Below, in pieces: positions 1-32,080 of a stretch of 32,080 bases of DNA; the stretch's first letter is position 1; each line of letters opens with the position of its first letter. The DNA is taken from positions 1-32,080 of the forward strand of contig JAJONO010000069.1 of NCBI GenBank assembly GCA_021323535.1, in the 5' to 3' direction. A program made the translations under genes and the position numbers. The notes beneath the pieces were generated by a model. The model was not told the DNA's origin, searched no databases, and saw nothing but the letters and a program-made list of their open reading frames with translations. This DNA is from Bacteroidota bacterium (lineage in GTDB: Bacteria > Bacteroidota > Bacteroidia > B-17B0 > Aurantibacillaceae).

Positions 1-572
1 GAGTTTCTTTCAAGACGAATCACCGCGCTTTTTACTTTTGGCGGCGGACTAAAAACATTTTCGTGAACAGTAAATAAATATTCTATTTTGTAAAATGCCT
101 GAAGCAATACGCTTAATATTCCGTAGGTTTTTGTTCCGGGTTTTTCGGCAATGCGCTGCGCCACTTCTTTCTGAAACATACCTACAACCAATTTTGCATC
201 ATGACGATGTTCCAATACTTTAAACATGATCTGGCTCGAAATATTGTAAGGAAAATTTCCGATCACGTTAAATTTTCCGGGAACGAATTCTTTCAGATCT
301 GCATCGAGAAAATCACAAAATTGTATCTTCTCTTTTTTATCAGGATACTGTTCCTTTAAATAATCGATAGATTCCTGGTCAATGTCCAGCGCAAAAAAAT
401 CTGGAATTTCGTTAATGAGATATTTTGTAAGAACACCTGTACCCGGACCAATTTCGAGAACCGCGGTTTCCTTATCTTTTTCAAGCAAAGAATTTACAAT
501 GCGTTTTGCAATATTTTCGTCGCACAAAAAATGCTGACCTAAATGTTTCTTCGCTCTTACCGGTTGCGCCAT
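1..572 (-). CDS. rsmA: 16S rRNA dimethyladenosine transferase RsmA (KsgA), partial, C-terminus off the left edge
   Basis: Reading the minus strand from 572 gives [16 protein letters not shown], the family N-terminus, then the SAM-binding motif [10 protein letters not shown], the catalytic-type motif [11 protein letters not shown] (the usual N-L/F-P-Y motif) and, near the window edge, [14 protein letters not shown]. About 190 of the roughly 260-270 residues usual for the family are visible; no stop occurs before base 1. The enzyme dimethylates two adjacent adenines near the 3' end of 16S rRNA during small-subunit maturation, using S-adenosylmethionine. An in-frame ATG at 590 would add six residues (MATFAA), but it would leave only 18 bp to the divergent gene at 609, so the start at 572 is preferred; this choice is not certain. 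Identification is firm from the motifs. Confidence 0.95.
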
Positions 573-597
573 CGCTGCAAATGTCGCCATTTTTATT

Positions 598-605
598 TAC
601 ATTTG
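598..605 (+). promoter_or_regulatory. Candidate Bacteroidota -7 box (TACATTTG)
   Basis: TACATTTG matches the Bacteroidota -7 consensus TAnnTTTG exactly and ends three bases before the ATG at 609. No clear -33 TTTG is seen at the usual distance. If used, the transcript would be leaderless or nearly so. Confidence 0.35.
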
Positions 606-608
606 ATT

Positions 609-1631
609 ATGAGGTGTTTTTATTACTTCACTTTGTTTTTTATCGTGTCCATGTTCAGTAAAGCGCAGGCTTACACTGTAAAATCTGATTCTGTTCCCGT
701 TCTAAAGGGTGCAAGTATTCGCGGCATGTCAGTAGTTGATGATTCTGTGGCGTGGATAAGCGGCAATAAAGGAACCGTTGCGCGTACACTGGACGGAGGA
801 AAAACCTGGGAAAAATTAGCTGTTCCAGGTTATGAGAAAAGCGATTTCAGAAGCATTGAGGCTTTCGATAAAAACTTTGCTTATATAGCAGGAACAACCG
901 ATCCGGCCGTTGTTCTCATCACCAGGGATGGAGGAAAAACCTGGAAAGGACCGTTGTGGTTTGGTATAGAAGGAAAAACATTCTTCGATGCGATTTGTTG
1001 TTGGGATCGAAGCCATTTTATTATCATTTCAGATCCTATTAATGAATTATTTATTGTCCCAAGAATACTCGACGGAAAACCGTTATTTCCTGACACCAAT
1101 GATTTAAAATCTACGCCGGGAGAATCATGTTTCGCAGCAAGTGGAACCTGTTTAAGAATTGATAAAAGAGGAAGAGCATGGTTCGTAACCGGAGGAAGCA
1201 AATCACGATTGTTTTATAGTCGTAATTACGGTAAGAATTGGATCAACTTCGATATTCCAGTCATTTCCGGAAAATCGTCACAAGGAGCATTTTCCATAGC
1301 GTTTTCCGACGATAAAAACGCCGTTGTTGTAGGCGGAGATTATACCGATGCAAAATCCACAGCAAAAAATTGCGTTATCACTTCTAATGGTGGCTCAAAA
1401 TGGAAATCACCTGAAATTCCTCCTGGAGGTTATCGTTCCTGCGTTGAATATATTTCGGGAAAAACATTTATCTGTACAGGAACAACTGGCAGCGACGTTA
1501 CTTTTGATCATGGTAAAACCTGGAAGAATTTCGACACGAATAATTTTAACGTGGTGCGTAAAGCGAAGAAAGGGAAATTGATTTTGATAGCGGGAGATAA
1601 AGGGAAGGTGGGGATTGTAACAGTACAGTAA
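609..1631 (+). CDS. Secreted Asp-box (BNR/YCF48-like) beta-propeller protein
   Basis: The 340-residue product starts MRCFYYFTLFFIVSMFSKAQA, a Sec signal peptide probably cut after AQA. The longer frame opening at 543 was not used because it overlaps rsmA and puts a charged stretch ahead of the signal peptide. At least five Asp-box-like turns are visible (LDGGKTWEKL, TRDGGKTWKGP, SRNYGKNWINF, TSNGGSKWKSP, TFDHGKTWKNF), the hallmark of sialidase-type and YCF48/HCF136-type propellers; such proteins are often annotated as 'oxidoreductase' or 'glycosyl hydrolase' without proof. There are no visible catalytic sialidase residues that I can assign, and no T9SS tail. It is probably a periplasmic or surface propeller that binds something unknown. 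It is divergent from rsmA and converges on prfB. Confidence 0.75.
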   Translation: MRCFYYFTLFFIVSMFSKAQAYTVKSDSVPVLKGASIRGMSVVDDSVAWISGNKGTVARTLDGGKTWEKLAVPGYEKSDFRSIEAFDKNFAYIAGTTDPAVVLITRDGGKTWKGPLWFGIEGKTFFDAICCWDRSHFIIISDPINELFIVPRILDGKPLFPDTNDLKSTPGESCFAASGTCLRIDKRGRAWFVTGGSKSRLFYSRNYGKNWINFDIPVISGKSSQGAFSIAFSDDKNAVVVGGDYTDAKSTAKNCVITSNGGSKWKSPEIPPGGYRSCVEYISGKTFICTGTTGSDVTFDHGKTWKNFDTNNFNVVRKAKKGKLILIAGDKGKVGIVTVQ

Positions 1632-1816
1632 TTTACATTCAACCCTTGGTTTTTATAGATAGCTTAGTTATTTAATATTGAATCCCTTCAGGATTCTTTG
1701 AAACTAAGAAAATTACCAATAACAATAAATTCCATCAAAGAAGTCCGAAGGACTTCAACGTGAATAGCCCAAATTCATTTGGGCGTAACAACTACAACGT
1801 GGTTGAATGTGAATTA
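1629..1816. repeat. Palindrome-rich unit with terminal inverted repeats (MITE-like or bidirectional 3' unit)
   Basis: The 16-base ends are inverted copies with one mismatch: taatttacattcaacc at 1629-1644 and ggttgaatgtgaatta at 1801-1816. Inside are three separate small hairpins: GAATCC/GGATTC (1680-1696), AAGTCC/GGACTT (1741-1755) and GCCCAAAT/ATTTGGGC (1767-1784). The terminal repeats contain the stop codons of both flanking convergent genes. No transposase is encoded. It could be a non-autonomous mobile unit, or a 3'-end stabiliser/terminator for both genes. Confidence 0.6.
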
Positions 1817-2921
1817 CGAAGTCTTCGACGTATGCTTACCGCCCGTCTGCATCAGATACGCTTTAATGAGTTCGTCAAGGTCTCCATCCAGAACGCCTTC
1901 AGCATCGGTAATCTTTAATTCGGTACGAACGTCGTTTACCATTTTATAGGGATGTAAAACATAGCTTCGGATCTGTGAACCCCATTCTATTTTCATCTTT
2001 CCTTCTTCAATGGCCGCTTTGCTTTCATTACGTTTACGCATTTCGAGTTCGTATAACTGCGAACGTAACATTTGTAAGGCGCGCTCACGGTTGCCATGTT
2101 GCGAACGTTCGATCTGGCACACTACAACAATTCCTGATGGCTTATGTAACATCTGAACTTTGGTCTCAACTTTATTTACGTTTTGTCCGCCCGCGCCACC
2201 ACTTCGCGAAGTAGAAACTTCGAGATCGCTTGGTTTGATATCAATTTCTATGGTATCATCAACGATAGGATAAACATATACAGAAGCAAAACTGGTATGG
2301 CGTTTTGCGTTGGAATCAAAAGGACTGATTCGCACCAAACGGTGAACACCATTTTCGCCTTTTAGAAATCCGTAAGCAAATTCACCTTCAATTTGTAAGG
2401 AAACGGATTTTACGCCAGCTACGTCGCCAGCGTTAAAGTCAAGTTCTGAAACCTTAAAGCCTTGTTTATCGGCCCACATGGTGTACATACGCATAAGCAT
2501 TCCGGCCCAGTCGCAGCTTTCAGTTCCGCCAGCGCCGGAGTTAATCTGTAGCACACAATTAAAGCGGTCTTCTTCGCCACGTAACATGTTTTTAAATTCG
2601 ATCTCGTCGAGTTTTTTCAAACAGTTCTGGTATTCGGTTTCGGTTTCTTCTTCGGTGGCATCGCCGCTTTTAAAAAAATCGTAAAGCGTGTTAACATCGT
2701 CAATCATACGACTGAGTTCGTCATAAGAAACGGTCCAGCTCTTAAGCTGTTTTACTTCATTCAGAATTTTTTCGGCTTTTTTTGGATCGTCCCAGAATTT
2801 GGGATCGAGTGTTTTTTCTTCTAACTGTTCAAGGTCGTGTTTCTTCCTATCATAGTCAAAGAAACCCCCTTAACGCGAGGCAACGCTCATTGAGATCTTT
2901 TAATTGGTCATTTGTAAACAT
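1814..2921 (-). CDS. prfB: Peptide chain release factor 2 (RF2), with programmed +1 frameshift
   Basis: The gene starts at ATG 2921 ([20 protein letters not shown]), reads 21 codons to CTT, meets TGA at 2858-2856 and continues in the +1 frame as [14 protein letters not shown] through to the stop at 1814, giving about 368 residues, the normal RF2 length. The stop-recognition tripeptide SPF ([12 protein letters not shown]) and the catalytic GGQ loop ([13 protein letters not shown]) are both present. RF2 releases peptides at UGA and UAA; ribosomes that stall at the in-frame UGA when RF2 is scarce shift frame, so the protein controls its own level. A reading that begins at the internal Met at 2707 (297 residues) would lose the first domain and is an artefact of the frameshift. 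It lies 38 bp downstream of the HTTM-like gene and has its own -7-like box in that gap. Confidence 0.97.
2855..2873 (-). promoter_or_regulatory. prfB: RF2 programmed +1 frameshift site
   Basis: Read on the minus strand the site is TTAAGGGGGTTTCTTTGAC: a Shine-Dalgarno-like AGGGGG, three bases, then the slippery CTT followed by TGA and C. This is the classical prfB arrangement, with the poor-context stop UGAC. The CTT is at 2861-2859 and TGA at 2858-2856. Confidence 0.95.
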
Positions 2922-2925
2922 GGCA

Positions 2926-2933
2926 CAAAGATA
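2926..2933 (-). promoter_or_regulatory. Candidate -7 box (TATCTTTG) for prfB
   Basis: On the minus strand TATCTTTG matches TAnnTTTG exactly, four bases before the prfB ATG at 2921. It sits in the 38-bp gap after the HTTM-like gene. A -33 element is not obvious. Confidence 0.4.
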
Positions 2934-2959
2934 TGGAATCAAACGTCATTAAAAAAAAT

Positions 2960-3796
2960 TTAAGAAGATTTAGCGTAGGGCCAGAAGAAAATGTAGCCAA
3001 TAAGCATTACAAGTCCGAAGGTGAAAAGCCCCATCCCCAGGGCAATATAGAGGTGAATAATAATTCCAAAAATAATCAGGGGTTTTTTGATCTTAGAGAA
3101 CCAGATGAGCACCGGAAACAGCAACTGATAGAACATGACTACATACGTAAGGAGATTGGCCAGTGCTGAATCTTTCGAAAAACGGAAATGCGAATACAGG
3201 CTGAAATGATCCACTTGTGAGACCATGGAAACCGCGCTGCCACTCATCCAGGTTTCGTCCATCAGTTTAGTAATTCCTGATACGAAATACACAAAACATA
3301 TCTGTGTAATAATAGCAATAGCCCCCAGATTATGCAGGCAGATCCGTATCTCATTAAATACAGACTTTTTTACTTCATGATTTCCGTTTATGAAACAATT
3401 AAAAAATAAGAGTTGGTTCAAAAGAAAATCACCGCCGGTAAGAGTAGGATAAAACTTATTGTGAAGATTAAGTACCAGGAACCAGAGCACCAGATCATAA
3501 AGATAGGGGAGCACAATTGGTGTAAGATTAACAATGCATAACAAGATGACCGAAATAATAACAAGCACACAAACCAAATCTGTGTTGTAGGTATGAAGTA
3601 AATACGCAAAGTCCTTAAATGTACCAATGTTGTAAGGTTTGGAATAGATTATAGATTTTTCGCCAATAAGTAATGAGAAATTGCAGAGCCAGTAAATACA
3701 TTTGAGAATAACAAAAGCGTGGATGCAATATTTAAAAAGCCGCGAAGCCTTCTTAAAATTAAAATCAGAAAAAAAATATGAAACCAGCGGATACAA
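2960..3796 (-). CDS. HTTM-domain-like integral membrane protein
   Basis: The product is strongly hydrophobic with about six to seven predicted membrane segments. The stretches TLTGGDFLLNQLLFFNCF and QICFVYFVSGITKLMDETWM...GSAV resemble the HTTM family (relatives of the N-terminal membrane part of vitamin K-dependent gamma-carboxylase), where a GGD motif and an 'YF.SG..KL....W..G.AV' motif are typical. The carboxylase's soluble domain is absent. The function of bacterial HTTM proteins is largely unknown. The only ATG is at 3892, but that start would run 44 bp into the divergent gene at 3849, so I prefer TTG at 3796 (278 residues), which puts a short N-terminus before the first membrane segment; the start is uncertain. 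Gene is upstream of prfB on the same strand. Confidence 0.6.
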   Translation of the reverse strand: MYPLVSYFFSDFNFKKASRLFKYCIHAFVILKCIYWLCNFSLLIGEKSIIYSKPYNIGTFKDFAYLLHTYNTDLVCVLVIISVILLCIVNLTPIVLPYLYDLVLWFLVLNLHNKFYPTLTGGDFLLNQLLFFNCFINGNHEVKKSVFNEIRICLHNLGAIAIITQICFVYFVSGITKLMDETWMSGSAVSMVSQVDHFSLYSHFRFSKDSALANLLTYVVMFYQLLFPVLIWFSKIKKPLIIFGIIIHLYIALGMGLFTFGLVMLIGYIFFWPYAKSS

Positions 3797-3848
3797 TAAC
3801 TTATATTTAAAAGATAAATTTAGATGTTTATTTTTATAAACAGTAGAA

Positions 3849-5090
3849 ATGCAGTTTTTAAAAGGAAAGGCGGGATATATTTTACTGGTCATACTGGCTA
3901 CGAGCTGGTGCTATATCGAAAGCTTTGATAAAGGCGACTTCTATATTTTTCTTTCGGCGGCGAACGACCTTAACGGAACACAAAATATTTTTGAGAATAA
4001 GTATGTAGATGGTTATCACTATTATTATTCAGTTCTTTTCGCGTTAATTCTTAAACCCCTTGTGTGGCTGCCTTTTTTCTGGGTAAAATTCTGCTGGTTG
4101 TTGTTGAATGTGTTTCTTTATTTTAAACTTTTTCAGTTACTATTAAGATCAGAGTTGGTTCAGAGAATGGAAGAAAAGCAAAAATGGATCTTTCTCCTTG
4201 TAATATTCGTATTCTCGCTGAGGTTTTTGCGGGATAATATTCATACCGCGCAAATCACCATTCTTATTTTATGGAGCTGTGTTTATGGATTGTATTACAT
4301 TTCAAAGGATAAGCCTGCATTAGGAGCGTTGATCCTCTGTATAGGCATTAACATTAAATTGCTTCCCATTGTTTTTCTACCGTATCTGTTATATCGCGGT
4401 AATTTCAAAGCGTTATTCTACACCTTATCTTTTTACTGCCTCTTTCTGTTTCTTCCTTCTGTGTTTATTGGTCATGAGTATAACATGAGCCTTTTAAAAA
4501 CCTGGCTGCACCTGATCAATCCAACTAATCAGAATCACGTATTAGATGTTGATGAACGAAGTTTTCACGGACTTTCCACTTTACTTTCCACCTTACTGGT
4601 AAAAGATGTTCCCGATCTTTACGCGATGAATATCAGGCGCAACATTGCCGATGTGCCTCTTGCCACATTATCGTTAATACTTTTAATAGTTCGCTTAATA
4701 TTGGTATCTGTTACATTATATTTTCTCCGTTGGAGCTGGTTCAAAAAAGCGAAGAGTAAATGGCAGCAATGTATTGAGATCAGTTACATTCTCTATGTAA
4801 TTCCTCTCATCTTCCCGCATCAGCAACATTATGCTTTTTTATTCTGTATGCCGGCCGTTTGCTGTATCTGTTATTACCTGTTTATGTCGCAGATGAACAC
4901 CTCTTCAAGAAAAATCTACATCGCCTTTCTTGCAATATCTTTTCTCTGTTTCAATCTCAAAATTTTAGTGGGAGAATTCAATAACTATTACGAGCATTTT
5001 AAAATACTCACTTACGGAGCCTTACTTCTCATCCCTCTGATGATAATGGTCTGGAAAAATTCCCGGAAAGAAAATCTATTTGTTCTTTAA
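3849..5090 (+). CDS. GT87/DUF2029-like polytopic membrane glycosyltransferase
   Basis: The 413-residue protein has about ten hydrophobic segments. An acidic pair after the first segment (FDKGDFYIFLSAANDL) matches the position of the catalytic Asp in GT-C enzymes, and the region KPALGALILCIGINIKLLPIVFLPYLL is typical of the GT87 (DUF2029) family, which includes polyprenyl-phosphate-dependent mannosyltransferases. It would transfer a sugar from a lipid carrier at the outer face of the inner membrane; the acceptor is unknown. It is divergent from the HTTM-like gene and its last 15 bases overlap the 3' end of the convergent adhesin gene. The family call is from pattern memory, not from a search. 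Confidence 0.65.
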   Translation: MQFLKGKAGYILLVILATSWCYIESFDKGDFYIFLSAANDLNGTQNIFENKYVDGYHYYYSVLFALILKPLVWLPFFWVKFCWLLLNVFLYFKLFQLLLRSELVQRMEEKQKWIFLLVIFVFSLRFLRDNIHTAQITILILWSCVYGLYYISKDKPALGALILCIGINIKLLPIVFLPYLLYRGNFKALFYTLSFYCLFLFLPSVFIGHEYNMSLLKTWLHLINPTNQNHVLDVDERSFHGLSTLLSTLLVKDVPDLYAMNIRRNIADVPLATLSLILLIVRLILVSVTLYFLRWSWFKKAKSKWQQCIEISYILYVIPLIFPHQQHYAFLFCMPAVCCICYYLFMSQMNTSSRKIYIAFLAISFLCFNLKILVGEFNNYYEHFKILTYGALLLIPLMIMVWKNSRKENLFVL

Positions 5091-7247
5091 GAGAGTAACA
5101 TGTCCGAAGTGGACCTCATCTTTTAGCGTTACCTCATTCTTAAAGGCAACGCGCCAGGCGTAAACACCTTCCTGGCATTCGTATCCACGGTAAAACCCGT
5201 TCCAGCCTTCCTTGCTGTCTTGTGTACTGAAGATCTTTTCTCCCCAACGTGAGTAAACATCAAATTCAAAATCTATCACACCAATTGTCACTGGCATAAA
5301 AATATCATTTCGGCCATCTTCATCCGGCGTAAAGGTATTCGGTATCCAGAACCTGAATTCAGGGAGGATCTGTATCGTTTGCCTCATAGTATCCATGCAG
5401 CCAAACGGGTTGGTAACAACCTGTGTAATCAGGTAATCGCCATACTTTTCATAAATATGAATATCGCTGGCATAAGGAGTTCCAGTTCCGTCGCCGAAAT
5501 TATATTCCCATTTGTTTACATCCAGGCTGGCTTTATTGGTGAATGTAATTTCAGGATCAAAAATGGTAGTGGTTTGTGGTGTTACTGAAAAACCCGCTTT
5601 TGGTACAATGTTTACCGTTATGTTATTTACAGTTGCCACGCTTGTATCAACACACACACCACTTGTTGTTGCAATAAGTGTTGCCGAATATACACCGGCC
5701 GGACTAAATTCCTGTATGGGTTGAAACGCGGTTGATGTAGTTTCATTGCTGAAGATCCATTGATACGTTAAAGGAAGATCGCTGCTGCTGCCGTTACTGA
5801 AAGCCACTTTGGCCGGATCACACAAGGCTACCGGAAGATTGTTGATCTTCGCAATCGGTGGTTTAAGAACACGAACAGTATCAATGAACGAATCAATACA
5901 GGTAAACTGTTTGACGATAAGCGTTACAAAATATTTTCCCGGCTGGCCGTAAGAAATTCCTGTTGGATTTTTAACCGTGGATGTGCTTGGCGTTGCTGTA
6001 GCACCAAAGCTCCAGTTGAAAGTTGCAGATGGAACATGTGACCCCTGAGTAGAAAATGTAAACGCGTTCCCTTTAAAACATTGCTTACTTACAGGAGGAA
6101 AATTAATATTGAGTTGAGGATAAACATAAATTGTATCCATTAATGTGTCGCTGCAAGGGCTCCCCGGATTCACGATTAATGTTACAGTATATTTGCCAGT
6201 GTCCTGGTAGGTGTAAGTGGGGTTATTGGCCTTGGATGTATCGCTGTTAATTGCAGGCACTCCAAAATCCCAATGATAAGACAAAGGCACATTTCCAAAA
6301 CTCTGATTGGTAAAAGTGATGGTGCTTCCTTCGCACTGGCTATTCTGATCGGCATAAGCGCTCACAGCCTGAACAATGCATGACACCACATTAAATTGAA
6401 AATCCCTTAAGTGCGTCTGAATGAGAACACCGTTCCTGAATTCCTGAACACATACACCAACAACATACTGTCCCAGCATATTTGGTCTTCCTGAAAGTAC
6501 GCCTGTTGTAGGATCTATACTAAATGCAGGATTACTCGGAATAGGGTATGAGCCGCTGTATGGGGGCGACATATAATTTACATTCTGGTATGGCGGAGGC
6601 CCCGGCGGAACAAATGGTCCCGGCGTGCCGCCCTCAAACGGCGCGCAGAGTGAATATACCAGCTGATCGCCATCGGGATCAATCGCTTTATGATCGAAAG
6701 TGAAATGAACTTTATTGCAGATAAATATCGGCGGAAAATTCTGGTAACGCGGCGAGCTGTTGGCAACCACAACTTCCGGCCCCGGAACAAAAGAATAGTA
6801 GGTTCCACCCTGGTTGCTTGGAGAAACAAGATTGGCAATGGTGGCGTTTCTGCAGCAACGCTGATAAACTATATAATAACCACCGGTCTTTGGAGGAAGA
6901 TGAAGTGTATCAATGTAAAGGCCCTGTTCTACACAGATACCGCCCGGAGGCGTAATGCATGGGCTGTTAATAGTTGGAGGAATATTGGTTATTATCGGGG
7001 AGCCCATATCATAAGTGCTTACCAGAAGATTATCGGCGCCGGTGAAAATATAAAGAAGACATTGCGGACCTCCGTTAACCCCATCGAAAGGCGATTGTCC
7101 GTTAAAACAATCACGAAAAACTTTTAGAGTCACTTTGTAAGTGGAATCGTTAAGGCGATCGTAAAAAATTTCCCCTCCCACAATATGCGATGAAAATACG
7201 CGGAAACTAAAGCAAAGAAAAAGTGTAATATAAAAACCTTTTTTCAT
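5076..7247 (-). CDS. PKD-repeat surface protein with T9SS type B (gliding motility-associated) C-terminal domain, copy 1
   Basis: The 723 residues comprise a signal peptide (1-20, ending FSS before HIVGGE), an N-terminal region of about 270 residues with many cysteines and a cadherin-like stretch IDPDGDQLVYSL near 190-200, about four PKD-type beta domains (roughly 293-378, 380-462, 463-547, 548-628; see YHWDFG, YQWIFS, EYNFGDGTG), and a C-terminal domain from about 632 (FWIPNTFTPDEDGRNDIF, SRWGEKIFST, GWNGFYRG, GVYAWRV). That last domain is the CHU_C/TIGR04131-type signal that routes proteins through the type IX secretion system. It is probably an adhesin or matrix protein at the cell surface. 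It follows a close paralogue in tandem (134 bp apart). The TIGR04131 assignment is firm; the ligand is unknown. Confidence 0.88.
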   Translation of the reverse strand: MKKGFYITLFLCFSFRVFSSHIVGGEIFYDRLNDSTYKVTLKVFRDCFNGQSPFDGVNGGPQCLLYIFTGADNLLVSTYDMGSPIITNIPPTINSPCITPPGGICVEQGLYIDTLHLPPKTGGYYIVYQRCCRNATIANLVSPSNQGGTYYSFVPGPEVVVANSSPRYQNFPPIFICNKVHFTFDHKAIDPDGDQLVYSLCAPFEGGTPGPFVPPGPPPYQNVNYMSPPYSGSYPIPSNPAFSIDPTTGVLSGRPNMLGQYVVGVCVQEFRNGVLIQTHLRDFQFNVVSCIVQAVSAYADQNSQCEGSTITFTNQSFGNVPLSYHWDFGVPAINSDTSKANNPTYTYQDTGKYTVTLIVNPGSPCSDTLMDTIYVYPQLNINFPPVSKQCFKGNAFTFSTQGSHVPSATFNWSFGATATPSTSTVKNPTGISYGQPGKYFVTLIVKQFTCIDSFIDTVRVLKPPIAKINNLPVALCDPAKVAFSNGSSSDLPLTYQWIFSNETTSTAFQPIQEFSPAGVYSATLIATTSGVCVDTSVATVNNITVNIVPKAGFSVTPQTTTIFDPEITFTNKASLDVNKWEYNFGDGTGTPYASDIHIYEKYGDYLITQVVTNPFGCMDTMRQTIQILPEFRFWIPNTFTPDEDGRNDIFMPVTIGVIDFEFDVYSRWGEKIFSTQDSKEGWNGFYRGYECQEGVYAWRVAFKNEVTLKDEVHFGHVTLLKNK

Positions 7248-7294
7248 TGGGAAATTTACTCTAAAGTTACGAAAAAAGGGAAAGATACTTATTC

Positions 7295-7330
7295 GACTTT
7301 ATATCCGGTTGGTTTTTTACTACAATTGGT
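7295..7330 (-). promoter_or_regulatory. Conserved upstream block of adhesin copy 1
   Basis: The sequence here matches 9637-9671 upstream of the paralogue: actttatatccgg, six to seven bases that differ, gttttttac/gttttttag and a/taattgg. On the coding strand it reads CCAATT..., TAAAAAAC..., CCGGATATAAAGT. It lies about 50 bp before the start in each case, so it is a candidate shared promoter or operator; the -7 box itself may be TAACTTTA nearer the gene. Confidence 0.45.
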
Positions 7331-7381
7331 GTATAATTATTCACACCCGGATCGTTACAAGTGATTCTGCTCGCTGTAAAC

Positions 7382-9586
7382 TTACCTGTTCTTTAAGAGA
7401 GTAACATGGCCGTAATGAATTTCGTCTTTTTCGGTAACAACATTTTTAAATATAATGCGCCACACGTAAACATCCTGCTGACATTCTTTTCCTTTGTAAA
7501 AGCCATTCCAGCCTTCTTTAGGATTTTGTGTGCTGTAGATCAGTTCGCCCCAACGGGTAAAAATATCAAACTCATAATTAATAATTCCTATTGCTATCGG
7601 AAGAAAATTATCGTTCAGTAAATTATCATCTGGTGTAAATGTATTCGGTATCCAGAAGCGGTGTTCCGGAAGTATTTTTAAGGTTTTAACAATGGTATCC
7701 TTGCAGCCATAAGGGTTAGTTACAACTTGTGTAATCGTATAATCACCATAATCCTGGTAAACATGAACGTCGCTGGCATAAGGTGTTCCGGTACCATCAC
7801 CAAAATTATATTCCCACTTGCTTACATCCCAGCTGGCTTTGTTCATGAAAGTAATTTCGGGATCAAAAATGGTAGTGATTTCAGGTGTAAATGTAAATCC
7901 TGCTTTCGGAGATGGATTAACCGTTATGTTCTTAACGGATGTTATGCTGGTATCAATACACAAGCCACTGGTAAAAGCCATTAGCGTTGCAGAATAAACT
8001 CCTACGGGCGAAAACACCTGCGTAGGCTGATATTCAATGGAGGCGTTTCCATTGCTGAAATACCATTGGTAGGTCAATGGCAGATCACTTGCACTACCAT
8101 TGCTGAAGACCACTTTGGCCGGGTCGCACAAACTCGTTGGAAGATTATTGATCTTGGCAACGGGTGGCCCAATGACTCGAACAGTATCTATGAAAGAATC
8201 AATGCATGTGAGTTGTTTCCCTATCAGCTTCACAAAATATTTTCCTGGCTGGGTATAAGAAACGGGAGGAGGATTTTTTAAAGTAGATACACTCGGAGTG
8301 GATGCTGCTCCGAAATCCCATTTGAAGGTGGCCGAAGGAAGATACGCGCCCTGAACCGAAAACGTGAAGGCGTTTCCTTTAAAACATTGTTTGTTCAAAG
8401 GAGGAAAATCGATCTGCAGTGGCGGATAAACATAAACTTCGCCCTTAAAAGTATCACAACATGGTTTGTTCGGATTAGCTATTAAGGTAACCTGGTATTT
8501 ACCGGTGTCGGGGTACGTGTAAGTCGGATTAAAAATATTGCTTGTATCATCTGTTAATACAGGAACACCAAAATCCCAGTGATAGGTTAAGCCTCCAAGA
8601 TTACCAAAGCTCTGGTTTGTAAAAGTAATAGCACTTCCCAGGCATTTGTCTTCCTGCTCAGCAAAACCGCTAACCACTTGTACAATACACGATACCACGT
8701 TGAACTGAAAATCCCTGTAATGAGTTTGAATAAGTGTGCCATTTCGGAACTCCTGAACGCAAACGCCAACTACATACTGACCAAGAAGATTTGGCCTGCC
8801 GGTGAGAAGACCAGTAACAGAATTAATAGCGAAAGCGGGATTACTGGCAATAGGATAACCGCCATTATACGGGCCAACAAAGTTTACCGTAGGATACGGG
8901 GGAGGAACAGCATAACCAAGGCAGTTCGGACTGGTTACGGTTGCACAGTTAGGATCGAGGCCCTGGAAAGGCGCACAAAGCGAATACACAAGCTGATCGC
9001 CATCAGGATCGGTTGCATGATGATCAAATGTGAAGTTGACATTGTTACAAATGAAAATAGGTGGGAACGAGGCGTAACGTGGCGAGTTATTACTGGCAAC
9101 CACTTCAGGGCCCGGAATGAATGTATAATATGTTCCGCCCTGGGAGCCAGGAGCCACCAGGTTAAGAATGGTGCCATTCCTGCAGCAGCGCTGGTAAATT
9201 ACATAATACCCTTTTGCTTTTGGAGGAAGCGTGAGCGTATAGGTATAAACCCCTTCTTCTACACAAATTCCGCCGGGAGGCTGAACACAAGGGTTATTAA
9301 TCGTTGGAGGAATATTGGTAATGACCGGTGCACCTATATCATAAGTGCCAACCAGGAGACTGTCTCCTGTATAAACAGTAAGAATACACGGCGAAAAAGT
9401 AGTACCATTACTGGCACCATCAAACGGTGGAACCCCGTTAAAACAATCGCGGTAAACTTTAAGAGTGATTTTGTAAGTGGAATCGTTGAGCTTATCGTAA
9501 ATAATTTCACCTCCCACAATATGTGTAGCTCTGAGTTTAATACCTAACAGTAAAAACAATAAACTATAAGCGAAAGCCTTTTTCAT
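7382..9586 (-). CDS. PKD-repeat surface protein with T9SS type B C-terminal domain, copy 2 (tandem paralogue)
   Basis: The 734-residue protein begins MKKAFAYSLLFLLLGIKLRA, a signal peptide; this ATG (9586) is preferred to one 15 bases upstream because it aligns with MKKGF of the paralogue and gives a normal signal sequence. Architecture is the same as copy 1: Cys-rich N-terminal region with HIVGGEIIYDKLNDSTY, ATDPDGDQLVYSL, about four PKD domains, and a type B sorting domain from about 645 (FWIPNTFTPDDNLLNDNF, FTRWGELIYST, GWNGFYKG). It differs from copy 1 by a small insertion with two cysteines after LCAPFQG (DPNCATVTSPNCLGY). Both 3' ends share ttctttaagagagtaacatg. Likely exported across the outer membrane and displayed on the surface. 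The high, full-length similarity points to a tandem duplication that included the upstream block. Confidence 0.88.
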   Translation of the reverse strand: MKKAFAYSLLFLLLGIKLRATHIVGGEIIYDKLNDSTYKITLKVYRDCFNGVPPFDGASNGTTFSPCILTVYTGDSLLVGTYDIGAPVITNIPPTINNPCVQPPGGICVEEGVYTYTLTLPPKAKGYYVIYQRCCRNGTILNLVAPGSQGGTYYTFIPGPEVVASNNSPRYASFPPIFICNNVNFTFDHHATDPDGDQLVYSLCAPFQGLDPNCATVTSPNCLGYAVPPPYPTVNFVGPYNGGYPIASNPAFAINSVTGLLTGRPNLLGQYVVGVCVQEFRNGTLIQTHYRDFQFNVVSCIVQVVSGFAEQEDKCLGSAITFTNQSFGNLGGLTYHWDFGVPVLTDDTSNIFNPTYTYPDTGKYQVTLIANPNKPCCDTFKGEVYVYPPLQIDFPPLNKQCFKGNAFTFSVQGAYLPSATFKWDFGAASTPSVSTLKNPPPVSYTQPGKYFVKLIGKQLTCIDSFIDTVRVIGPPVAKINNLPTSLCDPAKVVFSNGSASDLPLTYQWYFSNGNASIEYQPTQVFSPVGVYSATLMAFTSGLCIDTSITSVKNITVNPSPKAGFTFTPEITTIFDPEITFMNKASWDVSKWEYNFGDGTGTPYASDVHVYQDYGDYTITQVVTNPYGCKDTIVKTLKILPEHRFWIPNTFTPDDNLLNDNFLPIAIGIINYEFDIFTRWGELIYSTQNPKEGWNGFYKGKECQQDVYVWRIIFKNVVTEKDEIHYGHVTLLKNR

Positions 9587-9636
9587 GCCTACGAAATCCA
9601 CTCTTAAATTACGAAAAAGAGATGGTAATAAGAAAC

Positions 9637-9671
9637 AACTTTATATCCGGACTGTTTTTTAGCATAATTGG
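9637..9671 (-). promoter_or_regulatory. Conserved upstream block of adhesin copy 2
   Basis: Counterpart of the block at 7295-7330: aactttatatccgg, a divergent spacer, gttttttag and ataattgg. Conservation outside the coding region, at the same distance from the start in both copies, suggests either a regulatory site or a recent duplication. Confidence 0.45.
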
Positions 9672-9706
9672 CACATAGTTTGCAAAAAACCTGCCGTTTT
9701 ATTGAC

Positions 9707-9714
9707 TAAATTTG
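9707..9714 (+). promoter_or_regulatory. Candidate -7 box (TAAATTTG)
   Basis: TAAATTTG matches TAnnTTTG exactly and ends five bases before the ATG at 9720. A TTTG at 9679-9682 is present but the spacing of 24 bases is longer than usual. If used, the three-gene transcript would be almost leaderless. Confidence 0.35.
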
Positions 9715-9719
9715 TTTTA

Positions 9720-11966
9720 ATGACTCGTTTTTTAACATTCAACATTTTTGTATTCTTCTCATTCATTTCCTTTGCGCAACTTCCATTGGGCTTTGACACC
9801 ATAACGGTAATTGAGAATGGGTACGTACAAAAAATGGCCTGGGGAAACGGCCTTAACTACTCTAACTTTTCAAACATTGATCTCAACTTCGATGGTAAAA
9901 AAGATCTTGTCGCTTTCGATAAACTGAATCAGTTTGGCGTGGGACGATTCCGCTGTTTCATCAAAACCGGCGTTGCTGGTCAGGAAACGTATACCATAAA
10001 TCCCGGGTATAGTTATTCTTTCCCGCAGATAACCACCAATTGGGCGATTTTAATGGATTATAACTGCGACGGAAAGGAAGATATTTTCTGTTCCGCCAAT
10101 GGAGGAATAATGGTTTACAGGAATACAAGTTTGCCTGGCGCGATCACATTTACATTGGAGAAACCATTGCTGTATTCTTTTTATCCCGGAAGCGGTTTTG
10201 CAAATTTATATGCAAGTCCTGCCGGAGTTCCCGGAGTTTCGGACATGGATAACGACGGCGATCTTGATGTAATGACATTTGCTCCGCAGGGAATATTTGT
10301 AGAGTATCATCAGAACATGAGCATGGAAGCTTATGGAAACTGTAATCACCTCGACACCTTTTTGCTGAATACAGGTTGCTGGGGAAAAATCATTGAAAAT
10401 AACTGCCTGATTACTTTCAATCAAACCTGCGCGCAAAAGCCATGGCCCGATTATCATCCCGAATTACAAACTAACGGAACGCGCCATGCCGGATCGTGTT
10501 TAACCTGTATTGATATTGATGGCGACCTGGATAAAGAGCTTCTCATGGGAGATGTGTCGTGTAATCATGTTCAGTTAGCATTTAACGGGGGATCTGTAGG
10601 CAGCGCTCTCGTAACAGATTCAACAAAACTATACCCGAACTACCCGAATAAAAATAATACCACGCAGATTAAAATGAATAATTTTCCGTGTACGTACAAC
10701 GTGGATGTAAACGGCGACGGAAAAAAAGATCTCATTGCCACGCCAAACGCTTTCGGAAGTGAAAACTTCAAAAGCACATGGTATTACAATAATGCTTCAA
10801 CCACCAGCACGCTTAATTTTCAATTCGTGAAAAATAATTTGCTGCAGGATGAAATGATAGAAGTGGGACAAAATTCTTTTCCTGTTGTGTTTGATTACAA
10901 TGCCGACGGAAAAAAAGATCTTCTTGTTGGAACGTTTGGATATTATAACACAACTTTCCTTAAAGCGCAGTTAACACTTTATGAAAATAAAGGAACAACC
11001 GCGCAACCCTCGTATTCGCTGGTAACAAGAGATTACGCGGCCCTAAGCACCCAGAGCCTGAGTTACGCGATACCTTATCCGGCAGATATGGACGGCGATG
11101 GCGACGTGGATCTTCTCATCGGTACTTCACAAGGGCAGGTTCATTTACTCAGAAACACCGCGGGAGCTGGTAATCCTTGTAACTTCTCTCAATTCGTAAG
11201 CAACCCTTATTCTTTTACATCACCTTCTGCCATTGCGGCCGTTCAGGCGTTTGATATTAATAAGGACGGCACGCTGGATCTGATGTTAGGAGGTAAGGGC
11301 GGAAAAATACAGTATTACAAAAACATTGGAACCACAACAGCGCCTTCCTTCACCTTGAAAAGTTCTTTCTTCGGAAAGATCAATGTTCAGGGAGATCCTA
11401 ATCTCTATGGAATAGACGGGTATTCTGCTCCGTTCTTTTACGATGAAGGATTGACAACAAAATTACTGGTGGGTTCGGTAAGCGGACAAATTTTTCATTA
11501 CAGCATCCCCTCTCTTGTGAACGACACTTGTACAGCCGTTCTTTTAAATGCAAATACGAATGGATTAAATGAAGGCGCGCAGTCAACTGTATTTTACGAA
11601 GATGTTAACGGCGATAGCAAGCGCGATCTTTTTGTAGGTAATGCGGGCGGAGGGCTTAATTTCCTTTCATCAAAAGCGCCTGATGTTGGCGTTCATGAAT
11701 CTGATTTAGACGCCTCTGAATTTGTTTCGGTTTATCCGGTTCCTTCTCAACAGGAACTAAACATCTCTATTAAAAAAATGGAAGCCGGAAAATTTGAAGT
11801 TATCCTTTATGATCTCTTAGGAAAACAAGCTGCTTCGGCAACGTTTCATTCCAGCAAAGGAACCATTGATATCAGCGAATTACCAAAAGGAATTTATTTT
11901 GCTAAGGTGATCATTCTGGCCAATTCGGCAATATACAGTATTACTAAAAAAATTGTGAAGGAATAA
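9720..11966 (+). CDS. FG-GAP/VCBS-repeat secreted protein with T9SS type A sorting tail
   Basis: The 748-residue product begins MTRFLTFNIFVFFSFISFAQ, a signal peptide cut near FAQ; an in-frame TTG at 9702 was rejected as it only adds residues before the signal. About nine calcium-binding-like loops follow (NFDGKKDL, NCDGKEDI, DNDGDLDV, DIDGDLDKE, NGDGKKDL, NADGKKDL, DGDGDVDL, NKDGTLDL, NGDSKRDL), the signature of integrin-like FG-GAP/VCBS propellers. The tail from about 667 (VSVYPVPSQQELNISI, LYDLLGKQ, LPKGIYFAKV, TKKIVKE) is a T9SS type A sorting domain. The protein is probably exported and attached to the surface or released. It is first in an operon: three bases separate it from the next gene. 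Confidence 0.88.
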   Translation: MTRFLTFNIFVFFSFISFAQLPLGFDTITVIENGYVQKMAWGNGLNYSNFSNIDLNFDGKKDLVAFDKLNQFGVGRFRCFIKTGVAGQETYTINPGYSYSFPQITTNWAILMDYNCDGKEDIFCSANGGIMVYRNTSLPGAITFTLEKPLLYSFYPGSGFANLYASPAGVPGVSDMDNDGDLDVMTFAPQGIFVEYHQNMSMEAYGNCNHLDTFLLNTGCWGKIIENNCLITFNQTCAQKPWPDYHPELQTNGTRHAGSCLTCIDIDGDLDKELLMGDVSCNHVQLAFNGGSVGSALVTDSTKLYPNYPNKNNTTQIKMNNFPCTYNVDVNGDGKKDLIATPNAFGSENFKSTWYYNNASTTSTLNFQFVKNNLLQDEMIEVGQNSFPVVFDYNADGKKDLLVGTFGYYNTTFLKAQLTLYENKGTTAQPSYSLVTRDYAALSTQSLSYAIPYPADMDGDGDVDLLIGTSQGQVHLLRNTAGAGNPCNFSQFVSNPYSFTSPSAIAAVQAFDINKDGTLDLMLGGKGGKIQYYKNIGTTTAPSFTLKSSFFGKINVQGDPNLYGIDGYSAPFFYDEGLTTKLLVGSVSGQIFHYSIPSLVNDTCTAVLLNANTNGLNEGAQSTVFYEDVNGDSKRDLFVGNAGGGLNFLSSKAPDVGVHESDLDASEFVSVYPVPSQQELNISIKKMEAGKFEVILYDLLGKQAASATFHSSKGTIDISELPKGIYFAKVIILANSAIYSITKKIVKE

Positions 11967-11969
11967 TAA

Positions 11970-13424
11970 TTGCGTTTTCAGCTACTATATTTTTCTGTTG
12001 TCCTTCTTTTCATTTCATGCCGTAAAGATGTGGGCTACGTTAACCGCGGCGACTACCCGGTTGAGGTTGGAAAAATAATTTCTTACAAATGCGCCACTTC
12101 CGGTTGCCACGACGATAAAAGTTTTGGCGCCGCAGGAAATTATAACCTTTCATCGTGGACCAGCATGTTTGCCGGAAGCTCTAACGGTTCGCCCGTGATA
12201 CCCTTTAACAGCAGGTTCTCTTCGTTGTGTTATTACATCAACACATATCCCGAACTGGGACTTCAGAATGAGCCCACCATGCCATTGAACGGAACCCCTT
12301 TAAGTTATGATGAAGTTAAAACCATCAAACACTGGATCGAAGAAGGAGCCCCCGACATTAAGGGAAATATTAAATGGAGTGGATCCACAAGAAAAAAACT
12401 GTACGCTGTTAACCAGGGTTGCGATGTGGTAACCGTATTCGATGCTGAAACACAATTACCAATGCGTTATATTGAAGTAGGAACCAAAGCTACAACAGAT
12501 GTGCCTCACCAGGTTCGTGTGTCGCCCGACGGAAAATACTGGTATGTTATTTTCATCAATAACAACGTCATGCAAAAGTACAGTTGTGCCGACGATAAAC
12601 TGATAGGAAATATTCCCCTTAGTCCGCTTGCCGCAGGAACAGGTGCCGCAGATGCATACGACTGGAACACCTTTACCATTTCATCGGACAGCAAGCGCGC
12701 TTATGTTGTTTCGTGGACCTTTAGCGGAAAGGTGGCGGCGGTTGATCTTGACAATATGAAACTGCTTCATTACCTCGGAGGATTTAATAATCCGCATGCT
12801 GTTTGCCTCAATGCCAATGACACAAAAATTTATATTGGCGCGCAAACCGGAAATTACATGACTGAAATGGATACTGCTTTTTCTTCTGTTAACGATATTT
12901 CATTGGAGAACGGAATGCCGGTGAGTGGAATTTCATCACTCGATGTGCATGACATTATTCTGGCTCCAAACGGAAATAACCTGATGATCACCTGCCAGAA
13001 AAGTAACGAAGTGCGGGTTTTTAATATTCCAACGGCTTCTGTTACAACTGTTATCTCTACCGGAAAATATCCGCAGGAAATTATTTATTCCACAGCCATG
13101 AACCAGTATTTTGTAAGTTGTACCTACGACAGCACCACTTTCGGAGGATCAACAGGAGTAATTACAAGGATAGCGGGAACAGGTTTTGCAGCCACACATT
13201 TAAAATGCGGGTCGCAACCACACGGAATAGCTGTAGACGAAAGCAAAAAAATGTTATACGTTCTGTCAAGAAATATTTCAACGAACGGGCCCGCTCCCCA
13301 CCACACCAGCCAGTGCGCGGGCCGCAATGGTTTTATCAGTTTTGTGGATTTGAACACATTCAGCGTTACCGGAAAAAAATATGAGCTTAGTGTTGATCCA
13401 TACTTTATCTTTGCAAGACCATGA
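11970..13424 (+). CDS. Lipoprotein with cytochrome c-like N-terminal domain and YncE/YVTN-type beta-propeller
   Basis: The start is TTG at 11970, three bases after the previous stop; no ATG is available before the lipobox FISC (Cys17), so the rare start is well supported. Residues 30-130 look like a small cytochrome c domain: CATSGCH (Cys41, Cys46, His47), a possible axial Met in PTMPLNG (Met104), and the helix IKHWIEEGAPD common in Bacteroidota and planctomycete cytochromes. The haem motif is CX4CH, not CX2CH. Residues 135-480 form a YVTN-type seven-bladed propeller (KLYAVNQGCDVVTVFDAET, VRVSPDGKYWYV, ISSDSKRAYVVSW). It is 484 residues, likely membrane-anchored in the periplasm or on the surface. 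The ATGA overlap with the next gene indicates translational coupling. Whether haem is actually bound is not shown by the sequence. Confidence 0.75.
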   Translation: MRFQLLYFSVVLLFISCRKDVGYVNRGDYPVEVGKIISYKCATSGCHDDKSFGAAGNYNLSSWTSMFAGSSNGSPVIPFNSRFSSLCYYINTYPELGLQNEPTMPLNGTPLSYDEVKTIKHWIEEGAPDIKGNIKWSGSTRKKLYAVNQGCDVVTVFDAETQLPMRYIEVGTKATTDVPHQVRVSPDGKYWYVIFINNNVMQKYSCADDKLIGNIPLSPLAAGTGAADAYDWNTFTISSDSKRAYVVSWTFSGKVAAVDLDNMKLLHYLGGFNNPHAVCLNANDTKIYIGAQTGNYMTEMDTAFSSVNDISLENGMPVSGISSLDVHDIILAPNGNNLMITCQKSNEVRVFNIPTASVTTVISTGKYPQEIIYSTAMNQYFVSCTYDSTTFGGSTGVITRIAGTGFAATHLKCGSQPHGIAVDESKKMLYVLSRNISTNGPAPHHTSQCAGRNGFISFVDLNTFSVTGKKYELSVDPYFIFARP

Positions 13425-13843
13425 TCAATGTTCAGGAGATACTTAAAAAACAACCTATTTTGTTGTTCGACGGAGAATGTGGTTTCTGTAATAGGAGCGT
13501 TCAGTTTTTCCTGGCAAGAGAGAAAGGAAAGCGTATGTACTTTGCCCCTCTTCAATCAGAAGTAGGAAAAGAGATCAGAAAATATTTTGAGATCGATGAA
13601 AAGATAGACAGCATCATTCTCATTAAGGACCATTCAGCTTACATTAAATCCTGCGCCGCGCTGCGCCTTACTTTATACATGAAAGGATTGTGGCCAATGA
13701 TGTCGGCCTTTCTCATCATTCCTCCTTTTCTCCGTAACCTCGTGTATTCTTTTGTAGCGCGCCATCGTATAAAAATTTTCGGAAGAGTAGAAAACTGCGC
13801 TTTAATTCCTGCCGAAGACAGAGTAAGATTCCTGGACAACTAG
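13421..13843 (+). CDS. DCC family thiol-disulfide protein (DUF393)
   Basis: The 140-residue protein carries the family signature FDGECGFCNRSVQFFL, with the CxxC pair at Cys20 and Cys23 following a conserved D-G. The DCC family has a thioredoxin-like fold and is presumed to act as a thiol oxidoreductase; substrates are not established. There is no signal peptide, so it is likely cytoplasmic, perhaps at the membrane. The start ATG overlaps the previous stop by four bases (ATGA), so the gene is the last of the operon with the FG-GAP cargo and the cytochrome/propeller lipoprotein. Its 3' end overlaps the next convergent gene by four bases. Confidence 0.85.
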   Translation: MINVQEILKKQPILLFDGECGFCNRSVQFFLAREKGKRMYFAPLQSEVGKEIRKYFEIDEKIDSIILIKDHSAYIKSCAALRLTLYMKGLWPMMSAFLIIPPFLRNLVYSFVARHRIKIFGRVENCALIPAEDRVRFLDN

Positions 13844-16101
13844 CTCCTTACGACCACCAGTTTTTTAGTACCCATTACCTTTTTGCCCTTGTATAAACAC
13901 ACGGTGTAAACACCAGCGCCATATGCTTCGGTATTTATTTGCACCAGGAGGTCAGACGTTAATTTCCCATCGCGTAGCACCTTTCCAAGCATATCGGAAA
14001 CGGTAAAAGTAATTTCTTCATCCTGTGTTCCATTGTAAAGAATATTAAAATTCTGAGATGCAGGATTAGGAAACAACACTACAGTATTGTCGACATTGAT
14101 ATCGTTGCCATATTTTATTCCGTCCCATTTACTGTTTTTACAGCCCGAAGTATCAATTGAAGAAAAGGAAGCTCCATCCTGGAACTGGAGAAGGCCGCCG
14201 TTCATTACCAGAACCTCTGTTTTAATTCCTGTAAGTTCACTGTCGGCAAAACGTATTGTAGTGGAAGCTCCTTTCACTGTGAGAACAGCGCCCGGATGAA
14301 TGATCACTTTTCCGATCACGTTCATGGAACTGTTCCAGGTAGTTGGCGATTTTATATCCATCACGTAACTCGGCCCCCAGGTATAACTTTGTGTAGCGTT
14401 GCAGTCGTTGTATAATTTGGCCATGTAAAAATCATCAAAATTTCCACTTGAGTTTCCACTCATAACATAACCACCGTCCTGCGACTGAGTAATCTTGTAC
14501 ATGCATTCCTGGCGTTTCATATCAAGAGGCGGGGCTTCGCGTTTACGGTTATCGCCAACGTCAAATGTTTTGCTCCATTGCGCCTTTCCGTTCGCGTCAA
14601 ATTTTACAATAAGCGCGTCGGTATCCCAATCGGTATAATCCAGGGTGGTGCATCCCGCCAGGTAACCTAATTCAAGAGGAGTAGGATTTGAATGATCGGC
14701 GCCGGGAGGACGAGTTGAACTCACGGCCACAAAGCCGCCATCAGAAGTTTCGGCAACGCCGGCTCGTAAATCAAACGCGTTAACACGACCCATGGGTGAT
14801 GGATTAACACCATTTGTTACCATACTTCCGTCGGGATTAAAACGGTAAACAAAACCATATCCGGCGTTTGATCCTGCGGTGGCGCAATGCGCGCAATCCC
14901 TCACCACAGGAACCATCAGTTGTCCCGATGCTTTATGATAGATTACTTCCCATGCAATAGAATTGTAATCCGGCCCTACCCCCATTAAACGGATTGGATT
15001 ATTTGTCCAGGATGTATTTACATTGAGGTTTTCATCAACACCCCAGAGATAGGCGTTATTGTTATCAAAATAGGTACTGTTTCCAAAAAAATACGTAACA
15101 ACAACAGCATATTTTCCTGTTGTGCCAATTTCCTCTACGGATTGTCCAAAACTGTATTTTACATAGCCGGTAACAGAATTGGTGGCAGGGGTAAGTCCTG
15201 GTCCGCTTGTTGGAAGAACAGCTTTGTTGAGTAAGTGGCCGGTGGTGGGATCAATTTCGAGAAGTATCGGATAAGATGGTCCGTTCGGAATACTATTTAA
15301 TCGCGCAAAGCCCGTGGCTACAAGGTTTCCGTTTGAACTTTTGATAATATCGTAACCATAACCCTCGGCTTTATAAGCTTCGAATGCGGAAGTAGAATAA
15401 TCCAGATAGCCGTACAAGCCTTCCCAGATCACGCTTCCATCGAGGTGGCACTTGGCAATATAAATATGATTGATAACGTTGGTGTAGTTGGAAACCCCCA
15501 TTGCCGAAAGCGAAAAATAATTGGCGGGAGCGGATGACGTTGGATTGTAAGGAATAAAATCTGTTTTGTTTTTATAGGGACGAACACCTACGTGAACCCC
15601 TACTACGTAGAAGGCGGTTGGTTCTGCGGGGTCCTGTACCACTTCTTCGAGGGCGCCAATTGTTTTTGGTTTGCAATAGATCATGCTTCCATCAAGCGCG
15701 TTAAGCCCAAGATTTCCTCTTGGAGGCGTGCGGTGTTCGCCAAGATAATCTCTGTCGCTGCAGCCTTCGGCAAGTGTTGTATAATCATAGGTAACTGGAT
15801 CAATGGGATTGAATGGAGAATCGGGACCCTCGTTAAAGAACAATTGGGCATCGGTATAAGTCGCTGTTGTGCTTACAAGGCTGGTGTATCCAACAGTTAC
15901 GTAAGAAGTGTGTGTTCCCTGGGCGTTGTAAACATTTTTGTGGCTGTACCACCATTCTTCGCCGCTCTGTACCTGGGTTTGCAAGTTGAGGTCGAGCCCC
16001 CGGGGCGACCAGGTGCTTTTGCGCCATTCGACACCGGGAGCAATTTGTGCATTAAGAAGTAAAGTAACTAAGAGAAAAAAAAGGGAAAACGAAAAATGCA
16101 T
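13840..16101 (-). CDS. Large secreted protein with T9SS type A sorting tail
   Basis: The product from ATG 16101 is 753 residues and starts MHFSFSLFFLLVTLLLNAQ, a signal peptide; the earlier in-frame ATG at 16164 would place a charged 21-residue stretch before it and is not used. The body has repeated beta-propeller-like phrases (SQDGGYVMSGNSSGNFDDFY, AETSDGGFVAVSST, KSSNGNLVATGFARL), as in Bacteroidota proteins that report measured events. Before the end comes a short beta-helix-like run (HPGAVLTVKGASTTIRF), then the sorting domain from about 675 (VVLFPNPASQNFNILY, VSDMLGKVL, GAGVYTVCLYKGKKVMGTKKLVV). Exported through T9SS; ligand or activity unknown. It is convergent with the operon ending at 13843 and appears to be a single gene. 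Confidence 0.82.
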   Translation of the reverse strand: MHFSFSLFFLLVTLLLNAQIAPGVEWRKSTWSPRGLDLNLQTQVQSGEEWWYSHKNVYNAQGTHTSYVTVGYTSLVSTTATYTDAQLFFNEGPDSPFNPIDPVTYDYTTLAEGCSDRDYLGEHRTPPRGNLGLNALDGSMIYCKPKTIGALEEVVQDPAEPTAFYVVGVHVGVRPYKNKTDFIPYNPTSSAPANYFSLSAMGVSNYTNVINHIYIAKCHLDGSVIWEGLYGYLDYSTSAFEAYKAEGYGYDIIKSSNGNLVATGFARLNSIPNGPSYPILLEIDPTTGHLLNKAVLPTSGPGLTPATNSVTGYVKYSFGQSVEEIGTTGKYAVVVTYFFGNSTYFDNNNAYLWGVDENLNVNTSWTNNPIRLMGVGPDYNSIAWEVIYHKASGQLMVPVVRDCAHCATAGSNAGYGFVYRFNPDGSMVTNGVNPSPMGRVNAFDLRAGVAETSDGGFVAVSSTRPPGADHSNPTPLELGYLAGCTTLDYTDWDTDALIVKFDANGKAQWSKTFDVGDNRKREAPPLDMKRQECMYKITQSQDGGYVMSGNSSGNFDDFYMAKLYNDCNATQSYTWGPSYVMDIKSPTTWNSSMNVIGKVIIHPGAVLTVKGASTTIRFADSELTGIKTEVLVMNGGLLQFQDGASFSSIDTSGCKNSKWDGIKYGNDINVDNTVVLFPNPASQNFNILYNGTQDEEITFTVSDMLGKVLRDGKLTSDLLVQINTEAYGAGVYTVCLYKGKKVMGTKKLVVVRS

Positions 16102-16204
16102 AGATTTTTTTTTCGTAAAACGATCTTGTTCTGAAAATAGTATTTGTGTGGTTGACGTAAACAAGCCGGATGATTTTAAATGTACTGAAAATTCGGGTAA
16201 AAAT

Positions 16205-16239
16205 AAAAGCCATCACGTAAGGGAGATGGCTTTTTAATA
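16205..16239 (-). terminator. Intrinsic terminator of the DUF5606 gene
   Basis: AAAAGCCATC (16205-16214) pairs perfectly with GATGGCTTTT (16225-16234) around a 10-base loop. The minus-strand transcript ends in GGCTTTTATTTTT, so it closes the DUF5606 gene that stops at 16258. A T-run is also present on the plus strand, so it may work both ways. Confidence 0.85.
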
Positions 16240-16257
16240 AACTTTTTATGTTAAAAC

Positions 16258-16800
16258 TTAGGCTGTACCGGTTTTTCTTACACCAGCTGTCTTTTTAACA
16301 CCAGCGCTTGTTTTGGTTTTAGTGTTGTCTTTAGACGCAGTTTTTTTAGCGGTTTTTGCTTTATCGTCAATAGCTTTAGTTGCTTTTTTGTCTTCGCCTT
16401 CTTTAGCTTCTTCTTTTTCCTTAAGGTTTCCGGTGCTTTGAAGCGAATTGTACCATGAGAACAATTTACGCATATTGCTTACATAAACACGATCCTTATC
16501 ATATTCGGGAAGAATTTCAGAAAAGTATTTTTCAACCGCTTTATCGTCGGCTTTATTATCAACTGCCGCTCCGCCTTTTTCTTTTTTAAAGATGGCGGTC
16601 ATGATCTCATCGATAGGTTTATCGTCGCCTGTTGTAAACATGCTTATATCGCTGAGTGTAGAAACTTTGGTTGAAGAGTAAACGTTCACACGTTTTTTAT
16701 CAGACAATCCTTCTACAATAATACCGTTTTTACTTTGTGCAACGATCTTGTACAATCCTGGCTGTCCTGAGATGGAAATTATTCCTGTTAAGTCAATCAT
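16258..16800 (-). CDS. DUF5606 domain protein with Lys/Ala-rich C-terminal tail
   Basis: The N-terminus MIDLTGIISISGQPGLYKIV, followed by GIIVEGLSDKKRVNV and the STLSDISMFT region, is the DUF5606 pattern found across Bacteroidota, a domain with no established function. Residues 1-75 carry the domain and 95-125 a second conserved piece (YFSEILPEYDKDRVYVSNMRKLFSWYNSL). The last 55 residues are a charged, low-complexity tail dominated by K, A, T and D. No signal peptide, so it is expected to be cytoplasmic. It stands alone with its own terminator and a candidate -7 box. Confidence 0.85.
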   Translation of the reverse strand: MIDLTGIISISGQPGLYKIVAQSKNGIIVEGLSDKKRVNVYSSTKVSTLSDISMFTTGDDKPIDEIMTAIFKKEKGGAAVDNKADDKAVEKYFSEILPEYDKDRVYVSNMRKLFSWYNSLQSTGNLKEKEEAKEGEDKKATKAIDDKAKTAKKTASKDNTKTKTSAGVKKTAGVRKTGTA

Positions 16801-16819
16801 ATCATTAAAATCTTATTGG

Positions 16820-16827
16820 CAAATATA
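16820..16827 (-). promoter_or_regulatory. Candidate -7 box (TATATTTG) for the DUF5606 gene
   Basis: On the minus strand TATATTTG fits TAnnTTTG exactly, 19 bases before the ATG at 16800, which is a typical distance. The -33 element is weak. Confidence 0.45.
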
Positions 16828-16879
16828 AGTTTTTAATTTGCAATAAAAATGTTTTTTTAGCACTATTTTAGGGACAAAA

Positions 16880-18067
16880 TTGGAAGTTTATACTGATATA
16901 CAGCTGAATGTAGAAGAACTGCACCACTTTTACTCGAAGTACTTTTCTTATTACAATACGCTGCTTCCCGAATGGAAAACCCGCTTTGTTTCGCGTTGTC
17001 TGCAATTCATTTCACAAAAACTTATCACCGGAGCAGAAGGTTTTAAACCCGATAATAAAGTAAGGGCCATTATTTCGGCAAGCGCGGTGCAACTCACACT
17101 AGGCCTCGATCTGTGGAACCTAGATTACTTCGACACCGTTATTGTTCACCCTTCTGACTTTGACAACAAACCATCGGGATTAAAATTTAAAGGCGAAACC
17201 AATCTTGCAGGATTTATAAGATTAAGCTGGAAAAGTTTTATTTCGGGATACAGAGTAGGCGATGATAATATTAACCTGGGTCTTCATGAATTTACACATG
17301 CCCTGCGCTTCAACGCTTTCAGGGGTGCAGAGCAGGATTATTTTGTAGAGCATTATTTTAACCGCTGGCTCTCTGTCGCCAGCGAGGCGTTTAGCGATAT
17401 CCGCAAAAAGGAAGAAACTATTTTCAGAAAATACGGCGGCACAAACATCAATGAATTTATGAGTGTTTGTATAGAACACTTTTTCGAATCGCCCGAAGAA
17501 ATAAAAACGCAGTATCCTTTTCTCTATTATAGCACGGCCGTCTTACTTAACCAATATACACTTAACGGCGTAACCCGTTTAAACGTAAGAGAAGAGCTCT
17601 TTACCGAAATAAACAAATTAGGATCCGATGTTACAGCTTGTCATTTACGTACAAATATTAAGCGGACCGCCACTTTTTTTATTCTGTTGATCATAGCTCT
17701 TCCTATGTTTTACACTTTTTTTCTTACCGGAATCACCAGCGGAGCCAGCATATTTTTATTTACACTTTTAGCGCTGACCTACCTGCGTTACGATTTTTAT
17801 TTTACCTCGGCCGATATAGAAAAAAACTTTGTAGTTATTAAAAAAGGCTTCCTTATTTTTAAAAAAAGATCTGCCGTTACGGTTCAATTGTCTCAACTCA
17901 TAAGTCTTAGAGTCAACGAAGAACTCATAGGCGCTGATTGGGAACTCATCTATTACAATCACAAGAACAATTCTTTTTACAGCGAAGTCATCTTGTCTGA
18001 TAAACGTCCCGATAAGGACTTCCTGAGGGAAATGTGGCTTAATAAAGTGGCTATTTTCAAGAGGTGA
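16880..18067 (+). CDS. MtfA-family zinc peptidase-like protein with C-terminal membrane and PH-like extension
   Basis: Residues 1-240 match the MtfA (M90) family: HEFTH at 136-140 is the zinc motif, and NEFMSVCIEHFFESPEEI aligns with the E. coli MtfA stretch carrying the third ligand, here probably Glu192. MtfA in E. coli is a cytosolic peptidase that also binds the Mlc repressor. Unlike it, this protein continues with two hydrophobic segments (about 264-283 and 288-302) and then about 90 residues of beta-rich sequence (NFVVIKKGFLIFKKRSAVTV, ISLRVNE, WELIYYN) that resembles a bacterial PH-like domain. The start is TTG at 16880; no ATG is in frame nearby. The whole protein is 395 residues, likely anchored in the inner membrane. 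Peptidase identity is well supported; the role of the extension is inference. Confidence 0.75.
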   Translation: MEVYTDIQLNVEELHHFYSKYFSYYNTLLPEWKTRFVSRCLQFISQKLITGAEGFKPDNKVRAIISASAVQLTLGLDLWNLDYFDTVIVHPSDFDNKPSGLKFKGETNLAGFIRLSWKSFISGYRVGDDNINLGLHEFTHALRFNAFRGAEQDYFVEHYFNRWLSVASEAFSDIRKKEETIFRKYGGTNINEFMSVCIEHFFESPEEIKTQYPFLYYSTAVLLNQYTLNGVTRLNVREELFTEINKLGSDVTACHLRTNIKRTATFFILLIIALPMFYTFFLTGITSGASIFLFTLLALTYLRYDFYFTSADIEKNFVVIKKGFLIFKKRSAVTVQLSQLISLRVNEELIGADWELIYYNHKNNSFYSEVILSDKRPDKDFLREMWLNKVAIFKR

Positions 18068-18082
18068 TATAAGACAATTAAA

Positions 18083-18157
18083 AGCCGCAGATTTCACAGA
18101 TTCATACAGATTGAAATCGAATGCTATAAATCCTGAAAATCCGCGAAATCTGTGGCT
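18083..18157. repeat. Interspersed inverted repeat (CAGATTTCACAGATT type)
   Basis: agccgcagatttcacagatt (18083-18102) and aatccgcgaaatctgtggct (18138-18157) are inverted copies differing at three of 20 positions. It lies between two same-strand genes. There is no T-run after the stem, so a terminator role is doubtful; the sequence reads like a dispersed repeat. Confidence 0.55.
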
Positions 18158-18185
18158 CAAAAAGGGGGAGATTTTGAACCGGGTA

Positions 18186-18216
18186 TTGTAATTAAAAACC
18201 ATTATACATACTTTAG
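18186..18216 (+). promoter_or_regulatory. Candidate promoter of pepP
   Basis: TTG at 18186-18188 and TACTTTAG at 18209-18216 are spaced 20 bases apart, close to the Bacteroidota -33/-7 layout, and end 21 bases before the ATG at 18238. The -7 differs from TAnnTTTG in its last bases. Confidence 0.3.
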
Positions 18217-18237
18217 TGTCTTCAAACAAAACACTTT

Positions 18238-19527
18238 ATGAAGTACCAAGCTATAGATCGTTCCCTGTTCATTGAGAACCGTAACAAATTCAAAAATCAT
18301 TTAAAACCAAATTCACTCGCTGTGTTTGTGAGCAATGATATTATGCCCACAAACGCCGATGGAAGCATGGGCTTTAAACAGAACAGCGATCTGTTTTATT
18401 TAACAGGGGTAGATCAGGAGGACACCATCCTTGTTATGTTCCCTGATGTAAAAGATGGTCGTCATAAAGAAATTTTATTTGTAAAAGAAACCAGCGAACT
18501 CATTGCCATATGGGAAGGCGCCAAGCTAAACAAAGAGCAGGCTACACAAGTAAGCGGTATTGAGCACGTATACTGGCACCATGAGTTTGAAAAGATCATG
18601 AAGCAGTTTCTGTTCCAGGCCGAATTTATTTACCTGAACAGCAACGAACACACGCGCGTTCACATTGATACCGAAACTGCCGAAGCGCGCTTCAACAAAT
18701 TGCTTATGGCAAAATATCCATTGCATAAATACGAACGCAGTGCGCCAATCATGCACAGGATCAGGGCCATTAAAAGCGCTTTTGAAATTGAGCTTATTCA
18801 ACAGGCTTGTGATATTACTGAAAAAGGCTTCCGCCGTTTATTATCTTATGTAAAAGCTGGTGTGTGGGAATATGAAATTGAAGCCGAACTCATTCACGAA
18901 TTTATTTGCAACCGCTCAAAAGGTTTTGCGTACGGACCAATCATTGCCAGTGGCTTTAACGCCTGCGTGCTTCACTATGTGGATAATAACAAGCAGTGTA
19001 AAGACGGCGATGTAATTCTTCTTGATGTGGCGGCTGAATATGCAAACTATGCCAGCGACATGACGCGTTGCATTCCCGTAAACGGAAAATTTAGCAAGAG
19101 GCAAAAAGAAGTTTATAATGCTGTATTAAGAGTGAAGGACGGCGCCACAAAATTATTAACGCCGGGGCAAACTTTCGATAAATACAATAAGGCTGTTGGG
19201 GAAATGATGACAGAAGAATTACTTCAGTTAGGATTATTGAAAAAGGACGAAGTAAAAAATCAGAATCCGGGATGGCCCGCGTATAAAAAATATTTTATGC
19301 ATGGCACCAGTCACTTCTTAGGATTAGATGTGCATGATGTTGGATTCTTTGCTGAGCCAATGCAGGCAGGAATGGTGTTTACCGTTGAACCAGGAATTTA
19401 TATCCGCGAAGAAAACCTTGGCATTCGTTTAGAGAATAATGTTCTTATTACTACTAGCGGACAAATTGACCTGATGAAAAATATACCAATTGCGGCCGAC
19501 GAGATTGAAGCGTTGATGAATAAATAA
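18238..19527 (+). CDS. pepP: Xaa-Pro aminopeptidase (aminopeptidase P family, M24B)
   Basis: The 429-residue protein has the PepP N-terminal domain (NDIMPTNADGSMGFKQNSDLFYLTGVDQEDTILV) and the pita-bread metallopeptidase fold with all five expected metal ligands visible: Asp263 (LLDVAAEY), Asp274 (SDMTRC), His359 (HGTSHFLG), Glu384 (VFTVEPGIYI) and Glu399 (GIRLENNVLI). It removes an N-terminal residue preceding proline from peptides, using two divalent metals, in the cytoplasm. No signal peptide. An intrinsic terminator-like hairpin begins 21 bases after its stop, inside the next gene. Length is normal for the family. Confidence 0.95.
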   Translation: MKYQAIDRSLFIENRNKFKNHLKPNSLAVFVSNDIMPTNADGSMGFKQNSDLFYLTGVDQEDTILVMFPDVKDGRHKEILFVKETSELIAIWEGAKLNKEQATQVSGIEHVYWHHEFEKIMKQFLFQAEFIYLNSNEHTRVHIDTETAEARFNKLLMAKYPLHKYERSAPIMHRIRAIKSAFEIELIQQACDITEKGFRRLLSYVKAGVWEYEIEAELIHEFICNRSKGFAYGPIIASGFNACVLHYVDNNKQCKDGDVILLDVAAEYANYASDMTRCIPVNGKFSKRQKEVYNAVLRVKDGATKLLTPGQTFDKYNKAVGEMMTEELLQLGLLKKDEVKNQNPGWPAYKKYFMHGTSHFLGLDVHDVGFFAEPMQAGMVFTVEPGIYIREENLGIRLENNVLITTSGQIDLMKNIPIAADEIEALMNK

Positions 19528-19537
19528 AACTGTTCTT

Positions 19538-20422
19538 ATGAATTTTTTAAAGCGGAACATATTATGGGTAGTAATGTGTTCCGCTTTTTTTATTGTGGGA
19601 TGTTCCAACAAGAAAGAAGAACAATTGCAGAGGGATCTGGATTTTATTGCGCAACAACAAGGTAAATTCTTAGCTATTGAAGACGGTCGTTTTTTGGAAA
19701 CGGAAGAAAAAATTAAAAAAATATATGCAGATGGTTTCCGTAAGCAGATTTTAATTAAAAAACTTAATCTCATAAACGAAAAAATTAGTTCTGCTTTTGT
19801 GTTTTATAAAAAGCCCGATATTTCTTTCAACGAAATGGATTCTATGCAGGCAAGTGTGTTAGGTGTTATACGAAAAGAACTAAGCGACACTTTACTCATT
19901 AAAAACCGCCTTGTGTTTCCGGAAGATGTAACCGCACTTATAAAACAAACCGACTCCTGCGTAAATTTAAGACGAATGGTTTCACTACCGCTGGAACTTG
20001 GGGCAAGAATAACAGAACTGATTGTTTTTAAAAATAAAATAATTGATCTCTTTGCCTCTTCCACCAAAAAAATAAGCAGTGATGAGCTCTGGGGGTGGAA
20101 CCCGTTTCACACCACAATTAAAATAAAAAATTACAGCGAAAACAAAGTTTCATATCTCGATATTGATTTTTCATTTTATGTTTCGAGGAATTCTGTAAAA
20201 TATCTTCAGAACCAAAAAGGGGATACCTTGCCGTTAAGTCTGATAAAAATTAAGTATGAAAGAGATTCAGCTTTTCTTAAACTAAACCTTTCGGATTTAA
20301 AGCCAGGGAAATATAAACTGAATGTGTGCACTCAATTAATTACACCGGAGATGGACAGGCGCTTAAACAAACTGGATTCTCCCGAATATTGCCAGCCTAT
20401 AGATTTCGAAGTTTTCAAATGA
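19538..20422 (+). CDS. Predicted lipoprotein of unknown function
   Basis: The 294-residue product begins with MNFLKRNILWVVMCSAFFIVGC, a lipoprotein signal with the lipobox IVGC and acylated Cys22. The mature part is rich in charged residues with helical stretches (25-120), and a beta-rich C-terminal region (TTIKIKNYSENKVSYLDIDFSF, LPLSLIKIKYERDSAFLKL, LKPGKYKLNVCTQL). I do not recognise a family. It follows pepP by 10 bases and its stop overlaps the hydrolase start (ATGA), so all three may be one operon. Its first codons form a perfect 11-bp hairpin followed by a T-run, described separately; ATG at 19574 is an alternative start but also lies in the hairpin. Confidence 0.8.
   Translation: MNFLKRNILWVVMCSAFFIVGCSNKKEEQLQRDLDFIAQQQGKFLAIEDGRFLETEEKIKKIYADGFRKQILIKKLNLINEKISSAFVFYKKPDISFNEMDSMQASVLGVIRKELSDTLLIKNRLVFPEDVTALIKQTDSCVNLRRMVSLPLELGARITELIVFKNKIIDLFASSTKKISSDELWGWNPFHTTIKIKNYSENKVSYLDIDFSFYVSRNSVKYLQNQKGDTLPLSLIKIKYERDSAFLKLNLSDLKPGKYKLNVCTQLITPEMDRRLNKLDSPEYCQPIDFEVFK
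19549..19591 (+). terminator. Intrinsic terminator embedded in the lipoprotein's first codons
   Basis: AAAGCGGAACA (19549-19559) and TGTTCCGCTTT (19577-19587) form an 11-bp perfect stem with a 17-base loop, directly followed by more T's (to 19591). The structure starts 21 bases after the pepP stop and lies across codons 4-18 of the downstream lipoprotein, inside its signal peptide. Translation of the lipoprotein could prevent the hairpin from forming. Confidence 0.75.
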
Positions 20423-21216
20423 TCAAAACCAGCCTCTATAAAAATGAAACAGTAACTTTTTCCGATACCGGAAAGGGTAGAACGGTGGTGTTACTTCACG
20501 GATATTTAGGCTCACATGAAATATGGAAATGGACAATGGAAGATCTTTCTAAATCATACCGCGTTATTGCTATTGATTTACCCGGACACGGAGGCACTTC
20601 CAATTTTGGTTACGCCCACAGCATGGACCTGATGGCTAAATGCGTAAAAGCCGTGATGGATCATTTGCGTTTAAAAAAATACGTCATTGTTGGTCACAGT
20701 ATGGGAGGATATGTTGCTCTTGCATTCGCCGATCTTTTTCCTGATCAGTTAAGAGGATTTTGTTTGTATCACAGCACCGCTTACGCCGACAGTGAAGAAA
20801 AAAAGAAGGACCGCGTTCGCGCTGTAAATGCTGTAAAAGCAAATCGCGGCATCTACACAAAAAATACGATCAGGAATTTATTCGCCACCAAAAATTTAAA
20901 ATATCTGAAGGATGAAGTTTCTTTCGCCTCTAAAATTGCAAAAGGAACAAGCCGGCAAGGAATTATTGCCGCGCTTTACGGCATGAAAGATCGTCCGAGA
21001 CGCGACATTATTTTAGGCCTCGTTGAATATCCTATCATGATGGTGATCGGCGAGCACGATAATATTTTACCTCACGAACAATTAATGGAACAGGCTCAAA
21101 CTATTCGTAATAAAACTGTTTTATATCTTGAGCATGATGGGCATTTTGGTTTCCTGGAATCGCCACGGCAAAGTAATAAGGAGTTGAGGAAGTTTTTGGC
21201 GAAATGCTTTAAGTAA
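20419..21216 (+). CDS. Alpha/beta-fold hydrolase
   Basis: The 265-residue protein starts at the ATG overlapping the previous stop (ATGA). An upstream in-frame ATG at 20326 was rejected because it lies inside the lipoprotein gene. Motifs: oxyanion region VVLLHGYLGSHEIW, IDLPGHGGTSN, nucleophile elbow VGHSMGGYVA (Ser94), Asp214 in GEHDNILP and His242 in LEHDGHFGFLE, a complete catalytic triad. It is probably a cytoplasmic esterase or related hydrolase; the substrate cannot be told from sequence. There is no signal peptide. Translational coupling to the unknown lipoprotein suggests a shared pathway. Confidence 0.9.
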   Translation: MIKTSLYKNETVTFSDTGKGRTVVLLHGYLGSHEIWKWTMEDLSKSYRVIAIDLPGHGGTSNFGYAHSMDLMAKCVKAVMDHLRLKKYVIVGHSMGGYVALAFADLFPDQLRGFCLYHSTAYADSEEKKKDRVRAVNAVKANRGIYTKNTIRNLFATKNLKYLKDEVSFASKIAKGTSRQGIIAALYGMKDRPRRDIILGLVEYPIMMVIGEHDNILPHEQLMEQAQTIRNKTVLYLEHDGHFGFLESPRQSNKELRKFLAKCFK

Positions 21217-21251
21217 AGAATGGAAAATGTAAGGTTGGAATTACTTCTTTA

Positions 21252-21340
21252 TTTAACCACAAAGTTCCACTAAGAAATCACAAAGTTACGCAAAGCCTTT
21301 GTGTAACTTTGCGAATTTCTCTGTGTCACTTTGTGGTAAA
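21252..21340. repeat. Long imperfect palindrome (TTTAACCACAAAG...CTTTGTGGTAAA)
   Basis: Two 44-base arms, 21252-21295 and 21297-21340, are inverted copies with a few mismatches and one base gap in each, meeting at a single base. The arm is built from short repeated words such as CACAAAG, GCAAAG and GTTAC. It lies in the 285-base gap between the hydrolase and the next gene. No T-run follows. The same outer word TTTAACCACAAAG recurs at 23679. Confidence 0.75.
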
Positions 21341-21501
21341 TACATCGAGAATTAGTCTCGCCGTTCACAGAAATCTTACATTTCTTAGCCCTTTCACAGT
21401 CCATATCCGCCGGATTCAGAATGCAAGCCGCCGATTACAGTTTTTAACATTAGTCCCCGCCATTACGTCAGTTACTTTGCGCCGTTAAAAACACCCATTG
21501 C

Positions 21502-21924
21502 ATGAAAATTTTATCGTTTGGAGTATTGTTGTCGATACTCATTCTTTTTACAGGGTTCATCACCCATAAAACCCCGGTAATTATTGGGAACGAACCCCAG
21601 TTTAAGTTAATCGCTAAAGCCGATTACCACCACTACATTATTTCGGTGTATAAAAATGTATTGTACAAAGGAAAGGACCTGGATATACTTTATAAAACCA
21701 ATTGCCTGGATACGAAAACAAAAACGCAAAGAGAATTCTTCATTAAAAAAACAGACAACGATCTGAGGTCAAGAACACTTGCCGAATTTATAATGGTAGA
21801 AGTGTTGAAAGGACAGAACCATACTTTCCCATTCGGGTGGGAAACATCCAATATAGAATTAAAGGATATCCGCATGAATTGCATCAGTATTCTTGAAGAT
21901 AAAATAAAGCCGGTTCTGGAATAG
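21502..21924 (+). CDS. Small exported protein of unknown function
   Basis: The 140-residue product has an N-terminal hydrophobic segment (MKILSFGVLLSILILFTGFI) that may be a signal peptide or anchor, then a compact mixed sequence (KLIAKADYHHYIISVYKNVLY, LRSRTLAEFIMVEVLKGQ, NIELKDIRMNCISILED). I do not recognise a family. It is 20 bases upstream of the C1q-like gene on the same strand, so it is probably co-transcribed with it. It may be a periplasmic partner of that surface protein, but this is inference from position only. Confidence 0.75.
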   Translation: MKILSFGVLLSILILFTGFITHKTPVIIGNEPQFKLIAKADYHHYIISVYKNVLYKGKDLDILYKTNCLDTKTKTQREFFIKKTDNDLRSRTLAEFIMVEVLKGQNHTFPFGWETSNIELKDIRMNCISILEDKIKPVLE

Positions 21925-21944
21925 AAAATTTGATTGAATAAGTG

Positions 21945-23636
21945 ATGAAGCAGTTGTTGTTGGTACTTTTTCTTTTTTTGCCGGCCCTATTTTTTTCGCA
22001 ATCGCCACTGGGAATAAATTACCAGGGCGTGGCGCGCGATCAAAACGGCGCCGTTATTTCAAACAGTCTGATAAGTCTTAAGTTCGATATCCTCCAGAAC
22101 AGTTCAATGATTTACAGCGAACAGCATCTGGGTATTTCTACCGGCCCCAGTGGTGTTTTTACTGCAGTGATAGGGAGTAAAAGTGCACTGCAGTTTAAAA
22201 ATATTGACTGGGCCGCTAAAAATATTCTGATGCAGGTGTCTATTGATATTAACGGAGGAAATCAATTTGTAGCAGCAGGAAATCTTCAGCCACCACAATA
22301 TGTTCCTTATTCTATGTTTGCCGAAAATGTTATGGCATCTTATTCAGGAAATGTGTTGACGATAGGCGCGCAGAGTTTTACCTTGTCATCTCCACCTGCA
22401 ACAACAGTCAATATTACAGGAACAGGAATTGCGAGTGTAACAGGTTCCGCAAATAATTTTACGATAGATGTTCCTGCGCCAACGTTATCGGTGAGTGGAA
22501 ATAGTATTATTCTTACTAGCGGATCTGTTATTACAACAGCAACAATTTCATCTTCGCCAAATACAAACATTACTTCGGCAGGAATTGTTTCACTGACAAC
22601 AACAGGAACAAATTCTTTTTTAATTGGTGTGCCGTCACCAACATTTACATCGGCAGGACCAACATCTATTTCAGGATCATATCCCAATTACATTGTTACT
22701 TCTTCTGTTACACCAAATACAAACATTACTTCGGCAGGAATTGTTTCGTTGACAACAACAGGAACAAATTCATTTTTGATAGGAGCGCCTTCTCCAACAT
22801 TTGCACAAGTGGGGCCAACATCTATTACAGGATCGTATCCCAATTACACTATTACGTCTGCCACTGCAATTACACCAAGCATCACTGTAACATCTTCTGT
22901 TGCGGCAACGCCATCTGTTTCAAGCGTTGGAAGTTCTTTCAACATTAACATCCCCGCTGCTGCAAATTCGTGGAGCCTTGGAGGAAACGCAGGAACAAAT
23001 CCTGCCACAAATTTTATTGGCACCAGCGACGCGCAGGATTTTATTCTTAAAACAAGTTCTGTTGAACGCGTAAGAATTAAGTCTGCAGGAAATATTGGTA
23101 TTGGAACAAACGCGCCAACAGCATTGCTTCACGTAAACGGAACAACACGATTGGTGGACGGAACACAAGGGGCAAATAAAGTACTGACCTCAGACGCGAG
23201 TGGAAATGCAAGCTGGCAGAACTCTTCCAGGAACACCGGCTTTGGTTGTTCGAACCCTTCTTCTGCCTCACAAAATATTGTAACGGGTTTGTGGATCCTT
23301 GTAGATTTTTTTCAGGAAGATTTTGATGATGGAAACAATTTCGCTTCCAATAATTATACTGCACCTTCGCTAGGCGTTTATCAGTTCAATGCCTCCGTTA
23401 ACTTCAGCAGTTTTGCCTCGGGGAGTACATGGCTGGCAATTTATAAAAACGGAGTACTGTTCAGATATGTTGTAAACAATAATCCTTCAAGCATCATCAG
23501 TAATTCGATGCGCATTTCGGCAACTTTAAAATTAAATGCAGGTGATGTTATCGGCATTTATATGTTTAACAGTACAAGTTCAACTGTAATAGTGGATAGT
23601 CAGGCTTGTGATTTTAGTGGGTACAGGGTTTATTAG
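21945..23636 (+). CDS. Surface protein with C1q/TNF-like C-terminal domain and internal tandem repeat
   Basis: ATG at 21945 gives 563 residues; GTG three bases earlier is an alternative. The signal peptide ends about LFFSQ. Residues 22-125 follow a Bacteroidota N-terminal surface pattern (GINYQGVARDQNGAVISN, VYSEQH-like IYSEQHLGIST, PYSMFAENV). Residues 140-340 are Ser/Thr/Gly-rich low complexity, including a tandem 52-residue repeat at about 205-308. After ERVRIKSAGNIGIGTNAPTA, a phrase common in such proteins, the last 130 residues (APSLGVYQFNASVNFSS, GSTWLAIYKNGVLF, MRISATLKLNAGDVIGIYMF) look like a C1q/TNF jelly roll, a trimerising binding domain. No T9SS tail is apparent. Likely secreted, function unknown. 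Confidence 0.75.
   Translation: MKQLLLVLFLFLPALFFSQSPLGINYQGVARDQNGAVISNSLISLKFDILQNSSMIYSEQHLGISTGPSGVFTAVIGSKSALQFKNIDWAAKNILMQVSIDINGGNQFVAAGNLQPPQYVPYSMFAENVMASYSGNVLTIGAQSFTLSSPPATTVNITGTGIASVTGSANNFTIDVPAPTLSVSGNSIILTSGSVITTATISSSPNTNITSAGIVSLTTTGTNSFLIGVPSPTFTSAGPTSISGSYPNYIVTSSVTPNTNITSAGIVSLTTTGTNSFLIGAPSPTFAQVGPTSITGSYPNYTITSATAITPSITVTSSVAATPSVSSVGSSFNINIPAAANSWSLGGNAGTNPATNFIGTSDAQDFILKTSSVERVRIKSAGNIGIGTNAPTALLHVNGTTRLVDGTQGANKVLTSDASGNASWQNSSRNTGFGCSNPSSASQNIVTGLWILVDFFQEDFDDGNNFASNNYTAPSLGVYQFNASVNFSSFASGSTWLAIYKNGVLFRYVVNNNPSSIISNSMRISATLKLNAGDVIGIYMFNSTSSTVIVDSQACDFSGYRVY
22557..22868 (+). repeat. Two tandem 156-bp in-frame repeats
   Basis: ccaaatacaaacattacttc begins at 22557 and again at 22713, a period of 156 bases or 52 codons. 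Similarity continues through ggacaacatct-type and atcccaattac segments. The repeat encodes PNTNITSAGIVSL, TTTGTNSFLIG and PTSI(S/T)GSYPNY in each copy. Duplication by unequal recombination is the simplest origin. Confidence 0.8.
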
Positions 23637-24049
23637 GTTTCTCGCACTTCCTTCTGTTTCTCATTTTCATTCTCTATGTTTAACCACAAAGGCCACTGCA
23701 TGGCTCCCAAAGGTTTCACAAAGCTGTGTGTGAAAAGGTATTTATTTCCGCTTACGCGAAAAACAATGGACACAAAGCTAAACTCAAATTGTGTTCTTTG
23801 CGAAACCCTTGCGTCTTTGTGCCTGCGCTGAAGCTACGGCGCAAGCGTTGTGTTTAAATCGACAAGTAATTCCAAACCTATGTGGAACTTTGAGTAACCT
23901 TTGCGCGTCTTTGCGAGAAACCATCGATGATTTTTACCACAGAGAAACAGAGGGAGAATTGTTTCGCTCTTTTAAATGTATTCGCCGGAGGCGAGTCTTT
24001 TTGTTCTTTCTGCAGTTAAAAAATAAAACCTATGTGGTTGAAAATTGGC
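23637..24049. repeat. 413-base intergenic region filled by dispersed repeats
   Basis: No gene is supported; an open frame at 23791-24066 runs through repeats only. The region is bounded by TTTAACCACAAAGG (23679-23692) and CCTATGTGGTTGAAA (24029-24043), which are inverted relatives of each other and of the palindrome at 21252. Inside are words like TTTGCGAAACCC, CTTTGTG, CGTCTTTGCGAG and the block CGCTGAAGCTACGGCGCAAG (23826-23845). The 51 bases 23808-23858 recur in inverted form at 28380-28430. Confidence 0.6.
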
Positions 24050-25234
24050 TTAAGGAAAATTCTTAGTGCCACTAAAACTTCCGTCGTTTTTGTAATATTT
24101 CATTTCGCCTTTGGGTTTACCGTCGGCATAAGAACCTTCGTTGCATAATTTGCCGTTGCTGTAATAGCTTACATATTTTCCTTCTTTTACGCCATTCACA
24201 TATTCCTGCTTTAACATGATCTGTCCGTTTTCGAAATATTGTGTAAGGGTTCCGTGGAGTTCGCCTTTTTTATACGTTGCTTCCATCCCCGGATTTCCAT
24301 TTTCGTGCCAGCGTTTTTCGGAGAGCAAAGTATCGCGCGAATAAACTTCCAGGGCTCTTCTTTTTCCATCGGTGTGAAAATATTCGTAAGGCCCCTGTTT
24401 CATACCATTGGCATAGCCACCTTTCGAGAGTAATTTATTATTTGATCCATAAAAATATTTGTAGCCGATCATTTCGCCGTTTTTGTCTTGTTGCTCGTCA
24501 ACTGTTATCCTTCCTTCCTTATCGTATTCAATAGTAGAAAAAGGTTCGTCATTTTTAAAGATTTGCTTCCGTTGTAATTTACCAGAGGTAAAATAATAAA
24601 CCAGTACCATTTCGTTTTTTACAGGATCACTTTTTTGTTCCATTTCTAATGGGCCCGATTTATACCAGCTTTTATAGGAACCAATAATAATACCGTCTTT
24701 AAAAGTGCACTCTTCGTGTTTGTTGCCATTCTCATACCAGGTAAGATACTTTCCTTCCTTCTTATAATTTTTAACCCTATACTCTAAAATGAGATTATGT
24801 GTTATGGGATGATAAAGTTTCATTTCACCTGTTCCGTTCTTCACAAAATCCCCCTCACGTTTTTCTCCTTCGTGAGTGTAGGCCTCGGTCATTGTTACAA
24901 TAGTATCGTTCCTGTAAATAATTGTATAAGCAAGTTGCCCGTTATTATAATAGAAATGGCCAGTGCCATGGCGCTTATCCCACTTATACCAGGAGTCGCT
25001 GAATTTTTTTCCGTTCAGATAAAATGTACGAACCAGGAAGAGACTGTCTTCACCCGATCTTTTTCGCTCAAGCACTTCGTATTTATCTGATGAAATAGGA
25101 TGATCTCTTTTGTATTCAAGAACCGAGTCGCGTTGTTTCTTTTCGTGAACAACATTTTCGGCAAACTTGCGGCCGAGTTCGTTGCACGAAGTAAGTAAGG
25201 CAATAAGAAGAATAAATAACAGGGGGCGAAGCAT
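24050..25234 (-). CDS. Lipoprotein with YwqK-type MORN repeats
   Basis: The 394-residue protein has a lipoprotein signal, MLRPLLFILLIALLTSC (lipobox LLTSC, Cys17). The mature part contains about ten MORN-like repeats with the motif (Y/F)xNGxxxxExxYxxGxxxG: GHFYYNNGQLAYTI, YLTWYENGNKHEECTFKDG, YEYFHTDGKRRALEVY, RWHENGNPGMEATYKKGEL, YFENGQIMLKQEYVNGVKEG, SYYSNGKLCNEGSYADGKPKG. In databases this pattern often carries the name 'toxin-antitoxin system YwqK family antitoxin'; here no toxin gene is adjacent and the lipobox argues for an envelope role. Function unknown. A TATCTTTA box four bases before the ATG (25238-25245) is near the -7 consensus. Confidence 0.82.
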   Translation of the reverse strand: MLRPLLFILLIALLTSCNELGRKFAENVVHEKKQRDSVLEYKRDHPISSDKYEVLERKRSGEDSLFLVRTFYLNGKKFSDSWYKWDKRHGTGHFYYNNGQLAYTIIYRNDTIVTMTEAYTHEGEKREGDFVKNGTGEMKLYHPITHNLILEYRVKNYKKEGKYLTWYENGNKHEECTFKDGIIIGSYKSWYKSGPLEMEQKSDPVKNEMVLVYYFTSGKLQRKQIFKNDEPFSTIEYDKEGRITVDEQQDKNGEMIGYKYFYGSNNKLLSKGGYANGMKQGPYEYFHTDGKRRALEVYSRDTLLSEKRWHENGNPGMEATYKKGELHGTLTQYFENGQIMLKQEYVNGVKEGKYVSYYSNGKLCNEGSYADGKPKGEMKYYKNDGSFSGTKNFP

Positions 25235-25429
25235 GGGTAAAGATAAAAATTATACTTGATGGGGTTCACGTAGATTTCGAAGTTTTTTTCTCTGTTTCTG
25301 TGGTAGAAAAAGCGTCGGCGGTTTCTCGCAAAGATTCCAAAGCTTTGTGAATTCTTGTGTTTCTTAGTGGACCGAAGCCTGCCCTGAGCGCAGTCGATGG
25401 GTGGTTAAATCGTCAGGCAATCCCACACT

Positions 25430-25498
25430 CTCCTCTGCGTTCGTCTGCTTCTTCTTCGGCGTCTGGCGCCTATGCCGTAGCTTCAGCGCAGGCACTGC
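25430..25498. repeat. Dispersed repeat copy with CGTCTG-flanked insertion
   Basis: ctcctctgcgttcgtct, then 18 bases, then ggcgcctatgccgtagcttc and agcgcaggcactgc. Apart from the 18 bases it is identical to 26514-26564. The 18 bases end in cgtct so that CGTCTG occurs on both sides, suggesting a slip between these short direct repeats. Confidence 0.75.
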
Positions 25499-25518
25499 GA
25501 AAACCCAACTACAACTCC

Positions 25519-26028
25519 TCAATCTCCACCGCCGAATAAATAGTATTCTCCCATCGATTCCATTTTTACGTGTTCGCGCTTCCAATGAATTTTAAGATGT
25601 CTGGAGCGGGGTGTATAACCCTCCCAATATTTTTCAGTCATTTTTTTATTGGTAAGAAAAACAAAGAAATGATGATACAAACCCGAAGAATCTTTTATGA
25701 TGATGTGCGGATAATCGCCCGCTTCTGTTTTTACAAACTCGCCGTATTGAATCCCTTCTTTTAAAATTTCTGCGCCTTTGGTGTAGATGACAGTGTCGCC
25801 TTCGTAATCGGAGCCGTAGTAAATATAAGTTGTTGTATCTGTATTAATTTCGCGGGAGGGGTTGCCGCTTTCTTCGGGGAGGGTGGGGACAGTTTCGATA
25901 ACTGAATCTCTAATGATAATAGAATCCTGTAAAGAAGGTTTGTTTTCTATTGTTGCTTCGTTATTGCAGGCAGCGAAGACAAACAGAAAAAGGATTTTAA
26001 TACTAATATCTGTGTATGGACTTACCAA
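25519..26028 (-). CDS. Small lipoprotein of unknown function
   Basis: The 169-residue product begins at TTG 26028 and reads MVSPYTDISIKILFLFVFAAC, a lipobox FAAC with Cys21; no ATG is in frame before the lipobox. The mature part is acidic near the N-terminus (KPSLQDSIIIRDSVIETVP) and then holds YYGSDYEGDTVIYTKGAEILKEG and a C-terminal part YHHFFVFLTNKKMTEKYWEGY. The sequence is not one I recognise. Twelve bases separate it from the gene at 26373, so the two are probably co-transcribed. The gene ends in repeat-rich DNA. Confidence 0.6.
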   Translation of the reverse strand: MVSPYTDISIKILFLFVFAACNNEATIENKPSLQDSIIIRDSVIETVPTLPEESGNPSREINTDTTTYIYYGSDYEGDTVIYTKGAEILKEGIQYGEFVKTEAGDYPHIIIKDSSGLYHHFFVFLTNKKMTEKYWEGYTPRSRHLKIHWKREHVKMESMGEYYLFGGGD

Positions 26029-26040
26029 GTAAAAATCTCA

Positions 26041-26373
26041 TTATTTACCTTCGGTTTTCTTTTTCTTTAGATAAGCTATATAAGCTGGCATTGTATAATT
26101 TCCAATTGGAACAGCATGAAAAGATATTAGCTCCCATCCTTTTAATTCATATTCATTTATTTTGTTAAGAAAGGGATTTGCATTATGCAATTCTTTGTCG
26201 CGAGGGGAATAATCAGCGAGCTCTTCCAGATATTCCTTTCCATTAATAGATATTTGGAATTCTTTTTTAAGACTTTGATTAAACTCAATAATAGCATACT
26301 CAGTTTTCTCCTGTGCTTTTGAAATAAATGAAATGAAGATGGCAGCAATTACTAGAAAGTGTTTTGGTTTCAT
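26041..26373 (-). CDS. Small exported protein with a DUF4177-like domain
   Basis: The 110-residue protein has a signal peptide MKPKHFLVIAAIFISFISKA cut before QEK. The mature part, YAIIEFNQSLKKEF ... LNKINEYELKGWELISFHAV ... YIAYLKKKK, follows the pattern of DUF4177 (a short beta strand, helix, N-x-x-G-W-E-L-V/I-S, then a terminal strand ending in basic residues). The family function is unknown. It is followed within 12 bases by the lipoprotein at 26028. Confidence 0.55.
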   Translation of the reverse strand: MKPKHFLVIAAIFISFISKAQEKTEYAIIEFNQSLKKEFQISINGKEYLEELADYSPRDKELHNANPFLNKINEYELKGWELISFHAVPIGNYTMPAYIAYLKKKKTEGK

Positions 26374-26513
26374 GATGATTTGTTTATTGGTTATGACTAA
26401 TGTAATGAATTTTTGGTTTCACGTGGGTTTCTCGCAGAGTTACGCAGATTTTTTCACGCAAAGTGCCGCAAAGGTTTACGCGAAGTTTCGCAAAGCAGGA
26501 GTAATTCTATGCT

Positions 26514-26564
26514 CTCCTCTGCGTTCGTCTGGCGCCTATGCCGTAGCTTCAGCGCAGGCACTGC
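26514..26564. repeat. Dispersed repeat copy (GCCGTAGCTTCAGCG type), 51 bases
   Basis: ctcctctgcgttcgtctgg, cgcctatgccgtagcttc and agcgcaggcactgc. It matches 25430-25498 apart from an 18-base insertion there. Confidence 0.75.
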
Positions 26565-26662
26565 ATCCTCCGACACATTTTTAACCGTGGCGGGTCTTGG
26601 TTCGGTATTATTGATTATGTACTGAAAATAAACCTTGTAACGGCAAAAGTTGTTTGACTAAG

Positions 26663-26697
26663 CAGTAAAAACCCTGATAAACCCGTGTTAAAATTTG
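26663..26697 (-). repeat. 35-bp direct repeat, copy 1
   Basis: cagtaaaaaccctgataaa followed by cccgtgttaaaatttg. Similar copies are at 27361-27395 and 28158-28190, all in the same orientation. This one lies seven bases after the stop of the gene at 26704 and about 290 bases upstream of the gene starting at 26373. Confidence 0.85.
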
Positions 26698-26703
26698 TGT
26701 TTT

Positions 26704-27303
26704 TTAATTGGTTGGTTGTTCAAGTATGTCTATAAAGCCTTCGGTAAGGTCTTTCACCTCTTTCATGGCTTCTATGGGAGGGAAGGCTTTGGCTACACTA
26801 CCTAAAAATGAGTTTAAGAAGGATAGTGTTTTCCGGAAAAGTTTTATATCAATATCGTCTAAGAGGTCAATTGCTGCGCGTCCTGCCGATTTTACACGTT
26901 CGTATGTTCGTTTCCATAACTTTCTTAAGAGATGCAGTTTTGCTCTGAGGCTGCTTCCGGTTAAGCCGGCATCTCTAACCGGGTTTGATCTGAAAACGGA
27001 ATAATAAGAACCTCTTTCTTTCCAAAAATCTTGTTTCCAGACATCGGTTTCCAGGCAATCATGTAAAACCTCGTTAGCATCGTAGTAAGCATTTTGTATC
27101 ATTGCATTCTCCCTGTCGTTATTTAAAAGTTTAGCAAAATTGGATCCTTCTTTTATAAGTGAGTTTAAAAACGGGCCAAGATCATTTAAAAAACGATGGA
27201 TTATATCCAGATCCTGTTGAGGAGGATATTGTTTGTTTTGATCACGGTCAAAATCTTTATATACTATTTCCTCCGTCCAACCGAGCCAGTTTTCCTGCAG
27301 CAT
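26704..27303 (-). CDS. Hypothetical cytosolic helical protein
   Basis: The 199-residue protein has no signal peptide or membrane segment and is predicted mostly helical (DIIHRFLNDLGPFLNSLIKEGSNFAKLL, AKLHLLRKLWKRTYERVKSAG, IKLFRKTLSFLNSFLGSVAKAF). No catalytic motif is apparent and I do not recognise a family. It is preceded by repeat copy 2 and followed by repeat copy 1. It is transcribed in the same direction as the next gene upstream, with 122 bases between them. A short hairpin AGATTA/TAATCT (27311-27336) lies just before the ATG. Confidence 0.7.
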   Translation of the reverse strand: MLQENWLGWTEEIVYKDFDRDQNKQYPPQQDLDIIHRFLNDLGPFLNSLIKEGSNFAKLLNNDRENAMIQNAYYDANEVLHDCLETDVWKQDFWKERGSYYSVFRSNPVRDAGLTGSSLRAKLHLLRKLWKRTYERVKSAGRAAIDLLDDIDIKLFRKTLSFLNSFLGSVAKAFPPIEAMKEVKDLTEGFIDILEQPTN

Positions 27304-27360
27304 GATTTTTAGATTAAAAGATTATACATCTAATCTAAAAATATTCTTCAATGCATCAAT

Positions 27361-27395
27361 CAGTAAAAACCCTGATAAAATCGTGTTAAAATTTG
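27361..27395 (-). repeat. 35-bp direct repeat, copy 2
   Basis: cagtaaaaaccctgataaa followed by atcgtgttaaaatttg. It includes the short inverted pair ATCAG/CTGAT (from 27359). The similarity with copy 3 goes on for about 80 bases in all (27331-27415 against 28130-28208), covering taatctaaaaat-type sequence near both starts. Confidence 0.85.
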
Positions 27396-27425
27396 AGGCT
27401 AAAATATTTAGGCGTAAATGACATC

Positions 27426-28124
27426 TTAGCAAAGTTCACAGTCCGTGTAAGGGAACATATCTGCCCAGCGGCCTATTATAATTTTGTCGCTAAAATTATC
27501 CCATATATAATGCACCGATGGGTTCTTAGATTCGTAATAAATACCATTGCCAGCAATAAAAGTGGCGGCTTTTTTTATGCGTCTTATCAGATCTCGGACT
27601 TCCTGGTCTTTATTTGTAAGTTTTTTATCAGAGCTAAAATCAACATGATACTCTTCTTCGAGCAGGGAAGCGAGTTCTATCATTAATGAAATGGTACTGC
27701 GTTCTTTGTACTCTTCATAAATACTACCTGATTTTAATACACCAAGTGCAGGGTTCTTAAACTCATCCCACAAATATCTTATTGTGTCGGGTTTAACCTC
27801 TGGTTTAAGAGCATGAGAACTATCTTTTACCGTGAGTGGTTCTAACCTTACCCAGAATTCGGAAATGCGGCTCTCAATTTCAAGGTCGAGATGGTTTATC
27901 TTAGTAGTTCTTTCCTTTATTTCTTTTTTTGAATGATCGTATTCGCCATAAAGAAAAGTAAAGAGTGCAACCACTACCGAAGTAAGAAACCACAAGCCGA
28001 AACCTGTATTAAAAAAACTAATAAACTTATTCGACTTTTTTTCTTCAGGCTTTTGTAATTCTTTCCGAACTTCTTCACGGAAGATTTCTTCCTTTCTAAT
28101 GGCTTGTTTTTGCTGGTATGTCAT
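27426..28124 (-). CDS. Hypothetical single-pass membrane protein
   Basis: The 232-residue product has a charged N-terminus (MTYQQKQAIRKEEIFREEVRKELQ), one membrane segment at about 41-60 (GFGLWFLTSVVVALFTFLYG), a coiled-coil-like stretch at 64-90 (SKKEIKERTTKINHLDLEIE), and a soluble C-terminal part with two similar phrases, DTIRYLWDEFKNPALGVLKSG and VHYIWDNFSDKIIIGRW. There is no signal peptide, so the N-terminus is probably cytoplasmic and the rest periplasmic, though the reverse is possible. No known family is recognised. Repeat copy 3 begins 34 bases upstream of its ATG. Confidence 0.7.
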   Translation of the reverse strand: MTYQQKQAIRKEEIFREEVRKELQKPEEKKSNKFISFFNTGFGLWFLTSVVVALFTFLYGEYDHSKKEIKERTTKINHLDLEIESRISEFWVRLEPLTVKDSSHALKPEVKPDTIRYLWDEFKNPALGVLKSGSIYEEYKERSTISLMIELASLLEEEYHVDFSSDKKLTNKDQEVRDLIRRIKKAATFIAGNGIYYESKNPSVHYIWDNFSDKIIIGRWADMFPYTDCELC

Positions 28125-28157
28125 GCATAAATCTAAAAAATTTCTTAATCAATCCAT

Positions 28158-28190
28158 CAGTAAAACCCTGATAAAAACGTGTTAAATTCG
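28158..28190 (-). repeat. 33-bp direct repeat, copy 3
   Basis: cagtaaaaccctgataaaaa followed by cgtgttaaattcg. One A shorter than the other copies in the first run; ATCAG/CTGAT is kept. It is 34 bases upstream of the ATG at 28124. Confidence 0.8.
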
Positions 28191-28662
28191 GGGTTACATG
28201 ATTTAGTGTATTTCTTTGGTAAGATTGTAAGTAGGGCAGATCCTTCGTGCCTCCTTCGGACGCTGAAGCTTTAGCGAAGGCGCAGCAGGATGACAGCTTG
28301 GAGTAAAGTGTCGATGGTTTCTCGCAGAGTTGCGCAGAGTTGCGCAGAGGGTTCGCAGAGGAGTGGGATTACTCATATGTTTAAACGCAACGCTTGCGCC
28401 GTAGTTTCAGCGAAGGCACAAAGACGCAAGCGCAAAAGCCCATTTAAGCTACTGAAAGATCCGCAGGATCTTTACTATGAATAACTCCTGCTTAGACGCA
28501 TAGAAATTAAATAAGCTATGAGTCTATGTGGTTTAAAATAGTGTGAGTGTTAGAGTGAGTGAGAGGGAACAACCCGCCTTCGCTATCCGCGTGCCGCCAT
28601 AGCTTTAGGCGCCTACGCTAGAGCTTCAGCGATAGCGTGCGGAGGCGCAAGCTCCGGACGGG
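28191..28662. repeat. Repeat-rich intergenic region
   Basis: No gene is supported. Contents in order: a CCTTCGTGCCTCCTTCGG...CAGGATGACAG block (28239-28298) holding CGCTGAAGCTTTAGCGAAGG; tandem GTTGCGCAGA words (28328-28350); the 51-base inverted copy of 23808-23858 (28380-28430); hairpin AAAGATCC/GGATCTTT (28455-28473); CTTAGACGCATAG/CTATGAGTCTATG inverted words ending TATGTGGTTTAAA (28490-28537); and a GC-rich multi-stem block GCCGCCATAGCTTTAGGCGC to GATAGCGTGCGGAGGCGC (28590-28650). Confidence 0.6.
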
Positions 28663-28698
28663 CACAAAAAAAGCGGCCCCGTTTCCAGAACCGCTTTC
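28663..28698 (-). terminator. Intrinsic terminator of the PorE-like operon
   Basis: On the minus strand GAAAGCGG (from 28698), loop TTCTGGAAACGGGG, CCGCTTT and a run of T's. The stem arms on the plus strand are aaagcgg (28670-28676) and ccgcttt (28691-28697). It lies about 80 bases after the stop at 28779, with a dispersed repeat copy between. Confidence 0.85.
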
Positions 28699-28778
28699 TC
28701 TTCATAGTAAAATATTTTATTCCTCCTACGCCAATGCTCCTACGCTAAGCTACGGCGCACATGGCTACGGTGGACAAG

Positions 28779-30989
28779 TTATGGTTTAATCTTAACAATC
28801 TTAAATTCGGTACGGCGGTTTTGCGCGTGTACCTCTTCAGAACATGTTGAAACAACTTTGCCTTCGCACTTACAGTCGTTAATGAGTTTGCTCTCGCCAT
28901 AACCTTTTCCGAAAATACGAGTCTTGCTAATGCCTTTAGAAACGATATACGCAGCCGAAGATTTAGCGCGTTTGTCAGATAACGACATGTTACCCGCAGC
29001 TCCACCACGGCAATCGGTATGCGATCCTAACTCAATGGTCATGCTCGGATTTTGTTTTAAGAGATCAACAATTTTGTTCAACTCAACTGCAGCATCGGGG
29101 CGCACATTGAATTTTCCTAAGTCGAAGAAGATAGGACGTAAGTCTATCATCTTACCTAAATCTGCACCCAATTTAATTTTATACATTTTGGTGTTCAGGT
29201 ATTCGTGTAATAACACGTAACCTTCTTTCTTAATAGTAATATCAACCGGCTGCACTTTTGTGATGTATCCTTCTTTCTCCATTTTTACAATGTAAGAAAG
29301 ATCGTCGCCCACTTTTTTGTTTTTGTAAATGTGGCGGAAATCACCTTCTTTATCTGTAGTAAATTTCATTACGTCTTTCTGGTTGAAAGCGTCAGTAATG
29401 GTAATGGTTACTTTTTCTATTGGCGTTAAGTCATCGGCATCGGCAATAAGACCAAGTAAACCAATGATCTTTTTCTCAACGAGTAATTCTTTTTTAGTGT
29501 TGGCTAATTTCGCGATCTCGTCTTCCTTGATCATACCAACGCTTTCTTTATAACCGTCTTTTGTGGTTTTAACTTTGTAGCTCTTACCAGGAATAACGCT
29601 GAATTTTAATTCACCCTTATCATCCGATTTTCCTGTGTAAGCTGGTTTTCCGGTTTCGTCAATTAAAGTAACATCTGCGTTAGATAAAATTTCTTTCGAT
29701 TCTTTATCCTTCACAATTAAATTAATGGCGCTGCTGATGATAGCGCGTTTTGATACGAAGCTGTAAATGTCATCTTTGGTTGTTCCGCGGTTAGAAGAAA
29801 AATATCCGCTGGTGTTTGTTTTAGCGAAGAAACCAAAATCATCGAAGTGAGAGTTTACAGGATAGCCTAAGTTTTGTGCTTCAAAAGCCATATCAGCTCC
29901 ACCCGCAACTGTATAAAAAATATCTAAACCACCCAGACCAATTTTTCCATCGCTTGAATAGAAGAGAACTTCATCTTCGAATAAGTTAGGGAACATTTCG
30001 CGTCCTTCGGAGTTAACCGACTGGCCCAGGTTTTCGGGCTTGGACCATGTTCCGTTTTCGTTGGTGCTCATCCAGATATCTGTTAAGCCTAACGATCCGG
30101 GCATATCAGATACGAAGTAGATTGTTTTTCCATCGGCGCTAACTGCAGGATGACCGCATGAATATTCGTCGCTGTTAAAAGGAAATTCGGTAAACTCGCC
30201 CCATTTCTCACCTTCTTTTTTACGCATGAAAATTTTAAGATTCACCTTGTTGGTTGAGCTCTTCTTTAATTTTTTGTGGAAGTAGTTATTGCGCGTTACA
30301 AATTGCGTGTTACCATCTTTTGTAAAGCAAACCGGCCCTTCGTGTACTTTTGTTTGTAATCCTTCTTTAACAGAGTGTTCGTTCTTTACGGTTTCTCCGT
30401 CAATGTATCCTTTGTAAATATCGAGGTAATAAGAATCGTCCCACCCGTATTTACGGTTGCTCATAGCAGTGTTACGGCGCGATGAAAGAAAATACATTTC
30501 GTTGGCCACAACGTACGGACAAAAATCATTCTCGTCGGAGTTAATGTCCAGGCGCTTTAACGTGTAATTAGCCGAATCTTTTTTAAGCTCTTCGATCTGA
30601 AGTTTTTTCTTTGACAGGTTGTCGCGGATAAACTTGTACTGGTTGTCGTTTATCTTCGAGAAAACCTCTGTGGCTTTTGTATAGTTCGAATTGTATTTAA
30701 GAACCTGGTAGTAGTTATACAGATCGTAATCGGTCATACCGGTATTGGTATAAGCTTTGTCGTAATACAACTGCGCTTTATTAAAATCGCCGGCGTTCAT
30801 GTTACACTCGCCCGCGCGAACATAATATTTAATCTTAGGATGCTTGCTGCGCGAAAGCTCTTCATACATTGGCGATGCGGAAGCGAATTCGAGGTTATCG
30901 AATTTTTTATCTGCTATCTTTTCTTTAAAAGACTGCGCTTTTACAGAAAGAGTTCCGATGATTAACAACGATAAAATTATCTTTTTCAT
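28779..30989 (-). CDS. PorE-like OmpA-family T9SS/gliding-associated protein
   Basis: The 736-residue protein has a signal peptide (MKKIILSLLIIGTLSVKAQ) and four regions in order: TPR-like helices (about 20-140, GDFNKAQLYYDKAYTNTG), a WD40/TolB-like propeller (150-410; GHPAVSADGKTIYFVSDMPG, VLFYSSDGKIGLGGLDIF), carboxypeptidase-regulatory-like beta domains (415-600; SKEILSNADVTLIDETGKPAYTG) and a C-terminal OmpA peptidoglycan-binding domain (from about 618; FFDLGKFNVRPDA, ELGSHTDCRGG, LSDKRAKSSAAYI). This order matches P. gingivalis PorE, which ties T9SS components to peptidoglycan. The OmpA domain holds a Cys-rich insertion (NDCKCEGKVVSTCSEE). It is downstream of a PorP/SprF gene by 31 bases in the same operon. 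Whether it acts in secretion or only as an adhesin partner is open. Confidence 0.9.
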   Translation of the reverse strand: MKKIILSLLIIGTLSVKAQSFKEKIADKKFDNLEFASASPMYEELSRSKHPKIKYYVRAGECNMNAGDFNKAQLYYDKAYTNTGMTDYDLYNYYQVLKYNSNYTKATEVFSKINDNQYKFIRDNLSKKKLQIEELKKDSANYTLKRLDINSDENDFCPYVVANEMYFLSSRRNTAMSNRKYGWDDSYYLDIYKGYIDGETVKNEHSVKEGLQTKVHEGPVCFTKDGNTQFVTRNNYFHKKLKKSSTNKVNLKIFMRKKEGEKWGEFTEFPFNSDEYSCGHPAVSADGKTIYFVSDMPGSLGLTDIWMSTNENGTWSKPENLGQSVNSEGREMFPNLFEDEVLFYSSDGKIGLGGLDIFYTVAGGADMAFEAQNLGYPVNSHFDDFGFFAKTNTSGYFSSNRGTTKDDIYSFVSKRAIISSAINLIVKDKESKEILSNADVTLIDETGKPAYTGKSDDKGELKFSVIPGKSYKVKTTKDGYKESVGMIKEDEIAKLANTKKELLVEKKIIGLLGLIADADDLTPIEKVTITITDAFNQKDVMKFTTDKEGDFRHIYKNKKVGDDLSYIVKMEKEGYITKVQPVDITIKKEGYVLLHEYLNTKMYKIKLGADLGKMIDLRPIFFDLGKFNVRPDAAVELNKIVDLLKQNPSMTIELGSHTDCRGGAAGNMSLSDKRAKSSAAYIVSKGISKTRIFGKGYGESKLINDCKCEGKVVSTCSEEVHAQNRRTEFKIVKIKP

Positions 30990-31020
30990 GACTTAAAGTT
31001 CTTTGTGTGTGGTTTTACTT

Positions 31021-31944
31021 TTAAAAATAACGTGGCGATTTCATTGCTTTTTGTGGAGAAAGGAAATCAAATCCAATCATTACTTCGTGAGTGCTCGGGC
31101 TGTATTTGCCCATGTTGGTTAAAGAGTAATCGTATGCGTAACCTACACGGATTTGTTTGGTGAAGTTGTACATAATGTTTGCGCCCGCTGCTGCACCATG
31201 GCGGTACATAACACCAAACCAGATCTTATCATTGAAAAGAACAGAAAGGTTTCCGTCAATAGACACAGGAGCATTTTGAGTGTATTTTACACCAAAGCCC
31301 GGCTTAAGATCCCAGAGACTGTTTAATTTAAATACATATCCTCCGATCACATAATAGTGAAGCACCTGTTTTGAATTTGCAAAATTAGGATCACTACTTA
31401 GTTGATTAGGCATAAACTTAGGAGCTGTAACTCCAAGGAAATAACGCTTTCCGTATAAGTAAATACCCGCGCCAAAGTTAAACGCGTTGGTGCTAAAGTT
31501 GGTGTTATTTAAAACGAGCGGATCAGTTGCGTCGGCAACTTTAAGACTGCTGGCGTTGTTGCGGATAAGATCGGCACCTGCACGGATACCAAAACACAAA
31601 CGGTCGTTGTTTTTGTTTATGCGAATACGGTAAGCGAAGTCGCCAAACACAGCGGTTTTTTTTGTGGGACCAAGTTCGTCCTGCACCAGGTTAAGACCTA
31701 CACCAATCGATTCTCTTACAAGCGGAGTATGCGCGATGAAGTTGGCTGTTGTAGGCGCGCCTTTCCAGCCTGTCCATTGGTTACGGTAATCCGCTACTAA
31801 GCTCAACGCGTCGCGGCTACCTGCATAGGCAGGATTTACAACCGAACCGTTAAACATGTAAAACGAGTTTTGGATTTCTTGTTGCGCGGAAAGTGATGCA
31901 CTAAGTAAGGCGAACGCTCCTGCTATTTTTAATTTATTCAACAT
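31021..31944 (-). CDS. PorP/SprF family outer-membrane protein
   Basis: The 307-residue product starts MLNKLKIAGAFALLSASLSAQQEIQNSFYMFNGSVVNPAYAGSRD, the family pattern with a signal peptide followed by 'Q.....Y......NPAYAGS', and continues with YRNQWTGWKGAPTTANFIAH, a characteristic stretch. The rest is alternating beta-strand sequence (VGYAYDYSL, GKYSPSTHEVMIGFDF). PorP/SprF proteins are outer-membrane barrels that accompany T9SS; many genomes hold several paralogues, each beside a type B cargo gene. Here the upstream partial gene encodes such a cargo and the downstream gene is PorE-like, so this copy probably serves the neighbouring adhesin. Confidence 0.93.
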   Translation of the reverse strand: MLNKLKIAGAFALLSASLSAQQEIQNSFYMFNGSVVNPAYAGSRDALSLVADYRNQWTGWKGAPTTANFIAHTPLVRESIGVGLNLVQDELGPTKKTAVFGDFAYRIRINKNNDRLCFGIRAGADLIRNNASSLKVADATDPLVLNNTNFSTNAFNFGAGIYLYGKRYFLGVTAPKFMPNQLSSDPNFANSKQVLHYYVIGGYVFKLNSLWDLKPGFGVKYTQNAPVSIDGNLSVLFNDKIWFGVMYRHGAAAGANIMYNFTKQIRVGYAYDYSLTNMGKYSPSTHEVMIGFDFLSPQKAMKSPRYF

Positions 31945-31984
31945 GATTTCTTGATCTATATCGTTCTTATTTTATTTCTTTTTT

Positions 31985-32080
31985 TTAATACTGTATTTGT
32001 ATAAATCCTCTTCTTAAATTTTCTTCAGGGGTAAGTTTATCGTCACCTAATTCGAGTATGTAATAGTAGGTTCCTGTAGG
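31985..32080 (-). CDS. C-terminal fragment of a T9SS type B (gliding motility-associated) protein, partial
   Basis: Reading leftward from the window edge, 31 residues, PTGTYYYILELGDDKLTPEE then NLRRGFIQIQY, end at TAA (31987-31985). The 'P.GtYyYil.lg......G.i.i' pattern is the last strand pair of the CHU_C-type sorting domain. The rest lies outside the window. The gene is 40 bases upstream of the PorP/SprF gene in the same direction, giving the common order cargo, PorP/SprF, OmpA protein. Confidence 0.8.
   Translation of the reverse strand, partial: PTGTYYYILELGDDKLTPEENLRRGFIQIQY

Follow-up and report, generated by a model that had tools for sequence, protein, structure and literature searches.

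Background

The region of interest lies in a window of 32,080 nucleotides, contig JAJONO010000069.1 of the Bacteroidota assembly GCA_021323535.1 (Aurantibacillaceae). A T-tailed hairpin stands here directly behind a pepP-like aminopeptidase gene and at the same time within the first codons of the lipoprotein gene that follows (Table 1), which raises the question whether it ends the pepP message, regulates the gene it overlaps or merely reflects the composition of signal-peptide codons. What stands out at this locus is that an orphan gene was inserted and that its first codons are used twice. If termination occurs in vivo, a stretch of 39 bases would hold two codes that have nothing to do with each other, one closing the message of a gene and the other marking the following protein for export. 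The locus is a natural test, outside E. coli, of translation overriding termination just after a start codon and, again provided that termination occurs in vivo, would also be one of the fate of non-stop messages.

Precedents for terminators within coding sequence are compared here on the basis of excerpts from the respective papers. In an E. coli three-gene operon, translation reduced the efficiency of a terminator located 30 bp into the middle ORF by only about 10%, the authors arguing that, over the first 100 bp, a ribosome has little chance of catching up with RNA polymerase; in the same construct, expression of the upstream gene was down by about half, which was ascribed to non-stop mRNA (PMC4824070, excerpts). 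The same excerpts give, for the distance of a terminator from an upstream stop codon, a termination efficiency (TE) of about 0.8 at 18 nt, of about 0.12 at 17 nt and a maximum beyond 27 nt. Translation-blocked termination is real in S. gallolyticus pil1 (PMC3894217, excerpts), and premature 3' ends within ORFs and 5' UTRs have been described for E. coli, e.g., the aceK-internal RNA with a predicted score of 5.9 (PMC7815308, excerpts). A word-based literature search of partial coverage returned no match for a terminator overlapping signal-peptide codons.

Anatomy and stability of the hairpin

The outer stem of the hairpin is perfect over 11 bp (arms AAAGCGGAACA/TGTTCCGCTTT) and is lengthened by six further pairs, two of them G-U, to a total of 17, five of which are G-C. 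The sequence-only reading had recognized the 11-bp stem with its T's as well as the distance of 21 bases from the pepP stop (stop at 19527, stem from 19549), and both observations hold, even though the actual stem is longer; its overlap with the lipoprotein codons stands likewise, but extends over codons 4-17 rather than 4-18. The tail 3' of the stem reads TTTTATTGTG, TTTTATT, and amounts to seven T in a row if the first three T of the U-tract, which are paired with AAA at the stem base, are included. Stem, tail and position are directly legible in the DNA.

Table 1 Features of the pepP-lipoprotein-hydrolase locus (positions in the window)
Feature	Position	Strand	Remarks
Candidate pepP promoter	18186..18216	+	TTG, 20 nt, TACTTTAG; one mismatch to -7 box TAnnTTTG; weak
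pepP-like Xaa-Pro aminopeptidase gene	18238..19527	+	M24 aminopeptidase P (AMP_N + Peptidase_M24); Pfam PF05195, PF00557
Inserted segment	19528..20418	+	891 bp; carries hairpin and lipoprotein gene; absent in nine genomes with pepP and hydrolase adjacent
Lipoprotein gene (apparent orphan)	19538..20422	+	294 aa; GC 34.5%
Lipoprotein ATG	19538..19540	+	10 nt after pepP stop, 8 nt before stem
Probable terminator hairpin	19549..19587	+	17 pairs, 5-nt loop; codons 4-17 of lipoprotein gene
U-tract	19585..19594	+	TTTTTTTATT; encodes part of hydrophobic core FFI
Alpha/beta hydrolase gene	20419..21216	+	Start overlaps lipoprotein stop (ATGA)

Folding of 19549-19594 yielded -22.5 kcal/mol (z -7.85), with none of 200 dinucleotide shuffles being as stable, and the hairpin in 91 nt of context yielded -27.3 kcal/mol (z -5.47). 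The structure is specific for the sense RNA: the opposite strand lacks both the T tail and the two inner G-U pairs and folds to -16.3 kcal/mol, as against -22.5 kcal/mol. The attributes of an intrinsic terminator, i.e., a stable G+C-containing stem, a U-rich tract directly after it and the usual spacing behind a gene, are thus all present. Spacing was judged against terminator-like intergenic hairpins of the same genome (<= -14; 108 in all, of which 92 lie within 300 nt behind a codirectional stop; overlapping sites unmerged), for which the local median is 22 nt (quartiles 17-31). Sense direction, tail and normal spacing all point to the earlier proposal that the hairpin occupies the place where a pepP terminator is expected, and it probably represents the intrinsic terminator of pepP.

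In a survey of 1,083,198 bases of the same genome, window included, every hairpin ending at a T-run was scored against genes called by a home-made codon-score method. The hairpin ranked fifth in stability among 8018 T-tailed hairpins on both strands (1.08 Mb sampled). At <= -20 kcal/mol (n=20), 18 hairpins were intergenic and one was antisense, leaving the hairpin described here as the single one in sense orientation within a gene; at <= -18 kcal/mol (n=63), 50 were intergenic, eight antisense and five sense, and 12 sense hairpins within genes reached <= -16 kcal/mol in the sampled genome. Stable T-tailed hairpins within genes do occur, and this counts against the terminator reading. The plain number of terminator-like sites in 13 kb was not above chance (11 found vs 12.8 expected; simple consensus scan against shuffles) and therefore proves nothing; it is the strength of the hairpin that does, with 17 pairs as compared to eight in the next best site of these 13 kb.

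To what extent the protein sequence dictates the structure can be judged from 20,000 synonymous recodings of codons 1-24 of the lipoprotein gene using the genome's own codon usage. The observed value of -22.9 stands against a mean of -6.0 (sd 2.06, z -8.2); none of the recodings was as stable (best -18.7), and in none were all 17 positions paired. Rare codons are used in the two arms, namely CGG (5% of Arg) and TCC (10% of Ser). As no recoding reaches the observed stability, the protein sequence by itself does not make the hairpin, the codons being the pairing ones.

Insertion between pepP and the hydrolase gene

Orthologues of pepP were detected in 38 of the 39 other genomes of the genus (E 1e-60) and the hydrolase in 37 of them (E 1e-20). 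In nine of the 39 (G003, G014, G015, G016, G026, G027, G028, G029 and G036), both genes are adjacent at a distance of -1 to 38 nt with no gene between, while in the remaining ones they are located apart or on different contigs, or one of them was not found. In a pepP tree of 30 genomes, the own genome grouped with G016, G003 and G029 (support 99/98), all three of which display a pepP-hydrolase gap of 2-3 nt. Since the nearest relatives have both genes adjacent without the segment, the approximately 891 bp were inserted in the own lineage. The hairpin may have arrived together with the segment or may have grown afterwards.

The downstream neighbour of pepP has changed repeatedly within the genus, being the hydrolase gene in nine genomes and a PorP/SprF-like outer-membrane gene (by eye) in many others. 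Elsewhere in the genus, the hydrolase gene often has a TAnnTTTG-like box of its own before the ATG. At L009 (G007), a classical terminator (AAAAAAGCCGCAGAATTTTTTCTGCGGCTTTTTTG) is located about 25 nt behind pepP, and no hydrolase gene follows. In the window, the stretch behind the hydrolase gene (21253-21340) contains four copies of a ACCACAAAGT..CACAAAG-type inverted repeat in nested arrangement (0.09 expected), and Rfam matched rli61 there below its threshold; in L012, pepP is followed by a similar motif.

The N-terminus of the lipoprotein (MNFLKRNILWVVMCSAFFIVGC, followed by SNKKEE) is, by eye, a textbook lipoprotein signal peptide. The frame of 294 codons is intact, comprises a complete lipobox and passes the codon-usage filter of the gene finder; its GC content falls below the 40.9% of pepP and the hydrolase gene. 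Searches for relatives were carried out on overlapping sets and revealed homologues in 0 of 99 other genomes of relatives, 0 of 86 others of the order (at 0.001) and 0 of 394 others of the class, and nothing credible among genome contigs, viral contigs, plasmids and phages. Neither did Pfam contain a matching family at E 0.1, and the one NCBIfam match (E 0.069) is far below the family cut-off. At E 1, the order search gave weak matches in 14 other genomes plus one more in the own genome; L064, L066 and L076, the three inspected of 16 extra matches, proved to be response-regulator genes. The one match in the phylum (1 of 394 others; 65 residues, E 4.7e-4) has a frame broken by four stops and was judged to be chance. 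AlphaFold without alignment produced a pLDDT of 39.6 for the lipoprotein and of 65.6 for its C-terminal 119 residues, for which Foldseek returned general beta-sandwich folds only, none at E 0.001 or better. Judged from these searches, the lipoprotein appears to be an orphan with no credible relative. The hairpin is not part of a repeat or mobile terminator either: a single copy of its stem core AAGCGGAACA...TGTTCCGCTT is present in the genome, and GCGGAACA...TGTTCCGC was found in 4 of 40 genus genomes, in one place each and with unlike loops.

Promoters and start region

The promoter motif of Bacteroidota is TTG/TAnnTTTG. In the genome studied here, TAnnTTTG is 7-fold enriched upstream of divergent genes (2.24 vs 0.33 per kb), its exact form being present in just 53 of 144 divergent upstream regions. 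No exact box was found on the + strand between 18100 and 20425; given the 53 of 144, such absence is weak evidence, and a promoter inside pepP is conceivable. A sigma-70-type match (10/12) was detected within pepP at 19091-19119, which is at chance level there and stems from a scan with Bacteroidota outside its coverage. The opening energy around the lipoprotein start ranks at the 49th percentile of 796 genes, i.e., this start is as easily opened as that of a typical gene.

Proposed mechanism and alternative explanations

On balance, we favour, with some reservation, a working pepP terminator situated in the signal-peptide codons of an inserted orphan, with lipoprotein and hydrolase depending on low read-through. 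Most pepP transcripts would be ended by the hairpin at about 19588-19594, and the lipoprotein and hydrolase genes, joined by the ATGA overlap, would be expressed at low level from read-through transcripts; if the pepP promoter is the only one, both genes live on read-through. The latter might be aided by the ribosome that completes pepP translation 21 nt before the hairpin, since the excerpts on E. coli describe a ribosome on the upstream gene as repressing a close terminator (PMC4824070), which renders partial read-through at 21 nt plausible. Terminated pepP transcripts would include the start codon of the lipoprotein gene without any stop codon; ribosomes initiating on them would produce a non-stop signal peptide, about 19 residues long, and would have to be rescued. 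Termination, read-through and non-stop translation are steps that we infer. Several points argue against this reading. Terminator efficiency at 21 nt is uncertain in view of the repression near a translated stop in the E. coli excerpts (PMC4824070), and a strong terminator would cut off a hydrolase that is common to most of the genus. Moreover, T-tailed hairpins in sense orientation also exist inside other genes, with the plain count of terminator-like sites at chance, and the sigma-70-type match might provide a start within pepP.

The closest counterpart in the excerpts is the E. coli tR2 construct W48 (PMC4824070), in which the terminator likewise follows soon after the AUG of the middle ORF (about 30 bp there, 11 nt here) and the stop of the preceding gene lies shortly upstream, so that non-stop messages are expected. 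In contrast to W48, which was built, the locus studied here occurs in nature; the codons overlapping the hairpin encode a signal peptide, and they belong to an orphan gene that was inserted. As in the pil1 attenuator, a stem-loop terminator may end a transcript prematurely within coding sequence, with translation deciding on termination in pil1; however, pil1 involves a repeat-containing leader peptide and phase variation (PMC3894217, excerpts), whereas the terminator described here resides inside a full-length gene, where a sensing element was not found. The E. coli cases in the excerpts of PMC7815308 share with the present one that intrinsic termination within genes occurs naturally; those excerpts describe neither an overlap with signal-peptide codons nor an inserted orphan.

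The sequence-only reading had proposed that ribosomes translating from 19538 cover the stem, so that the lipoprotein and hydrolase genes would be transcribed only if translation starts well. Such ribosome-dependent attenuation would profit from a normally accessible ATG just upstream of the stem, from the ATGA coupling of lipoprotein to hydrolase and from the pil1 precedent in S. gallolyticus, where, according to the excerpts, translation of the leader peptide into the terminator raises transcription (PMC3894217). Distance and timing speak against it, however: RNA polymerase reaches the U-tract with just about 50 nt made downstream of the lipoprotein ATG, and the loss of only about 10% reported for the in-ORF terminator in the E. 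coli excerpts (PMC4824070) likewise disfavours the scheme. In addition, a rare-codon run, a pause site or a ligand-sensing leader were not identified; Rfam gave nothing at gathering thresholds between 17900 and 21600 (two sub-threshold matches, neither at the hairpin). Attenuation is regarded as distinctly unlikely. The minimum-energy fold of 91 nt retains the hairpin, with no competing fold seen. A different role, namely that of a structure in the 5' part of an mRNA starting just upstream of 19538, where it might act as a stabiliser, a processing site or a brake on translation, would agree with the location of the hairpin 11-49 nt past the lipoprotein ATG and with pairing specific to the sense RNA; yet a terminator requires just such a T-run adjoining the stem and just such a distance from pepP, and no exact TAnnTTTG box was found upstream, making this role very improbable.

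The hairpin could also be an ordinary pepP terminator next to a hardly expressed or unexpressed ORF, i.e., a decaying or recently captured orphan, in which case the overlap would be costless. The gene being an orphan in every search, its deviating GC content and its placement behind a strong terminator, with no exact promoter box found at 18100-20425, are in line with such a silent frame, whereas the intact 294 codons, the complete lipobox, the ATGA junction with the hydrolase gene and the passed codon-usage filter are not; overall, it is considered unlikely. Chance pairing of signal-peptide codons, finally, may draw on the fact that these A/T-rich codons form T-tailed hairpins more often than other codons, the synonymous null already giving 17 of 298 signal-peptide genes of the own genome at -8 kcal/mol. 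Against it stand the 20,000 recodings, none of which attained the observed stability, and the rare CGG and TCC in the arms; as a full explanation, chance is refuted by this null unless the codon usage applied misdescribes the lipoprotein gene, and it is deemed extremely unlikely.

Terminators read as signal peptides

Irrespective of its present function, the overlap poses the question how an export signal and a terminator came to share codons. A terminator, consisting of an A-rich start, a G+C stem and a T-run, tends in a suitable frame to spell a basic and then a hydrophobic stretch. Open frames running through intergenic terminators were compared with shuffles by means of a crude home-made signal-peptide rule, ignoring the need for a start codon. 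Signal-like frames amounted to 32 of 125 in the own genome (25.6% vs 11.4% in shuffles; 0/100 shuffles as high) and to 20 of 64 in G030 (31% vs 12.8%; 0/100 as high), while the 11 of 47 in G006 were not significant (23% vs 16.5%; 18/100 as high). Thus, signal-peptide-like terminator frames are about 2.3 times as frequent as in shuffles in two of three genomes. Antisense frames were signal-like in 4-6% of cases (6/110 in the own genome, 2/54 in G030 and 2/36 in G006). By this home-made rule, terminators are pre-shaped for signal peptides in two of the three genomes, which makes a terminator-born signal peptide a reasonable, unproven reading of the locus. That the lipoprotein in fact obtained its signal peptide in this manner, a captured or new frame gaining export via a pre-existing terminator with both functions kept, is possible but doubtful. 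If true, a targeting peptide would have been overprinted on an RNA signal. Signal-like terminator frames offer a simple, testable route for orphan genes to become secreted.

Hairpins at other gene starts

Four genomes with 1443 genes were scanned for further T-tailed hairpins at gene starts, applying a crude signal-peptide rule and a synonymous-shuffle null. Among 804 gene starts of the own genome, hairpins of <= -16 were present in 5 of 298 signal-peptide genes (0.31 expected) and in 0 of 506 other genes (0.17 expected), a picture that remained the same in a run with 25 nt of upstream context. Three relatives' genomes displayed no excess at signal-peptide gene starts (1/242 vs 0.87 expected), the sample of G016 comprising just 62 genes in 294 kb due to poor performance of the gene finder there. 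With the excess confined to the own genome of the four scanned, a genus-wide class of terminators in signal-peptide codons is not supported.

The strongest start hairpins besides the one behind pepP belong to L112 5995-6762 and L135 1212-1832, both on the - strand. In L112, the hairpin (-19.1) is located 45 nt behind a codirectional gene of 1225 aa that resembles methionine synthase by eye, and the hairpin loop contains the start codon of a signal-peptide gene. In L135, the hairpin (-18.9) is located 28 nt behind a large codirectional gene, alpha-2-macroglobulin-like by eye, and extends across the start codon of a lipoprotein-like gene. Both loci resemble the pepP-lipoprotein locus in that a strong T-tailed hairpin overlaps the start of a signal-peptide gene behind a codirectional gene; they differ in that the stem flanks or includes the ATG and may also gate translation, and in that some relatives exist. 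For the L112 gene, one of four relatives was tested (G002) and had no hairpin. Three of five relatives were tested for the L135 gene, with no clear hairpin in G029 (-8.4, 65/300 of the null as stable) and G002 (-6.9, 26/300), while the relative in G003 (L146) carries an unlike strong hairpin at the same place (-18.4; 2/300 of the null as stable).
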